DNA from: Bacteroidales bacterium
GTDB lineage: Bacteria > Bacteroidota > Bacteroidia > Bacteroidales > UBA932
Direction of reading: 5' to 3'
NCBI GenBank assembly: GCA_017617035.1
Contig: JAFZWV010000032.1
Span: forward strand, 19,443 to 83,442
DNA length: 64,000 nt
Below are positions 1 through 64,000 of the stretch, piece after piece (position 1 is the first letter of the stretch; each line of letters starts with the position of its first letter). Below the pieces are notes generated by a model that worked only from the letters and a program-made list of their open reading frames with translations, did no database searches and had not been told where the DNA came from. Both the position numbers and the translations under genes were made by a program.

Positions 1-1
1 G

Positions 2-1177
2 AAGGCAGATTCCCTGCTTTCCGGAGCCTATATGGGCAACGGTATCTGCATCGTTGGCGACAACCTGCGCAGCGTTTACAAGCTGTTCTTCAACGACCAG
101 GAAGCCGTTCTGAACAACAGCTATATCACTGACAACACTATCCTTGTCAATGTCCCCAACGAGATTCCGGGAGAAGTGTCCGACAACATGTACCTGATCA
201 CCCAGGCTGCCGACACCGTTACTTACTCGTTTAAGGTGTTGGTCCCCGGACCGGTAATCAACTCTATGTCCTGCGAATATGCTCCTTACGGAGAAATTGC
301 CACCCTTTACGGCGACTATTTCGTAGACGATCCCAATGTTCCGCTCAAAGTCTTTGTGGGCGAAACGGAAGCGGTTGTCAAGAGCATTTCCAAGGGTGCC
401 ATAACCTTCGTAACTCCCAACGTGGACGATCAGCCCATCAAGGTTACAAACATTTATGGCGAGGCAACCTCCGTGTTCCACTATCGCGATGCACGCGGTC
501 TTCTGTTCAATTTCGACACTGATCCTCACCCGTCTTACCACGGCTGGCACACTCCGAACATCCTCGGCCCCGACGATACTTCCCTCGACGGCAAGTATCT
601 GAGCCTTGGCACCGGAGCGCAGACTATGGCTGCAGACGGCGGAACCTGGGACGACAGCAACTTCTGTATGGAGTACTGGCCCGGTGACTGGGACGATCCC
701 GTCACCTACGCAGCCAGCCCTCGTCTGACCGACTTTGCTGACTTCTCTGACTGGCAGAACATGGCCCTCAAGTTCGAGATGTGCATTCCTTCGTCCAACC
801 CCTGGATGGCAGGATCGCTGCAGCTCATCGTCGGCGGTGTCGACAAGATCACCGGCGGTGCGGCAGGCGCAATCGATATCGACGGCAATACCACCGCAGG
901 TGCGAACAACAAGTTCTTCGACGGAGGCGCTCTCCCGCGCGGTCTATATTCACCTTGGGCCACCACAGGATCTTTCGACACAGGCGGAAAGTGGATTACC
1001 GTTACCATACCTTACTCCAACTTCATCTATACTGATCAGGGCGGAGAATCTGCAGGCGTTCTTACCGCTGCAGACTTCACATCCCTTACCCTCTTCCTCT
1101 TCAGAGGAGGTCTCAAGGGTACGGAGTGCAACCCTATCATTAAGATTGACAATATCCGCGCTGTTCCCAACAAATAA
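2..1177 (+). CDS. Surface glycan-binding protein with IPT/TIG domains (5' partial)
   Basis: The reading frame is open to the left edge of the window, so the N-terminus and any lipoprotein signal are missing; the first internal Met is at base 32. Counting from that Met, two IPT/TIG (immunoglobulin-like) domains fill about residues 1-150, each with the G-x-x-x-x-x-G-x-N/Y-x pattern. A C-terminal domain of about 225 residues, rich in Trp, Asp and Tyr, follows. This layout matches SusE/SGBP-B-type glycan-binding proteins of Bacteroidetes, in which the last domain binds the polysaccharide at the cell surface. It is the first visible gene of a mannan/glucomannan locus, and the next gene starts 12 bases after its stop. 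Role in polysaccharide capture is inferred from architecture and context; the exact ligand is not shown by the sequence. Confidence 0.75.
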   Translation, partial: KADSLLSGAYMGNGICIVGDNLRSVYKLFFNDQEAVLNNSYITDNTILVNVPNEIPGEVSDNMYLITQAADTVTYSFKVLVPGPVINSMSCEYAPYGEIATLYGDYFVDDPNVPLKVFVGETEAVVKSISKGAITFVTPNVDDQPIKVTNIYGEATSVFHYRDARGLLFNFDTDPHPSYHGWHTPNILGPDDTSLDGKYLSLGTGAQTMAADGGTWDDSNFCMEYWPGDWDDPVTYAASPRLTDFADFSDWQNMALKFEMCIPSSNPWMAGSLQLIVGGVDKITGGAAGAIDIDGNTTAGANNKFFDGGALPRGLYSPWATTGSFDTGGKWITVTIPYSNFIYTDQGGESAGVLTAADFTSLTLFLFRGGLKGTECNPIIKIDNIRAVPNK

Positions 1178-1189
1178 TTGATGATGCGT

Positions 1190-3514
1190 ATGAAAAAGAT
1201 ATTTCAATTAGCAACCATTCTGGCCGGCATCTCAATGCTTGTGTTCTCCTGCTCTCCAGAAGAACTCAGCACCGAGCAGTACAAGAATGATGTCGTAGCG
1301 CTTCAGGCCTACGGCCCTCAGCCTGTGGTTCGCGGCGGACAGCTCCGCTTCATCGGTTCCAACCTCGACAAGGTCGTGAGTGTCACCATCCCTCAGGACA
1401 ACGTGATTACTGACATCGAAGTGATTGCTTCCGGCACACACTCCGAGATTCAGGTCACCGTCCCCAAGGAGACCTCCGAGCCCGGCTATCCCGTGCTCAC
1501 CCTCAAAGACGGAACCACTATCACGGGTAAAACCATACTCAGCTATTCTGAGCCTATCACTATCGATAGCTTTACAGCAGAAGCCCTTCCCGGCGCTACT
1601 ATAACCATCGAGGGAGATTACCTCAATCTCATCCACGAAGTTATCTTCGCCGAGAAAGTGAAGGTTTCCGAGACTGCGTTCAAGGCCCACACACGTTACA
1701 AGATTGAGGTAGCCGTGCCTGAGACTGCTCAGACCGGTAAGCTCAAGCTCGGAACAGTCGATGAGGCTGCTATAGCTGGCAGCGAGAACGAGGCTGATCT
1801 CCTCAAGACCCTCAACCTGGTTGAGACTGAGACAGCATTTGTGGTTACCACCGCCAAGGGAACTCTTGCAGCCACTACCATCAAGGCAGGCGCGACCGTT
1901 ACCATCAACGGTACCAACCTCAAACTCGCCAAGAAGATCGAGCTCGAAGGCGCTACCGTTACAGATTTCACCGCCACCGACACCAAGATCACCTTCCCTC
2001 TCCCCGCTACAGCAACAGACGGCGAAGTGAAGATGGTCATGGCCTCGGGAGTAGAAGTCGTAGCAGGCACTATCACTACCGTTGTCCCTACCGTTACCGC
2101 TGTCTCCCCGAAGCCCGTCAAGAACGGCGCAGCGCTTACTATCACCGGTACTAATCTCGACCTCGTGACCGGCGTTGCCCTGCCCAAGTCAGCTGCAGAA
2201 TTCACCGCAACCGCTTCAACAATCACGATTGCTGAGGTTCCGGAGAAGGCGCAGGAAGGCGATATTACTCTGTCTCTGGCCAACGGCAAGACAGTTACTG
2301 TCGCCTACACGCTCGTTAAGCCGACCATCACAAGCTTCAGCGCAAATCCTGCATCAGCTGGATCCGCTGTTACCATCAACGGTACAGACCTCGATCTTGC
2401 AGCAGCCGTCACCTTCGGCGGCGCAATCAAGGTCGACCTCCCCGGAGATGCTACCGCAACCTCCTTCACCGTAGATGTTCCTACAGCGGCTGAAACCGGC
2501 GTGCTGGTCCTCAACCTCAAGAACGGCACTGACGTAGAAACCATCGAGCTTGCCATCGACAAGCCCGCAGGCGCCTACATCGCCGTCATGCCCGAAACCA
2601 TCTACAAGCCCGGCGACATGTTCATCGTTGAGATCGAGAATCCCGATCACCTCACCGCCGTCAAGGTCGATGATGTACCTGTAAACTACATCCTCAACGG
2701 CAAGACGCTCTATATGTCGATTCCCGCCGAGGCAACTGCCGGCAGCCAGCTCACCCTGGTCTCCGACAACGGTTCGGTAACCTACACCCTTAACATCGAT
2801 CCTGGCACTCAGATCGTCTACGTCATCTGGGAAGGAAACGAGGATATGGGTTCATGGTCCAACCAGCCTTATGTCGGTGAATTCGGCTTCCTGCTGAACC
2901 ATCCCGAGATTGTTCCAGGCGACGTAATCCGCTTCTCCATCACTGGCTATGCAGACTGGTATCAGATCCAGCTCATAGGCGGTAACTGGGGCGATCCTAT
3001 CGCCACGGCCGATGCAAACAATGTGGTTAACGGAGTATACGACATGGTCCTCACCCAGGAAATCATCGATAAGCTCAATGCCCTTGAAAACTGGGGCGGT
3101 CTGTTCGTCGTCCAGGGTGAAAGCTGTATCCTCACCCAGATTGCAGTCATCCACTACATTCCTCAGGAAACAGTTATCTGGGAAGGCAGTGAGGACATGG
3201 GCTCATGGAGCAACCAGCCTTACCTGGCTCCTTGGGGATATCTGGCCGATAACAACATTCAGGCTGGCGCCAAGTGCCGCTTCTATATCACCGGTTATGC
3301 AGACTGGTATCAGGTCCAGATTATCGGTGGTAACTGGGGCGATCCTATCACGGTAGCCGATGCCAACAATGTTGTCGACGGCAAGTATGAGTTCGAGCTC
3401 ACCCAGGAAATCATTGACAAACTGAATGCCCTTGAGAACTGGGGCGGTCTGTTCGTCGTCCAGGGCGAGAGCTGTATCATCACCAAGATTTCGCTTATTT
3501 ACTTAGTGAAATAA
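1190..3514 (+). CDS. IPT/TIG-repeat surface lipoprotein with duplicated C-terminal binding domain
   Basis: A lipoprotein signal (MKKIFQ...LVFSC, lipid-anchored Cys21) argues for ATG 1190 as start; in-frame ATGs at 1181 and 1184 and a TTG at 1178 lie just upstream. About 530 residues of repeated IPT/TIG-like beta domains, with recurring ITGTNLDL-type turns, form a long stalk. It ends in two nearly identical domains of about 110 residues, each starting with a WEG-x-EDMGSWSNQPY motif and containing TGYADWYQ and GGNWGDPI. Trp-rich duplicated domains at the tip of a stalk suggest a carbohydrate-binding surface protein that presents polymer to the GH26/GH5 enzymes encoded next. The family of the tip domain was not recognised with certainty. 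A 45-base gap with a strong hairpin separates it from the GH26 gene. Confidence 0.75.
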   Translation: MKKIFQLATILAGISMLVFSCSPEELSTEQYKNDVVALQAYGPQPVVRGGQLRFIGSNLDKVVSVTIPQDNVITDIEVIASGTHSEIQVTVPKETSEPGYPVLTLKDGTTITGKTILSYSEPITIDSFTAEALPGATITIEGDYLNLIHEVIFAEKVKVSETAFKAHTRYKIEVAVPETAQTGKLKLGTVDEAAIAGSENEADLLKTLNLVETETAFVVTTAKGTLAATTIKAGATVTINGTNLKLAKKIELEGATVTDFTATDTKITFPLPATATDGEVKMVMASGVEVVAGTITTVVPTVTAVSPKPVKNGAALTITGTNLDLVTGVALPKSAAEFTATASTITIAEVPEKAQEGDITLSLANGKTVTVAYTLVKPTITSFSANPASAGSAVTINGTDLDLAAAVTFGGAIKVDLPGDATATSFTVDVPTAAETGVLVLNLKNGTDVETIELAIDKPAGAYIAVMPETIYKPGDMFIVEIENPDHLTAVKVDDVPVNYILNGKTLYMSIPAEATAGSQLTLVSDNGSVTYTLNIDPGTQIVYVIWEGNEDMGSWSNQPYVGEFGFLLNHPEIVPGDVIRFSITGYADWYQIQLIGGNWGDPIATADANNVVNGVYDMVLTQEIIDKLNALENWGGLFVVQGESCILTQIAVIHYIPQETVIWEGSEDMGSWSNQPYLAPWGYLADNNIQAGAKCRFYITGYADWYQVQIIGGNWGDPITVADANNVVDGKYEFELTQEIIDKLNALENWGGLFVVQGESCIITKISLIYLVK
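2819..3511 (+). repeat. Tandem duplication encoding two ~110-residue C-terminal domains
   Basis: Bases 2819-3157 and 3170-3511 encode two copies of one domain. Blocks such as ENWGGLFVVQGESCI, TQEIIDKLNALENWGG and GGNWGDPI recur almost unchanged, while the segment after SWSNQPY differs. The DNA is also similar over long stretches, which suggests a recent duplication or gene conversion. Each copy keeps its aromatic residues, so both are probably functional binding modules. Confidence 0.85.
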
Positions 3515-3521
3515 TCCTTTG

Positions 3522-3549
3522 CCGGAAGGGACCTGACCGTCCCTTCCGG
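3522..3549 (+). promoter_or_regulatory. Intra-operon hairpin between binding protein and GH26
   Basis: A perfect 11-bp inverted repeat, CCGGAAGGGAC at 3522-3532 and GTCCCTTCCGG at 3539-3549, has a 6-base loop. No T-run follows on the + strand, so it is not a classical terminator. It could lower expression of the downstream enzymes relative to the binding proteins, or protect the upstream mRNA 3' end; both roles are inferred. Confidence 0.6.
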
Positions 3550-3559
3550 TCCCAATAAC

Positions 3560-4957
3560 ATGAAGCGTTATATACTAGTCGCAATAATGGCTATATTGAC
3601 CATTGCCTGCTCACCGGTTGAGGATAATCCCCAACCGGTTCAGGTGGCTCCTACGTATATCACTTTTAGTCAGAACGAGTTCCACTTTCCTGTAGAAGGA
3701 GGCAGTGCGCAACTTGAAATCACAGCGCCATCCAGACCCACACTATCCGGAATACCATATTGGATTAAGGTTACTGATGGTGTATATGTCAATTATAAGA
3801 TTACCTACACTATCACTGTCGAAGCCAACTATACACATTCTCCCAAAGAAGATTATATAAACGTTCAGATCGGGACGCGGTTGGGAGGTTTTGCGGTTTA
3901 TCAGGAATGCATCGGTGACCCTATAGATTCCAACGCAGATATAGATATTAAGCTAACGAACAAAAACTCCAGTAGAGATGCCAATTGCGTTTACCAATTC
4001 CTAAGGTACATCTACGGCCAAAGAATTCTTAGCGGAGTGCAGTCTACAGACACCGCGAACAACAATATAGCGCTTAACCGTGTCTATGAAATAACAGGAA
4101 AGCATCCGGCTTTGTCCTGCTATGACTTTATCTTTCTACAGTATTCACCAACCCCTGAGAACTGGAGTTGGAAGATTGACTACAGCAATATCTCAGCCGC
4201 GAAGGAACATTGGGACGCCAACGGTCTGGTATCCTATATGTGGCACTGGAATGTTCCAACATCTGAAGCAGCATGGGAAAAGGGCAAAAACGGAGAATTC
4301 AACGGCTACGGATTCTACAGCAATGATACTGCTTTCGATATTACGCGTGCTCTTACCGATGGAACATGGGAAAATGAATTCTTACTCGGGGATATCGATA
4401 AGGTCGCGGGATATCTCAAACTACTGCAGGCCGAAGGAATCCCCGTCATCTGGCGTCCCCTCCACGAAGCCGCCGGGAATTATAACATCTACGGGACCAA
4501 CGGCGCTTGGTTCTGGTGGGGCCGTGGTGGGGCCGAGCCATGCAAACGGTTGTGGAAATTGCTGCGGGATAAACTCGAAGGTGAGTACGGTCTTGATAAT
4601 CTTATATGGGTATGGACTCTGGACGCCACCCAGGGAGCAGAAACTCAGTATTCTGACTGGTATCCCGGCAATGAATATGTAGATATAATAGGAGTTGACA
4701 TATATGCTGATGACACGGAGGCAAAACAGCGTCAGTACAACGCCGCTGTAGCGCTCAGTGGTGGCCACAAAATGGTAACAATCAGCGAATGCGGTAATAT
4801 TCCCGATCCTCGAAAGTGCCTGAGTGCCGCCCAATTCTGGAGTTGGTTCCTGGTATGGGATCTGGACAGTTATTCACTAAATACAGACACTTATTGGAAA
4901 ACCCTGATGGCATCGCCTGCCGTTATTGGCCGCGAAGATATGCCATTTATGAAATAA
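3560..4957 (+). CDS. GH26 beta-mannanase lipoprotein with BACON-type domain
   Basis: An endo-acting beta-1,4-mannanase of glycoside hydrolase family 26, probably at the cell surface. The N-terminus is a lipoprotein signal with lipid Cys17 (LTIAC), followed by a BACON-like beta domain (about residues 30-118) and a GH26 TIM barrel (about 140-465). The acid/base is expected to be Glu303 in WRPLHE and the nucleophile Glu410 in TISECG, both present and correctly spaced; the Trp-rich FWWGRGG motif after the acid/base is also typical. It opens the hydrolase run of the locus and is followed 9 bases later by a GH5 gene. Mannan is the usual GH26 substrate, though some members cut other beta-glycans. 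Family call is firm; substrate is inferred. Confidence 0.88.
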   Translation: MKRYILVAIMAILTIACSPVEDNPQPVQVAPTYITFSQNEFHFPVEGGSAQLEITAPSRPTLSGIPYWIKVTDGVYVNYKITYTITVEANYTHSPKEDYINVQIGTRLGGFAVYQECIGDPIDSNADIDIKLTNKNSSRDANCVYQFLRYIYGQRILSGVQSTDTANNNIALNRVYEITGKHPALSCYDFIFLQYSPTPENWSWKIDYSNISAAKEHWDANGLVSYMWHWNVPTSEAAWEKGKNGEFNGYGFYSNDTAFDITRALTDGTWENEFLLGDIDKVAGYLKLLQAEGIPVIWRPLHEAAGNYNIYGTNGAWFWWGRGGAEPCKRLWKLLRDKLEGEYGLDNLIWVWTLDATQGAETQYSDWYPGNEYVDIIGVDIYADDTEAKQRQYNAAVALSGGHKMVTISECGNIPDPRKCLSAAQFWSWFLVWDLDSYSLNTDTYWKTLMASPAVIGREDMPFMK

Positions 4958-4966
4958 TGAATTAGA

Positions 4967-6493
4967 ATGCGAACTATCTATCATTGGATTCTCGTTGCAG
5001 GAGTACTGATCTCCACTATCTGTTGCTGCGGCAAGAACAACGGCAACGACAACGATATTGATACCCCGACCTCTCCGGGCTCAATTACCCTATCTGCCAA
5101 CACCATCGAAGCGGCAGCTGCAGGCGGATCCTATGAACTCACCATCAAAGCTCCGGCACGTCCCAAATTCGAGCTTCCTACCTGGATTACCAAGAAGGAC
5201 GGCACTTTTAAGGATTATAAAATCACCTTTACGCTGGTGGTAGCGGCCAATGACAAAGACGAAGCGCGCGAAGCTGATATCACCGTCAGCGCTACGGGCG
5301 CAAACGATGTCACCCTCAAGGTAACTCAACCGGCCAAGGAAGTAATCAAGGACCCGGTACTGCCCAATAACAATGCAGTGGCGCGCAATATGGAACTGGG
5401 GCTCGGCTGGAATATGGGCAACCATTTCGACGCTTACTCTAACGGCGTTGCCAGCGAAACGGCCTGGGGCGGCAAGCCCGCAACCGAGGCAACTTTTGCC
5501 GGAGTCAAGGCGGCCGGCTTTACCAGTGTCCGCATCCCCGTTACCTGGCTGGGCCATATAGGTGATGCTCCCGACTACAAACTCGACGAAACATGGCTCA
5601 ACCGTGTCTACGAAGTGGTCGGATATGCCGAGAAAGCAGGCCTGTTTGTAATCATCAACACCCACCACGACGAAGACCATGGCGAAGGCCATTGGCAGAA
5701 TCTCGCGGGAGCAGTTAACAGTGAAGATACAAACACCCAGATTAAACAGGAGATTGCTGCGGTCTGGACTCAGATTGCGAACAAATTCAAGGACAAAGGC
5801 GATTTCCTGATGCTCGAATCTTTCAACGAACTTATCTACGGAACAGAATGGCAGACATATTCAAATACCCAGAAGAAGTGCGCTATTATCAATGAGTGGA
5901 ATCAGGTATTTGTCGACGCCGTACGTGCTACTGGAGGCAACAACTCCACCAGATGGCTTGGCGTTCCCGGATACGCCGCCAGTGCTCTATATCTTGAGTA
6001 TCTGACCGTGCCCAACGATCCGGCTAATAAGACCATGCTCGCCTTCCACTGCTACGACCCTTACGACTACACTATCGGAGAGAAACAACTTCCCGACTGG
6101 GGCCATACAGGAAAGTCCTTCCCGAAGGGAGAGGAGCAGATCCAGACTTTGTTCAACAGCATTTACACCAACTACATCGCCAAGGACATCCCTATCTATA
6201 TGGGCGAGTTCGGCTGCTCATTCAGATCGAAGAGCGACGCCAAGGCATGGGCCAGTTTCCTGTATTTTCTGGAATACTTTGTCAAATGTGCCCGGGTGTA
6301 CGGCATATCCAGTTTCCTCTGGGACAATGGCAACAAAGGTGCCGGCCAGGAACACCATGCATACATCGACCATGCAACAGGCCAGTATATAGACTATTCC
6401 GAGGAAGCCGTATCTGCAATGATGCGCGCATGGAACTCCACCGATCCCAATTATACCCTTCAGAGCGTATACGATTCCGCACCCGCACTGTAA
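4967..6493 (+). CDS. GH5 endo-glycanase lipoprotein with BACON-type domain (first copy)
   Basis: Secreted GH5 hydrolase acting on a beta-1,4-glycan such as glucomannan or mannan. The N-terminal hydrophobic segment ends in a Cys cluster (STICCCG, Cys19-21) consistent with a lipoprotein. A BACON-like domain spans about 37-122, very like those of the neighbouring hydrolases. The TIM barrel (about 135-500) starts with LGLGWNMGNHFDA and carries acid/base Glu288 (SFNE) and nucleophile Glu414 (YMGEFG), plus the GH5 motif NTHHDE. The WNMGN motif resembles subfamily GH5_4, which includes endoglucanases and xyloglucanases, but the subfamily is tentative. The next gene starts immediately after its stop. 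Confidence 0.85.
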   Translation: MRTIYHWILVAGVLISTICCCGKNNGNDNDIDTPTSPGSITLSANTIEAAAAGGSYELTIKAPARPKFELPTWITKKDGTFKDYKITFTLVVAANDKDEAREADITVSATGANDVTLKVTQPAKEVIKDPVLPNNNAVARNMELGLGWNMGNHFDAYSNGVASETAWGGKPATEATFAGVKAAGFTSVRIPVTWLGHIGDAPDYKLDETWLNRVYEVVGYAEKAGLFVIINTHHDEDHGEGHWQNLAGAVNSEDTNTQIKQEIAAVWTQIANKFKDKGDFLMLESFNELIYGTEWQTYSNTQKKCAIINEWNQVFVDAVRATGGNNSTRWLGVPGYAASALYLEYLTVPNDPANKTMLAFHCYDPYDYTIGEKQLPDWGHTGKSFPKGEEQIQTLFNSIYTNYIAKDIPIYMGEFGCSFRSKSDAKAWASFLYFLEYFVKCARVYGISSFLWDNGNKGAGQEHHAYIDHATGQYIDYSEEAVSAMMRAWNSTDPNYTLQSVYDSAPAL

Positions 6494-7981
6494 ATGAAAC
6501 TTCGCGAAGTCATATGTCTTGCCGCGCTGCTGGCTGTCGCCTGCACGCCTGAGACTCCGGACCCCACCCCGGATCCGGTGCCTGAGAATATGACTTTGAG
6601 CGCATCTACACTTGAGGCATCACAAAGCGGAGAGACACTATACCTTACAGTGACTTCCCCGGCGCGCCCCAAGGTGGGCGGAGTCCCCGACTGGATCAAA
6701 TTCACAGACGGAACCTTCAACCATTACAAGATTACCTTCTCCTTCCAGGTGAGCGCAAACAACACTCATGAAACCCGCGAGGCGAAACTCAGAATAACTG
6801 CGAATGGCCTGGAGGATCAAATCTTTACCATAAGCCAACCCGGTATTCCCGACTCCCCCTCTCCTGAAGACGGTTGGGAGAGCGCCTCATCCGCCGTGAG
6901 GAACATGGGCGCAGGTTGGAATCTGGGAAACACCCTCGATTCCAATAGTGGCGATATCGACAATATGTGGATAGAGGCCTACAGCCAGCGCAGGACATCG
7001 GATTACGAAACCGCATGGGGCCAACCAGTGACTACGCGCGCGTTGATCCATATGTTCAAGGATGCCGGATTTGGCGCCATTCGCGTGCCAGTTACATGGT
7101 ACCCCCATATCGGGACGGTTACCGTCAATGGGAAGCATTGGGACATGTCGACCTGGACCGGCAATGACGTCGATCCTGCATGGATGGCCCGCGTAAAAGA
7201 GGTAGTTGACTACGTCATAGACGAAGGGCTGTACTGCATACTGAATGTCCACCACGACACCGGAGCAGCCCCCACAGCCTGGCTGGTTGCAAGCGACGCG
7301 GATTTCGAGGCAGCCAAGGACCGTTATGAATCACTTTGGCAGCAGATTGCCAACACCTTCAAGGATTACGGTGAACACCTACTGTTCGAATCATACAACG
7401 AGATGCTTGATCCCCTTGACTCATGGTGCTTCGCATCCTTTGCCGCTCCCGGCAGCTATGACGCAGATGTCGCCAGGTCTGCATATTCGGGTATCAACCG
7501 TTACGCTGAGCTCTTTACGACCACGGTTCGAGCCACGGGAGGCAACAACGCAAAGCGCAACCTTATAGTCAACACCTATGGAGCCTGCAGCGGCGACGGG
7601 ACCTGGAACTCCCACCTCATAGATCCCATAAAAGCGATAGAGATACCCGAAGAACCAGGTCACATCGCCGTCCAAATCCACAGTTACTGGGACGCAGAGA
7701 AATTTGACACGCAAAAGTCAGACATAGACCGACTGTTCTCGAATATTGGAGAGCATCTCATCGGCCGCCTTGGCGTTCCTGTAATCATAGGAGAATGGGG
7801 AGGAGGCACGGGCGAAGACAGCGAGAACAACGTACGCTTCGCAACCTACTTTTCCCAAAAGGCAAAAGAATCCAGCGTAGCCGCTTTCTGGTGGATGGGC
7901 CTCTCTGACGGAGCCGACCGCAGTGCACTGGCCTGGACCATGCCCCTGACCAAAGACGGAATACTCAAAGCTTACAAGTAA
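6494..7981 (+). CDS. GH5 endo-glycanase lipoprotein with BACON-type domain (second copy)
   Basis: A second GH5 enzyme whose ATG abuts the stop of the preceding gene, so the two are probably translated together. Signal and lipid Cys17 (LLAVAC) are followed by a Pro-rich linker, a BACON-like domain (about 31-117) and a GH5 barrel (about 130-495) beginning GAGWNLGNTLDS. Catalytic residues are Glu303 (SYNE) and Glu434 (IIGEWG); NVHHDTG is the conserved strand-4 region. Its similarity to the upstream gene is clear in both domains, so they look like diverged duplicates, perhaps with different preferences along a mixed mannose/glucose backbone. GH5_4 is the best guess for subfamily, unproven. Confidence 0.85.
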   Translation: MKLREVICLAALLAVACTPETPDPTPDPVPENMTLSASTLEASQSGETLYLTVTSPARPKVGGVPDWIKFTDGTFNHYKITFSFQVSANNTHETREAKLRITANGLEDQIFTISQPGIPDSPSPEDGWESASSAVRNMGAGWNLGNTLDSNSGDIDNMWIEAYSQRRTSDYETAWGQPVTTRALIHMFKDAGFGAIRVPVTWYPHIGTVTVNGKHWDMSTWTGNDVDPAWMARVKEVVDYVIDEGLYCILNVHHDTGAAPTAWLVASDADFEAAKDRYESLWQQIANTFKDYGEHLLFESYNEMLDPLDSWCFASFAAPGSYDADVARSAYSGINRYAELFTTTVRATGGNNAKRNLIVNTYGACSGDGTWNSHLIDPIKAIEIPEEPGHIAVQIHSYWDAEKFDTQKSDIDRLFSNIGEHLIGRLGVPVIIGEWGGGTGEDSENNVRFATYFSQKAKESSVAAFWWMGLSDGADRSALAWTMPLTKDGILKAYK

Positions 7982-7982
7982 T

Positions 7983-9080
7983 ATGAAGAAACTAACCATA
8001 CTCGCAGCATTGCTTATGAGCGTAGCCTGCACACATCCGACCGATCAAGTCCTCGCGACCCTGAAGAAAGCAGTCGCAGAAGGCAAGGTCCTTTACGGCC
8101 ACCAGGACGACCTGCTTTACGGCCACACATGGAACGCGACACTAGAAGACGATCATACAATGGAGCGCTCCGACGTCAAGTTCGTCACCGGTGACTACCC
8201 TGCTATCCTAGGCCTTGAACTCGGAGACTTCGAACTCGGAGCTCAGAGAAACCTCGACGGCAACGATATCGACCTTACCCGCGAAGCGGCCGTGAAACAC
8301 TATCTGCGCGGGGGTATAGTTACAATAAGCTGGCATCCCAACAATCCGGTTACAGGCGGTGATGCATGGGATCTTACCGGCGGAGACGTAGTCGCAAAAT
8401 TGCTTCCTGGAGGAGATCTCCACGACATGTGGATGGAGCGCATGGGCCGCATCGGCGACTTCCTCGAGAGCATAAAAACCCCGGACGGAAAACCTATACC
8501 TATCATCTGGCGCCCCTGGCACGAACACACCGGAAGCTGGTTCTGGTGGGGCTGGGATTTCTGCAGCGCCCAGGAATTCAACGACTTCTGGGTCATGACC
8601 TATGACTATATGGTACGCGAGCGCGGCCTTAAGAACCTTCTCTGGGCCATCTCCCCCAACGGAGTCGACTTCTTCGAGGACTGGCCCCAGCGCTATCCCG
8701 GCGACAAGTATGTCGACATAGTCGGTCTGGACATGTACTGCCCAACATGGATGCCCCAGGAGACCGCCCTGCCCTACTATATGGAGAATATGCCCCTGCT
8801 GCTCGCTTCTCTCGAGCAGTTCGCCAAGGAGCACGGCAAGATACTGGCCCTGACGGAGACCGGCTACGAAGGCCTGACCTGGCCTACGTGGTGGACCGAG
8901 GTGCTCGCGCCCTCGATCAAGGGCTTCCCCATCGCATACCTTCTTACATGGCGCAACACCAGCGAGCCCGACCGCAGGGACGTCCACTTCTACGCTCCCT
9001 TCCCCGGCGGTCCCACCGAGCAGGACTTCTGCAAATGGATTAACGAAAACAACATCCTTCTTCTGAACGGAATAAAATGA
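7983..9080 (+). CDS. GH26 mannanase/mannobiohydrolase-like lipoprotein
   Basis: A shorter GH26 protein without a BACON domain: lipoprotein signal with Cys16 (MSVAC), then the barrel. The acid/base is Glu181 in WRPWHE and the nucleophile Glu292 in [17 protein letters not shown] is the aromatic substrate-site motif. The start [10 protein letters not shown] is typical of the GH26 branch that includes periplasmic mannobiose-releasing enzymes in Bacteroides mannan loci. It overlaps the GH130 gene by 4 bases, which fits an enzyme that makes the disaccharides passed to intracellular phosphorolysis. An exo or endo mode cannot be told from the sequence alone. Confidence 0.87.
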
Positions 9081-10231
9081 ACTGGAAACTGAAACTAAAC
9101 CTTCTTCGCAAAGAACACGAAGAACTGCTGTCGAAAAAGAACCACACCGTCTATGTGAACGGCGTGTATGAAAGATATGAGAATCCTGTTCTCACTGCCG
9201 CCCATGCCCCGCTGGAGTGGCGCTACGACCTCAATCCCGAGACGAACCCCTTCCTGATGGAGCGCATCGGCATCCACGCCGCATTCAATAGCGGAGCGAT
9301 CAAGTGGGGCGACAAATATGTATTGGTAGTCCGCGTAGAGGCCGACGACCGCAAGTCCTTCTTCGCGGTAGCCGAGAGCCCCAACGGAATCGACAACTTC
9401 CGCTTCTGGCCCCGCCCGATAACCATGCCCGAGTACGGAGAGCCAGCGACCAATGTCTACGACATGCGCCTGACGCGCCATGAAGACGGCTGGATCTACG
9501 GCCTGTTCTGCGTGGAGCGCAAGGACCATGATCTCGAGGGCGACCTCTCAGCCGCTACGGCCGCGTGCGGGATCGCGCGTACCCATGACCTCGTGAACTG
9601 GGAGCGCCTGCCCGACCTGAAGTCCCGCTCGCAGCAGCGCAACGTCTGCCTGCACCCGGAGTTCGTCGACGGCAAGTACGCCCTCTACACCCGCCCGCAG
9701 GACGGTTTCATCGATGCAGGTAGCGGCGGCGGAATCGGCTGGGCGCTGGTAGACGACATCACCAACGCCGAGGTCCGCGAGGAGAAGATAATCAGCGCGC
9801 GCAAGTACCACACCGTCTACGAAGTCAAGAACGGCGAGGGCCCGGCTCCGATCAAGACGGCGAAGGGTTGGCTCCACCTTGCCCATGGCGTACGCGGCTG
9901 CGCGAGCGGCCTTCGCTACGTGCTGTATATGTACATGACCGCCCTGGACGACCCTTCGAAACTGATCGCTCAGCCTTCTGGCTTTTTCATCGCCCCCGAG
10001 GGCGACGAACTCGTAGGCGACGTAATGAACGTCGCATTCTCCAGCGGCTGGATAGAGGATCCCGACGGGAAGGTGTTCATCTACTACGCCTCGTCCGATA
10101 CCCGTATGCATGTAGCCACCTCGACTGTAGACAGGCTGGTGGACTACTGCCTCCATACCGAGCCCGACGGTGGCCGCACCGGCCTGACGGTCGAGCGAAT
10201 CAACAGACTGATTGACAAGAATAATAAATAA
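9077..10231 (+). CDS. GH130 beta-1,4-mannosylglucose phosphorylase
   Basis: Cytoplasmic phosphorylase that would split beta-1,4-mannosyl-glucose with phosphate to mannose 1-phosphate and glucose. No signal peptide is present. At 384 residues the size fits GH130 subfamily 1, and the protein has the expected features: the [12 protein letters not shown] segment, the NVYDMRLT motif with probable general acid Asp129, [14 protein letters not shown] and [11 protein letters not shown]. It overlaps the upstream GH26 by 4 bases and sits 8 bases before the sugar symporter. In the known bacterial mannan pathway an epimerase converts mannobiose to mannosylglucose first; no such epimerase gene is visible here. 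Subfamily assignment is by motif resemblance. Confidence 0.88.
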
Positions 10232-10239
10232 GCATAACT

Positions 10240-11583
10240 ATGGCCAAACTCTCAGAGAAAATTGGATACGCTCTTGGCGATGCCGCTGCCGGCGGTATAA
10301 CCTGGAAGGTGATGTCCATCGCTTTTCCCTTCTTCTTTACTAACGTCTTCGGTCTTACGGTAGCCGACGCTGCCGCTCTGATGCTGGTAGCCCGTTTGTT
10401 CGACGTAATCACTGACCCCATGATGGGCGCCATCGCAGACCGCACCCAGTCGCGCTGGGGCACCTATCGTCCATGGCTCATCTTCGGAGCCATTCCGCTG
10501 GGCCTGGTGTTCGCCATGCTGCTCTACACCCCGGATTTCGGGCCTGCCGGCAAGCGCGTCTACGCTTATACGCTCTATCTGCTGATGATGGTGGTGTACA
10601 CCGCCGTCAACGTGCCTTACGGGTCGCTGCTGGGCGTGATGACCGACGATGACAACGAGAAGAACCAGTTCTCATCGTTCCGTATGGTAGGCGCCTATGC
10701 CATGGGCTTTATCATGCTCTTCTCCTTCCCCTATCTTCAGAGGTTGGTAGGCGGCGAGCCCAAGCATCAGTACGCAGTCCTGGGCGTTATTCTCGGAGCT
10801 GTTGCGGCCCTTGGAACCCTTGCCTGCGGCCTGCTTACCAGAGAGAGGCTGAAGCCCATACGCGCGGAGAAATTCTCGTTCAAGCCTTTTGCCGACCTGT
10901 TCCGCAATAAGCCATGGATTTACCTGACGCTCATCGGAATCTGCACCAACTTCTTCAATGGCTTCCGCTACGCTGTAGCCGCTTACCTGATGGAGTACTG
11001 CCTGCATGGCGATGTGACCGTCATGGGCCTGGTGATCAACTATACCGTGTTCATGATGTTCGGTGAGGCCACCTGCATGGTTTTCGGAGGCTTGTGTCCC
11101 TGGTTCACCAAGAAGGTCGGTTCGAAGAAGAAGGCCTTTGCCTGGGCAGCCATTATCTGCGCCGTTTCCTCGATCCTTTTCTTCTTCATTCCCATGAACC
11201 CGGCTTGGATTTGGGTAATGGTGGCCAATGTAATTATCACCTCCATCGGCATCGGCTTCTATTCCCCGCTGCTTTGGTCGATGTATGCCGATGTGGCCGA
11301 CTATGCCACCGAAAAGAACGGCACGTCCTCGACCGGCCTGATTTTCTCGTCCGGGACCATGGCCCAGAAGTTCGGCTCCGCCATTTCGGGCGCGCTGGTC
11401 GCCATGCTCCTTGGCCTTGCAGGCTTCATCTCCAACACTGACCCTGCCACCGGCGATACCGTTGTGACTATCCTCAACGAGGGCTCGGTCCAGACTATGA
11501 TATGGTCGCTGTTCTCGCTCTTCCCGGCCGCGATTGCGCTGCTTATACTGCTGCTCCTTAAGCTCTACCCTATTCAGAAATGA
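10240..11583 (+). CDS. GPH-type (MFS) sugar:cation symporter
   Basis: Inner-membrane transporter of the glycoside-pentoside-hexuronide:cation symporter family, with about 12 hydrophobic segments over 447 residues. The start (EKIGYALGDAAAGGITWKV) and the DPMMGAIADRTQSRWGTYRPW loop are typical of GPH symporters. Sitting between the GH130 phosphorylase and a GH5 gene, it most likely imports mannobiose, mannosylglucose or cellobiose released in the periplasm. It overlaps the next gene by 4 bases (ATGA). The family call is firm, the substrate inferred from context. Confidence 0.87.
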   Translation: MAKLSEKIGYALGDAAAGGITWKVMSIAFPFFFTNVFGLTVADAAALMLVARLFDVITDPMMGAIADRTQSRWGTYRPWLIFGAIPLGLVFAMLLYTPDFGPAGKRVYAYTLYLLMMVVYTAVNVPYGSLLGVMTDDDNEKNQFSSFRMVGAYAMGFIMLFSFPYLQRLVGGEPKHQYAVLGVILGAVAALGTLACGLLTRERLKPIRAEKFSFKPFADLFRNKPWIYLTLIGICTNFFNGFRYAVAAYLMEYCLHGDVTVMGLVINYTVFMMFGEATCMVFGGLCPWFTKKVGSKKKAFAWAAIICAVSSILFFFIPMNPAWIWVMVANVIITSIGIGFYSPLLWSMYADVADYATEKNGTSSTGLIFSSGTMAQKFGSAISGALVAMLLGLAGFISNTDPATGDTVVTILNEGSVQTMIWSLFSLFPAAIALLILLLLKLYPIQK

Positions 11584-12599
11584 GAAAGTTATTGTTTGCA
11601 TTGATGGTAGTTATGGGCGTTGGCTGCTGCAAGACTCCGGCGGTCGCACCGCTTAAGGTAGAGGGTACTCAGCTCACGGCCGACGGCAAACCCGTCGCCT
11701 TCCATGGCATCAGTTTCGGCTGGCACAACATCTGGCCGCGCTTCTACAATAAAGCGGCTGTAAAGCAACTGCATGAAGATACGGGATGTATGATTTTCCG
11801 AGCCGCGATTGGCTCCGACGACCATGCCCTGGCCGACAATCCCGGTATTCCTTCCGGATATATTGGAGCCCCCGAATTCGCCCTTGAGAAGCTTTACGCA
11901 GTAGTCGACGGAGCGATTAAGAATGGCTGCTATGTGATAGTAGACTGGCATTCGCATACGCTCCATTTAGATGCAGCCAAGGAATTCTTTACCGCCGTCG
12001 CAACTCGTTACAAGGGTGTCCCTAATGTGATTTACGAGTTGTTCAACGAGCCTGTGTGCTTCTCTTTCGAAGAGTGGCGTGAGAATCCTTACGAGGATCT
12101 GGGCGACCCTGACGCTATGATGGCTTACTGGCTTGAGTTAAAATCATATGCTACCGAGTTGATTAAAGTCATCACGGAGATCGACCCCTCCGAGCCGCTC
12201 ATCCTCATGGGCTGCCCGAGTTGGGACCAGAGAGTCGACCTGCCTGCCGCATCTCCCATCGAGGGATACTCTAATTTGATGTACACAATGCACTTCTACG
12301 CCGCGACCCATAAGCATCTTCGCGATGCGTGCGACCTGGCTCTTGCAGCCGGCATCCCGATTTTCGTGAGCGAATGCGCTGCATGTGAGGCCAGCGGCGA
12401 CGGTCCCATGGACCTCGAAGAGTGGCAGAAATACAGCGACTGGGCAGACGCTAATGGCATCACCATGATGGCCTGGAGCATCTCCGACAAGGTCGAGACC
12501 TGCTCGATGTTCACCAAGGAGGCTTCATCTGAAGGGCCATGGAGCGATGAAGTGATTAAACCGTGGGGACAACTAGTTAAAAAATGGATTAAGGAATAA
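11580..12599 (+). CDS. GH5 endoglucanase-like lipoprotein
   Basis: A compact GH5 enzyme (339 residues) with a lipoprotein signal (GVGCC, Cys16 or 17) and no accessory domain. The barrel starts with FHGISFGWHNIWPRFYN, a pattern like subfamily GH5_2 cellulases. It carries acid/base Glu157 (YELFNEP), nucleophile Glu265 (IFVSEC) and the VDWHSH strand. It overlaps the symporter gene by 4 bases, so it is the last member of that translationally coupled run. Being different from the two WNxGN-type GH5 genes, it may cut beta-1,4-glucosyl stretches of glucomannan, consistent with a cellobiose phosphorylase following it. Activity is inferred. Confidence 0.85.
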   Translation: MRKLLFALMVVMGVGCCKTPAVAPLKVEGTQLTADGKPVAFHGISFGWHNIWPRFYNKAAVKQLHEDTGCMIFRAAIGSDDHALADNPGIPSGYIGAPEFALEKLYAVVDGAIKNGCYVIVDWHSHTLHLDAAKEFFTAVATRYKGVPNVIYELFNEPVCFSFEEWRENPYEDLGDPDAMMAYWLELKSYATELIKVITEIDPSEPLILMGCPSWDQRVDLPAASPIEGYSNLMYTMHFYAATHKHLRDACDLALAAGIPIFVSECAACEASGDGPMDLEEWQKYSDWADANGITMMAWSISDKVETCSMFTKEASSEGPWSDEVIKPWGQLVKKWIKE

Positions 12600-12700
12600 T
12601 AATCAGGCATCTGTACCTGGGCCCTATCGCCTGGAAACGCTTCGCGTCAAACGGCGACCCTAGTCCGGGAAAATGGGCCCCGCTACAGATGCCTGATTAT
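12599..12700. repeat. Structured 102-bp element with 17-bp terminal inverted repeats
   Basis: Bases 12599-12615 and 12684-12700 are a perfect 17-bp inverted repeat (ATAATCAGGCATCTGTA and its complement), starting inside the GH5 stop codon. Between them are further complementary pairs: GGGCCC/GGGCCC, TCGCC/GGCGA enclosing an ACGC-TTC-GCGT hairpin, and CCC/GGG. As RNA this would fold into a long basal stem with an internal branched domain. It could be a miniature mobile element, a REP-like repeat, or a structured leader controlling the GH94 gene whose ATG lies 19 bases downstream. It contains no open reading frame of note and no T-run. Confidence 0.7.
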
Positions 12701-12718
12701 CATTAGCATTATTATATA

Positions 12719-15127
12719 ATGAAACAATTCGGTCATTTCGATGACGCTGCAAGGGAGTATGTGATAACATCTCCCGCCACTCCGTGGCCATGGATCAATT
12801 ATCTGGGCACGGACGGCTTCTTCTCGCTGATTTCGAACACCGCGGGCGGTTATTGCTTCTACCGCGACGCCAAATTCCGCCGCATCACCCGTTACCGCTA
12901 CAACGATGTCCCGATGGACAGCGTCGGAAGGTACTTCTATGTAAAGGAGGGTTCAGAAGTTTGGAGTCCGGGATGGAAGCCCTGCAAAACTGCGCTCGAT
13001 TTTTACGAGTGCCGCCACGGCATGGGCTATACCCGCATAACCGGCGAGAAAGACGGACTCAGCGTCAGCGAGCTGTTCTTCGTACCTGTGGGCAAAAACT
13101 GCGAAATTCAGCAAGTTACTCTGAAAAATAACAGCTCCGTTAAGCGTTCATTCAAACTGTTCGCCTACACCGAATGGTGTCTGTGGAATGGCCAGACCGA
13201 CGGTGAGAACTTCCAGAGGAATCTCTCCACCGGTGAAGTTGAGATTGAGCCTGGTGTATTGTATCACAAGACCGAATACAAGGAGCGCAGAAACCATTAT
13301 GCGTTCTACTATTGCTCCGATCCCAAGGCGTCTTATGATACCGACCGCGAATCGTTCGTAGGCCTGTATAACGGTCTTGATGCCCCCGAAGCGGTTACAG
13401 AAGGCAAATGCCGCAAATCTGTCGCCCACGGTTGGAGTCCGATTGCTGCTTTTGAACTGGATATCGTACTGGAACCCGGCGAGACTGCCGAGCGCACCTT
13501 TATGATAGGCTATATCGAGAATCCTGAAGACGAGAAGTTCGATTTGAAGGCTCCCCGTACCGTCTGGAGTCCGACTATCAATAAGAAACGCACCCATGAA
13601 CTGATTGCCGCATTTGACTCCCCTGCAAAGGTCGCCGATGCGTTTGCAGAACTAGGCCGTTACTGGGACAACATCCTCGGACGTTTCTCCATTCAGTCCG
13701 ATTCGCCCGAACTCGACCGCATGGTCAATATCTGGAACCAGTACCAGTGCATGATTACCTTCTGCTTCTCGCGAAGCGCCTCGTTCTTCGAGAGCGGCAT
13801 CGGCCGTGGAATGGGCTTCCGCGACTCCAACCAGGATCTCGTCGGCTTTGTCCATCAGATTCCGGCCCGCGCCCGCGAGCGCATACTCGATATCGCAGCG
13901 ACCCAGTTCCCCGACGGAGGCTGCTACCACCAGTATCAGCCGCTAACCAAGCGGGGCAACAACGACATAGGCGGCGGTTTCGGCGACGATCCGCTGTGGC
14001 TCATTTTCGGCACGGTCGCATACATCAAGGAGACGGGCGATTTCAGTATTCTGGACGAAATGGTCCCGTTCGACAACAAGCCCGGCAGCGAAAAGACTCT
14101 GCTCGAGCACCTTCGCATCTCCTTTGACCATGTCGCTTCGAGGCTCGGCCCCCACGGTCTGCCGCTTATCGGCCGCGCCGACTGGAACGACTGCCTCAAC
14201 CTCAACTGCTTCTCGAGCGACCCGAACGAGTCATTCCAGACCACCGAAAACAACTCCGAAGGCAGCAAGGCAGAATCACTTATGATCGCAGGCCAGTTCG
14301 TGTTCTGCGGCCGGCAGTACGCCGAACTGCTCGAACGCCTGGGCCTTTCATCCGAGCATGTTCGTTCGCAGGTCGACGCTATGGTCGCGGCGGTCGAGCA
14401 GTTCGGCTGGGACGGCCGTTGGTTCCTTCGCGCCTACGATTTCCATGGCGGTAAGGTCGGCAGCGACGAGTGCGAAGAGGGCAAGATCTTCATCGAGAGT
14501 CAGGGATGGTGCACCATGGCCGGCATAGGCGCTGAAAAAGGGATGTGCGCCATGGCCCTGGACAGCGCGAAAGAGATGCTCGACTGCGAATATGGCCTCG
14601 TTTTGAATAACCCCGCGTTCACTCGCTATTATATCGAGTACGGCGAGATCTCGACCTACCCGGCCGGCTACAAGGAAAACGCCGGCATCTTCTGCCACAA
14701 TAACCCGTGGGTCATTATCGGCGAGGTAGTAGCCGGCCGCGCGGAGGATGCGTGGGACCACTACCGGAAGATTTGCCCCGCCTTTGTCGTGGACCAGGAA
14801 CGCCGTAAGGTCGAGCCGTACGTGTACTGCCAGATGGTAGCCGGCAAGGACGCCGCGCTGCCGGGCGAGGGCAAAAACAGCTGGCTCACCGGCACCGCCG
14901 CCTGGAACTGGTACACCGCCACCCAGTGGATACTCGGAATAAAGCCCGAATACGACGGGCTGCGGGTCAAGCCCTGCCTACCCGCGTCGATTCGCGAGGT
15001 CCGGGTCCGCAAGGTCTTCCGTGACGCTGTCTACGATATCGTCCTGAAGCGCACCGGCCATGGCCCCGCCGACGGCACCTTCATCCCCTATCAGCCCGGC
15101 GAGCACACGGTCACCGTAGAGTTTTAA
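12719..15127 (+). CDS. GH94 cellobiose phosphorylase
   Basis: Cytoplasmic phosphorylase predicted to convert cellobiose plus phosphate to glucose 1-phosphate and glucose. The 802-residue length is normal for GH94 and no signal peptide is seen. The N-terminal beta-sandwich (about 1-280) is followed by a helical linker and an (alpha/alpha)6 barrel. RGMGFRDSNQD, GGFGDDPLW and RADWND (486-491, containing the catalytic acid Asp) are GH94 signatures, as is the phosphate-site region GIFCHNNPW. It is separated from the upstream operon by the structured element at 12599-12700 but keeps the same direction, so it may be expressed differently. It suits a glucomannan locus, handling the glucose-glucose linkages while GH130 handles mannose-glucose. 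Confidence 0.9.
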   Translation: MKQFGHFDDAAREYVITSPATPWPWINYLGTDGFFSLISNTAGGYCFYRDAKFRRITRYRYNDVPMDSVGRYFYVKEGSEVWSPGWKPCKTALDFYECRHGMGYTRITGEKDGLSVSELFFVPVGKNCEIQQVTLKNNSSVKRSFKLFAYTEWCLWNGQTDGENFQRNLSTGEVEIEPGVLYHKTEYKERRNHYAFYYCSDPKASYDTDRESFVGLYNGLDAPEAVTEGKCRKSVAHGWSPIAAFELDIVLEPGETAERTFMIGYIENPEDEKFDLKAPRTVWSPTINKKRTHELIAAFDSPAKVADAFAELGRYWDNILGRFSIQSDSPELDRMVNIWNQYQCMITFCFSRSASFFESGIGRGMGFRDSNQDLVGFVHQIPARARERILDIAATQFPDGGCYHQYQPLTKRGNNDIGGGFGDDPLWLIFGTVAYIKETGDFSILDEMVPFDNKPGSEKTLLEHLRISFDHVASRLGPHGLPLIGRADWNDCLNLNCFSSDPNESFQTTENNSEGSKAESLMIAGQFVFCGRQYAELLERLGLSSEHVRSQVDAMVAAVEQFGWDGRWFLRAYDFHGGKVGSDECEEGKIFIESQGWCTMAGIGAEKGMCAMALDSAKEMLDCEYGLVLNNPAFTRYYIEYGEISTYPAGYKENAGIFCHNNPWVIIGEVVAGRAEDAWDHYRKICPAFVVDQERRKVEPYVYCQMVAGKDAALPGEGKNSWLTGTAAWNWYTATQWILGIKPEYDGLRVKPCLPASIREVRVRKVFRDAVYDIVLKRTGHGPADGTFIPYQPGEHTVTVEF

Positions 15128-15146
15128 CCCAACGCTCCGCATTTTT

Positions 15147-15181
15147 GGACTTCTCCCCCCCTTTTTTACGGGGAGAAGTCG
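15147..15181 (+). repeat. REP-like palindrome, copy 1
   Basis: GACTTCTCCCC at 15148-15158 pairs with GGGGAGAAGTC at 15170-15180 around a C/T-rich loop ending in TTTTAC. It is a slightly diverged copy of the two palindromes that bracket the transposase gene at 18160-19068, in the same orientation as copy 2. It sits between the GH94 and M16 genes and could also end transcription. Confidence 0.85.
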
Positions 15182-15225
15182 AAATTTTTCGTACTTTTAT
15201 AACAAATTACAACCATAGTAGTGTT

Positions 15226-18108
15226 ATGAAGAGAATAATTGTAATCGCAGCTGCGTTGCTGGCGAGCCTTAGCCTCAACGCACAGAACAATCCCCTTGAT
15301 GTACAGGAAATCACACTCTCCAACGGTATGCAGGTCTGGCTCAACCAGGACGCCTCGCAGCCGAAGGTCTTCGGCGCTGTAGTCGTGAAGGCCGGCGGCA
15401 AGGACAGTCCCGATACCGGCCTTGCCCACTATCTGGAGCATCTCCTCTTCAAGGGAACGACAGAAATGGGAACTGTAGACTATGAGGCCGAGAAGGTTTG
15501 GCTTGACTCTATTGCCGTGTGCTATAATCAGTTAGCCGAGACCAAAGACGACAGCCTCAGACTCGCAATCCAGACGGAAATCAACCGCCTCAGCATCAAG
15601 GCGGCCGACTACGCCATCCCGAACGAGTTCGACCTCCTGACCGCCCGCTTCGGCGGCACCGGCCTCAATGCTGCGACCTCATACGACTATACCTATTATT
15701 TCAACACCTTCTCCCCGCAGTACATTGCTCAGTGGTGCGAACTCAACAGCCACCGCATGATTAACCCGGTCTTCCGCCTCTTCCAGGGCGAGCTTGAGAC
15801 GGTCTACGAGGAGAAGAACCGTGCAGCCGACAACACCATGGAGGCCCCGCTCATGGAGATGATACGCATCTTCTCCGACGGCAACCCCTACTCGTTCGAG
15901 ATCATCGGCAGCACCGAGAACCTGAAGAACCCGCGCCTGGGCGAGATGATGGACTTTTTCCATAAGTACTATGTGGGCAATAACATGGGCCTGATTCTGT
16001 CCGGCGACATCGACGCCGCGACGATCCAGCCGCTTCTCGAGAGCACGTTCGGCCGTATCCCTGCCGGTGAGCCCGCGGTAAAGGAGCCCGTGGCCATGCC
16101 CAATATCCATGGCGCCCGCGACTACAAGATCAAGGCCGAGATCCCGCTCATCAAGATAGCGATCTACGGTTTCAACGGCCCGAAGGACGGCGACCCGGAC
16201 GCCCGTGCGCTCGACATGGCCACGGCCCTGCTGACCAACAGCTTCTCCTCCGGCCTGCTCGATTCGCTCGCGACTAACCATAAAGTGCTCATGGCCGCGG
16301 CCTCGCGTGTCCCGATGTTCGGCGAGATGGGCATAGTCGGCTACATGATCGTCCCGTCCATCCCGTTCGGCTCGCTCTCGAAGGCCGAGAAGCTCTGCCG
16401 TGAGCAGGTCGAGAAGATCAAGGCCGGCAAGTTCTCCGACGCAGACCTGGAGGCCCTGAAACTGGATGCCGCCCGCGCCGAGATGAAGCAGCTCGAGACC
16501 ATAGGCGGGCGTTCCGACCTCATGATCGATGTCATGGCGCAGAACCGTTCGTGGGCCGACTATCTCGCGGAAGTGGAGTCCATTAAGAGCATCACCCGCG
16601 AGGACGTTATCCGCGTGGCGAACAAGTACTTCGGGGGCGATTATATCCGCTTCGAAAAGGTCAACGGCACCTACCCGAAGGACAAGGTCGCGGCGCCCAA
16701 GTTCGACCCGATCGTCCCCAAGCACGCAGGCCAGAAATCGGAATACGCCAAGCGCCTCGAAGAGATGCCTGTCGGCGACAAGGAGCCACGTCTGCTCGAC
16801 TTCGAGGGCGACGTCCAGAAGTGCAAGCTCGGCGAGCTGGTTACGCTATACTATAAGCAGAACGAGGTCAACGACCTCTTCAGCCTTAGCATTCAGGTCG
16901 ACGAAGGCTTCAACGAAGACCCGCTTATCCCCCATGTCGCAGAGTTCCTCAACACCATAGGGACCGATTCTTTGAGCATCCAGCAACTTTCGAAGGCATG
17001 GCAAAACCTTGGAACCAGCTTCTCGGTAGGCAGCGATAATCACCGCTTCAACCTGAGCATGACCGGCTTCGACAGCCGTTTCGCCCCATCGGTTAAGTTA
17101 TTGAGGCACTTCGAAGACCATGCAAAAGCCGATAAGGAGAGCTTCAATGAGATCAAGAAAGGCATTGACCTGGAGAAGAAGACCTTCCTGACAGGAGGTA
17201 CTTCCAACATCATGCAGGCTACTTCCCAGCGCGTAATCTACGGCGAGAATGCTCCTAAGCTTGTTGCTCTTAATGCCAAGGAACTCGGAAAAGTCGGCGC
17301 ACAAGGCTTACTTGAAAAGTTCGACGAGCTGCTCGACAAGGAGTGCGCAATATTCTACTGCGGAACTCTGCCTATTGATCAGGTTGCTGAAATTCTCACT
17401 GCTGAGTTGGATCTGTCACGTGTGGTCGAATCTACCGATCGTGATTATTTGCCGTACATGGTTTATGACGAGCCCACAGTATTCTTCTATAATCTGCCCG
17501 GTTCGCGTCAGGCCCAGATTATGACCTATCAGACGCCTGCCGCTCCCGCCGATGATTTGCAGGCTACTATGCTTGAAGTGCTCGGCGAATATGTCGGAGG
17601 AGGAATGTATTCGATTATGTTCCAGGAAGTTCGCGAGTTCCGCGCAATGGCCTATTCCGCCCACGGATACATCAATCGCCCTCTCCCCGTCGAGAAGGAT
17701 AAGAATGCACTGTTTGTCACTTCGCTCGGCACCCAGGCTGACAAGAGCCTCGCCGCCCTCGAATTGGTTGATTCGCTGCTGAATTCTATGCCTTTGAAGG
17801 AGTCAACATTCACCGCCTCGGTTCAGTCTATTGTTTCCGAGGCCAACAACAGCTATCCGACCTTCCGTGGAGTGGCTTCTTCAATACATAATCTTGGAAT
17901 CAAGGGTTATACCGAAGATCCTAACAAGGCTATCCTGGACAACCTTTCTGCGGTTTCGCTGGAGAGCATGAAGGCTTACTATGACGAAGTAGTCAAAACT
18001 TCCAACAAGTGTCTGATTATCGTTGGCGACAAAGCCAAACTCCCCATGGACAAGATCGCCGAGTTCGGCAAGATCGTCGAGCTCACCCAGAAGGATGTCT
18101 ACAAATAG
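15226..18108 (+). CDS. M16 family zinc peptidase (insulinase-like), periplasmic
   Basis: Secreted zinc peptidase of family M16 (pitrilysin/insulinase type). ATG 15226 is chosen because it begins a clean signal peptide (MKRIIVIAAALLASLSLNAQ); the longer open frame from 15145 runs through the REP palindrome. The inverted zinc motif HxxEH is present as AHYLEHLLFKGT near residue 50, and ETVYEEKNR about 85 residues later supplies the distal Glu. The 960-residue length fits the fused form with an active N-terminal half and an inactive C-terminal half. It probably degrades peptides in the periplasm. The second half looks less GC-rich in its third codon positions than the first. It is bracketed by REP copies 1 and 2. 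Confidence 0.9.
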   Translation: MKRIIVIAAALLASLSLNAQNNPLDVQEITLSNGMQVWLNQDASQPKVFGAVVVKAGGKDSPDTGLAHYLEHLLFKGTTEMGTVDYEAEKVWLDSIAVCYNQLAETKDDSLRLAIQTEINRLSIKAADYAIPNEFDLLTARFGGTGLNAATSYDYTYYFNTFSPQYIAQWCELNSHRMINPVFRLFQGELETVYEEKNRAADNTMEAPLMEMIRIFSDGNPYSFEIIGSTENLKNPRLGEMMDFFHKYYVGNNMGLILSGDIDAATIQPLLESTFGRIPAGEPAVKEPVAMPNIHGARDYKIKAEIPLIKIAIYGFNGPKDGDPDARALDMATALLTNSFSSGLLDSLATNHKVLMAAASRVPMFGEMGIVGYMIVPSIPFGSLSKAEKLCREQVEKIKAGKFSDADLEALKLDAARAEMKQLETIGGRSDLMIDVMAQNRSWADYLAEVESIKSITREDVIRVANKYFGGDYIRFEKVNGTYPKDKVAAPKFDPIVPKHAGQKSEYAKRLEEMPVGDKEPRLLDFEGDVQKCKLGELVTLYYKQNEVNDLFSLSIQVDEGFNEDPLIPHVAEFLNTIGTDSLSIQQLSKAWQNLGTSFSVGSDNHRFNLSMTGFDSRFAPSVKLLRHFEDHAKADKESFNEIKKGIDLEKKTFLTGGTSNIMQATSQRVIYGENAPKLVALNAKELGKVGAQGLLEKFDELLDKECAIFYCGTLPIDQVAEILTAELDLSRVVESTDRDYLPYMVYDEPTVFFYNLPGSRQAQIMTYQTPAAPADDLQATMLEVLGEYVGGGMYSIMFQEVREFRAMAYSAHGYINRPLPVEKDKNALFVTSLGTQADKSLAALELVDSLLNSMPLKESTFTASVQSIVSEANNSYPTFRGVASSIHNLGIKGYTEDPNKAILDNLSAVSLESMKAYYDEVVKTSNKCLIIVGDKAKLPMDKIAEFGKIVELTQKDVYK

Positions 18109-18113
18109 TCCCA

Positions 18114-18157
18114 TTTTTGGACTTCTCCCCCCTCTTTTACGGGGAGAAGTCCAAAAA
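18114..18157 (+). repeat. REP-like palindrome, copy 2
   Basis: A perfect 17-bp inverted repeat: TTTTTGGACTTCTCCCC at 18114-18130 and its complement at 18141-18157, with loop CCTCTTTTAC. It starts 5 bases after the M16 stop and ends 2 bases before the stop codon of the leftward transposase gene. The loop is the exact complement of the loop of copy 3, so the two copies are inverted relative to each other. Confidence 0.92.
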
Positions 18158-18159
18158 AA

Positions 18160-19068
18160 TTATAGATGCATATACTTTCGTAAGGCTAGACCATCAATCT
18201 GGTAACGATTCATAAGTACATTTGCCATCTTGACTTTTTCATCCCGGCTGGCCTCATATATCTTTCGCGGAGACCAGCCCTTTTCTTTTAGTATCTTTCC
18301 TATCCTTACATATTCTTGGTCGGAGAATCGATAATACTCCTCTTTAATATCGTGTTCGGCACCGACGACAGAATCAAACGCTGAGACCATTGTTTCAAAA
18401 TCTCCATAAAACTCAATAGCCTTGTCGAAATCGACATATAAATACGTAGAAATAGTATAATCTATTAGTTGTTCTATTTCCACGTGATTCAGCCCAATGG
18501 TAATACTATACCAATCGGAATACTTTAGATATTTCTTTTGCTTACGCCTTCTTGCGACAAATCGCATGGCGTAAGTGAGTTGTTGAGAGGCTTTCTCAAG
18601 AGTAATCGGTTCTGAAAAAGGAAATCCATTTCTGTAATATGGAAGGAAAGTCCACCTTTCATCAACAGCATGCTTACAGAGCCCTTTTTCAACGTGGTTA
18701 TTAGCGACATAAGCAAGGTTTTCCCTGATTTTCTTCTCACTGGTTTTGGCCGCGCTTCCAAAAGTATCGTGGAATAAAGAGCCCTTCCTCCCGTAATGGC
18801 AATTATGCAATCTTGCATATACAGATGTCGCATCCTGCATAAATTTCGACATCTTACTCTTCATATTTGCAATGAGAGAATGATGCAGATGGGTGAACAT
18901 AATGGCTGACATAAGGATAGTAATCCCATAGCGTTCAGCCATCACGCACACTACTGAGCAGAACACTATTCTGTCGACAACGTTGTAGAACACGACGCCA
19001 CCATCAATGGATTTCTGATAAATGTGCTGCACGGCACGAGCCGTAAAAGGACGAAGCTTGTGATTCAT
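18160..19068 (-). CDS. REP-associated tyrosine transposase (Y1/HUH family)
   Basis: A single-strand DNA nuclease of the Y1 transposase superfamily, RAYT branch. The metal-binding HUH motif appears as THLHHSL (His60, His62) and the nucleophile as Tyr120 in ENLAYVANNHVEKGL, the pattern expected before NPV/NHV-x-KG in this family. The 302-residue protein is longer than a minimal IS200 transposase; the extra 100-odd C-terminal residues are helical and Lys/Glu-rich and may bind DNA. The gene is visibly richer in A/T than the genes on either side, which suggests horizontal acquisition. It is immediately flanked by its presumed substrate palindromes. It may be a domesticated enzyme; activity is not shown. 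Confidence 0.85.
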   Translation of the reverse strand: MNHKLRPFTARAVQHIYQKSIDGGVVFYNVVDRIVFCSVVCVMAERYGITILMSAIMFTHLHHSLIANMKSKMSKFMQDATSVYARLHNCHYGRKGSLFHDTFGSAAKTSEKKIRENLAYVANNHVEKGLCKHAVDERWTFLPYYRNGFPFSEPITLEKASQQLTYAMRFVARRRKQKKYLKYSDWYSITIGLNHVEIEQLIDYTISTYLYVDFDKAIEFYGDFETMVSAFDSVVGAEHDIKEEYYRFSDQEYVRIGKILKEKGWSPRKIYEASRDEKVKMANVLMNRYQIDGLALRKYMHL

Positions 19069-19116
19069 AGTAAAAGAACTATTATAGGTTAATAACTGAA
19101 GCTAAAATACAAAAAA

Positions 19117-19156
19117 TTTGGACTTCTCCCCGTAAAAGAGGGGGGAGAAGTCCAAA
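19117..19156 (-). repeat. REP-like palindrome, copy 3
   Basis: TTTGGACTTCTCCCC at 19117-19131 pairs with GGGGAGAAGTCCAAA at 19142-19156 around loop GTAAAAGAGG. It is the reverse complement of copy 2, loop included. It lies between the start of the transposase gene and the end of the POT transporter gene, 17 bases past the POT stop. Confidence 0.92.
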
Positions 19157-19172
19157 AATCGAGGAAAAAAGG

Positions 19173-20699
19173 CTACTCCGCTGTGGCGGCTTCGAGCTTT
19201 TTCATCATCGCGAACATGAAGATCGCGGAGACGACGCAGACGCCGAGGAAGACAGTCCAGACGACCCAGAGAGGAATCGATCCCCAGAGGTGTCCGCCAA
19301 CCTGAACGAGGAAGTTGCCGAGGGCGGTCGCGACGAACCACATACCCATCATCATACCCTTGTATTTGGGAGGAGCGACCTTCGAGACGAAGGAAATTCC
19401 CATCGGGCTCAACAGAAGCTCGCCGAAAGTCAAAACCAGGTAAACGGTTATAAGCCAGTAAGGAGAAACCAGGGTCTCAGGCATACCGGCTTCGCGGGCT
19501 GCGGCCTGGACATCGGGGGTATTCAGACCAATAGAAGCGAATACCATAAGTCCGAAGGCGATAGCGGCGACAAGCATACCGTAAGCGATCTTGCGGGGAG
19601 CGGAAGGCTCCTTGCCTTTAGATGCGAGGGCGCCGAAGATAGCCATCGACACAGGGGTAAGGGCTACCACATAGAACGGGTTGAAGTGCTGGAAGATAGG
19701 GGCGCTGATCTCAACAGAACCAGTAAGGCGCTCATACTGCCATACAAGATATGCGCATGCCAGAGCGACTACCGCGACACCAATCCATTTACCGCGTTTC
19801 GAAGCCTCCTTATCGAAGATGGAGAACAGCGCATAGACGATAATGATCACAGCAACCAGATTCCATACGTTGAAAGGCATGGAAGCGAGGCCGGAAGCAC
19901 TGCGCTCGGTAAACTCGTTTGCAAAGTAAGTGAGGGTAAGACCATTCTGATGGAAGCTCATCCAGAAGAAGATAACCACGGCGAACACCAGGAAGAGGGC
20001 CACCATGCGCTTCTTCGTCTGCTCAGGAGTAAGAGTGTCAACCACCTGGGCCTTCTCTCCCTTGGCGTGGCCACCTTCAACATGCTTGAACCAGCTGCGG
20101 AAAGCGTAGTAAATACCGATAGAAACAATCAGGGAGACGCAAGCGACCGCGAACGAGAAATGGTATGCGGCATTTCCGTCGAAGCCGAGGGTTATAGCCC
20201 ACTCGCGAATCTTGATAGCAGCCGTAGGAGCAAAGAGAGCGCCAAGGTTGATAGCCATATAGAACAGCGAGAAGCCGGAATCGCGCTTTGCCGCATAGAG
20301 AGGATCGTTGTAGAGATCTCCCACCATCACCTGCAGGTTACCCTTGAACAGACCCGTTCCGAAGCCGATCAGAAGAAGAGCGGCAAGCATGGCCACAAGA
20401 GCCACATTACCGCTTCCAAGGGGAACAGACAGCAACAGATAACCGGCGAACATAACGAAGATACCGGTTGTAACCATCTTTCCGAATCCGAACTTATCTG
20501 CCAGAATACCTCCGATGAGCGGGAAGAAATAAACCAGCATAAGGAACGTGCTGTAAATGAAGCCGGCAGTTCCGGCCTCGAGGCCGAAGTTCGCGCGCAA
20601 AAACAGCGCGAAGACGGCGATCATAGTGTAGTAGCCGAAGCGCTCGCCGGTGTTGGCGAGAGCCAGGGCAAACAAACCTTTCGGTTGATTCTTAAACAT
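19173..20699 (-). CDS. POT/PTR family proton:oligopeptide symporter
   Basis: Inner-membrane proton-coupled di/tripeptide importer. The first helix carries the family's E-x-x-E-R-F-x-Y-Y-type signature as NTGERFGYY (residues 17-25). The GGILADKFGFGK loop and FKGNLQVMVGDLY block are also characteristic. About 14 hydrophobic segments over 508 residues fit bacterial DtpT-like members. It is a single-gene unit, divergent from the acyltransferase gene, with a TAAATTTG promoter element upstream. Family firm, specific peptides unknown. Confidence 0.92.
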   Translation of the reverse strand: MFKNQPKGLFALALANTGERFGYYTMIAVFALFLRANFGLEAGTAGFIYSTFLMLVYFFPLIGGILADKFGFGKMVTTGIFVMFAGYLLLSVPLGSGNVALVAMLAALLLIGFGTGLFKGNLQVMVGDLYNDPLYAAKRDSGFSLFYMAINLGALFAPTAAIKIREWAITLGFDGNAAYHFSFAVACVSLIVSIGIYYAFRSWFKHVEGGHAKGEKAQVVDTLTPEQTKKRMVALFLVFAVVIFFWMSFHQNGLTLTYFANEFTERSASGLASMPFNVWNLVAVIIIVYALFSIFDKEASKRGKWIGVAVVALACAYLVWQYERLTGSVEISAPIFQHFNPFYVVALTPVSMAIFGALASKGKEPSAPRKIAYGMLVAAIAFGLMVFASIGLNTPDVQAAAREAGMPETLVSPYWLITVYLVLTFGELLLSPMGISFVSKVAPPKYKGMMMGMWFVATALGNFLVQVGGHLWGSIPLWVVWTVFLGVCVVSAIFMFAMMKKLEAATAE

Positions 20700-20732
20700 A
20701 TCTAACTATTATTTGAATTGTCTACGAGTAGG

Positions 20733-20740
20733 CAAATTTA
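20733..20740 (-). promoter_or_regulatory. Bacteroidetes -7 element for the POT gene
   Basis: TAAATTTG read on the - strand matches the Bacteroidetes -7 consensus TAnnTTTG and would give a leader of roughly 27 bases before the ATG at 20699. No good -33 TTTG was found at the usual spacing. Confidence 0.5.
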
Positions 20741-20752
20741 CTAATAAATTGT

Positions 20753-20760
20753 TAAATTTG
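20753..20760 (+). promoter_or_regulatory. Bacteroidetes -7 element close to the acyltransferase start
   Basis: TAAATTTG lies only 4 bases before the annotated ATG at 20765. If it is the true -7 box, transcription would begin at or near the start codon and the mRNA would be leaderless, or a later start codon is used. No clear -33 box. Confidence 0.45.
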
Positions 20761-20764
20761 GGAG

Positions 20765-21679
20765 ATGAAGCGTTTTCTCATAAAGGCTTTCCTGCGCCTG
20801 TTCTCATGGCTGCCTCTAAGCGTGCATCGTTTCAATGCACACATTCTGGGGTGGTTAGCTCGATGCGTTGTGCGCTACCGAGTAAAGGTCGTCAGAGAAA
20901 ACATAGACAAAGCCTTCCCGGAGAAATCGCCCAAGGAGCGCAGAAAAATCTTCAAGGACTTCTACCTGCATTTCGCTCAGATTATCACCGAAACCATTTG
21001 GTTCAGCGGCTGCACTCCTAAGCGCATACGCCGCTCCGGAATAGCAAAGGTCAACAATCCGGAATTCCTCGAAGAACTCCAAGCAAAGTCCGACGGTACC
21101 ATCGTCCTGTCTGCCCACTGCGGCAACTGGGAAATTCTCGGTGGATTCCCCTACTTCGACTACGGAGGGCACCAGCCTTGCTTCAATGCCCAGAACACGG
21201 CCAACGTTTATAAAAGGCTCACGGATCCTGTCTGGGACGACATCCTCAGAGAATCTCGAACCAGACCGCTTGGTCCGGATTACTCCAATTATGTGGAGAC
21301 CAGAGCGATTCTTCGCCACATCATAGAGCATCGCAAGGACAAATTATTCTGGCTCATCAATACCGACCAGTGGCCCTATGGCAGTGCAAAAGCCTACACT
21401 ATCGTCGACTTCATGCACCGCAAAACCCGCTCGATGACGGCCGCGGCAGCCATCGCCCGCAAACTGAACATGTCGATCTGCTACCTCTCAATCGTAAGAG
21501 GTCCCAAAGGCAAGAACTACATTCTGGAATTCAAGCCTATAGCCGAAAACGCATCGACTCTCACCGAACAGCAAATCATCGAAACATACTACAAATACAT
21601 AGAAGAAGACATCTACGCCGACCCTGGAAACTACCTGTGGTCTCACCGCAGATGGAAAATAAGACCCGACACGCAATGA
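20765..21679 (+). CDS. LpxL/HtrB-type lipid A acyltransferase
   Basis: Inner-membrane acyltransferase that adds a secondary fatty acid to lipid A or its precursor. The conserved catalytic block is SAHCGNWE (H-x4-E), followed by LGGFPYFDYGG. The N-terminal FLRLFSWLPLSV stretch is the membrane anchor, and RENIDKAFPEKSPKERR is a typical family segment. Length (304) is normal. It is followed by a DUF4831 gene overlapping by 4 bases. The ATG chosen lies very close to a possible promoter element. Confidence 0.87.
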   Translation: MKRFLIKAFLRLFSWLPLSVHRFNAHILGWLARCVVRYRVKVVRENIDKAFPEKSPKERRKIFKDFYLHFAQIITETIWFSGCTPKRIRRSGIAKVNNPEFLEELQAKSDGTIVLSAHCGNWEILGGFPYFDYGGHQPCFNAQNTANVYKRLTDPVWDDILRESRTRPLGPDYSNYVETRAILRHIIEHRKDKLFWLINTDQWPYGSAKAYTIVDFMHRKTRSMTAAAAIARKLNMSICYLSIVRGPKGKNYILEFKPIAENASTLTEQQIIETYYKYIEEDIYADPGNYLWSHRRWKIRPDTQ

Positions 21680-22692
21680 GAAAGACCATCATCGCCGCCG
21701 TAATCCTGCTCGCCGCAATCCCCGCGAAAGCGCAGGAAATAACCTATGCACTGCCTAAGACCTCGATCAACATCGAAGTAGGCTACACTCAGGAAATCAT
21801 CCATGCCGGCAAGTACGCCAAATACGCAAAAGAACTGCTCGGCATAGAAGTAACCCAGAGTGATACCGTAGTTACCACTATAACTCAGTTCAGGATTAAG
21901 CCCAGGGTCGAAGCCGACCAGTCGAAACGCTTCACTCTGAACCTGACTTCCAACGCTCTCCCTTCCCTGCTTGCCCTCACTGATCAAGGTCTGATTGCCG
22001 GCAAGGAAGCAGAAGAGTCGAAAGCGACACATCAAGGCAGAAGCGTCAACTACAGAAAGCCCGAGCCCAAACCTGAGGCTCCAAAGCCTCTTGAGCCCAC
22101 CTACGAACAGCAGATAGTACCCGGACTTGACTCCCTCGGCAACACGATATACGACACAATCATAGTAGAAATTCCCCCTGTAGATCCTCTTCTGCAGGAA
22201 GCGACAGACGCTGCCGAAGACATTAAAGAACTGCGCGAACAGCGCTACAAGATCATTACAGGCGATACTGACGCCTCATACTCAGGCGAGGCCCTCGGAG
22301 CCGCGCTTCAGGAGCTCAACAGGCTCGAGGCCGAGCTGCTCCCCCTCTTCGAAGGCACTTCCGAGACAATAAAGAACAAGGCATGGTTCGACATAATCCC
22401 CGACCGCGAAGGGTCCTTCGCGGCCTTTGCCCTGGATCCCGAACGCGGCCCCGTACGCGCTACTAAATCAAGCACCGACATCTTTGAGATCATCATCGAA
22501 GCCGAGCCTGTAGCCGTACCCGACGTACAGGCCGACAACTCACGTGGAAAGAAGAATTCTCACCAGAACCTGGTATACAGAATCCCGGCTGTCTGCACCG
22601 TAACCCTCAAAGACGGCGTTCAGGAAATCACAAGCATGCGCATGCCTATCTACCAGCTCGGCCAGGAAGCCACCTATCCCGTATACGAATAA
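21676..22692 (+). CDS. DUF4831 family secreted protein
   Basis: Protein of unknown function from a family found in Bacteroidetes. The start ATG 21676 overlaps the acyltransferase stop (ATGA) and begins a clear signal peptide (MRKTIIAAVILLAAIPAKAQ). About 338 residues, with a Pro/Glu-rich stretch (about 125-145), then a mostly charged alpha/beta region with two YxxQIVPGLDSLG/IYDTIIVEIPP-like strands and an LREQRYKIITGDTDASYSG segment typical of the family. Export to the periplasm or outer membrane is predicted. No catalytic motif is evident. Its position suggests an envelope role, which is only inferred. Confidence 0.75.
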   Translation: MRKTIIAAVILLAAIPAKAQEITYALPKTSINIEVGYTQEIIHAGKYAKYAKELLGIEVTQSDTVVTTITQFRIKPRVEADQSKRFTLNLTSNALPSLLALTDQGLIAGKEAEESKATHQGRSVNYRKPEPKPEAPKPLEPTYEQQIVPGLDSLGNTIYDTIIVEIPPVDPLLQEATDAAEDIKELREQRYKIITGDTDASYSGEALGAALQELNRLEAELLPLFEGTSETIKNKAWFDIIPDREGSFAAFALDPERGPVRATKSSTDIFEIIIEAEPVAVPDVQADNSRGKKNSHQNLVYRIPAVCTVTLKDGVQEITSMRMPIYQLGQEATYPVYE

Positions 22693-22704
22693 AAACCAAA
22701 AGAT

Positions 22705-24153
22705 ATGACTATCAAAGACCTGACTCCATCAATAGTATGGAACAACTTCTACGGAATTACCCGTATTCCCCGTCCCTCAAAGCATGAGGAAAAGATACGC
22801 GCCTATCTCCTTAAGTGGGCTGAAGATCACAACGTAGAGGCCTTCACCGACGACACCGGAAACGTCATAATGCGCGTTCCCGCCACCCCCGGATTCGAGA
22901 ATCGCAAGGGCGTCATCCTTCAGGGCCATATGGACATGGTCCCTCAGAAGAACTCCGACATCAAGCACGACTTCCTTACAGACCCTATCGAGACGCGCGT
23001 CGACGGCGACTGGCTCAAGACCTTCGGCACTACCCTCGGCGCCGACAACGGCCTCGGCCTTGCACTCGCCCTCTCGGTAGCGGAATCCAAGGACGTCAAG
23101 CACGGCCCCATCGAGATTCTGGCGACCTACGACGAGGAGACCGGCATGACCGGCGCTGCCCTGCTCAAACCGGGCATCCTCAAAGGCGACATCCTCATCA
23201 ACCTCGACTCCGAAACCGAAGGCGAGCTCTACGTGGGCTGCGCGGGCGGCGTGGACGGAACCTCCGAAGGAAGCTACAAGCCTGTTAAGGCGCCTGCCGG
23301 CTACAAGGCCGTCGACTTCGCCGTAAAGGGCTGTCAGGGCGGACACTCGGGCATGGACATCGTCCTCTACAGGGCCAACGCCAACAAAGTCGCTGCGCGC
23401 ATCTTGCTCGAAGCGCTCAAGTCCGAAGACCTGCTTCTCGCAAGCCTCGAGGGTGGCACCCTCCGCAACGCAATCCCGCGCGAGTGCTTCGGAACACTGC
23501 TCGTTAAGGACTTTGCAAGCGCCAAGGCCGCAATCGAGCGCATAGCTGCCGTTCTCAAGAGCGAGTACGCCGAAACTGATCCGGACATGACGATAGTCTT
23601 CGAGCCTGCCGCAGCCCCCGTCGAGGAGTGTGCCAGCGCGGCCGATACTGCCCGCATAATCAACGCGATAGTCGCATGCCCCGACGGCGTGGAGCGCATG
23701 AGCGCGTCCGTGCCCGGCCTGTGCGAGACCTCTACCAATATGGCCATGGTCAAGGTCGCCGGCGGCGAGTTCTTCGTTAAGAGCCTGCTTCGCAGCTCGG
23801 TCGATACCGCCAAGATGGCCCTGGCCGATAAACTGGCCGCGGTCTTCGAGCTCGCAGGCGCAAAAACCAGCTTCGAGGGCGCCTACTCCGGATGGAAACC
23901 CAATCCGAAGTCGGCAATCCTCAAGGTCATGAAGGAAGTCTACGAGCGCAAGTTCGGGCAGGAGCCCAAGGTCATGGCTATTCACGCCGGCCTCGAATGC
24001 GGTATCCTCTCGGGAGCATACCCCCACTGGGACATGGTCTCCTGCGGACCTACCATCCTCAGCCCCCACTCCCCCGACGAGCGCTGCTTTATCCCTTCGG
24101 TTGCAAAGATGTGGGACTACCTGCAGGAAGTCCTGATTAACATACCCGAATGA
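22705..24153 (+). CDS. pepD: Aminoacyl-histidine dipeptidase (M20C)
   Basis: Cytoplasmic zinc dipeptidase cleaving Xaa-His and other dipeptides. Metal and catalytic motifs of the M20 family are present: LQGHMDMVPQKN (His plus catalytic Asp), LGADNGLGLALAL (bridging Asp) and YDEETGMTGA (Glu-Glu). CQGGHSGMDI lies at the start of the lid domain, and IHAGLECG near the C-terminus holds a further ligand. At 482 residues it is full length. It starts 12 bases after DUF4831 and overlaps the next gene by 4 bases. Paired with the upstream POT transporter it could serve peptide use, though the genes are not in one operon. Confidence 0.93.
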   Translation: MTIKDLTPSIVWNNFYGITRIPRPSKHEEKIRAYLLKWAEDHNVEAFTDDTGNVIMRVPATPGFENRKGVILQGHMDMVPQKNSDIKHDFLTDPIETRVDGDWLKTFGTTLGADNGLGLALALSVAESKDVKHGPIEILATYDEETGMTGAALLKPGILKGDILINLDSETEGELYVGCAGGVDGTSEGSYKPVKAPAGYKAVDFAVKGCQGGHSGMDIVLYRANANKVAARILLEALKSEDLLLASLEGGTLRNAIPRECFGTLLVKDFASAKAAIERIAAVLKSEYAETDPDMTIVFEPAAAPVEECASAADTARIINAIVACPDGVERMSASVPGLCETSTNMAMVKVAGGEFFVKSLLRSSVDTAKMALADKLAAVFELAGAKTSFEGAYSGWKPNPKSAILKVMKEVYERKFGQEPKVMAIHAGLECGILSGAYPHWDMVSCGPTILSPHSPDERCFIPSVAKMWDYLQEVLINIPE

Positions 24154-24965
24154 AGCCCGAAGTTCGCCAGCAACTCATAGACTGGGCCGAGACCTACAAC
24201 GACCCCGTCTATTTCCAGGAGGATCCCATCGCATTCCCGCGTGAGTTTCTCCAGCGCGGCGCCGCACTCCAGGATATCGAGATTGCGGCGATCTTCGCCG
24301 CACACCTGGCCTGGGGGCGCCGCGCCATGATCGTGCGCGACTGCACCCGCCTCTTCGACGAAATGGAATGGCGCCCTTACAACTACATAATGGCCCACTC
24401 CTACCGCGACGACAACACGAGCCTGCATCGCACCATCAAATGGTCCGAAATCGCCCACATCTGTAATAGATTATATCATTTCTATTCGGCCAGGGCGACC
24501 AGTACCCCCCGAACCGTCTCGCTTGCGCTCGACCCCACCGTTCACTCCGTTCACGGTTCCCCCTCTTATGGTGCCGAGGGTAGCACAGGTTCTGGGGGCA
24601 CTGGTCGCCCTGTGCGCTCGTTAGAGTTACTAAGCGCAGAGGAAATAAGAGTTACCATTTTCAGGCAGAAGGAGGACAAGAGGGCGGCGAACAAGAAGAT
24701 CAACATGATGCGCAGATGGATGGTCAGAAACGACGGAAAGGTCGATCTGGGACTGTGGACGCATACCAGTGCGGCGGATCTCATCATTCCGCTGGATGTG
24801 CATGTGTATACTCAGGCGGCAGCGCTGGGACTAACAGACAGAAAACAGAAAGATATAGTGACGGCGCGTCAGATAACGGATGCGTTCAGGGAGATTTGGC
24901 CCGACGATCCAGTAAAGGGCGATTTCGCGCTGTTTGGATACGGAGTAACGAGAAAAGATGCCTAG
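24150..24965 (+). CDS. TIGR02757 family protein with in-frame repeat insertion
   Basis: Conserved bacterial protein of unknown function (TIGR02757/DUF2400). The ends match the family: an N-terminal helical region with FAAHLAWGRRAMI and a C-terminal block with KVDLGLWTH, LIIPLDVHV and FALFGYGV. Between FYSARA (about residue 115) and LELLSAEE (about 158) lies a low-complexity stretch (STPRTVSLALDPTVHSVHG onward, rich in Ser, Gly, Pro and Thr) that is encoded by an imperfect palindrome and does not look like the rest of the protein. It appears to be a translated repeat insertion. The gene overlaps pepD by 4 bases and the zeta-toxin-like gene by 8. Confidence 0.8.
   Translation: MKPEVRQQLIDWAETYNDPVYFQEDPIAFPREFLQRGAALQDIEIAAIFAAHLAWGRRAMIVRDCTRLFDEMEWRPYNYIMAHSYRDDNTSLHRTIKWSEIAHICNRLYHFYSARATSTPRTVSLALDPTVHSVHGSPSYGAEGSTGSGGTGRPVRSLELLSAEEIRVTIFRQKEDKRAANKKINMMRRWMVRNDGKVDLGLWTHTSAADLIIPLDVHVYTQAAALGLTDRKQKDIVTARQITDAFREIWPDDPVKGDFALFGYGVTRKDA
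24491..24612 (+). repeat. Palindromic repeat inserted in frame in the TIGR02757 gene
   Basis: CAGGGCGACCAGTACCCCC (24491-24509) and GGGGGCACTGGTCGCCCTG (24594-24612) are inverted repeats matching at 18 of 19 positions; further pairing (GAACC/GGTTC) continues inward. The roughly 120-base insert keeps the reading frame and has no stop in the coding frame. Its base composition (runs of C and G) stands out from the flanking gene. Confidence 0.85.
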
Positions 24966-25557
24966 ACTATACATATTGTCGGGTTGCAACGGTTCCGGTA
25001 AGACCACGGCGTCGTATACGCTGCTTCCGGAAATGCTCGAATGCCGCGAATTCGTCAATTCCGACGAGTTCGCAAAGAGCCTTTCGCCCTTTGACCCGTC
25101 GTCTGCGTCGGTATCGGCCAGCCGCTATATGCTCCTGAAAATCAGGTATTTGCTAAGCAAAAGAGCAGACTTCAGTATTGAGACTACCCTCGCTACCCGT
25201 TCGCTTCTGAACATCATTAAAGAAGCAAAGAGCTTGGGCTATACTGTTACTCTTTTATACTTCTGGCTGAAGACTCCCGAACTCGCAATCAAAAGAGTTC
25301 AGGCGCGAGTCGAGGCAGGCGGCCACAACATCCCTGAAGACACAGTTCGCAGGCGCTATGTAATGGGTCTGAGATACTTTTTCGAGACCTATGCGCCCGT
25401 TAGCGACCGCTGGGTATTGGCCGACAACTCCAAGACCCCGTTCACGGTAGTGGCCGAGGGCAACAAACAAGAAACTTTCATCAGAGATGAGGAGCGATAC
25501 AAGACCATTAGAAACGTTTGCTATCCGGAAGACGGATCTGGAGAAGCTGACCAGTGA
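24958..25557 (+). CDS. Zeta-toxin-like P-loop kinase
   Basis: A small ATP-binding protein with Walker A motif SGCNGSGKTT (residues 8-17) followed by NSDEFAK, SIETTLATR and a C-terminal Arg-rich stretch (VRRRYVMGLRYFF). This combination is typical of the stand-alone zeta-toxin-like or AAA kinases common in Bacteroidetes. No epsilon-type antitoxin gene is adjacent, so it may be a housekeeping nucleotide or sugar kinase rather than a toxin. The start overlaps TIGR02757 by 8 bases, and its end overlaps the tldD frame by 71 bases if tldD starts at 25487. Confidence 0.75.
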   Translation: MPRLYILSGCNGSGKTTASYTLLPEMLECREFVNSDEFAKSLSPFDPSSASVSASRYMLLKIRYLLSKRADFSIETTLATRSLLNIIKEAKSLGYTVTLLYFWLKTPELAIKRVQARVEAGGHNIPEDTVRRRYVMGLRYFFETYAPVSDRWVLADNSKTPFTVVAEGNKQETFIRDEERYKTIRNVCYPEDGSGEADQ

Positions 25558-26995
25558 GGCCCTGCGCAGCGGCGGCTCTTACTGTGATCTCTTCTTCGAG
25601 AGCACCATGGTCTCGAACCTGATGCTTCGCGACGGCGAAGTAAGTTCGGGCGGTCTAACGGTCGACTATGGCTGCGGCGTCCGCGTCCTCGAGGGCGAGA
25701 AAACCGGCTACGCCTACTCCGAATCCACCGACATGCGCTCGCTCCTCGAGGCCGCCCGCGCCGCCGGAGCAATAGCGGGAAAAGATTCCTTCGCTTCGCT
25801 CGGAATGACAAAGAAAGGGCTCGAAATGACAAATAAATTGTCATCTCGACCAAGCAATCGGGGCCCCCGCCAATTGCAAATTGGTGGGGTGAAGCAAGCG
25901 AGTGGAGAGATCCCAAACTTCTACCCTATGCAGCGCGACTGGCGCACCTGCAACCCGGCAGATTTTGTAGAGGGACTGCATAAGCTCGAGAGCCTGATAC
26001 GCGCGAAAGACAGCCGTGTCGCCAAGGTAATCGCCCTTCTGGGCTACTCGGTCAGCGAAATCCTGATGTACAACTCGCTGGACGAACTTACCTCCGACCT
26101 CAGGCCCATGGCAAGTCTCAGCGTGCAGGTCGTCTACCAGAGCAAGGGCTCGGTCCAGACCAAGAGCGCCTCACGCAGTTTCCGTATGGGAGTCGAGTTC
26201 TTTACCGACGAGCTCATCAACGAAGTCGCGACCGAGGCGACGGCTGGCATCGACGCCATGTTCGAAGCCCGGCGTCCCGCCGGAGGCCAGATGAGCGTCG
26301 TGATGGGCGCCGGCGCCTCCGGAATACTTCTCCACGAAGCCATGGGCCATGCTTTCGAAGCCGACTTCAACCGCAAGGGCCAGTCGATATTCGCCGGCAA
26401 AATAGGCCAGCAGATATGCCGTAAGGGCATCAACATAGTCGACGACGGCACTCTCCCCTTCTTCCGCGGCAGTTGCAACTTTGACGACGAGGGCGTGCCC
26501 GGCCAAAAGACCTACATGGTCACGGACGGAGTCCTGACCTCCTATCTCCATGACCGCATCAGCGCGAACTACTATGGCGTCGCCCCTACGGGCAACGGCC
26601 GCCGCGAATCGTTCCGCTACAACCCCATCCCGCGCATGCGCTCGACCTACATGGAAAACGGCGCAGACGGGACTGTCGAAGACCTCATCAAGATGGCAGG
26701 CAACGGCATCTATGTCGACGAATTCGCCAACGGCGAGGTCAAGATAGGCGAAGGCGACTTCACCTTCTACGTGAAGAGCGGCTTCCTTATCGAAGACGGC
26801 CGCCTGACCATGCCCGTAAAGGACATCAACATAATAGGAAACGGTCCCCAGGCGCTCTCCGACATAGTCGCGGTAGCAGGCGACCTGAAGGTGGACCCGG
26901 GCCGATGGACCTGCGGCAAGGGGCAGAGCGCCCCGGTGAGCTGCGGCATCCCCTCAGTCCTCATCAATAATCTAACGGTAGGAGGCGGACAATGA
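25487..26995 (+). CDS. tldD: TldD-type metalloprotease subunit with in-frame repeat insertion
   Basis: TldD partner of the TldD/TldE peptidase, which trims unfolded or modified peptides in the cytoplasm. The zinc motif HExxxH is intact as LLHEAMGHAFEADF (His283, Glu284, His288). Start 25487 overlaps the previous gene by 71 bases; homology begins only around DLEKLTSEALRSGGSYCD, so the true start may be nearby. Residues about 100-145 (starting SLGMTKKGLEMTNKL) are encoded by a repeat palindrome and replace a short loop between AAGAIAGK and FYPMQRDW. The frame is kept and the catalytic domain is untouched, so the protein is probably functional. tldE follows with a 4-base overlap. Confidence 0.88.
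   Translation: MRSDTRPLETFAIRKTDLEKLTSEALRSGGSYCDLFFESTMVSNLMLRDGEVSSGGLTVDYGCGVRVLEGEKTGYAYSESTDMRSLLEAARAAGAIAGKDSFASLGMTKKGLEMTNKLSSRPSNRGPRQLQIGGVKQASGEIPNFYPMQRDWRTCNPADFVEGLHKLESLIRAKDSRVAKVIALLGYSVSEILMYNSLDELTSDLRPMASLSVQVVYQSKGSVQTKSASRSFRMGVEFFTDELINEVATEATAGIDAMFEARRPAGGQMSVVMGAGASGILLHEAMGHAFEADFNRKGQSIFAGKIGQQICRKGINIVDDGTLPFFRGSCNFDDEGVPGQKTYMVTDGVLTSYLHDRISANYYGVAPTGNGRRESFRYNPIPRMRSTYMENGADGTVEDLIKMAGNGIYVDEFANGEVKIGEGDFTFYVKSGFLIEDGRLTMPVKDINIIGNGPQALSDIVAVAGDLKVDPGRWTCGKGQSAPVSCGIPSVLINNLTVGGGQ
25783..25911 (+). repeat. Composite palindromic repeat inserted in frame in tldD
   Basis: The left part AGATTCCTTCGCTTCGCTCG followed by GAATGACAA faces a right part TTGTCATCTCGACC...AAGCGAGTGGAGAGATC, giving an interrupted inverted repeat. 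Inside is a second hairpin, CCCCGCCAATT/AATTGGTGGGG (25865-25889). The left arm is a relative of the GAGATTTCTCC...TCGAAATGACA repeat found in vanZ at 60242-60377. The insert has no stop in the tldD frame. Confidence 0.85.
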
Positions 26996-28329
26996 TAGAG
27001 AACTACGAACTGGAGCTCGCGCGCCTCGCCATGGACATAGCCGCGCAGGAGGGCGCCCAAAAATGCAGGGTCTGCCTCTCGAAAAGCGTTTCCGATATTT
27101 TCTCCACGCTCGACGGCGAAATCGACAAGGTCTCGCACTGCATGGACCGTGGGCTTTCGCTCACCCTGTTTGTCGACGGCCGCTTCGGCACCTTCTCGAC
27201 CAACCAGCTCGACGAAGCGAGCCTGCGCGACTTCGTAAGGAAGGCCGTGAACATGACCAGGATCCTGGCCACCGACCAGCTTCGCGACCTGCCCGACCCT
27301 GCGCGCTGCTGCACCAAGGCCGGAAGCGGCGACGAACTCGGCCTCTACGACCCCGCGTACGCGAAGGTTAGCGCGGATCAGCGTAGCGCCATGGCCCTTC
27401 AGGCTGCGGTAACAGGCCGAATCCCCGACACGCCAGCCTACAAGCTCATCTCCGAAGAGGGCGAGTACAGCGACTCGGAATTCGACGCAGTCACGCTCGA
27501 TTCGGGCGGCCTTTTCTGCCGCCACAAAGAGACTTCGTTCGAATACGGAGTCGAGGTCACGGTCGAGGCCCCCGACGGCTCAAAGTACAGCGGCTTCTGG
27601 TGGGAGTCCTCCCCCAGGCTCGACGGACTGCGCACCGACGAAGTGGGCCGAAAAGCAGTAGCTCGCGCGGCTGCGCAAATCGGTTCTCAGCCCTTCCCCG
27701 GCGGGAAATACACCATGGTCGTAGACACCGACGTCGCCTCCAGGTTGGTTACGCCTGTCCTCAACGCGCTCGGCGGCTATTCCCTGCAGCAGGGCAACTC
27801 CTTTATGAACGGAACTCTAGGCCAGCAGGTCTTCGGCGAATCTGTAACCATCATCGACGACTGCCACATCGCGGGCCAGTCTGGCTCGCGCCTCTTCGAC
27901 TCGGAGGGAGTCGCTACCGCCCCTGGGCCCGTCATCGAAAATGGCGTCGTAAAAGAGTACTTCATCAACACATATATCTCCCGCAAGATGGAGATCGCCC
28001 CTACGATCGAAGATTGCACCCGCGCCCACCTTCTGCCTTTCGGCGGAGTTTCGGACCGTGAGGCGATTTTGAGGAAATGCGGCGAGGGAATCCTCGTCAC
28101 CGGTTTCAACGGCGGAAACTGCAACTCTGCGACTGGAGATTTCTCTTACGGTATTGAAGGTTTCCGCTTCGAAAACGGTAAGATTGTGAGCCCGGTAAGC
28201 GGCATGCTCATCACGGGCAATTTCCGCGAGCTATGGAAGAACCTCATAGCCGCCGGCGATGATGCCAGACCATGCATGGCCAAACTTATTCCCACATTAG
28301 CATTCACAAATGTAGATTTCAACGGATAA
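26992..28329 (+). CDS. tldE: TldE/PmbA-type subunit
   Basis: Second subunit of the TldD/TldE peptidase complex. It shares the TldD-like fold but lacks an HExxxH motif, as expected for TldE/PmbA: the matching region reads NALGGYSLQQGNSF. The C-terminal blocks GFNGGNCNSATGDFSYGIEGF and SGMLITGNF are family signatures. The start overlaps tldD by 4 bases, so the two subunits are co-translated. Length (445) is normal. Unlike tldD, it has no visible repeat insertion. Confidence 0.9.
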   Translation: MIENYELELARLAMDIAAQEGAQKCRVCLSKSVSDIFSTLDGEIDKVSHCMDRGLSLTLFVDGRFGTFSTNQLDEASLRDFVRKAVNMTRILATDQLRDLPDPARCCTKAGSGDELGLYDPAYAKVSADQRSAMALQAAVTGRIPDTPAYKLISEEGEYSDSEFDAVTLDSGGLFCRHKETSFEYGVEVTVEAPDGSKYSGFWWESSPRLDGLRTDEVGRKAVARAAAQIGSQPFPGGKYTMVVDTDVASRLVTPVLNALGGYSLQQGNSFMNGTLGQQVFGESVTIIDDCHIAGQSGSRLFDSEGVATAPGPVIENGVVKEYFINTYISRKMEIAPTIEDCTRAHLLPFGGVSDREAILRKCGEGILVTGFNGGNCNSATGDFSYGIEGFRFENGKIVSPVSGMLITGNFRELWKNLIAAGDDARPCMAKLIPTLAFTNVDFNG

Positions 28330-28820
28330 TGAAAGTAGAAAAGAACAGAGTAGTAGCTCTAAGCTACACCCTCGTAGTAGACGGCGCGGTCGCCGACAAG
28401 GCCACCGCCGAAAAACCCCTCGAGTACATCCACGGCACCGGTATGCTGCTTCCCCGCTTCGAAGAGGAAGTCGCCGGCAAAGAGCCCGGAGAGGATTATA
28501 AATTCACCCTTTCGCCTGAAGAAGGCTACGGAGTTTACAATCCTGCTTATGTATTCGACATTCCCATCAGCGCGTTCATGGACAACGGCGAAGTGCGCCG
28601 CGACCTGCTCGTCGTAGGCCGCACCATCCCCATGCTCAACCAGCAGGGACAGGTAGTCCAGGGCACTGTGGCCGCGGTCAAGGAAGATTCAGTCTCGATG
28701 GACTTCAACCATCCTATGGCCGGCAAGACCCTCAACTTCAGCGGTACGGTAGTATCAGTAAGAGAAGCCACCGATAAGGAACTTACCGATGGCCTCCACG
28801 GAGAGTATCGTCCTGATTAA
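28329..28820 (+). CDS. slyD: SlyD-type FKBP peptidyl-prolyl isomerase
   Basis: Cytoplasmic prolyl isomerase and chaperone of the SlyD branch of FKBPs. ATG 28329 shares a base with the tldE stop (TAATG) and begins the typical MKVEKNRVVALSYTL strand. The FKBP half-domains (VDGAVADKA...PLEYIHGTGMLLPRFEE and the C-terminal HPMAGKTLNFSGTVVSV) flank an insert-in-flap domain. The metal-binding His/Cys-rich tail of enteric SlyD is absent, as in many Bacteroidetes. The last 4 bases overlap the convergent BASS gene. Confidence 0.9.
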   Translation: MKVEKNRVVALSYTLVVDGAVADKATAEKPLEYIHGTGMLLPRFEEEVAGKEPGEDYKFTLSPEEGYGVYNPAYVFDIPISAFMDNGEVRRDLLVVGRTIPMLNQQGQVVQGTVAAVKEDSVSMDFNHPMAGKTLNFSGTVVSVREATDKELTDGLHGEYRPD

Positions 28821-29803
28821 GCTTCTTCAGGCAGTTTTTTGCCCCTGAAGATACTCGCAAGAGTAAGTCCGGAGATAATATGCCAGATTCCCCACCATGC
28901 GGTGACGAAGAGCATACCTCCGTACATAATTCCGGTTGCGGGATTATCCCAGATCTCAGGCTTGAAAATAGCCGGATTGAGAAGAAGGGTAAGTCCGAGA
29001 CCGGAATTCTGTATACCCACTTCGATAGTAATTGACCTTCTGTCTTTCTTCGGGAGCTTCATAAGAGTAGCTCCTCCGAAGCCTGTACCGAATGCGCAAG
29101 CGTTGTGGATAAGTACAAGGAAGAAAATGAACACTATGTACTTAATGAAGAGCTGCCAGTTCGGGATGAACATTCCGAGCACCATCACTATGAACACCAC
29201 TATCGAGAAGATGGAGAAGGGTTTCTGGATCTTTTCGGAGGCCTTGGGCCAGAAGTGAGTAAAAAGCATACCCAGGATAATGGGAACGCCCAGGATAAGG
29301 AACACAGTCACGAAGATATCCTTGAACGGGATTACCAGCTGAGGGATAGTCAGTTCACCGACTTTTCCTGCATACTTGAGGTAAAGATTGCCCCAGAACC
29401 AGAAGTTGAAGGGAGTAATGACTGGTGCGGCAATAGTCGCGACCGCGGTCATACTCACCGACAGCTCGATATTACCTTTTGCGAAGGTGCTCATGAAGTT
29501 GGAGATGTTTCCACCAGGGCAACTTGCTACCAGGAGCATACCCAGACACACCATAGGGGTAAGGATGGGGTTGAAGATCATAATCAGAAGGAAGGTCACA
29601 AGCGGAAGTCCTATCCATTGGAGAATGACTCCCGTGAGGATGGATTTGGGCTTTACGAATACTTCCTTGAGGGTAGAGCCCTTAATGTTAAGGGCGATAC
29701 CAAACATGATAAGGCCGAGCACGATACTCATTACGAGACCGGTGCCGCTGCCAAGGTTCAGGTTTACCGCATCCAGAGATGCGAATTGTTCACGAATTCC
29801 CAT
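28817..29803 (-). CDS. Bile acid:sodium symporter (BASS) family transporter
   Basis: Inner-membrane transporter with about 9-10 hydrophobic helices over 328 residues. The motifs ASCPGGNISNFMSTFAKGN and EVGIQNSGLGLTLL mark the BASS family, which carries bile acids or other organic anions with sodium. Here it is the last gene of the leftward run that starts at SusC and lies 14 bases after trkA. Its cargo could be an organic acid released from the operon's unknown substrate, but that is speculative; it may simply be a separate gene. Confidence 0.88.
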   Translation of the reverse strand: MGIREQFASLDAVNLNLGSGTGLVMSIVLGLIMFGIALNIKGSTLKEVFVKPKSILTGVILQWIGLPLVTFLLIMIFNPILTPMVCLGMLLVASCPGGNISNFMSTFAKGNIELSVSMTAVATIAAPVITPFNFWFWGNLYLKYAGKVGELTIPQLVIPFKDIFVTVFLILGVPIILGMLFTHFWPKASEKIQKPFSIFSIVVFIVMVLGMFIPNWQLFIKYIVFIFFLVLIHNACAFGTGFGGATLMKLPKKDRRSITIEVGIQNSGLGLTLLLNPAIFKPEIWDNPATGIMYGGMLFVTAWWGIWHIISGLTLASIFRGKKLPEEA

Positions 29804-29817
29804 AGTACACTTTAGAT

Positions 29818-31176
29818 TTATTTAAACATTTTGTCTACCGCTTTGATTGCGTTCGGAAGAGCGAAGACCACTACCCTGTCGCCATCCTTGATAACCGTGT
29901 TACCTACTGCGATAAGGGCTTCCTGATCGCGGAGCACACCTCCGACGACGGCGCCTTCCGGGAAATCTATGTCCTTGAGCGGAGCGCGAGTGATAGCGCT
30001 GTCCTTAGAGGCTGTATATTCGAGCACCTCGGCTTTTGTACCGCTCATGTAGCGTATGAACTTCGCCTTGTCGCTCAGGGTCATCTTGAAGATGAGGCTG
30101 GCCGAAGAGAGTTTCTTATTGACGACCATGTCGATACCCATCTCTTCCGCAAGGCTTACATATTCGATATTCTCTACTTCCGCGATTGTACGCGGCACAC
30201 CGAACTTCTTTGCGGCTACGCAAGCGAGGATATTGGCTTCGTCGTTGCCTGTCACTGCCACGAAAGCGTCGTAACTAGTGATGCCTTCCTCGACAAGGAA
30301 ATCGGGATTACGTCCGTCACCGTTCACCACCAGGATGCTGTCGTCGAGAATTTCATCAACTTCCACGCAGCGGTCGTGTCTAACCTCGATCACCTTGATA
30401 TCCGGAATATCGCCCAGCAGCGATGCAGCGGTCATCGTACCGACGGTTCCGCCTCCGATTATCATCGCCTTCTTTACATCTATATCGCTGACTCCCAGAT
30501 AGTTGGTCAGCTTCTTAAGGCCGGCTTTACGTATCATGATATAGACTACGTCGCCGAACTTGAATTTCGTGTCGAACTTCGGAATTATGGTCTTTTCGTC
30601 GCGGGTGATTGCGATTACTCGGAACTGAGAGGCGTCCTCTACCGAGAACTCCTGTACGAAGTCAATTAGTTTGGTATCCAGAATAGGGCTCTCTTCACCC
30701 ATCCTGAAAACTGCCAGCTGGAGCTTGCCGCCCACAAAATCGAGGGTGTCGGAGTTAAGACCCCTCTTGATATGGCTGACTATAACGTCGGAGGCAATCT
30801 TCTCCGGGCAGAAGGTCATGTCAATACCGCTCTCGCGTATCATTCGCTTGGGCTCGGGTCCCAAAAGGTCGTTGTGGATACGAGCGACGACTTTCTTCGC
30901 ACCGAGTTTTTTGGCGAACATACAGGCCACCAGGTTCACTTCCTGGTTAACGTGGGGGAAGACGGCTATAAACAGGTCGCAGTTTTCAACTCCCGCCCTT
31001 TTCATGGCGGGAATGGAACTGGGCTCACCCTCAACCACACCTACATCGGCGGTGGCGGAGATTGCATCGAGCCTGTGTTCGTCGCTGTCGATTACAGTGA
31101 CTTCGTTTCCTTCCCTAGAGAGCAATTTGGCGAGGTGGGATCCAACCTCACCTGCTCCGTCAATGACTACTTTCAT
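29818..31176 (-). CDS. trkA: Trk potassium uptake regulatory subunit TrkA
   Basis: Cytoplasmic NAD-binding regulatory subunit of a Trk/Ktr-type potassium channel. Two RCK units are visible: an N-terminal Rossmann motif GAGEVGSHLAKLLS with acidic end (VIDSD) and a second GGGTVG motif (about residue 235), each followed by a TrkA-C domain. Length 452 is normal for the duplicated form. No TrkH channel gene lies next to it in this window. The 4-base overlap with the upstream glycosyltransferase gene indicates translational coupling. Confidence 0.92.
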   Translation of the reverse strand: MKVVIDGAGEVGSHLAKLLSREGNEVTVIDSDEHRLDAISATADVGVVEGEPSSIPAMKRAGVENCDLFIAVFPHVNQEVNLVACMFAKKLGAKKVVARIHNDLLGPEPKRMIRESGIDMTFCPEKIASDVIVSHIKRGLNSDTLDFVGGKLQLAVFRMGEESPILDTKLIDFVQEFSVEDASQFRVIAITRDEKTIIPKFDTKFKFGDVVYIMIRKAGLKKLTNYLGVSDIDVKKAMIIGGGTVGTMTAASLLGDIPDIKVIEVRHDRCVEVDEILDDSILVVNGDGRNPDFLVEEGITSYDAFVAVTGNDEANILACVAAKKFGVPRTIAEVENIEYVSLAEEMGIDMVVNKKLSSASLIFKMTLSDKAKFIRYMSGTKAEVLEYTASKDSAITRAPLKDIDFPEGAVVGGVLRDQEALIAVGNTVIKDGDRVVVFALPNAIKAVDKMFK

Positions 31177-32204
31177 ATCTTGTTTCTCAAATAATCAAAC
31201 ACCTTGCTGCCCTTGAACACATAGGCCGGAATTATGCGGACTTCGGTCAACTTGACCTCTGCGTTAGGCGTAGTCGGGACTATCTTTCTTCGCTTGGCTT
31301 CTTTGCGCGCACGCGACACGGCCTTCACATAATTCCACTTTCCCTGGAGCAAATATACTACCTGAGTCGCGAAATCTATCAAGCCTCTTGTGAATATGCG
31401 CCACTTCGCCCTGCATGGACCGACAGTCGCCGGGAGGTTTTTGCGCAGCATCCATGTCGAATTGCGGTAATTCAGCATGAGCTTCAGGGGCGAGGCGGGC
31501 GCGAGGGTGCCGCCTCCGATGTGCCAGACGGTTGCCGCAGGCACCGTCCATATCTCGTAGCCGGCCAGCTGCGCCCGCCAGCAGAAATCTATTTCTTCCA
31601 TATGGGCGAAGAACTCGGCATCCAGGCCTCCCAGTTCGCGCCATACCGACGCCCTGGTCAGGAGGCACGCTCCCGTGATCCAGAACACCTTGGCGGGCTC
31701 GTCGTACTGGCCATGGTCCATCTCCACCTTCTGGAGCACGCGGCCGCGGCAGTACGGGAAGCCGAAGCGGTCGAGCCATCCGCCTGCAGCGCCGGCATAC
31801 TCAAAGCGGTCGGTACGCGAGTACCCGCCGCCCTGCGCAGGATCGAGCGCATGGAGCTTCGGGCCGCACACGGCGCACCGCGGATGGCTCTCCATCCACT
31901 GCACCAGCGGTTCGAGCCAGCCCTCACCCACTTCTATATCGGAATTGAGCAGCAGATAATACTCCGCATCGTCAATTTGAGAGAGAGCTCTGTCGTAGCC
32001 CTCTGCGAAGCCATAATTGCGCCCGAGCGGTATAAGTCCCACTTCGGGATGATTGTCCGCAAGCCAGCCAAGCGAACCGTCTTCGGAACCGCTGTCGGCC
32101 ACGTACAGTTTGTCGTCGGGACTGAGCGAGCCCAGAATACCCGGGACGAAACGCCTCAGGTAATCCAGATTGTTCCAGTTCAGTACGACGACAGCTACTC
32201 TCAT
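31173..32204 (-). CDS. Family 2 glycosyltransferase
   Basis: GT2 enzyme using a nucleotide-sugar donor, with GT-A fold: N-terminal VAVVVLNWNNLDYL, the DSGSEDGS nucleotide-binding region, GRNYGFAEGYDRAL and the DxD-equivalent LLNSDIEV (around residue 92). WRAQLAGYEIWTVPAATVWHIGGG resembles rhamnosyl- or other bacterial surface-polymer transferases. No transmembrane helix is obvious apart from C-terminal hydrophobic patches. It sits between the phosphodiester-glycosidase and trkA genes. A biosynthetic GT inside a degradation-type operon is unusual; its acceptor is unknown. Confidence 0.87.
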   Translation of the reverse strand: MRVAVVVLNWNNLDYLRRFVPGILGSLSPDDKLYVADSGSEDGSLGWLADNHPEVGLIPLGRNYGFAEGYDRALSQIDDAEYYLLLNSDIEVGEGWLEPLVQWMESHPRCAVCGPKLHALDPAQGGGYSRTDRFEYAGAAGGWLDRFGFPYCRGRVLQKVEMDHGQYDEPAKVFWITGACLLTRASVWRELGGLDAEFFAHMEEIDFCWRAQLAGYEIWTVPAATVWHIGGGTLAPASPLKLMLNYRNSTWMLRKNLPATVGPCRAKWRIFTRGLIDFATQVVYLLQGKWNYVKAVSRARKEAKRRKIVPTTPNAEVKLTEVRIIPAYVFKGSKVFDYLRNKI

Positions 32205-32207
32205 ATT

Positions 32208-33812
32208 TTACGGCTTTGCGAATCCGACCATGGTCATAACTGCGCGCTCGACGCCGCTCGACGAAGGTCTGTTGAGTACAGTAAGGTCCTGGCCGGCGCA
32301 GATTACAGAAGATCCACCGCCGTCGAGATTCATCGCATCGACACAGCCGACACCTGTCATAAGTCTCGCCAGGTCAGTCAGGACAACACCTTCACTCACT
32401 CCGGAGTTACGTCCGTCGACAACCATCAGAACCACTTTTCCGTCTGCTGTGCGACCTATAGCCGTACGGGGCTGACGGGTAGTTTTGTGGTAGATATCGC
32501 TCGGGAACAACTCGAAATTGGAAAGGTAAACGTCCTCTTCCATAAGATAGTTGATCACAGTCCTGCCGTCTTTGACCAAAACGGGACCGCCACCCAGAGC
32601 TGAATAATAATGCGGATCGATAGCCGCAGCCGGGACGGTAGATGAAGGCATAACGACAGGCCATCCATCTATCTGAGGAATAGGCGTGTCATAGAAGAAC
32701 GGACCGCCGTTGGTAGTACCGCCGAAGCGCCAGCAGACGGAAGATTCGCCGGTCGCCGTAGCGCCAAAAACTCCGCGGGAGATGTAATAATCCTTCTTGC
32801 GCGACAGAAGACTCTGATTCTCAGCCTTTTTCTCTCCCTGATCAAGCAGGTAGCTAACCGATGCTCCGCCGCCAAAATAACCTCCATTGGTAAATACATA
32901 AGGAGTAGTCACGTTAGCCTTGGCGTACACGCTGGTCTTGGCATTGGACGGAGGACAGAGTGTCCTGAGTACCACATTGCCAGTAGAGAGATCGGCAATG
33001 GCATACCAGATATTGGTCGGACGTCCTGTTACATTGGTACTGGCCTTATAAACCTTTATCTCCGAAGGGACATCCGAAGGAGTGATGTCTGTATAACTCA
33101 CGTTGTAAGGTGTGGGCTCGGCATCCGGAGTAATGACACGGACTGCGGAATAACCTGTTTTACCTGTTGCAGGCTTGGCGTAAGCCTTGACATGCACAGG
33201 GCCAGTCGGGTTAATGATAATGCCCAGACCGATTCCTCTGGTGCCAAGTTTAGTCATATATGCCTGGGATTCTCCGTCTTCCAGGGTCGGGTCGCTGGAA
33301 GTATAACTCCAGACTATACCGTTGTCGACCTTGCTCCCAAGATCGTCGGTAACGGTATAACGAACCACTATCATATTGCACGCCGTCTCCACCTTGGAGA
33401 TGCTAATTTCCGGGATTGGATCAGGAACGCCATCGACGACGAAATCCACACTCGCATAGTCGCTATAGTTATTTCCCTTATAGGAGCAAAGGCGATAGCT
33501 GTAGTTACCGTTCTCGGTAAAATCAGAGTCTTTGTAACTAAGAGTACCTGCGGCCACGTTTGAAAGCAAGCGATACTTTCCGTTAGTACCGGCCTTCTCG
33601 ATTTCCACCCCGTCGTAGTCGGTAGACTGGTTCTCCCAGGTAAGGGTAGCCTCAATACCATCGACCGCCACCGACAGATTGGTCGGGGCGACTAAGGCAG
33701 GCTTGACGGGCTCGGGTTCCGGTTCCGGCTGGGGAACAGGCTGAGGATCTTTACATCCTGCGAACATCATCGCCACCAGGGCGAGGGCTGCAAATAAGTT
33801 CTTTTTCATCAT
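32208..33812 (-). CDS. Phosphodiester glycosidase (NAGPA-type) lipoprotein with Fn3 domain
   Basis: Surface or periplasmic lipoprotein (lipid Cys20 in MMFAGC). After a Pro/Glu-rich linker comes a fibronectin-type III domain (about 42-128), a second beta domain (about 132-230) and a C-terminal phosphodiester glycosidase domain (about 240-534). The hallmark motifs are FTNGGYF (307-313), RTAIG (449-453), VDGR (465-468) and NLDGGGSS (495-502). In the lysosomal homologue this domain removes GlcNAc from a GlcNAc-phospho-sugar diester. Here it probably cleaves a sugar-1-phosphodiester in a glycan taken up by the SusC/SusD pair of the same operon. The substrate is not known. Confidence 0.87.
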   Translation of the reverse strand: MMKKNLFAALALVAMMFAGCKDPQPVPQPEPEPEPVKPALVAPTNLSVAVDGIEATLTWENQSTDYDGVEIEKAGTNGKYRLLSNVAAGTLSYKDSDFTENGNYSYRLCSYKGNNYSDYASVDFVVDGVPDPIPEISISKVETACNMIVVRYTVTDDLGSKVDNGIVWSYTSSDPTLEDGESQAYMTKLGTRGIGLGIIINPTGPVHVKAYAKPATGKTGYSAVRVITPDAEPTPYNVSYTDITPSDVPSEIKVYKASTNVTGRPTNIWYAIADLSTGNVVLRTLCPPSNAKTSVYAKANVTTPYVFTNGGYFGGGASVSYLLDQGEKKAENQSLLSRKKDYYISRGVFGATATGESSVCWRFGGTTNGGPFFYDTPIPQIDGWPVVMPSSTVPAAAIDPHYYSALGGGPVLVKDGRTVINYLMEEDVYLSNFELFPSDIYHKTTRQPRTAIGRTADGKVVLMVVDGRNSGVSEGVVLTDLARLMTGVGCVDAMNLDGGGSSVICAGQDLTVLNRPSSSGVERAVMTMVGFAKP

Positions 33813-35251
33813 AGCGGGTTTACGGCTTTGTTGGGATAAAGCTCACGGAACAGGTCCGCACGCTCTTTGATTCCGTCGAACCAGAACTGCGATTCTCCGC
33901 AGACCATCAGACGACGGTTAATTGATATCTCACTGCGTATATCCTCCTCGGAAAGAATCTTACTTCCGTTTTTGAGGATCATAACAGGATTGAGTTTCGA
34001 CTTGTCTACATAGCGTAGAGCAAGAGTCGCGGTAGTTTCATAACTGGTGGGGACATAACACTGCACCGAAATCAAATCGGCGTGGCCTTCAGAAACCCAT
34101 GTGGGCCAGTCCTGCATGAGGTTGTTGTAGCACCACGGATAGGGATTGGGGCTGAAGCATACTGCGCAAGAGGGTTTGATGCCCTTTACGAGGTCCCATA
34201 TATCGCCTGCGAAGGAGTTGAGGATATCGGTCCTGAACTTCAACCAGGCATTGCTGGAATAATTGAGGGAAGGGTCATTTCCCGTCGCAGCCTTGTAGGC
34301 TGCTTTGGTCTTTTCGTCGTAGCCGGAATTGATGGGCATGGCCGGCATGCGGTCGTCGCCCTGAATTCCGTCCACATCAGGATACTTTGTCAGCACTTCG
34401 CGAATAAGCGCGAGCATGAAGTCCCGGACATCGGGATCATAGGCGTTGAGATAGTAGTCGTTGCCGTTGTAATTAGCATATCCGCCCTGGTTGTCGATAC
34501 CCAGCCAGTCCGGATGGTTTGCGAGCAGAGGATCGTCGAAGTCGACCCCGCCAACTTTGTGCATGAAACCGTACTCGAACCAAAGCACGACCTTGATGTC
34601 GCGTTTGTGGGCTTCGGCGATAATGTCCTTGAGGGCATCGCCGCTGCCGCCGGTATAGCCGGCGTACATATTACCCTGAGCGGGCGAAGTGTAGGTAGTC
34701 TGTTGTACCAGAACATCGCTGTTCCAGCAGGTCTTCGTCGCAGCCCAACTGCATACGAAGAGTGTATTGAAATTGAGCTCCGCCATCAGGTCCAGAGACG
34801 AGCATACGTTCGCATAGGTGATGAAGGAGTTTGTGTGGTCGGGCGAAGGGAGGAAAAGCCCCCGGACGCCTACCTGATCGGCCATGGACGAGGTAACGGA
34901 GAACTGAGCCGCCGCACCATCTTCCGTTCGCGAGAGGAAGATCTTGGCCTTCTTTTTAAGGTTGAACTCGCTTCCGCTCACCGGATCGGCTGTAATGCCG
35001 TCCGGGAGCGTGAATTCGAGTTTTATTGCGCTGAGGTCCGCGCCGAAGGGGAAGAGGATGTTTGCCTCCCCTTCCCCAAGGGTAATCTCGGCGTCGGGCC
35101 AGTCTGGCGTTGTGAGGGTGAGAATCTTCAGCTCCGGCAGAACGGTGGTTGTCGTATCATTCGGTCCGACGGGCGTCGGGCTCGGGGGTACCGAAGGACG
35201 GCATGCGCCCATCAGCACTGTCAGAAACAATATGATTCCCATTTTATGCAC
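33809..35251 (-). CDS. GHL10-type (family 10-like) glycoside hydrolase lipoprotein
   Basis: Lipoprotein (Cys17, MGACR) with an N-terminal Ig-like DUF5018-type domain (about 38-122) and a TIM-barrel domain of the glycosyl-hydrolase-like 10/DUF187 group. It shows VRGLFLPSP, LNFNTLFVCSWA, IKVVLWFEYGF, DVDGIQGDDRMPAM and SVQCYVPTS, which match the strand ends of that barrel. The catalytic residues are not established for this group; the Asp pair in GDDR is a candidate. It lies between the DUF4623 lipoprotein and the phosphodiester glycosidase with 1- to 4-base overlaps, so all three are coexpressed. Confidence 0.8.
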   Translation of the reverse strand: MHKMGIILFLTVLMGACRPSVPPSPTPVGPNDTTTTVLPELKILTLTTPDWPDAEITLGEGEANILFPFGADLSAIKLEFTLPDGITADPVSGSEFNLKKKAKIFLSRTEDGAAAQFSVTSSMADQVGVRGLFLPSPDHTNSFITYANVCSSLDLMAELNFNTLFVCSWAATKTCWNSDVLVQQTTYTSPAQGNMYAGYTGGSGDALKDIIAEAHKRDIKVVLWFEYGFMHKVGGVDFDDPLLANHPDWLGIDNQGGYANYNGNDYYLNAYDPDVRDFMLALIREVLTKYPDVDGIQGDDRMPAMPINSGYDEKTKAAYKAATGNDPSLNYSSNAWLKFRTDILNSFAGDIWDLVKGIKPSCAVCFSPNPYPWCYNNLMQDWPTWVSEGHADLISVQCYVPTSYETTATLALRYVDKSKLNPVMILKNGSKILSEEDIRSEISINRRLMVCGESQFWFDGIKERADLFRELYPNKAVNPL

Positions 35252-36918
35252 TATTTCTCAAGTTTGAAGCAGGAAACACCTGCGCCTTCAGACATTGCAA
35301 CGATGTAAGTCTCACCGCCTACCTCACGGACAGTGCAGTCACACAGTGAGTTACCGCTCTTATAGCCGCTGATCGGGAACTCGTTCGGATCGGAAAGACC
35401 GTAGGTAAAGACGTTCTTTCCGTCGATAGCCTTGATAGCCGCTGTCAGATTCTCACCATTGAGGGCTATAATGCGAAGGCTGCAGTCACACAGGTCTCCG
35501 GTCAGGCGGGCGAATGCCATGTACTTCTGGTCGCTGAAGGTGAAGAAGTTGAATCCTTCGTCGGTAGCGGAGAAGATGTTGGAATCGAAATCATCACCGG
35601 CGGTAACTGTAGCTCCGCTTACGGTGTAGATTTTCGGACGGGCACCGGCTACGGAGATAACGAACTCGCTGTCGCTGTACTTGTAAATCTGACCATAAGA
35701 ACCAGCCGTATAGTCGGAGAGAGGAATTACGGTAGGTGTCGCGCTGACAGTGCCGTTGGTGATAGTGAAGACATATACCTTACGAGGGGTAGCGTTGGAT
35801 GTGACGAAGCTGATCTGTCCATTCTTCCAGGTTCCGGATACTTCCATCTTGTCGCCAAGACGGTGGCCGTCGGAATTGGTGTACTCGAGAGCCACTGAAG
35901 GTTTTGCGTCTTTGTTGTCCCACTTGTAAACCTTAAGGGCGGCTGTACCGGCCTGGAGGTTACACTGGAGGATCTTGTAGCCACCATCTCCGTCGGGAAT
36001 CGTACGGATGCAGGAAAGCTGGTGAGTACCGACGCTTACACCCTCAATATTCAGGCGTCCGACCAGCGAACCGTCCGCAAGACTGAGGACATAGGCAGGA
36101 TAAGCGGCCCCCTGATGCTGGGCAAGATAGACATATTTGTCATCCATTGCGCAGGAACGAAGCCAGTATTTACCGGAGAACGGGATGTCTGTAACGACAG
36201 TCTGGAACCAGTCGTCTTCCACGGTCTTAGGCTGTGCGTAGTGTGCCCAGACGCGCTCCGCCTTACGGATACCGGAAGTGATTACGATTACTTTGTGGGT
36301 CTTTGACGCCTCGCCGAGGCTCACGGTGAAAGTAACGCCGTTGAGAACGTCCGTGAAGTCGAGCTCGTCCCCGGAAGCGATCTCATTTCCGCCGACGGTA
36401 ACGATCGCATCTTCGGGATCCACGGTGAATTCAACCGGGAGGTGCGACAGCGACGCAGCGCTTGCCATACGGACTTCGCCGCCCATGGCATCGAGTCCGC
36501 CCACCGTAAGGGTAAGGAACTTCGGATCCGCTGCGCCGACCTCAACACTTATGACGTACTCGGCCGCCTTCTGCTCACCATACTTGAAGGTGACAGTCTG
36601 GGTCGCGCCGTCGGCATAGTTGAAGGTCTTCTGATACTCTGTCGTGAAGCCTTCGGGAAGGTTGAGGAAATTGACGGTAAGGGCCTTGGTGTTCTCCTTA
36701 TCGCCATACTCAAGCATAAGCTTGATAGTCTTGGCCGCATTGTCGATAACCGGCATGCATTCGCCGTCGATGCCGGAGACATCGATATTGGCCGCGGAAA
36801 GCGTAAGGGCCGGAATTTTGTTATCGGGTCCATCAGGATTGTCCGGATTGTCGGGCCCGCAAGAGGCAAGGGCAAACACTGTGAGTGCCGATGCCATCAA
36901 AGCAAATAACTTTTTCAT
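35251..36918 (-). CDS. DUF5018/DUF4623-type lipoprotein
   Basis: Lipoprotein (lipid Cys20 in ALASCG) followed by a Pro/Asp/Asn-rich spacer, two Ig-like domains of DUF5018 type (about 35-125 and 130-215) and a large C-terminal domain (about 220-555) that looks like a beta-propeller resembling DUF4623. It has repeated blade-like segments such as KYVYLAQHQG, KVYVFTI, SEFVISVAG and KYMAFARL. No enzyme motif is seen. Such proteins accompany SusC/SusD pairs and probably bind glycan at the surface; this is inferred. Overlaps of 4 bases on one side and 1 on the other tie it into the operon. Confidence 0.75.
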   Translation of the reverse strand: MKKLFALMASALTVFALASCGPDNPDNPDGPDNKIPALTLSAANIDVSGIDGECMPVIDNAAKTIKLMLEYGDKENTKALTVNFLNLPEGFTTEYQKTFNYADGATQTVTFKYGEQKAAEYVISVEVGAADPKFLTLTVGGLDAMGGEVRMASAASLSHLPVEFTVDPEDAIVTVGGNEIASGDELDFTDVLNGVTFTVSLGEASKTHKVIVITSGIRKAERVWAHYAQPKTVEDDWFQTVVTDIPFSGKYWLRSCAMDDKYVYLAQHQGAAYPAYVLSLADGSLVGRLNIEGVSVGTHQLSCIRTIPDGDGGYKILQCNLQAGTAALKVYKWDNKDAKPSVALEYTNSDGHRLGDKMEVSGTWKNGQISFVTSNATPRKVYVFTITNGTVSATPTVIPLSDYTAGSYGQIYKYSDSEFVISVAGARPKIYTVSGATVTAGDDFDSNIFSATDEGFNFFTFSDQKYMAFARLTGDLCDCSLRIIALNGENLTAAIKAIDGKNVFTYGLSDPNEFPISGYKSGNSLCDCTVREVGGETYIVAMSEGAGVSCFKLEK

Positions 36919-37334
36919 CGTTTAAAATAAAATTGGTAGTTTTTAGTGTCTTTTCCATTTGCCGCCTTGACTGTAAAGTAGACGGTTACATTGTCTAGCG
37001 AACGCAGTCCGCCGATGCCATGTCCGAGGGAATTCCACATCGCGTCGGTTTCCACAATGCTGGCCGTCGCCGGGATGGAAGCCTCAAGCCTGCAGCGCGA
37101 GACATCGGTCAGCTCGGCCGGGAATTTAAATTGTCCGGCGCCGGATTCGGCGTCGTACATTCCCCCGAGAGCGTTGAGCGGATCTTTGGTGGCTTTATTG
37201 CCGTCTGCGTCGTAGACGTAGACCTTAAGGGCGCTGAGCGTACACGCAGAATCTCCTTCGGGGAATTCAGGTTCCACGCAGGAGCTCAGCATAAACGCTG
37301 CAATCGCCGCAAACAGTATGAATCGTTTCATCAC
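36915..37334 (-). CDS. Small DUF5018-like lipoprotein
   Basis: A 139-residue lipoprotein (Cys19 in LSSCVEPEF) with one short beta domain: LSALKVYVYDADGNKA, then a TVYFTVKAANGKDTKNYQFYF ending like the last strands of DUF5018 domains. It directly follows susD with a 4-base overlap and precedes the larger DUF5018/DUF4623 protein. Its size and place suggest a small surface accessory or glycan-binding protein of the SusE type. Function not known. Confidence 0.7.
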   Translation of the reverse strand: MMKRFILFAAIAAFMLSSCVEPEFPEGDSACTLSALKVYVYDADGNKATKDPLNALGGMYDAESGAGQFKFPAELTDVSRCRLEASIPATASIVETDAMWNSLGHGIGGLRSLDNVTVYFTVKAANGKDTKNYQFYFKR

Positions 37335-38962
37335 CAGTCGCTGTTTTGTTTAGCCAGAGTGTTGTTGGAAATCTCGCTCTGCGGGATGGGGAAACGGTCA
37401 AACCTCTCGGGGTAAATCCTGGCGCCCATTTCGCAGGAGGCCAGTTCTGCCGTGAAGGTCGTTCCGCTCTTTTTCCAGAGCACTCCGTTGTATTTCTTGC
37501 CGTCGAGCACTTCCCTGGCCCGGCCGGTACGCCTGAGGTCCCAGAAACGGTGGCCTTCGAAGCAGAACTCGACAGCTCGTTCGTGGAGTATCACGTCGAG
37601 CGCCGTGTCCCAGGAGTTGATGGGCTGAGTTATCACATCGTCGCGGCCGAAACGGGCCTTACGAAGGGTATTGACGTCATTGAAAGCTCCTGTCCAGTCG
37701 TCTTCTGAAGCAAGGCACTCGGCGCGTATGAGCAGGACCTCGGCCAGACGGCACTCGATCCATGGCGTCCATGATCCGTCGCGAACGTAGTCGAAGTTGT
37801 CTTCCTGCAGGTTCTTGCGGATATAGTAGCCCGTAACGCTATTGCCAGGTTCCTTTGAGGCGCCGTAAGGGAAATATTTCATATCTACACCGTTCTCGTA
37901 AAGCTCCATGGCCCTTCCCTTCCACTCAGCACCGTTCCAGAGGACGGCCTTCGCAAGACGTGGATCGCGCGAGGCGACATTGTCGTTGGTTATAAAACGA
38001 CGGGCGACATTGGTAATATCGAACGGCGAACCGTCTGCGTTGTCGAACATGTCCACGAATTCCTGGGTGGGGCCCGCCCTGCCTCCGCCGTAGCTGCCGC
38101 TCTCGCACACATCGCCCGGCGAGGCGTAGCGGGCGTCGTAGAGGTGGACGAGATTCACCTTCTGGAAATCGTATTTTAGGATAGTTTCGTTGTCTGCGAG
38201 GTCATAGCCGCCGTTGTCGATGATGTCCGTACAGAGGTCCTTCGCAATCGAGTATCGTCCCGCATAGAGCATGGCCCTGGCAGTAATGGCTTCAGCCGCA
38301 TATTTGTCGATGCGGCCCTGGGCCTGGGCTGGCTCGGGCAGATGCAGGCATGCGTAGTTAAGGTCGTCATAGACCTGATCCCATGAGGTGGAGACATCAG
38401 CGCGGGCACGGTTCTTCCCCGCTGCGGTCATGTCCTTTATGTCGGTATACAGGATCGCTCCGAGATCGTCCTTGGCCGAAGCGTGATTACGCATAATAAG
38501 GTGATAGCAATAACCCCTGAAGAACAGGGCCTCGGCGCGATACCTCTCCTTTTCTTCCGCCGGGAGCGGAGAATCGTTCTCCAGCGCGGAAAGGAATTCG
38601 TTGATACGGCGTATCCAGCCATAGCATGTAGTCCAGCTGTCAAAATAGTTTTGGGAGACGCTCTGCTGGCCTTCGATAGTCATTATAAGGTTACAATCAC
38701 CGGTACCGGCGACAATACTGCTATATTTAAGGATATCGGTAAGGCCGTCGGACATATTGGAGTTGGTTCCTCCGAGGGCGTATGAGCCGAACTGTCCGAA
38801 ATTGCGGATTATAGGATAGAAGCTGTTGAGATAGAGCTCCGTATTGGCCGCGGTGCTTACGCCGTACGACTGGTCGTACTGGTTGGTGGGCTGGAGATCT
38901 ACGCTGCTGCAGGCTGCGAGTATCGCAGTCGCCATGGTAAGTGTAAGTAGTTTCTGTCTCAT
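37331..38962 (-). CDS. SusD/RagB-type nutrient uptake lipoprotein
   Basis: Outer-membrane lipoprotein lid of a SusCD uptake complex. Lipid Cys18 (ILAACSS) is followed by a TPR-type helical SusD fold: SYGVSTAANTELYLNSFYPII, AEALFFRGYCYHLIM, and the C-terminal EFCFEGHRFWDLRRTGRA signature of the family. Length (543) is usual. Only 4 bases separate it from susC. It presumably binds the glycan acted on by the phosphodiester glycosidase and GHL10 enzymes downstream. Confidence 0.93.
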   Translation of the reverse strand: MRQKLLTLTMATAILAACSSVDLQPTNQYDQSYGVSTAANTELYLNSFYPIIRNFGQFGSYALGGTNSNMSDGLTDILKYSSIVAGTGDCNLIMTIEGQQSVSQNYFDSWTTCYGWIRRINEFLSALENDSPLPAEEKERYRAEALFFRGYCYHLIMRNHASAKDDLGAILYTDIKDMTAAGKNRARADVSTSWDQVYDDLNYACLHLPEPAQAQGRIDKYAAEAITARAMLYAGRYSIAKDLCTDIIDNGGYDLADNETILKYDFQKVNLVHLYDARYASPGDVCESGSYGGGRAGPTQEFVDMFDNADGSPFDITNVARRFITNDNVASRDPRLAKAVLWNGAEWKGRAMELYENGVDMKYFPYGASKEPGNSVTGYYIRKNLQEDNFDYVRDGSWTPWIECRLAEVLLIRAECLASEDDWTGAFNDVNTLRKARFGRDDVITQPINSWDTALDVILHERAVEFCFEGHRFWDLRRTGRAREVLDGKKYNGVLWKKSGTTFTAELASCEMGARIYPERFDRFPIPQSEISNNTLAKQNSDW

Positions 38963-38966
38963 AGCC

Positions 38967-41900
38967 CTAGAATGTTATATCCAAGCCCGCGCTGATAACC
39001 CTCTGCTGCGGGTAATAACCGTTTTGTACGCTCGGGACCTCCGGGTCGAGTCCAAGTTTGGAAAGCTTAGACAGGGTAAAGAGGTTGGAGCCGCTTACAT
39101 AAGCCCTCATTCTGGAGAGGTGCATTGCGTTTACTATCCTAGAGGGGAAAGTAAATCCCAGCTGAACGTTCTTCAGACGAAGATACGAAGCATCCCTCTT
39201 CCAGAAATCACTCGCGATTGCGTTGTTCGAGCTGGTCTGGGTACTCAGTCTGGGATACTCTGCATCGGTATGGTCCGGACGCCAGCTTCCCTCGACCAGA
39301 TACTTCGGAGGATTGCTTCCCCACTTGAAGGCCTGAGTGAAATATGTACCGTCGGAATAGCCCAGAGCGGAATAGTTACCGCAGAGCATGACATCGGTAA
39401 GCACCGCGCCCTGCAGAGTTACATTGAGGTCGAACTGACGCCAGCCGGCACTCAGGTTAAGACCGAACATCACCTTCGGGAGCTGAGGGCCTGCTATCCA
39501 CGTCCTGTCTTCGAGAGTAATCTTGCCGTCGCCGTTAAGATCCTTATACTTGATATCGCCTACGCGGACGGCATCGCTGGTCTTAGGGGAATTCAGCAAA
39601 TCCTCTTCGTCTCGGTACAGGCCGTCGGAAACATAGCCGAGGACGCTGCCCAGCGAGGTTCCAAGCTTGCTCTGCCAGACAGGGATGTTCTCACTGTCAT
39701 TGGTGCTGATGTAGCGGTTGGTCGCGTAGGAGGCGTTAGCCGATATATCGTATACGAACTCTCCCACCCTGTTGTGATGGCTCAGGACTACTTCTGCACC
39801 CTTTACATCCACAACTCCACCGTTAATAATCGACGGGTAATTGCCACCGATGGACGGCGGCATCTCGCCCGACTGGGTCTGGAGAATGCCGGTCGTGACT
39901 TTATAGAAGACATCGGTCTGGAGGCCAAGCAGGCCGTTCCAGAGCGAGAGGTCACTTCCTATGTTCCAGGTAGTAGTGGTTTCCCATGTAATCTCCCTGT
40001 TAGGCACGGACGTAGTCGAGAGGCCCTGGACGGCCCTGCCGTTTATCACGGCCTGGGCATTGGTCGAGAGGGCGACGCCCTGGACATAGAGGAAGTCGGA
40101 TATCTGGTCGTTGCCGAGCTTACCCCATGACGCCCTGAGCTTTAGATTATCCAGCCATGTTCTCGAGTCTTCGAGGAAAGGCTCCTCCGAGATGCGCCAG
40201 CCCGCTGAGATTGCGGGGAAAACGCCCATTCTATGGCCTTTGGCGAACTTGGCCGACCAGTCTTCGCGAAGCGAGGCCTGGAACAGATAACGCCCGCCGT
40301 AGGAGTAATTGACTCGAGCCAGGAGGCCCTGACGGCCTGTATTGGAATGGTTGCCCTTAGCCGAGTTGGGCGTCACCTCGGTGCTGAAGTCGAGGTCAGG
40401 AATCTCGGTGATGGCGAAATCCTGCTTGGTGACGGTAAAATAGCGGTAGTTAGTTCCGCTCTGCTCCCAGACCAGGTCGGCCCCGATTTCATGGTCACCG
40501 AAACTACCGGTATAGTTGACCTGGGCCTGGCCGGTGTAGCGCGAGTAAAGGGCGTGCTCCTCCTGCAGGGTGTTGACGCCGGTGCTGAGGTGGGGCGAGT
40601 TGCCGGCCGTGAGGTTGACGTAGCCCGTCACCGGGTCTGCCGTTCCGTATTGGGGAGTCACCTGCGCGCACGGGAGCATCAGGCGCTTATTAAGGGTGTT
40701 GCGGAAGTCGTAGCTGAGCATTGCCCTGGCGGTGAGGCCCTTGAGCCATGGAGCCCTGTACTCGAGCGAGAGCGCGGTCTGGACATAGCTGCGGTCCTTC
40801 TGCTGGAAGCCGGATTCGTCGCGCGCGATGAGCGGGTTCTGGTAGCCTATGTAGGTCCCGTCGGGCATGCGCGGGTTGATGGTAGGCTTCGCGGAGATCG
40901 TGTAGAACACCACGTTTTTGTAGCCGTACTCAGCGCCGCCGCCGTCAACCGAGGCCGTAGGGTCGCTGCTGCCCGCCGAGACGCCGCTCTGGTGGCGCTG
41001 CTCGATACGGCCGGAGACGTCGAGCTTGAGGGTAAGGTCCTTAGTAAGCGAGACGTCGATGTTGGTGCGGAGGTTGTAGCGCTTGAACCAGACGCCGTCG
41101 ATAAGGCCGTCCTGAAGGAGGGTGCTGCCCGCAAGGAAGTAGCGCGCAGCGTCGTTTCCGCCGGAGACTGTAAGGTTGTGGCTCTGGCCGACTGCGTAGT
41201 CTTTGAATATGAGCTTGACCCAGTCGGTGTTGCCGAACACGCCCTGGGGGTCGGCGAGCTCGCCGTTAATGTACTTGATCTGAGTGTCGGTATAATTGGG
41301 TGCCAGGCCGTCCAGGCCAGTAGCCATGTTGTGCCAGTAGGCATATTCGGGGCCGTTGAGCAGCTGGACCATGTCCGTATTGCTGGAGAAGGAAACGCTG
41401 CCGTTGTAGGTAAGGGTAGGCTTAGCGACGTCTCCCCTCTTGGTAGTCACGAGAATGACGCCGTTCGCGCCCTTGACTCCATAGACAGCGGCCGAGGCGG
41501 CATCTTTAAGGATGGTGATGCTGGCGATTTCGCTCGGGTCGAGGTTGGAGAACTCGCGCTCGACGCCGTCGACAAGGACCAGAGGCGTCGAGTTGCCGGT
41601 AGTTGAGATACCACGGATGTAGATTGCCGCGTCGTTTTCGCCGGGAAGACCGGTAGTCTGGCGGGATACGAGGCCAGGGAGCTTACCGCCGAGCATGCCC
41701 GTAAGGTTGTCGACAGGAGCGCTCTTGAGTGTTTTCTGGTTGACGGACGCCACACTTCCAGTGAGATCGCCCTTCTTCTGGACTCCATAGCCCACGACTA
41801 CGGCTTCATCGAGATTTAGAGCGGCTTCGTGGAGCACGACTTCGTAGTAGGAACGGCCTATCGCCCGGTACGCGTTTTCATAGCCGAAACAGGAGAATTC

Positions 41901-42119
41901 CAGCTCTCCCTTGGCGTGCTGCGCGGGGATGTCGAGGTCGAACTTTCCGTCCAGCCCCGTCACCGCTCCTATTGTTGTTCCCTTGATTACGACTCCCGCT
42001 CCCGGAATCGGGAGTTTGTCTTCATCCAGAACCACACCTCTGACGGTATTCTGGGCGCGCAGTCCTGTCGCTGCTATTAACGCGAAACCAACCGCCAGCA
42101 CCCATTTCAGCCTTCTCAT
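38967..42119 (-). CDS. SusC/RagA-type TonB-dependent outer-membrane transporter
   Basis: Outer-membrane TonB-dependent importer. ATG 42119 is chosen since it starts a signal peptide (MRRLKWVLAVGFALIAATGLRAQ); the longer open frame runs back into the tRNA-Ser gene. Domains: carboxypeptidase-regulatory-like domain (about 24-105), TonB plug (starting near GYGVQKKGDLTGSVASV) and a 22-strand barrel ending in GLDITF with terminal aromatic residue. Length about 1050 residues is standard. It heads the leftward operon and has a well-formed promoter at 42143-42174. Substrate unknown. Confidence 0.94.
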   Translation of the reverse strand: MRRLKWVLAVGFALIAATGLRAQNTVRGVVLDEDKLPIPGAGVVIKGTTIGAVTGLDGKFDLDIPAQHAKGELEFSCFGYENAYRAIGRSYYEVVLHEAALNLDEAVVVGYGVQKKGDLTGSVASVNQKTLKSAPVDNLTGMLGGKLPGLVSRQTTGLPGENDAAIYIRGISTTGNSTPLVLVDGVEREFSNLDPSEIASITILKDAASAAVYGVKGANGVILVTTKRGDVAKPTLTYNGSVSFSSNTDMVQLLNGPEYAYWHNMATGLDGLAPNYTDTQIKYINGELADPQGVFGNTDWVKLIFKDYAVGQSHNLTVSGGNDAARYFLAGSTLLQDGLIDGVWFKRYNLRTNIDVSLTKDLTLKLDVSGRIEQRHQSGVSAGSSDPTASVDGGGAEYGYKNVVFYTISAKPTINPRMPDGTYIGYQNPLIARDESGFQQKDRSYVQTALSLEYRAPWLKGLTARAMLSYDFRNTLNKRLMLPCAQVTPQYGTADPVTGYVNLTAGNSPHLSTGVNTLQEEHALYSRYTGQAQVNYTGSFGDHEIGADLVWEQSGTNYRYFTVTKQDFAITEIPDLDFSTEVTPNSAKGNHSNTGRQGLLARVNYSYGGRYLFQASLREDWSAKFAKGHRMGVFPAISAGWRISEEPFLEDSRTWLDNLKLRASWGKLGNDQISDFLYVQGVALSTNAQAVINGRAVQGLSTTSVPNREITWETTTTWNIGSDLSLWNGLLGLQTDVFYKVTTGILQTQSGEMPPSIGGNYPSIINGGVVDVKGAEVVLSHHNRVGEFVYDISANASYATNRYISTNDSENIPVWQSKLGTSLGSVLGYVSDGLYRDEEDLLNSPKTSDAVRVGDIKYKDLNGDGKITLEDRTWIAGPQLPKVMFGLNLSAGWRQFDLNVTLQGAVLTDVMLCGNYSALGYSDGTYFTQAFKWGSNPPKYLVEGSWRPDHTDAEYPRLSTQTSSNNAIASDFWKRDASYLRLKNVQLGFTFPSRIVNAMHLSRMRAYVSGSNLFTLSKLSKLGLDPEVPSVQNGYYPQQRVISAGLDITF

Positions 42120-42142
42120 CCTTATATTATTAATTATGCACT

Positions 42143-42174
42143 CAAATTTAACAATAAATCGGATAATAATCAAA
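42143..42174 (-). promoter_or_regulatory. Promoter of the susC operon
   Basis: On the - strand TTTG (42174-42171), 20 bases, then TAAATTTG (42150-42143) match the Bacteroidetes -33/-7 consensus. Transcription would begin near 42136, giving a leader of about 17 bases before ATG 42119. Confidence 0.75.
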
Positions 42175-42178
42175 GGAC

Positions 42179-42256
42179 GGGTTCGAATCCCTCTCGAAAC
42201 GCGAAACGCGCCTGCAAAGCAGACGCGTTGATGCGGTGAGAGAGGGATTCGAACCC
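42179..42256. repeat. Inverted copy of the tRNA-Ser T-arm
   Basis: GGGTTCGAATCCCTCTC at 42179-42195 is an exact inverted copy of 42240-42256, the T-arm of the tRNA-Ser gene. Between them an 11-bp stem with one mismatch (AACGCGCCTGC/GCAGACGCGTT, 42205-42229) forms a hairpin without a T-run. It may be a tRNA remnant, a recombination site or a processing/termination signal. Confidence 0.75.
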
Positions 42257-42318
42257 CCGGTACGTTGCCGTACACCTGTTTTCGAGGCAGGCTCCTTCAA
42301 CCACTCGGACATCTCACC
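42234..42318 (-). tRNA. tRNA-Ser (CGA)
   Basis: Read on the - strand the 85-nt gene has acceptor stem GGTGAGA/TCTCACC, a D-arm with GTGGTTGAAGG, anticodon loop CTCGAAA with anticodon CGA, a long variable arm (GTGTACGGCAACGTACC) and T-loop TTCGAAT. The long variable arm confirms serine. The base pair closing the anticodon loop (31-39) reads C-A, a mismatch. CCA is not encoded. susC follows in the same direction. Confidence 0.93.
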
Positions 42319-42334
42319 CCGGGTTTTGGGACTG

Positions 42335-42364
42335 CAAATATATAAAAACTATTCGAATTACAAA
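42335..42364 (-). promoter_or_regulatory. Promoter of tRNA-Ser
   Basis: TATATTTG on the - strand (42342-42335) with TTTG at 42364-42361, spaced by 18 bases, just upstream of the tRNA 5' end at 42318. The spacing is one base short of the usual range. The -33 box lies inside the end of the phosphoesterase gene. Confidence 0.6.
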
Positions 42365-43137
42365 CGCGTCTCGATGTACTTCACGTCGAAACCGTCGCGT
42401 GTGACGTTAATGACGTTGTATCCCGAGCGGTCGCGGTCGAAAGCGAAGCCGACCGGGCCAGCGGCGTAGAAGCGGATGCCCTCGTATTCAGTACTGTAAT
42501 CGATGTGAGTGTGGCCAGCGAATACGGCGTCCACTCCGTGTTCTTTAAAGAGTTCTATGTATTCCTTGCGCTTAGGGATGGAGAAATTGAAGTAGTCTTC
42601 AGGTTCATCGATAGTCTGGCGAATAATCGGGCAGTGAAGGAATACGAAAGTGTATTTTGCTTTCCTGGACTTCGAGAGCTCTTTGCGTAACCACTCCAAC
42701 TGCTCTGCTTCCAACTCCTCTTCCCCATTCTTGATGCAGTTCGAGTCGATTCCTATAAACGCGCAGCCGTTTTTGCGAAGGGAGAACCTGGTCGGTCCAT
42801 GCAATGCAGCCCAGCGTTCGCGGCTCTGAGGCTCGTTCGTTCTGATATCGTGGTTGCCGGGCAGCTCAAAGACGGGCGCCTCAATAAGCGCACGGTCGGC
42901 GAAGTAGATAGAATCCTGCTTGTCCGAATAGGCCCAGTTAACCAGATCGCCGGTAATCACCACCAGCGCAGGATCAAGGGCGTTGACCTCCGCTACGGCG
43001 GCCTTGAACATAGTATCGGTCCTTTCCTCACTCAGCTCGAAGCCGATCTGAGGGTCGGTCATCTGAACGAAAGTGAAGGGACGAAAGGGACAGCACGCGG
43101 AGGCTAAAAACAGCAAGCCGAAAAGAATTTTTTTCAT
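42358..43137 (-). CDS. Calcineurin-like metallophosphoesterase lipoprotein
   Basis: Secreted two-metal phosphoesterase. The signal ends in a lipobox-like SACCP (Cys15 or 16). Metal ligands are QMTDPQIG, ITGDLVNW, LPGNHDIR, LHCPI and GHTHIDY; the first motif has Gln in place of the usual His (D-P-Q), as in CPPED1/CSTP1-like members. Length 259 fits a single domain. It is oriented away from the GH3 gene and toward the tRNA-Ser. Substrate unknown; nucleotide or phospho-sugar monoesters are possible. Confidence 0.88.
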   Translation of the reverse strand: MKKILFGLLFLASACCPFRPFTFVQMTDPQIGFELSEERTDTMFKAAVAEVNALDPALVVITGDLVNWAYSDKQDSIYFADRALIEAPVFELPGNHDIRTNEPQSRERWAALHGPTRFSLRKNGCAFIGIDSNCIKNGEEELEAEQLEWLRKELSKSRKAKYTFVFLHCPIIRQTIDEPEDYFNFSIPKRKEYIELFKEHGVDAVFAGHTHIDYSTEYEGIRFYAAGPVGFAFDRDRSGYNVINVTRDGFDVKYIETRL

Positions 43138-43204
43138 AAAAATATTTTTTAAGCACCTAAAATTAGCAATTATTCACCGAATAATCGGTATCTTGTACTC
43201 ACTT

Positions 43205-45286
43205 ATGAAACGAATAATCCTCCCTCTTATCGCCCTAGTGGTCGTATGCTGCACCCAGACTCCGGAGCAGCGTGCCCGCGACCTGGTCGCCCAGATGACC
43301 ATCGAACAGAAAACCGCCCTCATGGCGCATCAGTCCCTGCCCATCGACGAACTCGGAATCCCCGCCTACAACTGGTGGAACGAAGCCCTCCACGGCGTGG
43401 CCCGAAACGGCAAGGCTACCGTGTTCCCGATGCCTATAGCCATGGCCGCTTCGTTCGACGAAGCGCTTGTAAATGAGGTATTTACGGCCGTCAGCGACGA
43501 GGCGCGCATCAAGAACCGCCAGGCCCTGCAGGAAGGCGAAGCCGGATGGTACCAGGGAGTGACGTTCTGGACCCCGAACATCAATATTTTCCGCGACCCG
43601 CGCTGGGGCCGGGGAATGGAAACCTACGGCGAGGACCCGTATCTCACGGGCCAGCTCGGAATGGCGGTCGTACGCGGTCTCCAGGGCCCGGCCGACGCGC
43701 GGGTCCAGAAAGCCCATGCGTGCGCGAAACACTTCGCAGTACACTCAGGCCCGGAGTGGAATCGCCATGAATATGACGCCGTCGTGAGCGAGCGCGACCT
43801 GCGCGAAACCTACCTCCCTGCGTTCAAGGACCTCGTGACTAAGGCCGGCGTTCGCGAGGTGATGATCGCGTACAACCGTTTCCGCGGCGAGCCTTGCGGC
43901 GCGAGCGACTACCTCGTGAACACGATCCTGCGCGGCGAGTGGGGCTACAAGGGCCTCGTCGTCTCGGACTGCTGGGCCGTGAACGATTTCTACAGGCCTG
44001 GTGCCCATGGCTATAGCCCTGACGCTGCTCATGCCGTCGCGGCCGCTATCCACAACGGCACGGACCTCGAGTGCGGCGATTCTTATGTCCATATCCCCGA
44101 GGCCGTGGCTCAGGGTCTGCTGCCCGAAGAGGAGGTCGACCGCAGTCTCGTTCGCCTGCTGGCAGCGCGAATCCGTCTGGGTGAGCTGGACGGAGATATT
44201 TCTGATTGGGCCGGCTTGGCAGATACGCTGGTCGAAGGTTCCGAGCATCGCGCTTTGAGTCTGAAGATGGCGAGGGAGACCATGGTTCTGCTGCAGAACC
44301 GCGATAACATTCTGCCTTTGGCATCAGGCGCGCGCGTGGCCCTCGTCGGCCCGAACGCCGATGACAGGGAGATGATGTGGGGTAACTACAACCCGATTCC
44401 TTCGCAGACCGTGACGCTGGCCGATGCCCTGCGCGAGCGCGAGCCGGGTATCCCTGTGATTGCCGGTTGCGGGCTGACTTCCGACGCGATGCCTGTGCGT
44501 AAGTTGTTGGCTGCTCTCAAGGATGTTGATATCGTTATTTTTGCTGGCGGTATTTCCCCTCGACTAGAGGGCGAAGAAATGCCTGTCGAAGTGCCTGGAT
44601 TCAGGGGCGGCGATAGGACTGATATTGAACTTCCTATGGTTCAGAGACAGTTGCTGGCTGCTTTGCACGATGCCGGGAAGAAGATTATTCTTGTGAACTT
44701 CTCAGGGTCCGCGATGGGGTTGGTGCCCGAGACGCAGAGCTGCGACGCAATCCTTCAGGCATGGTACCCCGGCGAGGAGGGCGGCACCGCCATCGCGGAC
44801 GTGCTCTTCGGCGTGGTTTCCCCTTCCGGAAAATTACCTCTTACTTTCTATAAGTCTGTCGACCAGCTTCCCGATTTCGAAGACTATAACATGAAAGGCC
44901 GCACATATCGTTATTTCGAGGGCGAGCCTCTGTTCCCCTTCGGATATGGTCTGAGTTATACTACTTTCTCGTACGGAGAGGCCCGCGTACGCGGCCACAA
45001 ACTTATCGTCCCGATTACCAATACCGGTTCGGTTGACGCTACTGAGACTGTTCAGTTATATGTCCGTCGCCCTGACGACACCGACGGCCCGCTGAAGACT
45101 CTTCGCGGATTCCAGCGTGTATTTGTCCCCGCCGGACAAACTGTCGAAGCATGCTTTGAGTTAGGTCCCGACACTTTCCTCTCCTGGGATCCCGCCGCCG
45201 GCGACATGCGCCCGGCTCGCGGCGCCTGGGAACTCCTGTATGGTGGTTCCTCCGCGGATCTTAACGCGATTTCGTATAATTATTAG
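43205..45286 (+). CDS. GH3 beta-glycosidase (xylosidase/glucosidase-like) lipoprotein
   Basis: GH3 exo-enzyme releasing sugars from oligosaccharide ends. ATG 43205 starts a lipoprotein signal (MKRIILPLIALVVVCCTQT). The TIM-barrel half shows YNWWNEALHGVA, FWTPNINIFRDPRWGRGMETYGEDP and KHFAVHSGPE, with nucleophile Asp in VVSDCWA. The alpha/beta sandwich and a short C-terminal FnIII-like domain (about 620-693) follow. The WNEALHGVAR pattern is common in bacterial beta-xylosidases and related GH3 enzymes. The 3' half appears less GC-rich than the 5' half. It converges on the GH127-like gene. Confidence 0.9.
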   Translation: MKRIILPLIALVVVCCTQTPEQRARDLVAQMTIEQKTALMAHQSLPIDELGIPAYNWWNEALHGVARNGKATVFPMPIAMAASFDEALVNEVFTAVSDEARIKNRQALQEGEAGWYQGVTFWTPNINIFRDPRWGRGMETYGEDPYLTGQLGMAVVRGLQGPADARVQKAHACAKHFAVHSGPEWNRHEYDAVVSERDLRETYLPAFKDLVTKAGVREVMIAYNRFRGEPCGASDYLVNTILRGEWGYKGLVVSDCWAVNDFYRPGAHGYSPDAAHAVAAAIHNGTDLECGDSYVHIPEAVAQGLLPEEEVDRSLVRLLAARIRLGELDGDISDWAGLADTLVEGSEHRALSLKMARETMVLLQNRDNILPLASGARVALVGPNADDREMMWGNYNPIPSQTVTLADALREREPGIPVIAGCGLTSDAMPVRKLLAALKDVDIVIFAGGISPRLEGEEMPVEVPGFRGGDRTDIELPMVQRQLLAALHDAGKKIILVNFSGSAMGLVPETQSCDAILQAWYPGEEGGTAIADVLFGVVSPSGKLPLTFYKSVDQLPDFEDYNMKGRTYRYFEGEPLFPFGYGLSYTTFSYGEARVRGHKLIVPITNTGSVDATETVQLYVRRPDDTDGPLKTLRGFQRVFVPAGQTVEACFELGPDTFLSWDPAAGDMRPARGAWELLYGGSSADLNAISYNY

Positions 45287-45337
45287 CACTCTCTGCCATT
45301 TCGCGGGATACGACCTTGCAGGGGGAATAAAAATTGC

Positions 45338-47326
45338 CTACAGGACCGGGAATTCGGAGATTCTGAGTTTGGTACAGCCGTAAGGGACGAGCGAAATAGT
45401 CTCTTCGGTGTCGGGGATGTAGTTTGGCCAGTCGCCTACGTCGGGCGCGCCGCCGGGTGTCCAGGGCAGCGGGCCGGCGTCGCCGCCGTAAAGCTGCCAG
45501 GACGGGATGCGAGCGCCCTGCACTCGCAGATGAATCGGCGCATCAGCCAAAGTCCAGGGCCACTTTGCCCCTATCTTCGAGGAATCCACGCATACCTCAA
45601 CTGTAGAAAGATCTCCCAATACCTGATAGCGCATCAGCCCATAGTTCCAAGGCTGCGTCGAGAACACTTCCCAGTAGCAGTCGCCGAACTCCTCGCGCAT
45701 CGCCCCGCTCATCGGAACGCGACGCCATTTTTCTCCGAGTCCAAGCGCATACACCAGCGGTCCGCGCTCGACTGCCACTGAATTCTCATACCAGCGCGAC
45801 ACGCTGACTTCCATACCAAGTTCCAGACGAACAACATCTCCGTCACGCCACTCACGTTCGATACGAGCCAATTCCCAGCAGTCCTGGACCGCGTCGCCGT
45901 TTACCGTAAGGCTCGCTGAGCTGGCCCATCCGGGGATGCGCAGCTCGAGCGGGAAACGGCCCGGGCGGTCCATGCTCAACACAAACTCAATCGTGCCCTC
46001 GAACGGGTAAGCCGTACGTTCTTCTATGGTCACCGCTGCGCCCCCGAGGACCGCGCTGACCGTGCATGGAGAATAGACAAGCGCCGCCAAGCCGCCGTCG
46101 CGGGTCGCGTACCAGAGGTTCTGCGTGAACTTCGGCCAGCCCTGGTGCTGGTTCGTCAGGCAGCAGGGGTAGGCCGTCAGGAAGCCGAAGACCTGGCCGG
46201 TGCCCTTCTGAGCCACGTCGAAGTTATGCGGCCCGAAACTCACCTGCGCCTGGTTGGGCTTCTGGAAGTATTGGTGGAGCTTGAAGTCGCTGCTGACCTG
46301 GGCAGGGAGGGCGTTGAAGGCCACGCGTTCGAGCTCGTCGGCGAACCCGTTGTAGCCCAGGATTTTGAGCATCTGCTCGTAGGAGTACATCAGCTCGACC
46401 GCACTGCAGAGTTCGGAGCCCTGGCGGGGATCGTTGCCATGGAGGGCTTCGTCGCCGCCGAACATGCCATTCGGGAATCCATTGAACTCGCGAAGGTCGT
46501 TGAGGCCCTTGAAGGTCGCCTCAATCAGCTTGTCGTCCTGCTTGTACTGCCAGTAGACGAGGGGCTCCTTGAGGCCCTGAGCCAGGTTGACGCAATGGAT
46601 GCCGGCCTTGGTGCGGAGCATCTCGCCCTTCAGGAACTCGCCCGTGAAATCGAAGCTCTGCTCATGGAGGAGGTCGGCCAGCTTGAGCAGCCATGGCTCC
46701 TTGACCTTATTGTAGTACCACAGCACCACGTCCAGGTTGTCCCCGGCGCGGTACTTCGCCCAGAAGGTGTAGGTATCCAGCGGCTTTTCGGGCAGGGTCT
46801 CGAGTTGGTAGCGAAAGAACTTGCCGAAGAAGGTCAGCACTCTGGGATCCTGAGTAGCGTTGTAGTACTGCTGCAGGACCTTGAGCATGACGATGCGCGG
46901 CCACCAGTCGAAGGGCATGCCGCGTTGCAGGCCCTCAACATATGGGTAACCCTTGTCGGGGCCAAAGAAGCCGTTCTCTTTCTGGCTATTTAGCGCCCAC
47001 TCGACCCATTGCTGAGCCTTTGCTTTCAATGCGTCGTCATCGAGTATATAGGCGAGCGGCAGGAGGCCGTCAATCCAGTAAGGCCCACGCTCCCAGCGGT
47101 CGCCTTCGCCGCCTAGCCAGCCGTTGTCCTGGCCGACTACCTGCGGGTAGGTTTCGTCGAGATTCGCGGTAATCCCGTCACGCTGCCTTTCTAGCGCCTC
47201 TCGCAGCCAGCCTGCAGGCTTGATTGCTCCGAGCGGGAGCTCTTCGTATTGTCTTTCGAGCTCGGGGGCTTTATTGCAGGCCACAAACAGAAGAAGGATC
47301 AAAACGGGATATATGGCTTTTTTCAT
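45338..47326 (-). CDS. GH127/GH146-like beta-L-arabinofuranosidase lipoprotein
   Basis: Lipoprotein (Cys17, LFVACN) with an (alpha/alpha)6-barrel of the DUF1680 group that includes beta-L-arabinofuranosidases. Zinc ligands known from HypBA1-type enzymes are matched by Glu305 and Cys307 (GSELCS) and by Cys388-Cys389 (YPCCLTN); in that family one of these Cys acts as nucleophile. The C-terminal third is beta-sandwich (ELRIPGWASSASLTVNG). At 662 residues it is full length. It starts one base after the dacB gene ends and may share its transcript. Arabinose is the best substrate guess, but the DUF1680 group also includes other activities. Confidence 0.8.
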   Translation of the reverse strand: MKKAIYPVLILLLFVACNKAPELERQYEELPLGAIKPAGWLREALERQRDGITANLDETYPQVVGQDNGWLGGEGDRWERGPYWIDGLLPLAYILDDDALKAKAQQWVEWALNSQKENGFFGPDKGYPYVEGLQRGMPFDWWPRIVMLKVLQQYYNATQDPRVLTFFGKFFRYQLETLPEKPLDTYTFWAKYRAGDNLDVVLWYYNKVKEPWLLKLADLLHEQSFDFTGEFLKGEMLRTKAGIHCVNLAQGLKEPLVYWQYKQDDKLIEATFKGLNDLREFNGFPNGMFGGDEALHGNDPRQGSELCSAVELMYSYEQMLKILGYNGFADELERVAFNALPAQVSSDFKLHQYFQKPNQAQVSFGPHNFDVAQKGTGQVFGFLTAYPCCLTNQHQGWPKFTQNLWYATRDGGLAALVYSPCTVSAVLGGAAVTIEERTAYPFEGTIEFVLSMDRPGRFPLELRIPGWASSASLTVNGDAVQDCWELARIEREWRDGDVVRLELGMEVSVSRWYENSVAVERGPLVYALGLGEKWRRVPMSGAMREEFGDCYWEVFSTQPWNYGLMRYQVLGDLSTVEVCVDSSKIGAKWPWTLADAPIHLRVQGARIPSWQLYGGDAGPLPWTPGGAPDVGDWPNYIPDTEETISLVPYGCTKLRISEFPVL

Positions 47327-47327
47327 A

Positions 47328-48650
47328 TTACCGTGAAGTATGAATAATGTAATAAATTGTAGCTATTAGTTCTCCCATGGGCTCGAAAAGTTCTTCTTTG
47401 GCTGCAGTAGAGCCGTTAATCATTATGCTTACGGTAGCTGTCGGATAAGGAGACCAAATACTGGTACACATACTACTCATATGATAACCCGAATAGCAGA
47501 ACACGCCACTCATCGAGCCGCTCTTAATATGGAAATATCCACCGAGCTCAGATCTCATTTGGGGTAGCGTATGGCCAGAATAAGGGATAATGTATGCGAG
47601 GTCGGAATAAGCCGAACTTGACTGCATTTTGCAAAGGAACTGCGTTAGGAACGCCGGCGAAACCATATTTCTGCGGGAAAGGCCGCTGCCATCGACTATT
47701 CGCGCTTCTGAAGGATCAAGTCCGAGCTCTTTTAAAACGTCGTTAAGAACTGCTGTTGCCGTGTTGTAATCTGCCTTTCCCGTCGCTTCTTCCGCCATCG
47801 CGCGGAAGATGGCCTCGGCGTAGAAATTATCGCTCTCGTACAGTGTCTCGCAGGCGATGCTCATCAAAGTCGGCGATTCTACCTCTCCAAGAATAGTTAG
47901 TGTCTGGGCGGGTTCACCGAACAATTCGACACGCCCGTCCGGTCCTATATAGCCCACAGGGCCGCCAGCCTCAAAGCCCTTGCCTACCAGGTAGTTACGA
48001 AAAGCTCTGGCGCAAGTTTGTTCCCCTGTTTTGTTGGAAATCATGTGTTCCTTGAGACCGTCGACATCTATTGCGTTTTTGTTGAAACACAGGGCCGACG
48101 AGCCGGCGCCGTAATACATCGAGAGATCGCCGACTGCCCAGTCTGGACTCTCGATGGGGCCCTCCCAGGCGCGGCCGTCGCCAATTACCTGACCTTCGAT
48201 ATTGGTAATACCGGCTTCTTTAAGGAGGTGGTACCATTTAAAGAAAACGCTGTCGACCGGGAATGCGGCAGAGTCATTAGCTCCAATGGTCGGATCTCCT
48301 CCACCTATTATATAAAGATCTCCGTAAAGGACGCCGTCACGGATAGTCCCGCTGTAGCCTATTTTAGTCTTGAATGTATACTCCGGGCCCAATCTGTGCA
48401 ACGCGGCGCCTGTAGTGATTAGCTTCAAGTTCGAAGCGGGGACCATCCGCTTGTTGGCATTGTAGCCATATATCTCTTTCCCTTCCATGTCGCGGATAGA
48501 GATGCCGATGGTGGCACCGGCAAGAATATCTTTATGCTTGTCCAAGATTATCTGGACACACTCGTCCGGCGGAATCGGTCGTTTTATTATCTGAACCCCG
48601 CACCCGACAAACGCAACCAGCGCTGCGACAAGAAGGACGATTTTTCTCAT
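47328..48650 (-). CDS. dacB: D-Ala-D-Ala carboxypeptidase/endopeptidase (PBP4 family)
   Basis: Peptidoglycan hydrolase of the S13/PBP4 family, anchored by a lipoprotein-like signal (Cys17, FVGCG). The three serine-protease-like motifs are present: SxxK as PASNLKLI, SxN-type as DGSGLSRRN and KTG-type as IKSGSMSG. Length 440 is typical. It trims or cleaves cross-links in the periplasm. It overlaps the aldo/keto reductase gene by 4 bases, an odd functional pairing that probably reflects convenience transcription. Confidence 0.9.
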   Translation of the reverse strand: MRKIVLLVAALVAFVGCGVQIIKRPIPPDECVQIILDKHKDILAGATIGISIRDMEGKEIYGYNANKRMVPASNLKLITTGAALHRLGPEYTFKTKIGYSGTIRDGVLYGDLYIIGGGDPTIGANDSAAFPVDSVFFKWYHLLKEAGITNIEGQVIGDGRAWEGPIESPDWAVGDLSMYYGAGSSALCFNKNAIDVDGLKEHMISNKTGEQTCARAFRNYLVGKGFEAGGPVGYIGPDGRVELFGEPAQTLTILGEVESPTLMSIACETLYESDNFYAEAIFRAMAEEATGKADYNTATAVLNDVLKELGLDPSEARIVDGSGLSRRNMVSPAFLTQFLCKMQSSSAYSDLAYIIPYSGHTLPQMRSELGGYFHIKSGSMSGVFCYSGYHMSSMCTSIWSPYPTATVSIMINGSTAAKEELFEPMGELIATIYYIIHTSR

Positions 48651-49510
48651 ACCTGCTTTTTACCGCTGAAGACCGGCCACCAGCTGTCGTCGCCGTAGTC
48701 CTGGCCGATGCCGGCAAGGAAGGCCATATCTTCATCACTGATGGTGAAATCCAACTGGACGTTGGACTTGATATGATCGGGATTGCTTGATTTAGGGAGA
48801 GTTACGGCGCCGAGCTGAAGGGTGTACTTGATGCAGAGCTGCGGGATCGTAACCCCATAGCGGGCGGCAACCTCCGCGAGCTGTCCGTTATTCAAAGCCT
48901 GACCATGAGCAATCGGCGAGTAAGCCTCGACCAGTATCCCTTCGTTAGCGCAAAAGTCCAGCAGGTCTCTCGGGGTCTCGCCGGCATGGAGCAGAATCTG
49001 GTTGACCATGGGCTTAATGCGGCAGTCTTCCAGTATGTTCTGCAGGTCGTCGACCAGAAAGTTCGACACACCAATCGCGCGGACTTTTCCGGCCTCATAG
49101 GCATCCTCCAGGGCCTTCCAGACCTGTTTATTCTCCTTGAAATAGCGCTTCGCTCCACGGAACTCTGCCCATGGCTGCGGGCAGTGGATGATAATGAGAT
49201 CCGCATACTCCAGCCCCAGTTTACGGAGGGATTCGTCTATCGAAGCGGCGGCAGATTCGTAAGTCTTGTTCTCCGCAGCGACTTTCGTCGTTAAGAAATA
49301 TTGATCGCGCTTCAGGCCGCTTTCGCGCAGGCCCTCGCCGACGCCGCGCTCATTCTCATAAGCCTGAGCGGTATCGATGTGATGATAACCAAGCGCAAGG
49401 GCGGCTTTCACAGCGCCCGCTGCCTGGTCATCAGGAATAAGCCAGGTGCCGAGTCCCACCTTAGGAATCCGCACTCCATTACTGAGGGTGTAGGTTTCTT
49501 CGAGTATCAT
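48647..49510 (-). CDS. Aldo/keto reductase
   Basis: NADPH-dependent cytoplasmic oxidoreductase of the AKR superfamily. The catalytic tetrad is visible: Asp and Tyr in HHIDTAQAYENE, Lys in FLTTKVAAENKT and His in IIIHCPQP. GVSNFLVDDL and the C-terminal LPKSSNPDHIKSN phosphate-binding segment are typical. Length 287 matches 2,5-diketo-gluconate reductase-like AKRs. It lies 3 bases from the GDPD gene upstream and overlaps dacB. Physiological substrate unknown. Confidence 0.93.
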   Translation of the reverse strand: MILEETYTLSNGVRIPKVGLGTWLIPDDQAAGAVKAALALGYHHIDTAQAYENERGVGEGLRESGLKRDQYFLTTKVAAENKTYESAAASIDESLRKLGLEYADLIIIHCPQPWAEFRGAKRYFKENKQVWKALEDAYEAGKVRAIGVSNFLVDDLQNILEDCRIKPMVNQILLHAGETPRDLLDFCANEGILVEAYSPIAHGQALNNGQLAEVAARYGVTIPQLCIKYTLQLGAVTLPKSSNPDHIKSNVQLDFTISDEDMAFLAGIGQDYGDDSWWPVFSGKKQV

Positions 49511-49513
49511 AAT

Positions 49514-50329
49514 CTATTTCCTGTACTCGCGGTCGCCGAGGAGCTCGCGAGCGGCGAGGGGGTTGTTGGTCGTGATCTGGTCGATGCCGTTTTGGAAGAG
49601 GGTTTGCATCTTCTCGGGCTTGTCGACTGTCCAGACATTGGCCTTGAGACCCTTGGCATGCAAGTTGGCGATGAGGGCGGGCTCGACTGTGTAGATCATA
49701 GCATTGTAGTCGGCGCCCGTGTAGCCCTTGTTCTTCAGTCCATTGCTAGTCAGATCACCAGTAAGGTACTGAATCTCAAACTGAGGATGCTCAGCGATAA
49801 CTCTTTCGCATGCAACCTTGCTGAAACTGATAAATACTATGCGAGAAGGATCGTAGAGGCCGTGGGCCTTCACGATTTCCATAGATTTATCTACCAGTTC
49901 AATAGTAGCCTCATCAGTGCGCTGTTTCTTGAACTCAAGCACAAGGACTGTCTTATCTGAAAGTGCACCCTGAGCGAGGTAGTCGTCCAGAGTAGGAAGT
50001 TTCTCTCCGTTGGGAAGAGGATATTTAGCGAGTTCCTCATAAGTATAGTCGGCGATGACCATCTTCTCCGGGCCGTACTCCTTGTCATGGTTTGAAACGA
50101 CGACGCCGTCCTTGGTAAGCTGAACATCGAATTCGCTTCCCCAGAAGCCGGCGTCTTGCGCAGCCTTAAGCGAAGCGACGCTATTCTGAGCGTAGCCGGC
50201 TTGCTCGCAATTCCAGAAACCGCGATGTGCAACGATAGCGACCTGAGCAGGTGCATGACTGGCGAGATTGGCTGTTCCGCAAGAGCAAAGGGCGGCAACA
50301 GCAGCGATAAGAGTAATTATTCTTTTCAT
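49514..50329 (-). CDS. Glycerophosphodiester phosphodiesterase lipoprotein
   Basis: Exported GDPD enzyme that hydrolyses glycerophosphodiesters to glycerol 3-phosphate and an alcohol. ATG 50329 gives a lipoprotein signal (LIAAVAALCSCG, Cys16 or 18); the longer frame upstream overlaps pgi and is not coding. Catalytic and metal residues appear as VAHRGFW, SEFDVQLTKDGVVVSNHD. Length 271 is normal. It heads the leftward run GDPD-AKR-dacB-GH127. A -7 box lies 5 bases before the ATG. Confidence 0.9.
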   Translation of the reverse strand: MKRIITLIAAVAALCSCGTANLASHAPAQVAIVAHRGFWNCEQAGYAQNSVASLKAAQDAGFWGSEFDVQLTKDGVVVSNHDKEYGPEKMVIADYTYEELAKYPLPNGEKLPTLDDYLAQGALSDKTVLVLEFKKQRTDEATIELVDKSMEIVKAHGLYDPSRIVFISFSKVACERVIAEHPQFEIQYLTGDLTSNGLKNKGYTGADYNAMIYTVEPALIANLHAKGLKANVWTVDKPEKMQTLFQNGIDQITTNNPLAARELLGDREYRK

Positions 50330-50334
50330 AATGT

Positions 50335-50342
50335 CAAAGATA
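50335..50342 (-). promoter_or_regulatory. Putative -7 element for the GDPD gene
   Basis: TATCTTTG on the - strand fits TAnnTTTG but lies only 5 bases before ATG 50329, which would make a leaderless or nearly leaderless mRNA. No matching -33 box was found, so support is moderate. Confidence 0.4.
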
Positions 50343-50347
50343 AGCAT

Positions 50348-50355
50348 TAAATTTG
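50348..50355 (+). promoter_or_regulatory. Promoter -7 element for pgi
   Basis: TAAATTTG on the + strand, 37 bases before the pgi ATG, with a weak -33 (TTTT near 50323-50326) at about 20-base spacing. Confidence 0.55.
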
Positions 50356-50392
50356 TTTTCACGATTAGTACGAATTCAAACAACCAAACCAT

Positions 50393-51715
50393 ATGATCAA
50401 AGTAAACGTAGGAGGCTGCAACTCCTTTGTCAAAGATGCAGATTTTCAGCAGTATGTAAATAAGGCCCTCGCGGCATACGACGTGCTCCAGAGCGAGAAA
50501 GGAGCCGGCAACGACTTCCTCGGATGGAAGACTCTCCCGGTCGACACCCCCGAGCAGCTCATCAAAGACTGCGAGGCCGTACGCGACAGCTGGAAAGCTA
50601 AGGGCGTAAACCTCGTTATCGTCATCGGTATCGGAGGCTCGTACCTCGGAGCGAAGTGCGCGATCGAGGCCCTCTCCCACTGCTTCGTGGAGCCCGCAAC
50701 TAAGGTCGTCTTCGCCGGAAACAACCTCAGCGAGGAATATCTGGCCGAGCTTCTGGATCTCGCCAAGACCCGCAACACCGCGGTCGTCGTGATCTCGAAA
50801 TCGGGAACTACTACCGAGCCCGCCGTGGCTTTCCGCATCTTCAAGGAGTTCGTCGAGCAGACCTACGGCAAGAAGGAAGCGGCCGAGAGGATAGTCGCCA
50901 TCACCGACGCCGTCAAGGGCGCGCTCAAGACCCTGAGCACTCAGGAGGGCTACAAGACTTTCGTGGTCCCGGACAATGTAGGCGGACGCTTCAGCGTGCT
51001 GACCCCCGTGGGCCTTCTGCCCATAGTCCTGGCCGGTTTCGACATCCGCGCGCTACTTAAGGGCGCTGCCGACGAGCGCGAAGAGCTGCTCAAGAAGGGG
51101 GCCGACAATGCCGCAGTGCAGTACGCCGCCATGCGCAATCTCCTGCACCTCGAACTCGGCAAGGCCGTCGAGATTCTGGTGACCTACAACCCTAAGCTCA
51201 CCTACATCGCCGAATGGTGGAAGCAGCTCTACGGCGAGTCCGAGGGCAAGGACGGCAAGGGCATCTACCCCGCCAGCGTCACGAACACGGCCGACCTGCA
51301 CTCCATGGGCCAGTTCATCCAGGAAGGCAGCAGGGTCATGTTCGAGACCGTGATCAGCGTCGAGAAGGCAAACCGCTCAGTGGTGATCGGCACGGACCCT
51401 CAGAACCTCGACCAGCTCAACTTCCTCGCAGGCCAGCATGTCGAGCACTGTAACGCCATGGCCCAGCTCGGCGTCAAGGTCGCCCATATCGACGGCGGAG
51501 TGCCGCAGCTCGAGGTCGGCATCGAGAAGATCGACGAATACAACCTCGGCGCGCTGTTCTACTTCTTCGAGTTCGCATGCGGTGTAAGCGCATACCTGCT
51601 CGGAGTCAACCCGTTCAACCAGCCCGGCGTGGAGGCCTACAAGAAGAATATGTTCGCCCTCCTTCGCAAGCCCGGCTACGAAGCGCAGACCGAAGAGATA
51701 CTTAAGCGCATCTAA
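50393..51715 (+). CDS. pgi: Glucose-6-phosphate isomerase
   Basis: Glycolytic enzyme interconverting glucose 6-phosphate and fructose 6-phosphate. Two SIS domains carry VIGIGGSYLGAKCAIEAL and ISKSGTTTEPAVAFRIF; GGRFSVLTPVGLLP is the PGI signature 1 equivalent. The 440-residue length fits the short bacterial form. It connects the sugar phosphates released by the phosphorylases of the mannan locus with central metabolism, though it is a core gene. umuC begins 3 bases after its stop. Confidence 0.95.
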   Translation: MIKVNVGGCNSFVKDADFQQYVNKALAAYDVLQSEKGAGNDFLGWKTLPVDTPEQLIKDCEAVRDSWKAKGVNLVIVIGIGGSYLGAKCAIEALSHCFVEPATKVVFAGNNLSEEYLAELLDLAKTRNTAVVVISKSGTTTEPAVAFRIFKEFVEQTYGKKEAAERIVAITDAVKGALKTLSTQEGYKTFVVPDNVGGRFSVLTPVGLLPIVLAGFDIRALLKGAADEREELLKKGADNAAVQYAAMRNLLHLELGKAVEILVTYNPKLTYIAEWWKQLYGESEGKDGKGIYPASVTNTADLHSMGQFIQEGSRVMFETVISVEKANRSVVIGTDPQNLDQLNFLAGQHVEHCNAMAQLGVKVAHIDGGVPQLEVGIEKIDEYNLGALFYFFEFACGVSAYLLGVNPFNQPGVEAYKKNMFALLRKPGYEAQTEEILKRI

Positions 51716-51718
51716 GGT

Positions 51719-52987
51719 GTGTACGCCCTTGCAGACTGCAACAACTTTTTCGTCTCGTGCGAAAGGGCTTTCCAGCCGCAGTTGGAAGGCAGGCCTGTTG
51801 TAGTCCTGAGCAACAACGACGGATGCGTAGTCGCCCGCTCGAACGAGTCGAAGGCGATGGGAATAAAGATGGGCACGCCCTTCTTTCAGCTCAAATCCCT
51901 GGTGGAGAGCGGAAAGCTGGTGGCGTGCTCATCAAATTATACTTTGTATGGCGATTTGTCGAATCGCGTGATGAGGATATTGTCGGGAACTCTGCCCGGA
52001 TATCAGAAATATTCTATCGACGAGGCGTTTTTCACGCTTGATGGAATTGCTCCCGAACGGTATAAGGCCGTGTGCGGCGAGCTGGTTAGGCGTGTGCGGC
52101 GCTCGACAGGAATACCCGTCAGCATAGGAATCGCGCCGACTAAGACTTTGGGCAAAGTAGCCAATCATTTCGCAAAGAAATATCCTGGATATCGAGGGGT
52201 ATGTATTATCGATTCGGATGAGAAGCGGCTTAAGGCATTGTCGCTTACGCCTATTGACGATGTGTGGGGAATAGGTTGGCGGGGCGCGCCTAAGCTCATG
52301 GCGGCCGGAGTGCACACCGCGCTCGATTTCGTCGAGCGGCCCGAGGCGTGGGTCCGCGGCCGGATGGGGATCACGGGAGTGCGTACCTGGCTCGAGCTGC
52401 AAGGCACTCCGGCCATCGCCGATGAGCTCCCCGCGCCCCGCAAGAGTATCTGCACCTCACGCTCATTTGCCGAGATGATCACCGACAAGGCCGAACTTCG
52501 GCTGCGCGTCTCCGATTTCGCGGGAATCTGCGCCCAGAAACTGCGCAGCGAGCGTTCGGCCGCCGTCATAGTCGGCGTCTTCGCACATACCAGTCCTTTC
52601 CGCAAAGATCTTCCGCAATACTATCCATATCAATCTACACGCTTAGATAAACCCGCCAATTCCACTCAAACCATTGTTCAAACGGCTTTGCGTGTTTTGG
52701 ATTCTATATACCGCGACGGTTATTCATACAAGCGCGCGGGAGTAGTAATTGAAGAAGTCGTCGATGCCAGCGCAATTCAGGGTTTGCTTTTCGAGACCGA
52801 AGATCAGATAGAATTGCAGCGCCGCCAAGACGAAATCAGCGCAATCATGGACCGCGTCAACAAACCCGGAAACAATCTGCTGCGCCTCGCCACCCAACGT
52901 CCCGGCCACTACGCCGACGGCATCCGCCGCGACCACTGCTCTCCCCTCTTCACCACCGACTGGAACGACCTGCTAGAAGTATCTTAG
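51719..52987 (+). CDS. umuC: Y-family DNA polymerase V subunit UmuC
   Basis: Error-prone translesion polymerase. GTG 51719 is the start, since MYALADCNNFFVSCERAF is the normal N-terminus (metal-binding Asp6) and the upstream base run is only 3 bases from pgi. The catalytic SIDEAF is present, with the little-finger region near RKSICTSRSFAEMI, and the C-terminus has the UmuC-type DRVNKPGNNLLRLATQ stretch. Length 422 is normal. Unusually its partner umuD is not upstream but beyond the gene end on the other strand. Placement after pgi suggests cotranscription, which would not be the usual SOS arrangement. Confidence 0.93.
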   Translation: MYALADCNNFFVSCERAFQPQLEGRPVVVLSNNDGCVVARSNESKAMGIKMGTPFFQLKSLVESGKLVACSSNYTLYGDLSNRVMRILSGTLPGYQKYSIDEAFFTLDGIAPERYKAVCGELVRRVRRSTGIPVSIGIAPTKTLGKVANHFAKKYPGYRGVCIIDSDEKRLKALSLTPIDDVWGIGWRGAPKLMAAGVHTALDFVERPEAWVRGRMGITGVRTWLELQGTPAIADELPAPRKSICTSRSFAEMITDKAELRLRVSDFAGICAQKLRSERSAAVIVGVFAHTSPFRKDLPQYYPYQSTRLDKPANSTQTIVQTALRVLDSIYRDGYSYKRAGVVIEEVVDASAIQGLLFETEDQIELQRRQDEISAIMDRVNKPGNNLLRLATQRPGHYADGIRRDHCSPLFTTDWNDLLEVS

Positions 52988-53013
52988 CCCCCCTGTCCAA
53001 GGTGTGCCATGCT

Positions 53014-53054
53014 TTTGTTCAAGGTGTGATTTTAACACGCACACCTTGAACAAA
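53014..53054 (+). repeat. AAGGTGTG hairpin 1
   Basis: Perfect 15-bp inverted repeat TTTGTTCAAGGTGTG (53014-53028) with its complement at 53040-53054, 11-base loop. A partial direct copy (CCAAGGTGTG) stands just upstream near 52998. It could also serve as terminator for umuC. Confidence 0.85.
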
Positions 53055-53174
53055 TGGCCGTGACACATTATGCTACCGAAACTTCAGGATCGCGCTGCGC
53101 CGGGCCTTGTGTATGGGCCCCGCTTGCGCGATTGTGGCTTTGGGGTAGGATTAAAGAAAAGTATTTTGGGATTA

Positions 53175-53203
53175 GGGCCCCGGCGACCCCGAAGCCGGGG
53201 CCC
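53175..53203. repeat. GC-rich palindrome in the umuC-umuD island
   Basis: GGGCCCCGGC at 53175-53184 pairs with GCCGGGGCCC at 53194-53203 over a 9-base loop. Further GC-rich short palindromes (around GGCCGCTCGCGAG and CCGCCGG) follow to about 53280. Confidence 0.75.
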
Positions 53204-53384
53204 TTGTTAACCCGGCCGCTCGCGAGCGTAACTCGCGGCCTCGTCCGCAGAGCCCGCCGGACAAGCCGGCGGCTCGCGCGGTATGTCAGTTGAATATATC
53301 TACCCCCCTGGCAGGGCTCGTCCCGCGAAGGGTAGGACATCCTTTACGTAGTGACGCTTCACTCGCGGCGTCAGGAAAAGTTTC

Positions 53385-53454
53385 GGTCTGAGTTTTACGA
53401 AGGGAAGGAGTAAGTCGCCGGCGATCTTACGACTGAACGAGGAAAACTCTGACC
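53385..53454. repeat. Compound 70-bp palindrome
   Basis: GGTCTGAGTTTT (53385-53396) pairs with AAAACTCTGACC (53443-53454) with one mismatch. Inside, GTAAG/CTTAC (53410-53414, 53426-53430) encloses the perfect palindrome TCGCCGGCGA. The nested layout resembles a REP doublet. Confidence 0.7.
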
Positions 53455-53543
53455 CCGCGGACACTCCCGCCCGCGACCCACTAATCGCGAGGAGTAACCG
53501 CACTCCCCTCGCGCGGTCTCTCTCTCAAAAGTCGAATATTTGC

Positions 53544-53574
53544 GGAAGGTGTGTTTTTGTGTGTGACACCTTCC
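53544..53574 (+). repeat. AAGGTGTG hairpin 2 (diverged)
   Basis: GGAAGGTGT (53544-53552) and ACACCTTCC (53566-53574) form a 9-bp stem with a loop rich in T and G. It shares the GCGGAAGGTGTG left arm with hairpin 3. Confidence 0.75.
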
Positions 53575-53615
53575 TCAAGTATTCTTCATCACAATGTACT
53601 CTGAAGCCATATAAC

Positions 53616-53652
53616 TGCGGAAGGTGTGCCTTGTAAAAACACACCTTCCGCA
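53616..53652 (+). repeat. AAGGTGTG hairpin 3
   Basis: Perfect 13-bp inverted repeat TGCGGAAGGTGTG (53616-53628) and CACACCTTCCGCA (53640-53652), 11-base loop. It ends 19 bases from the umuD stop and may terminate umuD transcription. Confidence 0.85.
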
Positions 53653-53671
53653 AAATATCTAGGCCGTCCGC

Positions 53672-54157
53672 TTATTTAGTTTTATGGATTACATACACCA
53701 CGACCCCCCAGATGGAGAAATCGTTGCCTTCCTGGATGTGGATGGGTTTGTATTTGGGATTGGCAGGAAGGAGCCAGATGTCGCGGCGGCCCAGAATGTT
53801 GTATGAAGCAGGGGCCTTGCGAACTTCGCGCACCACGGGACGAGAACCAGCGGGGCCTGAGGCGCCGGGGTCGTGGAAAGAAACGAACTTCAGCGCAAAC
53901 TCGCCGTCGACAAAACAGACGCACATATCGCCTTCAGACGGTTCAAGAGACTTGTCAATAACCAGAACATCGCCCTCGCAGATTCCGGCATCGATCATCG
54001 AATCTCCGACAACACGACCGTAAAAAGTCGACTCCGGGTGCTTCACCAGTTCCTTATTCAGGTCGATGACGCCCGTCATATAATCCTGCGCTGGCGAAGG
54101 AAAACCTGCATGGATTCCCTCCAGAGCCATCTGAATCATTCCGTCTTTTTCTTCCAT
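53672..54157 (-). CDS. umuD: UmuD-type S24 self-cleaving peptidase
   Basis: Subunit of DNA polymerase V, activated by RecA-stimulated self-cleavage. The cleavage site is HAGFPSPA (Ala17-Gly18), the catalytic Ser53 is in VVGDSMIDAGI and the general base Lys90 in GEFALKFV. At 161 residues it is longer than typical UmuD. The extra length is a segment of about 30 residues (from HDPGASGPAG to ILGRRD) between the Lys strand and IWLLPANPKYKPIHI, where the family usually has a short turn. It lies convergent to umuC instead of in a umuDC operon. Confidence 0.9.
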   Translation of the reverse strand: MEEKDGMIQMALEGIHAGFPSPAQDYMTGVIDLNKELVKHPESTFYGRVVGDSMIDAGICEGDVLVIDKSLEPSEGDMCVCFVDGEFALKFVSFHDPGASGPAGSRPVVREVRKAPASYNILGRRDIWLLPANPKYKPIHIQEGNDFSIWGVVVYVIHKTK

Positions 54158-54259
54158 ATCACTTAAAAAGCCGTGGAGGCTAACTCTCTAAATATCAACT
54201 ATTTCCTTCAATTAGGTCTGTCAAAAACAGCACACCTCTTTTCATCATCTCCCTGTAAC

Positions 54260-54371
54260 ACAGCAACTTATCCTCCACGCCACATCCCGTAGCACTCAAC
54301 TCTCTATCAATCAACATTTTGCTAAAAGACGCCTCCGAAAAACGTGGAGCCGTGTTTCAGCAAGTTGCTGT
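54260..54371. repeat. Interrupted inverted and direct repeats upstream of umuD
   Basis: ACAGCAACTT (54260-54269) and CTCCACG (54273-54279) have inverted partners CGTGGAG (54343-54349) and AAGTTGCTGT (54362-54371). An approximate direct copy CTGTAAAACAGCGACTT follows the right arm, and AACTCTCTA plus ATCAAC recur near 54182 and 54298. The 244-base gap between umuD and the M28 gene otherwise shows no gene. Confidence 0.5.
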
Positions 54372-54401
54372 AAAACAGCGACTTGAGCGCCACGAAGAAA
54401 A

Positions 54402-55391
54402 TCATTTCGAGGCGGTCATGGAGAGCCAGCGGCCGATGCACAGGACGCGGGAGCGGAGTGCTTCATAGTCCAAAGTCTCGGGCGTATCAGTTTCGTGGTT
54501 TGTGTTCATTGTGATACCTGAAGTAAACACGATAGCGGGAATTCCGGCTTTCATGAACACAGTCTGCTCACCTATCTTATTATAAAAGAGGTTCGTAAAA
54601 CTCTCGCTCTTATAGTAATCAAACGAAATGTCAACCTTTCCAATAGCGGCACACTTACGCATAGACGACGCCCATGGTTTTCCGCCAAGTGCCATCAGCG
54701 AACGGGGATTACTCTTACGAACGGGAGCCAGAGTGCTGCCCAGAATATCCAGCGACACCATAAAGCGAACTAACAGGCCGGCGGCGCGGATCTCCGAGAG
54801 CATGTGGCGGGCGCCGGCGTAGTCGCGGCTGCGGGCGTCGAACGCGACGAAGATAATCCCGTCGTAGCAATCGCGCCGGACCGCGTTCGCAACGCCGATC
54901 AGCGCCGCGACTCCGGATGCGTTGGAGTCCGCGCCGGGATAAACCTTCCCGGATATAACTCCAAGTCCATCGTAGTACGCCCCGACAACTATCCACTTCC
55001 CCGAACGACTAGGCAGATATCCAACGACATTTCGCCCACGACCCGAGCCAACACTAAATTCGTGGTACCAATTCTCCTCAAACGGCATCAAACCGGCCGC
55101 CTCGAACATGTCTCTAATCCACTGCGAAGCATAACGAGCCCCATCGGTTCCGGTACCGCGTCCCTCGAAAATAGGATCGCACATAATCTCCACACTCTCC
55201 TGCAAGGCAGATGCAGAAAGAGGCGAAGACGGACCAGAAGGCAGATAATCAAACGGAGACAGCACCCGCGAAAGAAGCGAGTCTACCTCATCGTCGGGAA
55301 AAGCCGCAGTCGCAGAACCCACAAAAGAAGGCGCGCAGACCAAAGCCAGCGCGAAAACAATTTTTTTCAGAATTACCTTCAATTTGGGCAC
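54402..55391 (-). CDS. M28-like peptidase homologue, probably inactive
   Basis: Secreted protein with the M28 aminopeptidase fold but altered metal site. No ATG is well placed; GTG 55391 gives KKIVFALALVCAPSFVGSATAA as signal peptide and is used here. The family's first zinc ligand (A-H-Y-D) is replaced by AYYD (Tyr139), the bridging Asp155 remains in GADSNASG, and the catalytic Glu-Glu after FDA is replaced by Arg187-Ser188 (FVAFDARSRDYAG). The final His region (NTNHETDTPE) is kept. Loss of two key positions suggests a non-catalytic binding protein or an altered activity. It is divergent from the TPR gene. Confidence 0.75.
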   Translation of the reverse strand: MPKLKVILKKIVFALALVCAPSFVGSATAAFPDDEVDSLLSRVLSPFDYLPSGPSSPLSASALQESVEIMCDPIFEGRGTGTDGARYASQWIRDMFEAAGLMPFEENWYHEFSVGSGRGRNVVGYLPSRSGKWIVVGAYYDGLGVISGKVYPGADSNASGVAALIGVANAVRRDCYDGIIFVAFDARSRDYAGARHMLSEIRAAGLLVRFMVSLDILGSTLAPVRKSNPRSLMALGGKPWASSMRKCAAIGKVDISFDYYKSESFTNLFYNKIGEQTVFMKAGIPAIVFTSGITMNTNHETDTPETLDYEALRSRVLCIGRWLSMTASK

Positions 55392-55434
55392 GAATAATGT
55401 TATATTTGTTGGATAGCAAAAATAAGCAAAATTT

Positions 55435-57411
55435 GTGACACGAACGGGCAAATACCTTAGAAAAGCGGCAGCGATTATCGCGGCCGCAATCCTAAGCCTA
55501 CCCTTAAGCGCCCAATGGAACACGGAAGTCCTTGAACTTCGCGGCCGTATCGCCCTCCAGGACGGAAAGTACGCCCAGGCTATCGAGCAGTTCAACATCC
55601 TTGCTCATCTCGATACAACCGCTTATTGGACCTATTTCTACCGCGGAATCGCAAAATACAATCTCGGCGACATACGCGGCGCCCGCAAGGATTTCGACCG
55701 ATCGGTCCGCATCAATCCCCTATTCACAAACGGTTATCACTACCGCGCAATTACCAAGAGCAATACTGGCGAATACGACGAAGCCCTCGAAGACCTCCAG
55801 CGCGCTATCGACCTGCGCCCCGGCTTCACGGGCTTATACTTCAGCCGTGGCGTCACCTATTTCCTGGCGCAGCACTTCGACGACGCCGTGAAGGACTTCG
55901 ACCGCTACATACGCCAGAACAGCAATGACCCGTCGGCCTACCTCAACCGCGGAGCGAGCTACCTCTTCCTCGGCGACACCCTCAAGGCCCTGGCCGACTA
56001 CAACAAAGCGATCAGGCTCGACCGCTATGAGCCCGAGGGCTACATACGTCGCGCGCGCCTCTACGCCTCCCAGGAGCGCTACGAAGACGCGATAACCGAC
56101 ATGAACCAGGCCATCAGCCTTGACCAGGACAACACCCTCGCCTACTTCAACCGCGCGATCATGCTCTACGAGACGAAGGACTACATCGGGGCCATGGCCG
56201 ATCTCAATACCGTCCTCAGCTATGAGCCCGGAAACGCCCTGACCCTCTACAACCGCAGCCTCATCAGGATGCAGGTCGGCGATTTCGAAGGGGCGCTCGA
56301 CGACATGGACAGGGTCATCAACATCAACCCGCGCAACGTCCTCGCGTACTTCAACCGCGCCGCCTGCTTCATCGAGCTAGGCCGTTGGAAGAGCGCGCTG
56401 GCCGACTATGACCGCGCAATCGAGCTCTACCCCGACTTCGCCAAGGCCTACCAGAACCGCTCCTACGTCGAGAACCAACTGGGCATGAAAAAGCAGTCCA
56501 AGGCCGATTACCAGACTGCCCAGAAGAAGATAGCCGAGTACCGCAGCGGCAAGCAAACCGGTGAGTTCGCCGACACGTCGAAGCGCTTCAACTCCCTGCT
56601 CGCCTTGGACGCCGACTTCGCGAAGAAGGACTTCAACGACGAACTCCTCCAGCACCGCGACATCGACATCAGGCTGAGGCCTCTTTACCGCTTCACGGCC
56701 GCAGACAAGCGCCAGGACGGCGAGGTCGCCTTCTCCAACCGCTACGAACATGCCGAAACGGACCGTTTCACCAAGGCCCAGATTATCCCGGTAACGGCCT
56801 CGGCCGCATATGGCGATGCTAAGATCAGCAGCCTCGCCGGCTATGACCCTGCCCGCAAGGACGTCACCTTCGCCCGCGCGATCAGAAACATAAAAGACAA
56901 ACAATACAACGCTGCCCTCGCGGACTACAATACCCTCATCGACAACAGCGAGGGCGCAGAAAAAGCCTTCTACCTCGTCAACCGTGCGGTCCTGCGCGCC
57001 GAGATGATAGACTTCATAGCCAGCATCAGCAGCAGCGTTCAGACCCTGACCATGGACAATGAAGGCGCCACCAAAACTCGCGTCAGCGACCGCACCAACA
57101 CCGGCTACGACTACTCAGAGGCCCTCGTCGACATGATGGAAGCCGCGGAACTCGTGCCCGACGAAGCGTATATCAACTTCAATCTCGGAAACCTCCACTG
57201 CCTGCAGTCCTCGCCCGTGCAGGCCATCTCATACTACGACAAGGCTATCGAAGAGTACCCGGCGATGGGCGACGCATACTACAACCGCGGACTAGTCCTT
57301 ATCTTCCTCAAAGACAAGGAGAAAGGCTGCATAGACCTGTCCAGGGCTGGAGAATTGGGCGTAAAAGACGCCTACAGCGTGATAGGCAAATACTGCAAGG
57401 AAGATGACTGA
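55435..57411 (+). CDS. Exported TPR-repeat protein
   Basis: Scaffold-type protein with an N-terminal signal peptide (AAAIIAAAILSLPLSAQ). GTG 55435 is the start, as no ATG is suitably placed. About ten tetratricopeptide repeats of 34 residues run from about 25 to 370, with recurring A-Y-x-N-R-A and A-x-x-D-x-x-x-A-I-x-L motifs. A charged linker (370-480) and at least two more TPRs (490-650) follow. It ends with an 8-base overlap into the MBL gene. TATATTTG at 55402-55409 may be its -7 promoter. Partner proteins are unknown; it probably acts in envelope assembly. Confidence 0.85.
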   Translation: MTRTGKYLRKAAAIIAAAILSLPLSAQWNTEVLELRGRIALQDGKYAQAIEQFNILAHLDTTAYWTYFYRGIAKYNLGDIRGARKDFDRSVRINPLFTNGYHYRAITKSNTGEYDEALEDLQRAIDLRPGFTGLYFSRGVTYFLAQHFDDAVKDFDRYIRQNSNDPSAYLNRGASYLFLGDTLKALADYNKAIRLDRYEPEGYIRRARLYASQERYEDAITDMNQAISLDQDNTLAYFNRAIMLYETKDYIGAMADLNTVLSYEPGNALTLYNRSLIRMQVGDFEGALDDMDRVININPRNVLAYFNRAACFIELGRWKSALADYDRAIELYPDFAKAYQNRSYVENQLGMKKQSKADYQTAQKKIAEYRSGKQTGEFADTSKRFNSLLALDADFAKKDFNDELLQHRDIDIRLRPLYRFTAADKRQDGEVAFSNRYEHAETDRFTKAQIIPVTASAAYGDAKISSLAGYDPARKDVTFARAIRNIKDKQYNAALADYNTLIDNSEGAEKAFYLVNRAVLRAEMIDFIASISSSVQTLTMDNEGATKTRVSDRTNTGYDYSEALVDMMEAAELVPDEAYINFNLGNLHCLQSSPVQAISYYDKAIEEYPAMGDAYYNRGLVLIFLKDKEKGCIDLSRAGELGVKDAYSVIGKYCKEDD

Positions 57412-58219
57412 TATTAGATTCAAGAGTTTCTCTTCCGGAAGTTGCGGTAACTGCTACTATCTCGGAGTCGCGCAGGACGGCGTGCCTGTAGCCGGCGTCT
57501 TGATTGACGCCGGAGTCAGCATACGCCGCGTAAGGCGCGAACTCCAGGCCGAAGGCCTCACCCTCGACGACTTTTCCGCGATCCTGGTCACTCATGACCA
57601 CATGGACCATATCCGCTCGCTCGCTTCGTACGCGAAGCATCTCGGCCGCCCCATCTGGGCCAGCGAGACGCTCCACAAAGCGCTCGCGAGCCACTTCTTG
57701 ACGCACGAATACGTCCCCGGCTGCAAAAGAATCCTCCGCAAAGGCGAGTGGAACGAAGTCGTTCCCGGCTATATAAGCGTCCGCTATTTCATAGTCCCCC
57801 ACGACGCGACCGAAACCGTAGGCTTCGCGATTAAACTCCCCGGCCATAATTATGTCCATATCACCGACTGTGGCCGAATGACCGATGAGGCGCTCGACTT
57901 CTGCAGCAAGGCCGACACCGTTGTGCTTGAATCCAACTACGATATCGAGATGCTCGAAAACGGCCCGTACCCCAAGGATCTTCAGGACCGCATCCGCAGC
58001 GGCAACGGCCACCTCAGCAACGTCGACTGCGCCGAAGCAATCAAGCAAATATCGCACAAAGGCCTCAGGAACCTTTTCCTGTGTCATCTCAGCGAAAACA
58101 ACAATACCCCTGAACTTGCATACAAGTCGGCGAGAAACGCCGTCAAACTGTGCGAGAACAAACCGGTGAGACTGGAGGCTCTCCCCCGCCAGACTCCCTC
58201 CCAAATGATAATACTGTAG
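57404..58219 (+). CDS. MBL-fold metallohydrolase (WalJ/YycJ-like)
   Basis: Cytoplasmic metallo-beta-lactamase-fold enzyme. The opening FKSFSSGSCGNCYYLG and the metal motif LVTHDHMDHIRSL (HxHxDH) are typical of the YycJ/WalJ group linked to DNA-end processing. Further ligands are in HITDCGRMTDEA and LCHLSENNN. At 271 residues it is full length. It overlaps the TPR gene by 8 bases and precedes the ABC exporter by 1 base. The precise substrate is unproven. Confidence 0.87.
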   Translation: MTDIRFKSFSSGSCGNCYYLGVAQDGVPVAGVLIDAGVSIRRVRRELQAEGLTLDDFSAILVTHDHMDHIRSLASYAKHLGRPIWASETLHKALASHFLTHEYVPGCKRILRKGEWNEVVPGYISVRYFIVPHDATETVGFAIKLPGHNYVHITDCGRMTDEALDFCSKADTVVLESNYDIEMLENGPYPKDLQDRIRSGNGHLSNVDCAEAIKQISHKGLRNLFLCHLSENNNTPELAYKSARNAVKLCENKPVRLEALPRQTPSQMIIL

Positions 58220-58220
58220 A

Positions 58221-60050
58221 ATGAAACAATTCTGGAAAGTCATAAAACGTTATGTAGGCCCCTACACCGGCTATCTCGGCGGCTCAGTGCTGCTGAATAT
58301 CCTCTCGGCGGTCTTCAACGTATTCTCGTTCTCCCTGCTCATACCTATTCTGAAGATTCTCTTCGACACCTCGGGTAAGATATATGAACTCATTCCCTGG
58401 GAAGAGGTCAATGATTTTGCAGGCTTTACGAACAACATCTACTACTATGTAGGCGATTGGATGGCCACCTACGGGACCAGCAAGGTTCTGCTCGTCCTCT
58501 GCCTCTGCTTCTGCGCCATCACCCTTATCAAGACCAGCTGCTATTTCGGCTCGTCTGCGGTGATGATACCGATACGCACCGGCATAGTCAAGGACATGCG
58601 CATGCAGATTTACCGCAAAATCCTCTCGCTGCCTATAGGTTTCTTCTCGCAGGAGCGCAAGGGCGACATCATAGCCCGTATGAGCGGCGATGTCCAGGAA
58701 GTCGAGACCTCGATAACCAGTACGCTGGACATGCTGATCAAGAACCCGATTCTAATCATCATCTACCTCGCCGTGCTCTTTACGATGTCGTGGAAACTGA
58801 CGGTCTTTACACTGATCTTCGCACCAGTTATGTTGCTGATTATGACCGCGATAGGTCGTAAACTCAAGGCGCGCAGCCTCGAAGCCCAGCGCTTCTGGTC
58901 CGACACCATGTCGCAGGTCGAAGAGACACTCGGCGGCCTGCGCATAATCAAGGCGTTCCTGGCCGAAGGCAAGATGACCGACCGCTTCAACACCGTCACC
59001 GGCAACATGAAGCGCAAGAACACCCATGTCGGCATACGCCAGGCCAGCGCCCACCCTGTAAGCGAGCTGCTCGGCAGCGTCCTCATCGCGATAGTCCTCT
59101 GGTTCGGCGGCACCCTCATCCTGGGCGACCATGCCAGCATCGACGCCCCGGCCTTCATCTCCTACATGACCATCCTCTACTCGATCATCCAGCCGGTCAA
59201 GGACCTCTCCAAAGCGGCCTACGCTATCCCCAAGGGCATGGCGTCCATGGAGCGCATCGACAAGATCCTCACGGCCGAGAGCCCGATCAAGGAACCCGCG
59301 AACCCCAAGCCGCTCACCAGCTTCGAGCACGCCATCAGCTTCAAGCACGTCGGCTTCTCCTACGACGGGAAGCGCCAGATCCTGTGCGACGTCAACCTCG
59401 AGATTGAGAAGGGTAAGACCATAGCCATAGTGGGCGCGTCCGGAGCCGGTAAATCGACCATGGTCGACCTCATCCCCCGCTTCTGGGACGTCACCGAAGG
59501 CGCAATCGAGATCGACGGCACCGACATCCGCGAGTACAGCACCCACGACCTGCGTGCCCTGATGGGCAACGTCAACCAGGAACCGATCCTGTTCAACGAC
59601 ACCATCTTCAACAACATAGCCTTCGGAGTCGAGGGTGCTACCCGCGAGCAGGTCGAAGCCGCGGCCAGGATAGCCAATGCCCATGACTTCATCATGGAGA
59701 AACCTAACGGCTACGACGAGAACATAGGCGACCGTGGAGCGAAACTCTCCGGCGGCCAGCGCCAGCGCATCTCGATCGCCCGCGCCATTCTCAAGAACCC
59801 GCCCATCCTCATTCTCGACGAGGCTACTGCATCGCTTGACACCGAGTCAGAGAAGATAGTCCAGGAGGCCCTCGACCGCCTCATGAGCAACCGCACAACA
59901 ATCGCCATCGCCCACCGTCTCTCGACCGTAAAAAACGCCGATGAGATCATAGTCATGGACGAAGGCCGTATAGTCGAGCGCGGACGCCACGAAGAGCTTA
60001 TCGCCCTCGGTGGTATCTACGCAAAACTCCACGACATGCAAGCGCTGTAA
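58221..60050 (+). CDS. MsbA-like ABC exporter (fused TM and ATPase)
   Basis: Half-transporter with six membrane helices (about 1-320) and an ATPase domain (about 350-609). Nucleotide-binding motifs are intact: Walker A GASGAGKST near 405, Q-loop VNQEPILFND, signature LSGGQRQRIS, Walker B ILILDEATAS and switch His in AIAHRLST. The family exports lipids such as lipid A cores or hydrophobic compounds. ATG lies 1 base after the MBL stop and its own stop overlaps the VanZ start. A role in lipid A export would match the acyltransferase in this window, but other substrates are possible. Confidence 0.9.
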   Translation: MKQFWKVIKRYVGPYTGYLGGSVLLNILSAVFNVFSFSLLIPILKILFDTSGKIYELIPWEEVNDFAGFTNNIYYYVGDWMATYGTSKVLLVLCLCFCAITLIKTSCYFGSSAVMIPIRTGIVKDMRMQIYRKILSLPIGFFSQERKGDIIARMSGDVQEVETSITSTLDMLIKNPILIIIYLAVLFTMSWKLTVFTLIFAPVMLLIMTAIGRKLKARSLEAQRFWSDTMSQVEETLGGLRIIKAFLAEGKMTDRFNTVTGNMKRKNTHVGIRQASAHPVSELLGSVLIAIVLWFGGTLILGDHASIDAPAFISYMTILYSIIQPVKDLSKAAYAIPKGMASMERIDKILTAESPIKEPANPKPLTSFEHAISFKHVGFSYDGKRQILCDVNLEIEKGKTIAIVGASGAGKSTMVDLIPRFWDVTEGAIEIDGTDIREYSTHDLRALMGNVNQEPILFNDTIFNNIAFGVEGATREQVEAAARIANAHDFIMEKPNGYDENIGDRGAKLSGGQRQRISIARAILKNPPILILDEATASLDTESEKIVQEALDRLMSNRTTIAIAHRLSTVKNADEIIVMDEGRIVERGRHEELIALGGIYAKLHDMQAL

Positions 60051-60574
60051 TGAAAGTACCCAGGAAACTGTTTTGGAGAATATTGCTCGTCGTGTATCTC
60101 GCGGCGGTCGCCTACGTCTGCTTTGCAGGCCAGGGCAGCCTCCCCAAGTTCACCGACTGGCCCTTCTCCATCCCGGCCGACAAGTGCGTTCACTTCGTGC
60201 TGTTTTTGCCCTGGCCGATACTGGCTTGCCTGTCTTTTATAGAGATTTCTCCACGCGCTACGCTTGGTCGAAATGACAGAAGTGTTGTCATTTCGAGCCC
60301 CTCATCTGTCATTTCGAGCCCCTCATCTGTCATTTCGAGCCCCTCATCTGTCATTTCGAGCGAAGTCGAGAAATCTCCGAGGTCAATTGTTATCCTGCTG
60401 ATAATAACGCTGATCGGTATGGCCCTGGCGGGCACGACAGAGTGGATACAGGGACTTCTCCCGTATCGTTCGAAGGATGTGTGGGATTTTATTGCAGACT
60501 GTCTGGGTCTGCTGGCCGGGGCTCTTCTTTTTGCGGTTGTTTATCTTTTTTTGCGAAGATCAAGAACTCGTTGA
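60050..60574 (+). CDS. VanZ-like membrane protein with in-frame repeat insertion
   Basis: Small integral membrane protein of the VanZ family. Helices at about 10-28, 45-64, 113-130 and 147-166, with DKCVHFVLF and TTEWIQGLLPYRSKDVWDFIADCLG, match the family. Residues about 64-112 are an insertion encoded by a repeat: ISSPSSV is repeated three times and ends in ISSEVEKSPRS. The insertion falls in the loop between helices 2 and 3 and keeps the frame, so the protein may still be made. Overlaps the ABC stop by 1 base, and its 3' end overlaps the convergent gtrA end by 86 bases. Confidence 0.8.
   Translation: MKVPRKLFWRILLVVYLAAVAYVCFAGQGSLPKFTDWPFSIPADKCVHFVLFLPWPILACLSFIEISPRATLGRNDRSVVISSPSSVISSPSSVISSPSSVISSEVEKSPRSIVILLIITLIGMALAGTTEWIQGLLPYRSKDVWDFIADCLGLLAGALLFAVVYLFLRRSRTR
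60242..60377 (+). repeat. Inverted repeat with 21-bp tandem units, inside vanZ
   Basis: The outer arms GAGATTTCTCCACGCGCTAC...TCGAAATGACA (60242-60278) and TGTCATTTCGAGCGAAGTCG...GAAATCTC (60349-60377) are inverted copies. Between them lie three perfect 21-bp direct units beginning TGTCATTTCGAGCCCC at 60286, 60307 and 60328. Since 21 is a multiple of three, unit number can change without breaking the gene. It is related to the tldD insertion. Confidence 0.92.
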
Positions 60575-60968
60575 TCGCAAAATTCAGAATACCCGAGAAA
60601 CACAAAGCGATAAGGTTACAGATGAACGCAGGCCACTTGAATGCGAGGGCTATTGCGTTCAGCAGCAGCATCTTCACGAAAAACGCCGAAATACACGAAA
60701 GGTTGTACTTCCAGAAATGGCTAAAGAACGCCCCCTTCGTCTTATGGGCTATGCGGTCTCTCCAAACGTAGAAGAAAGCTGTGATATAGTTCACGATAAC
60801 CGCGCACTCGAAGGATATCATCGGGGAGATGACGTACTTTTCGACGTGGTTGCCGTCTAGCAGATATGTAGAAAGGACCCAGAGGACGAGCGTGTCGGCG
60901 GCCGTGCCCAGTAGTGTGGTCACGATATACTTGCCCATTTGCTTGGCCAGACGCGCTTTCTTTCCCAT
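60489..60968 (-). CDS. GtrA family membrane protein
   Basis: Four-helix membrane protein of the GtrA/flippase-like family, thought to move lipid-linked sugars. ATG 60968 is chosen (MGKKARLAKQMGKYIV), one base after the stop of the upstream CDP-alcohol transferase gene. FECAVIVNYITAFFYVWRDR and a C-terminal FSGILNFAINEFLIFAKK are family patterns. The charged tail overlaps the end of vanZ on the opposite strand. Coupled to the phosphatidyltransferase, it may act in envelope glycolipid formation. Confidence 0.85.
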   Translation of the reverse strand: MGKKARLAKQMGKYIVTTLLGTAADTLVLWVLSTYLLDGNHVEKYVISPMISFECAVIVNYITAFFYVWRDRIAHKTKGAFFSHFWKYNLSCISAFFVKMLLLNAIALAFKWPAFICNLIALCFSGILNFAINEFLIFAKKDKQPQKEEPRPADPDSLQ

Positions 60969-60969
60969 T

Positions 60970-61680
60970 TTATTCCTTCTTGCGCTTGGGAAGAGGATCC
61001 GCCTTCGCGAAAGCAATGCCGTCCTTGATCAGGGTTACCAGATAGATGATCGTGAGGATCACGAACACTCCCGCGATGAAATAGTCGAACATACCCCAGA
61101 CCACAGGCTTCCCGAGGAAAGTAGTAATCTTGGCGTAATTGTGAACCGACGGGAAGAAATGATAGATCATCGTGAGGAGGATCACAATCAGACGGAATTC
61201 GGTCGGTCCCATCTTGCCGAAGGTGAGGATGTGTTCGCCCTTCAGGTCGATATTGATGTAGGTGTAGATGCTCAGAAGCAGGTAGACCGCGAGGACGAGC
61301 ATGGTCAGCGAGAAGTGGACCATATTCGAAAGGCCTGCGCCCACACACACTATCGTAAGGGTTATTCCGTCGATATTATGATCAAGATAAAAGCCATAAA
61401 CAGGGCGCTGCTGCTTGCGGACGCGGGCGAGGGTGCCGTCCATGCTGTCTCCGAACCAGTTCATTATGATTCCAAGATAAGCGAGGCAGAGCCAGCCGAG
61501 ATTGTAGTTCGAAAGTGCGTATCCGAGAGCCGCGATAATTGCTCCGAGAAGACCCACCCAGGTGAGCATGTCGGATGATACCCATTCGGGCATCTTGTTA
61601 GCCATCGACACCAGAGCCTTCTTCTCAAGTCCGTTGAGCACTGATGTTTGGATGCGGACAGACTGTTTTTCTCCTTCCAT
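60970..61680 (-). CDS. CDP-alcohol phosphatidyltransferase family protein
   Basis: Integral membrane enzyme joining an alcohol to a CDP-activated lipid. The signature D-x2-D-G-x2-A-R-x9-G-x3-D-x3-D is present in GDSMDGTLARVRKQQRP followed by VYGFYLDHNID. Six or so hydrophobic helices fit the family. ATG 61680 is favoured (MEGEKQSVRIQ) over the longer frame because the promoter at 61705-61736 lies between. The alcohol substrate is unknown. gtrA follows after 1 base. Confidence 0.87.
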   Translation of the reverse strand: MEGEKQSVRIQTSVLNGLEKKALVSMANKMPEWVSSDMLTWVGLLGAIIAALGYALSNYNLGWLCLAYLGIIMNWFGDSMDGTLARVRKQQRPVYGFYLDHNIDGITLTIVCVGAGLSNMVHFSLTMLVLAVYLLLSIYTYINIDLKGEHILTFGKMGPTEFRLIVILLTMIYHFFPSVHNYAKITTFLGKPVVWGMFDYFIAGVFVILTIIYLVTLIKDGIAFAKADPLPKRKKE

Positions 61681-61704
61681 TGTTTTAGTTTTAAGTACAG
61701 TCCG

Positions 61705-61736
61705 CAAATTTACCCCTTTTCACGGAGTTTTCCAAA
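61705..61736 (-). promoter_or_regulatory. Promoter for the CDP-alcohol transferase-gtrA pair
   Basis: TTTG (61736-61733), 20 bases, TAAATTTG (61712-61705) on the - strand: an exact Bacteroidetes promoter. Transcription should begin near 61698, leaving a leader of about 18 bases to ATG 61680. Confidence 0.8.
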
Positions 61737-61744
61737 CAAGGCGG

Positions 61745-62566
61745 CTAGCGCACGCGGCGCTGCTGCCGCACTGCGCGGTGGGCGCACTTCTGCGCCAGCC
61801 GCAGCTGTTTGGCATTCAAACTCTCGGGGCAATACTTGTTTCCGACTACGGATTTACCGTAGAGGGTTTCGAACCATGTCGCCGCAGCGATGTAACGCCC
61901 GGCTTTACGGTCGAGGTGGAAGCCGTCGCGGGTAAGATCGTCGCCGAAGGCATCGAGGGCCGTGCTGCGGGCTAACTGGATCGCCCGGCCAGACGGGACC
62001 ACGATCGAAATTCCGACCGCCTTGACCGCTTCGCCGGAGGCGGAAAGAATGCTCGCGAACATCTTCTTCTGATTACGGTCGTACCAGGGGAAATGCTGGT
62101 GATTTGAGGTCCTGGAATATGCCCATGTCTGGTGGAAGATTATAGTGGCCTGCGGCGCGTTCGCCCTGACCCACTCGCAAAGCTCGCCGAGGCGGGCGTA
62201 ACTGTCGGGCAGGCCGCTGTAGCCGCTGGCCTGCTGAACCGAAACATAGTCCCACGCTTCGTCTTTGATGGCGTCGCTGAGTTTATAATTGTAGACCTCC
62301 TGTGTTTTACCGCCTACGATTTTGCGGTAACGGTAGGCCGCCTTATCTCCGGCTATGCACTCGAGATGCTTGTCAATGGTGCATCCGCCTATGTACATAT
62401 TGCCTATGACAATGTCCTTCCCCGCTGCTGCAGCTATCTCATAGAGGTTCTGCTCTATGGCGTCTTCGGAAAAACTGTTGCCGATTGCAAGGACTTTCAG
62501 GGGCTCCTGGGCTGATGCGCTCAGAGTTATCAGAGCAAGCGAAATAAGGAAGAATAATCTTTTCAT
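61745..62566 (-). CDS. DUF4886 (SGNH-hydrolase-like) secreted protein
   Basis: Secreted protein with signal peptide MKRLFFLISLALITLSASAQ. The domain starts with VLAIGNSFSEDAIEQNLYEIA, an SGNH-type block-I equivalent with the Ser nucleophile; GGCTIDKH, VSVQQASGYSG and the late DGFHLDRKAGRYIAA (Asp and His of the triad) follow. Such DUF4886 proteins are probably esterases acting on acylated glycans, which is inferred. Length 273 is usual. It is transcribed away from the outer-membrane protein gene at 62607. Confidence 0.85.
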   Translation of the reverse strand: MKRLFFLISLALITLSASAQEPLKVLAIGNSFSEDAIEQNLYEIAAAAGKDIVIGNMYIGGCTIDKHLECIAGDKAAYRYRKIVGGKTQEVYNYKLSDAIKDEAWDYVSVQQASGYSGLPDSYARLGELCEWVRANAPQATIIFHQTWAYSRTSNHQHFPWYDRNQKKMFASILSASGEAVKAVGISIVVPSGRAIQLARSTALDAFGDDLTRDGFHLDRKAGRYIAAATWFETLYGKSVVGNKYCPESLNAKQLRLAQKCAHRAVRQQRRVR

Positions 62567-62579
62567 AGCGTAAAGTTAC

Positions 62580-62587
62580 TATATTTG
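62580..62587 (+). promoter_or_regulatory. Promoter -7 element for the gene at 62607
   Basis: TATATTTG on the + strand, 19 bases before ATG 62607, fits TAnnTTTG. The expected -33 box is weak (TTTC near 62560). Confidence 0.55.
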
Positions 62588-62606
62588 TGGAAACATTATC
62601 TGAATT

Positions 62607-63566
62607 ATGAGAAAACTTATACTTACTTTCGCGCTTCTTCTGAGTGCCATTTTCAGCCTCTGTGCCCAGCAGGTATGCTTTTGGACCAATGAGTACAAAA
62701 CTCTCCCTATCCGCGTTTATGTCGACGAGCAATATGTCGGAGATGTCACCGAGAGTTTCAAATCCGCTCCCGAATTCGGAGCCGAGGGTACGCTCAGCAT
62801 CGCACTGACTCCTGGCAATCACACGATTGCCGCCGTCAATGCCCAGGGTTTTGAATACGACGGCTGGCCGAGCACCTTCAGACCGGCCGAGGACAAAATC
62901 AGTTTCGTGAAGATACGCAAGGACAGATTCCCTCGCTATTGCACTCTGCCATATGTGATTTATGATCCTTACTGGTATGATTTGACATACGGTCCGTACT
63001 ATCATTATCGTCACCCCTCTCGTTCAGGTTCCGGAGGTTCATTTGACTACGGCGATGGCGAGCTCAACACCCAATATACAGCAGGACTCATCGTCACCGC
63101 CGCCAGCCTCTTCGTTACCGGAATGGTCGGTTCCATTATCAACTGGAACTACCCTGACTATCGTTTCCCGTATTTCTCTACCGGAGCTAAATTGGAATAC
63201 CTTCCCGGCGTTAACGCCCTTCGCAGCGTCGCTAAGATCAAAGGTCGTATAGGCAACTATGGAGGAATGAGTTTCATCGCCGAAGGAGGCGAAGCCCTCT
63301 ACTTCGGCCGCGGCTGGGAGCCTACCTTCGCAGCCGGCTTCGGATGGGCCTACGGCGCCTTCGAGGTAGATTTCCGCTACCAGCTCCCCTACCTCACCCA
63401 GGCACAGTTCGCCAGTCTCGACTTCTCCTACGACTGGTTCCTTAACAAACATCTGGCTATAGACTTCAACCTCGGCCTGGCCCTCAGCGGCTACCAGGGC
63501 TGGGGTAACCAGAAGTGGAACGGCGTTGAAGTCCCTATCGGAGTGGGTATACAGTACGTTTTCTAA
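62607..63566 (+). CDS. Putative outer-membrane protein of unknown family
   Basis: 319 residues with signal peptide (MRKLILTFALLLSAIFSLCAQ). The first half has a PEGA-like beta region (LPIRVYVDEQYVGDVTESF and TPGNHTIAAVNAQGF, about 30-95), then a Tyr/His-rich stretch (DPYWYDLTYGPYYHYRHPSR) and one hydrophobic helix (about 158-180). The last third alternates hydrophobic and polar residues with Gly/Tyr/Trp and ends in Phe (GVGIQYVF), as outer-membrane beta-barrels do. A membrane-embedded envelope protein is likely; the function is not known. Confidence 0.7.
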   Translation: MRKLILTFALLLSAIFSLCAQQVCFWTNEYKTLPIRVYVDEQYVGDVTESFKSAPEFGAEGTLSIALTPGNHTIAAVNAQGFEYDGWPSTFRPAEDKISFVKIRKDRFPRYCTLPYVIYDPYWYDLTYGPYYHYRHPSRSGSGGSFDYGDGELNTQYTAGLIVTAASLFVTGMVGSIINWNYPDYRFPYFSTGAKLEYLPGVNALRSVAKIKGRIGNYGGMSFIAEGGEALYFGRGWEPTFAAGFGWAYGAFEVDFRYQLPYLTQAQFASLDFSYDWFLNKHLAIDFNLGLALSGYQGWGNQKWNGVEVPIGVGIQYVF

Positions 63567-63582
63567 AAACTTTAAAAAAATA

Positions 63583-63614
63583 TTTGGAAAATTCGACTAG
63601 ATAAGATACCTTTG
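63583..63614 (+). promoter_or_regulatory. Promoter of the tRNA-Lys pair
   Basis: TTTG (63583-63586), 20 bases, TACCTTTG (63607-63614): a textbook Bacteroidetes promoter 20 bases ahead of the first tRNA-Lys. Confidence 0.85.
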
Positions 63615-63634
63615 CAATCCCATTTAGGGCGGAG

Positions 63635-63707
63635 GACTCGTTAGCTCAGTTGGTAGAGCACAACACTTTTAATGTTGGGGTCTCGGGTTCGAGCCCCGAA
63701 CGGGTCA
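63635..63707 (+). tRNA. tRNA-Lys (TTT)
   Basis: 73-nt gene with acceptor stem GACTCGT/ACGGGTC, D-arm TAGCTCAGTTGGTAGAGCA, anticodon arm CAACA-CTTTTAA-TGTTG (anticodon TTT) and T-arm CGGGTTCGAGCCCCG. CCA is not encoded. It is the first of two lysine tRNAs sharing a promoter. Confidence 0.95.
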
Positions 63708-63723
63708 CAAAAATTGAAATCAT

Positions 63724-63796
63724 GCACCCTTAGCTCAGCTGGTAGAGCAATTGACTCTTAATCAATGGGTCCAGGGTTCGAGCCCCTGAGGGTGTA
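63724..63796 (+). tRNA. tRNA-Lys (CTT)
   Basis: 73-nt gene with acceptor GCACCCT/AGGGTGT (first pair G-T), D-arm TAGCTCAGCTGGTAGAGCA, anticodon arm ATTGA-CTCTTAA-TCAAT (anticodon CTT) and T-loop TTCGAGC. It lies 16 bases after tRNA-Lys (TTT), so together they read both lysine codons. Confidence 0.95.
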
Positions 63797-63800
63797 CGAA

Positions 63801-63831
63801 AAAGGATGGCGAAATCGCCATCCTTTTTTTG
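63801..63831 (+). terminator. Rho-independent terminator of the tRNA-Lys operon
   Basis: Perfect 12-bp stem AAAGGATGGCGA/TCGCCATCCTTT with a 2-base loop, running into seven or more T residues. Confidence 0.92.
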
Positions 63832-63923
63832 TTTCTCCGCTTTCCCGCCCCGTAAAGTGGGTTTAATGGACATTTTCGGTTGGTGAGACCTGGTATAACC
63901 CTTTGATTTATAGAGAATTATAT

Positions 63924-63955
63924 CTAAATAGATGAAACGCATTTCATCTATTTAG
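63924..63955. repeat. Perfect 14-bp inverted repeat before a partial gene
   Basis: CTAAATAGATGAAA (63924-63937) and its complement (63942-63955) flank a CGCA loop, ending 4 bases before the ATG at 63960. It could be an operator, a terminator of the incoming transcript or a terminal repeat of an insertion sequence. Confidence 0.8.
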
Positions 63956-63959
63956 TGAT

Positions 63960-64000
63960 ATGGCAAAAATAAGACGTCGTAAAAGGTGTCCCAAATGTGG
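63960..64000 (+). CDS. Start of a zinc-ribbon protein, probable transposase (3' partial)
   Basis: Only 13 codons are in the window: MAKIRRRKRCPKC, running off the right edge. A basic stretch followed by C-P-K-C is the usual beginning of a zinc ribbon, as in IS1595-type and other transposases. The position behind two tRNA genes and a strong palindrome supports a mobile element. The call is tentative. Confidence 0.45.
   Translation, partial: MAKIRRRKRCPKC

Follow-up and report, generated by a model that had tools for sequence, protein, structure and literature searches.

The tldD gene and its insert

How a metalloprotease-like gene comes to carry a palindromic repeat in the middle of its reading frame is the question raised by this locus, which lies in a 64,000 nucleotide stretch of DNA (the window, meaning the whole stretch that was analysed) from a Bacteroidales genome of 1,640,911 bases in 33 contigs (80% complete; G000 in our comparisons). 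The gene, tldD (25487..26995, + strand; 502 aa; an ORF call with matches to PF01523, PF19290 and PF19289), is open over its full length, insert included, and the insert is a stop-free block of 129 nt at 25784..25912 (+ strand), read as a peptide of 43 residues, DSFASLGMT...ASGEI (D100-I142). The first-pass annotation had described an in-frame composite palindromic repeat at 25783..25911; this is real and the frame is open, with its size of about 45 residues corrected to 43 codons. A small ORF with Zeta_toxin and AAA_33 matches (24958-25557, + strand) overlaps the start of tldD by 71 nt.

In the encoded protein (PmbA/TldD family), Pfam domain 1 spans residues 33-97, domain 2 residues 157-252 and the C-terminal domain residues 267-500, and the insert sits in the linker joining domains 1 and 2. 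A frameshift or pseudogene was ruled out by the open ORF and by the Pfam domains on both sides of the block, and the HEAMGH active-site motif (26333..26350, + strand; ORF translation, invariant columns 283-288 of the alignment of relatives) is intact, as had been claimed. The compared linker stretch is 89 aa long here vs 61 aa in two relatives (L236 and L237, proteins 87 and 89% identical), and by this alignment some of the native linker is gone at the insertion, the net gain being 28 aa and not 43. The earlier description had the insert replace a loop of the N-terminal domain; the site lies between two domains.

An AF2 model of the protein with its insert (32 sequences, mean pLDDT 68.8, pTM 0.67) found its best PDB match by structure comparison in E. 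coli TldD (5njc, TM 0.77/0.80). Residues 101-140 scored pLDDT values of 27-33, the chain from helix 83-97 to helix 157-174 was modelled without secondary structure, and in a sequence comparison with 5nj5 two matched parts flank the block, one on each side. From these three results the block seems to lengthen a floppy linker, with the proviso that low pLDDT is not by itself proof of disorder, as six more segments of the model, including 289-299 and 354-385, also fall below 50.

The block is composite. A REP unit on the minus strand (GTCATTCCGAGCGAAGCGAAGGAATC, also given as GATTCCTTCGCTTCGCTCGGAATGAC; 25784..25809, copy C19:45226) is read in tldD as DSFASLGMT; its end and one iteron are direct repeats of 19 nt, spaced 21 nt apart (25798..25837, + strand, repeat family D1). 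Head to head with this unit stands a partner unit (GTCATCTCGACC...GTGGAGAGATC; 25840..25912, + strand) with a nested hairpin inside, and the junction of the two is an inner inverted repeat (TCGAAATGACAA / TTGTCATCTCGA; 25821..25849, inverted pair I2). The nested palindrome in the partner-unit loop (25856..25897, inverted pair I4) has arms at 25865-25875 and 25879-25889, its exact borders being set by our own alignment of copies; counted from the AGATC end, dimers that contain it are 110 nt long and those that lack it 71 nt, a difference of 39 nt (13 codons). The DNA of 25775-25920 folds better than shuffled sequence (z -2.96; 1 of 200 shuffles as good), which, with the inverted pairs, bears out the palindrome with an internal hairpin that was first noticed.

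A second gene in the window, a vanZ-like ORF of 174 aa (60050..60574, + strand; named by reading the sequence only), contains a related in-frame REP array (60244..60376, + strand) in which GTCATTTCGAG recurs four times at 21-nt spacing, at 60287, 60308, 60329 and 60350. The tldD element and this insert share 79-81% identity over 52-58 nt, in agreement with the kinship that had been proposed between them. Both host genes had also been called cytoplasmic; judged by its sequence, the VanZ-like protein looks membrane-bound.

A repeat family dispersed through the genome

Searching the genome with the tldD block gave at least 74 matches at E <= 10 (40 of 90 candidates scored; the vanZ-like copy is absent from this list), and at least six other places match 77 bases or more of the block. 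The core TGTCATTCCGAGCGAAGCGAAGGAATC, with up to one mismatch allowed, occurs in about 51 copies and its reversed control in none. The block is therefore not a chance feature, and a chance palindrome was ruled out by the shuffle test, the genome matches and the core count against its control. Among 121 genomes of the genus the core pattern is present in 27, with most copies in G000 (51), followed by G097 (28).

We read 49 copies with their surroundings, these being the surroundings of the block matches plus five core-pattern places, a set from which about 6 of the 51 core copies are excluded (core-pattern places among the matches listed number 33 of 51). A T precedes the unit in all 49 copies and follows it in 48, so the unit has defined ends. 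The TGTC tag is present in 49 of 49, where GTC was part of the criterion by which copies were selected and the T was not. The stem starts with AT (ATTCC / GGAAT), and after GAATC comes a T in 48 of 49, giving a tail of CT after the stem and not CCA. At one stem pair, the 40 distinct unit sequences among the matches listed have C-G in 28, T-A in 10, C/A in 1 and T/G in 1; by these sequences the pair is maintained by compensation (38 of 40 pairable), the core pattern having allowed either stem base on each side independently. When three unit variants were folded alone as DNA, two formed an outer stem of 5 bp with an inner one of 2-3 bp, and the third folded otherwise. By reading, a head-to-head partner lies upstream in 25 of the 49 copies, at least 8 have a same-direction unit downstream, and several have iterons.

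Copies inside genes

Of the copies read, 26 were judged to be in frame, inside 25 genes, and related units without an exact core occur in four more (AroE, MrdA, HutU and the vanZ-like ORF). The annotation had noted two genes with related repeats, vs the 25 and four further genes counted here. By reading, family matches extend across the site or lie on both sides of it in 16 of the 26 genic copies: the ABC exporter, FtsK, UvrC, a SpoU-type RNA methyltransferase, citrate-lyase-ligase/CitG, RNase R (rnr), PrmC, MurF, an alpha-2-macroglobulin-like protein, a NapH/NapG-like protein, TldD, PolA, BatD/TPR, RibF, a glycoside hydrolase of family 2 (GH2) and carbamate kinase. The other 10 lack such evidence on at least one side. 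They comprise the two copies in one outer-membrane-barrel protein and those in a U32 peptidase, a MatE transporter, a DUF4855 protein, a protein TonB-like by eye without a family match, HutI, an FAD oxidoreductase, a DUF1963 protein and a 637-aa protein to which no family could be matched. Beyond the unit only about 30 residues remain in the U32 peptidase, MatE and FAD oxidoreductase.

Genic status was called by reading, without a fixed threshold. For C6:54812, C8:48861, C12:76208, C14:16835 and C15:24247 the script gave low scores on one side or both, and it chose another frame for C10:7745 and C14:63011; in all seven the proteins and their family matches led us to a genic call. In a check by gene prediction, in which flank homology was not used, none of the other 23 copies plainly divided a predicted gene in two; no fewer than four of them, counted as non-genic, are at gene 3' ends (C2:65695, C3:3486, C18:4281 and C18:40525). 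In UvrC a second unit stands at the C-terminus (SPVIPGEAKESNV-stop; L041 near 3486) besides the internal one. In the NapH/NapG case (L051:2381-3892, - strand) the repeat lies between the NapH-like and NapG-like parts of a single ORF, a layout that would suit either a fusion of two genes by the repeat or its entry at a natural junction.

The genic copies are read mainly in one frame: VIPSEAKES or a near form in 20, DSFA(S/A)LGMT in 5 and HSERSEGI in 1 (20 of 26 in one frame vs five stop-free frames, p 7e-10), and 21 of the 26 are in one orientation. The spacer between paired units is a multiple of three in all 16 genic pairs vs 5 of 9 other pairs (p 0.01; hand-picked pairs, omitting C1:27991, C15:6716 and C18:40525, whose 'partner' is a chance match). 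An open frame was itself the criterion for calling a copy genic, so this evidence is partly circular, and a broken gene would count as non-genic. The genic share (53%) falls below the coding share of the window, estimated roughly at 0.93 (deficit, p 2e-14), and most insertions into genes therefore seem, by these counts, to have been lost. The high genic share of G000 is not typical: in G097, another species of the genus, a script of similar design finds only 4 of 28 copies in frame, several of the 28 being at contig ends. One G097 ORF with an in-frame unit is of the TruB family (L106:2122-3417, + strand); TruB is a REP or RPE host elsewhere (PMC3733652, in the sections available).

The same sites in related genomes

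At the uvrC site, 23 of 25 genomes of the genus gave a match, and all 22 other than G000 lack the block. In carbamate kinase, a solved relative (1e19) is gapped where the block lies. For TldD we took the best 80 of 419 relatives, of which two had no readable ORF, leaving 78; their linker stretch ranges from 58 to 116 aa (89 aa here), and this variability ruled out an ordinary conserved loop. The four nearest relatives (L235-L238) share 84-89% identity. Three of them (L236, L237 and L238) have linkers of 61-64 aa with none of the repeat motifs that we defined post hoc, and the fourth, L235, has a 68-aa linker with a different palindrome, for which that genome gives 25 matches, counting the one in tldD and some split copies.

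Three other dispersed repeat families occupy the tldD linker of related species. In G007 and G057 the linker contains another repeat, matched 10 times in the first genome and 19 times in the second; a copy of this repeat also occupies the RNase R loop in G014, a genome with 15 matches to it (vs 1 in G008). A further repeat in G026 (22 matches in the genome) lies twice in PrmC (alignment of 10 of 30 loci, own included, with low-scoring loci left out), and PrmC carries REP segments in both G000 and G097. Two close relatives, L294 and L297, have tldD flanks identical at 142/150 and 140/150 positions, and in their linkers (L294:1062-1286 and L297:2259-2483) 77 nt match 77/77 when one is reverse-complemented, the frame being open in both orientations; this repeat is dispersed in both genomes (6 and 13 matches, tldD copies included). 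The tldD linker of L304 (1274-1498) has repeated GTCATCCCGGGG motifs, by their pattern perhaps another REP array. Motifs of five repeat kinds were found in 16 of 79 tldD linkers, so most relatives show none; they were chosen after viewing the linkers, and two of them also occur outside the linker in 3 (F3) and 2 (F1) of the 79 genes.

In the literature searched, a scope with most subscription papers outside it and with inversion and shared-site matches judged by title or abstract among the matches listed, we found neither unrelated repeats in one loop across a genus nor an in-frame inversion. We put forward tentatively, at somewhat less than even confidence, that particular loops of Cryptobacteroides proteins are standing docking sites for selfish palindromic DNA, at which unrelated families insert in frame, replace each other and flip in place; linkers of conserved proteins, among them TldD, PrmC and RNase R, would thereby be continually rewritten throughout the genus.

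Relation to known palindromic repeats

The annotation had likened the tldD insert to Rickettsia palindromic elements, and the in-frame copies in unrelated genes (26 of 49), their one preferred frame, the 22 genomes without the uvrC block and the TGTC tag all favour this likeness. Its further claim, that such elements are not commonly described in Bacteroidales, has to be qualified. Di Nocera, De Gregorio and Rocco (2013) reported CGTC-tagged REPs, TGTC variants included, in five phyla including Bacteroidetes, with head-to-head pairing and intragenic copies (PMC3733652, sections available), so the kind is already known; for REPs in frame in Bacteroidales, and for the unit letters and encoded peptides, the literature searched gave no match.

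In the available sections of that study, the CGTC superfamily is described as having a CGTC tag at the terminus (many repeats having TGTC or CCTC instead), a stem of 8-9 bp starting with complementary AT, a loop of 4-5 bases and a short unpaired tail which is mostly, not always, CCA; head-to-head dimers are predominant, head-to-tail ones negligible and clusters rare (PMC3733652). The tldD-family unit is alike in its TGTC tag, AT-first stem and intragenic copies, and in that no associated transposase was found (six Y1 ORFs). Head-to-head dimers account for about half of the copies, and at least 8 of 49 have a same-direction unit downstream. Stem length and tail are not a clean match, with a 5-bp outer and a short inner stem in our fold and a tail of CT. 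The unit differs from that description in its 21-nt iterons and nested palindrome, and over half of the copies read here lie in genes. On these features the unit largely fits the CGTC/TGTC REP superfamily. RPE-4 and RPE-6 of Rickettsia are placed in the same superfamily, RPE-1 being a longer, separate family (PMC3733652, same sections); by the tag and layout described there the tldD family would be akin to RPE-4 and RPE-6, and it resembles them in its in-frame insertion into many unrelated genes (25 here), but the host here is a gut or rumen Bacteroidales lineage.

BIMEs, REPINs and RAYT-associated GTAG REPs are likewise paired palindromes dispersed in a genome, but the tag here is TGTC, with no GTAG, and none of six Y1 genes is flanked by the unit. 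MITEs are short, non-autonomous, palindromic and dispersed; the tldD-family repeat is all of these, but a target duplication and matching transposon ends are not among its observed features.

Candidate mobilising enzymes

Six ORFs in G000 match Y1 transposases, four of them above the curated cut-off. No GTCAT..CGA core lies within 1.5 kb of any of the six (Y1 class only), which agrees with the published lack of a transposase for CGTC REPs, these seeming to be without a dedicated one in the available sections of PMC3733652. A RAYT REPtron of G000 was ruled out, as none of the six is flanked by the unit. That a Y1/HUH transposase of G000 (RAYT- or TIRYT-like) moves the repeat in trans would be compatible with the explanation preferred below, and is favoured by the presence of these six ORFs and by a Y1 match in 25 of 27 genomes with the core pattern vs 64 of 94 without it (Fisher p 0.012; 121 genomes, hand count), an association which is weak and uncorrected for kinship and genome completeness. 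Against it, no core lies near any of the six, and at least four of them adjoin other hairpins or repeats by eye; on balance we consider this enzyme an unlikely, if possible, mobiliser.

Within the window, a Y1-transposase-like ORF of 313 aa (18163-19101, - strand) has GGACTTCTCCCC...GGGGAGAAGTCC hairpins on both sides, and resembles the TIR-flanked Y1 genes described in the sections of PMC3733652 available to us. In L066, after position 3836, a Y1-like ORF is followed, by eye, by a tandem array of ~50-nt units (gtgtcccgctgtgtgtcccacctgtcac...).

Origin and persistence of the insert

The explanation that we consider very probable is that a small selfish family of palindromic REPs, spread through the genome, occupies the TldD linker, its copies surviving in genes only where the frame is kept and the site is tolerant. 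The family would be non-autonomous, built of TGTC-tagged REP units, often in head-to-head pairs, with 21-nt iterons and sometimes a nested hairpin. The repeat in tldD is probably mobile; it would have been moved or copied by an enzyme acting in trans, have spread through a Cryptobacteroides-like genome and have inserted into the linker that joins domains 1 and 2. Insertions in genes would mostly have been lost, the survivors being frame-keeping copies at tolerant sites, and the block would be translated as a roughly neutral 43-residue linker with TldD staying active.

Alternatively, the inserts could be kept because they are useful, the peptides (VIPSEAKES and others) or the hairpins tuning proteins or mRNAs, for instance of repair genes as suggested elsewhere. 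The dominance of one frame (20 of 26) and one orientation (21 of 26) would suit this, as would the presence among the hosts of uvrC and polA, DNA-repair genes being stressed as REP hosts in the available part of PMC3733652. However, a bias to DNA-repair hosts is absent, these two being 2 of 25 host genes; the hosts are varied in kind, chance would give more genic copies than are seen, and 22 other genomes do without the uvrC block. Since relatives have unrelated sequences in the tldD linker, no specific peptide is required at that site, and we regard a selected function as improbable. Nor does an ordinary variable linker, repetitive in appearance only, account for the block: the linker does vary across the 78 relatives, but these same units recur in unrelated genes, and the six or more other places matching 77 bases or more, with the further genome matches and 51 core copies, contradict this reading, which we give practically no credence.

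Hairpin-rich inserts are bypassed in some mitochondria, and the block might similarly be absent from the final product, through ribosome skipping or removal from RNA or protein. A skipped element would need neither an open frame nor a spacer of a multiple of three, but the tldD and uvrC blocks are stop-free and in frame and all 16 genic pairs have such a spacer; this argument is weakened by the use of an open frame to define genic copies, and skipping remains in our judgement very improbable. Under the preferred explanation, a selfish REP family retained where the frame and the site allow, the locus gives a quantified case, from one genome, of about 25 genes hosting in-frame copies of one palindromic repeat family. 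Relatives in which the loop is short, filled by another repeat, or holds the same repeat inverted are natural experiments, and species pairs differing at one site make the question of the CGTC-REP transposase, as framed in the sections of PMC3733652 available, a testable one. The length and sequence of linkers in such proteins may be a footprint of mobile DNA rather than of function.
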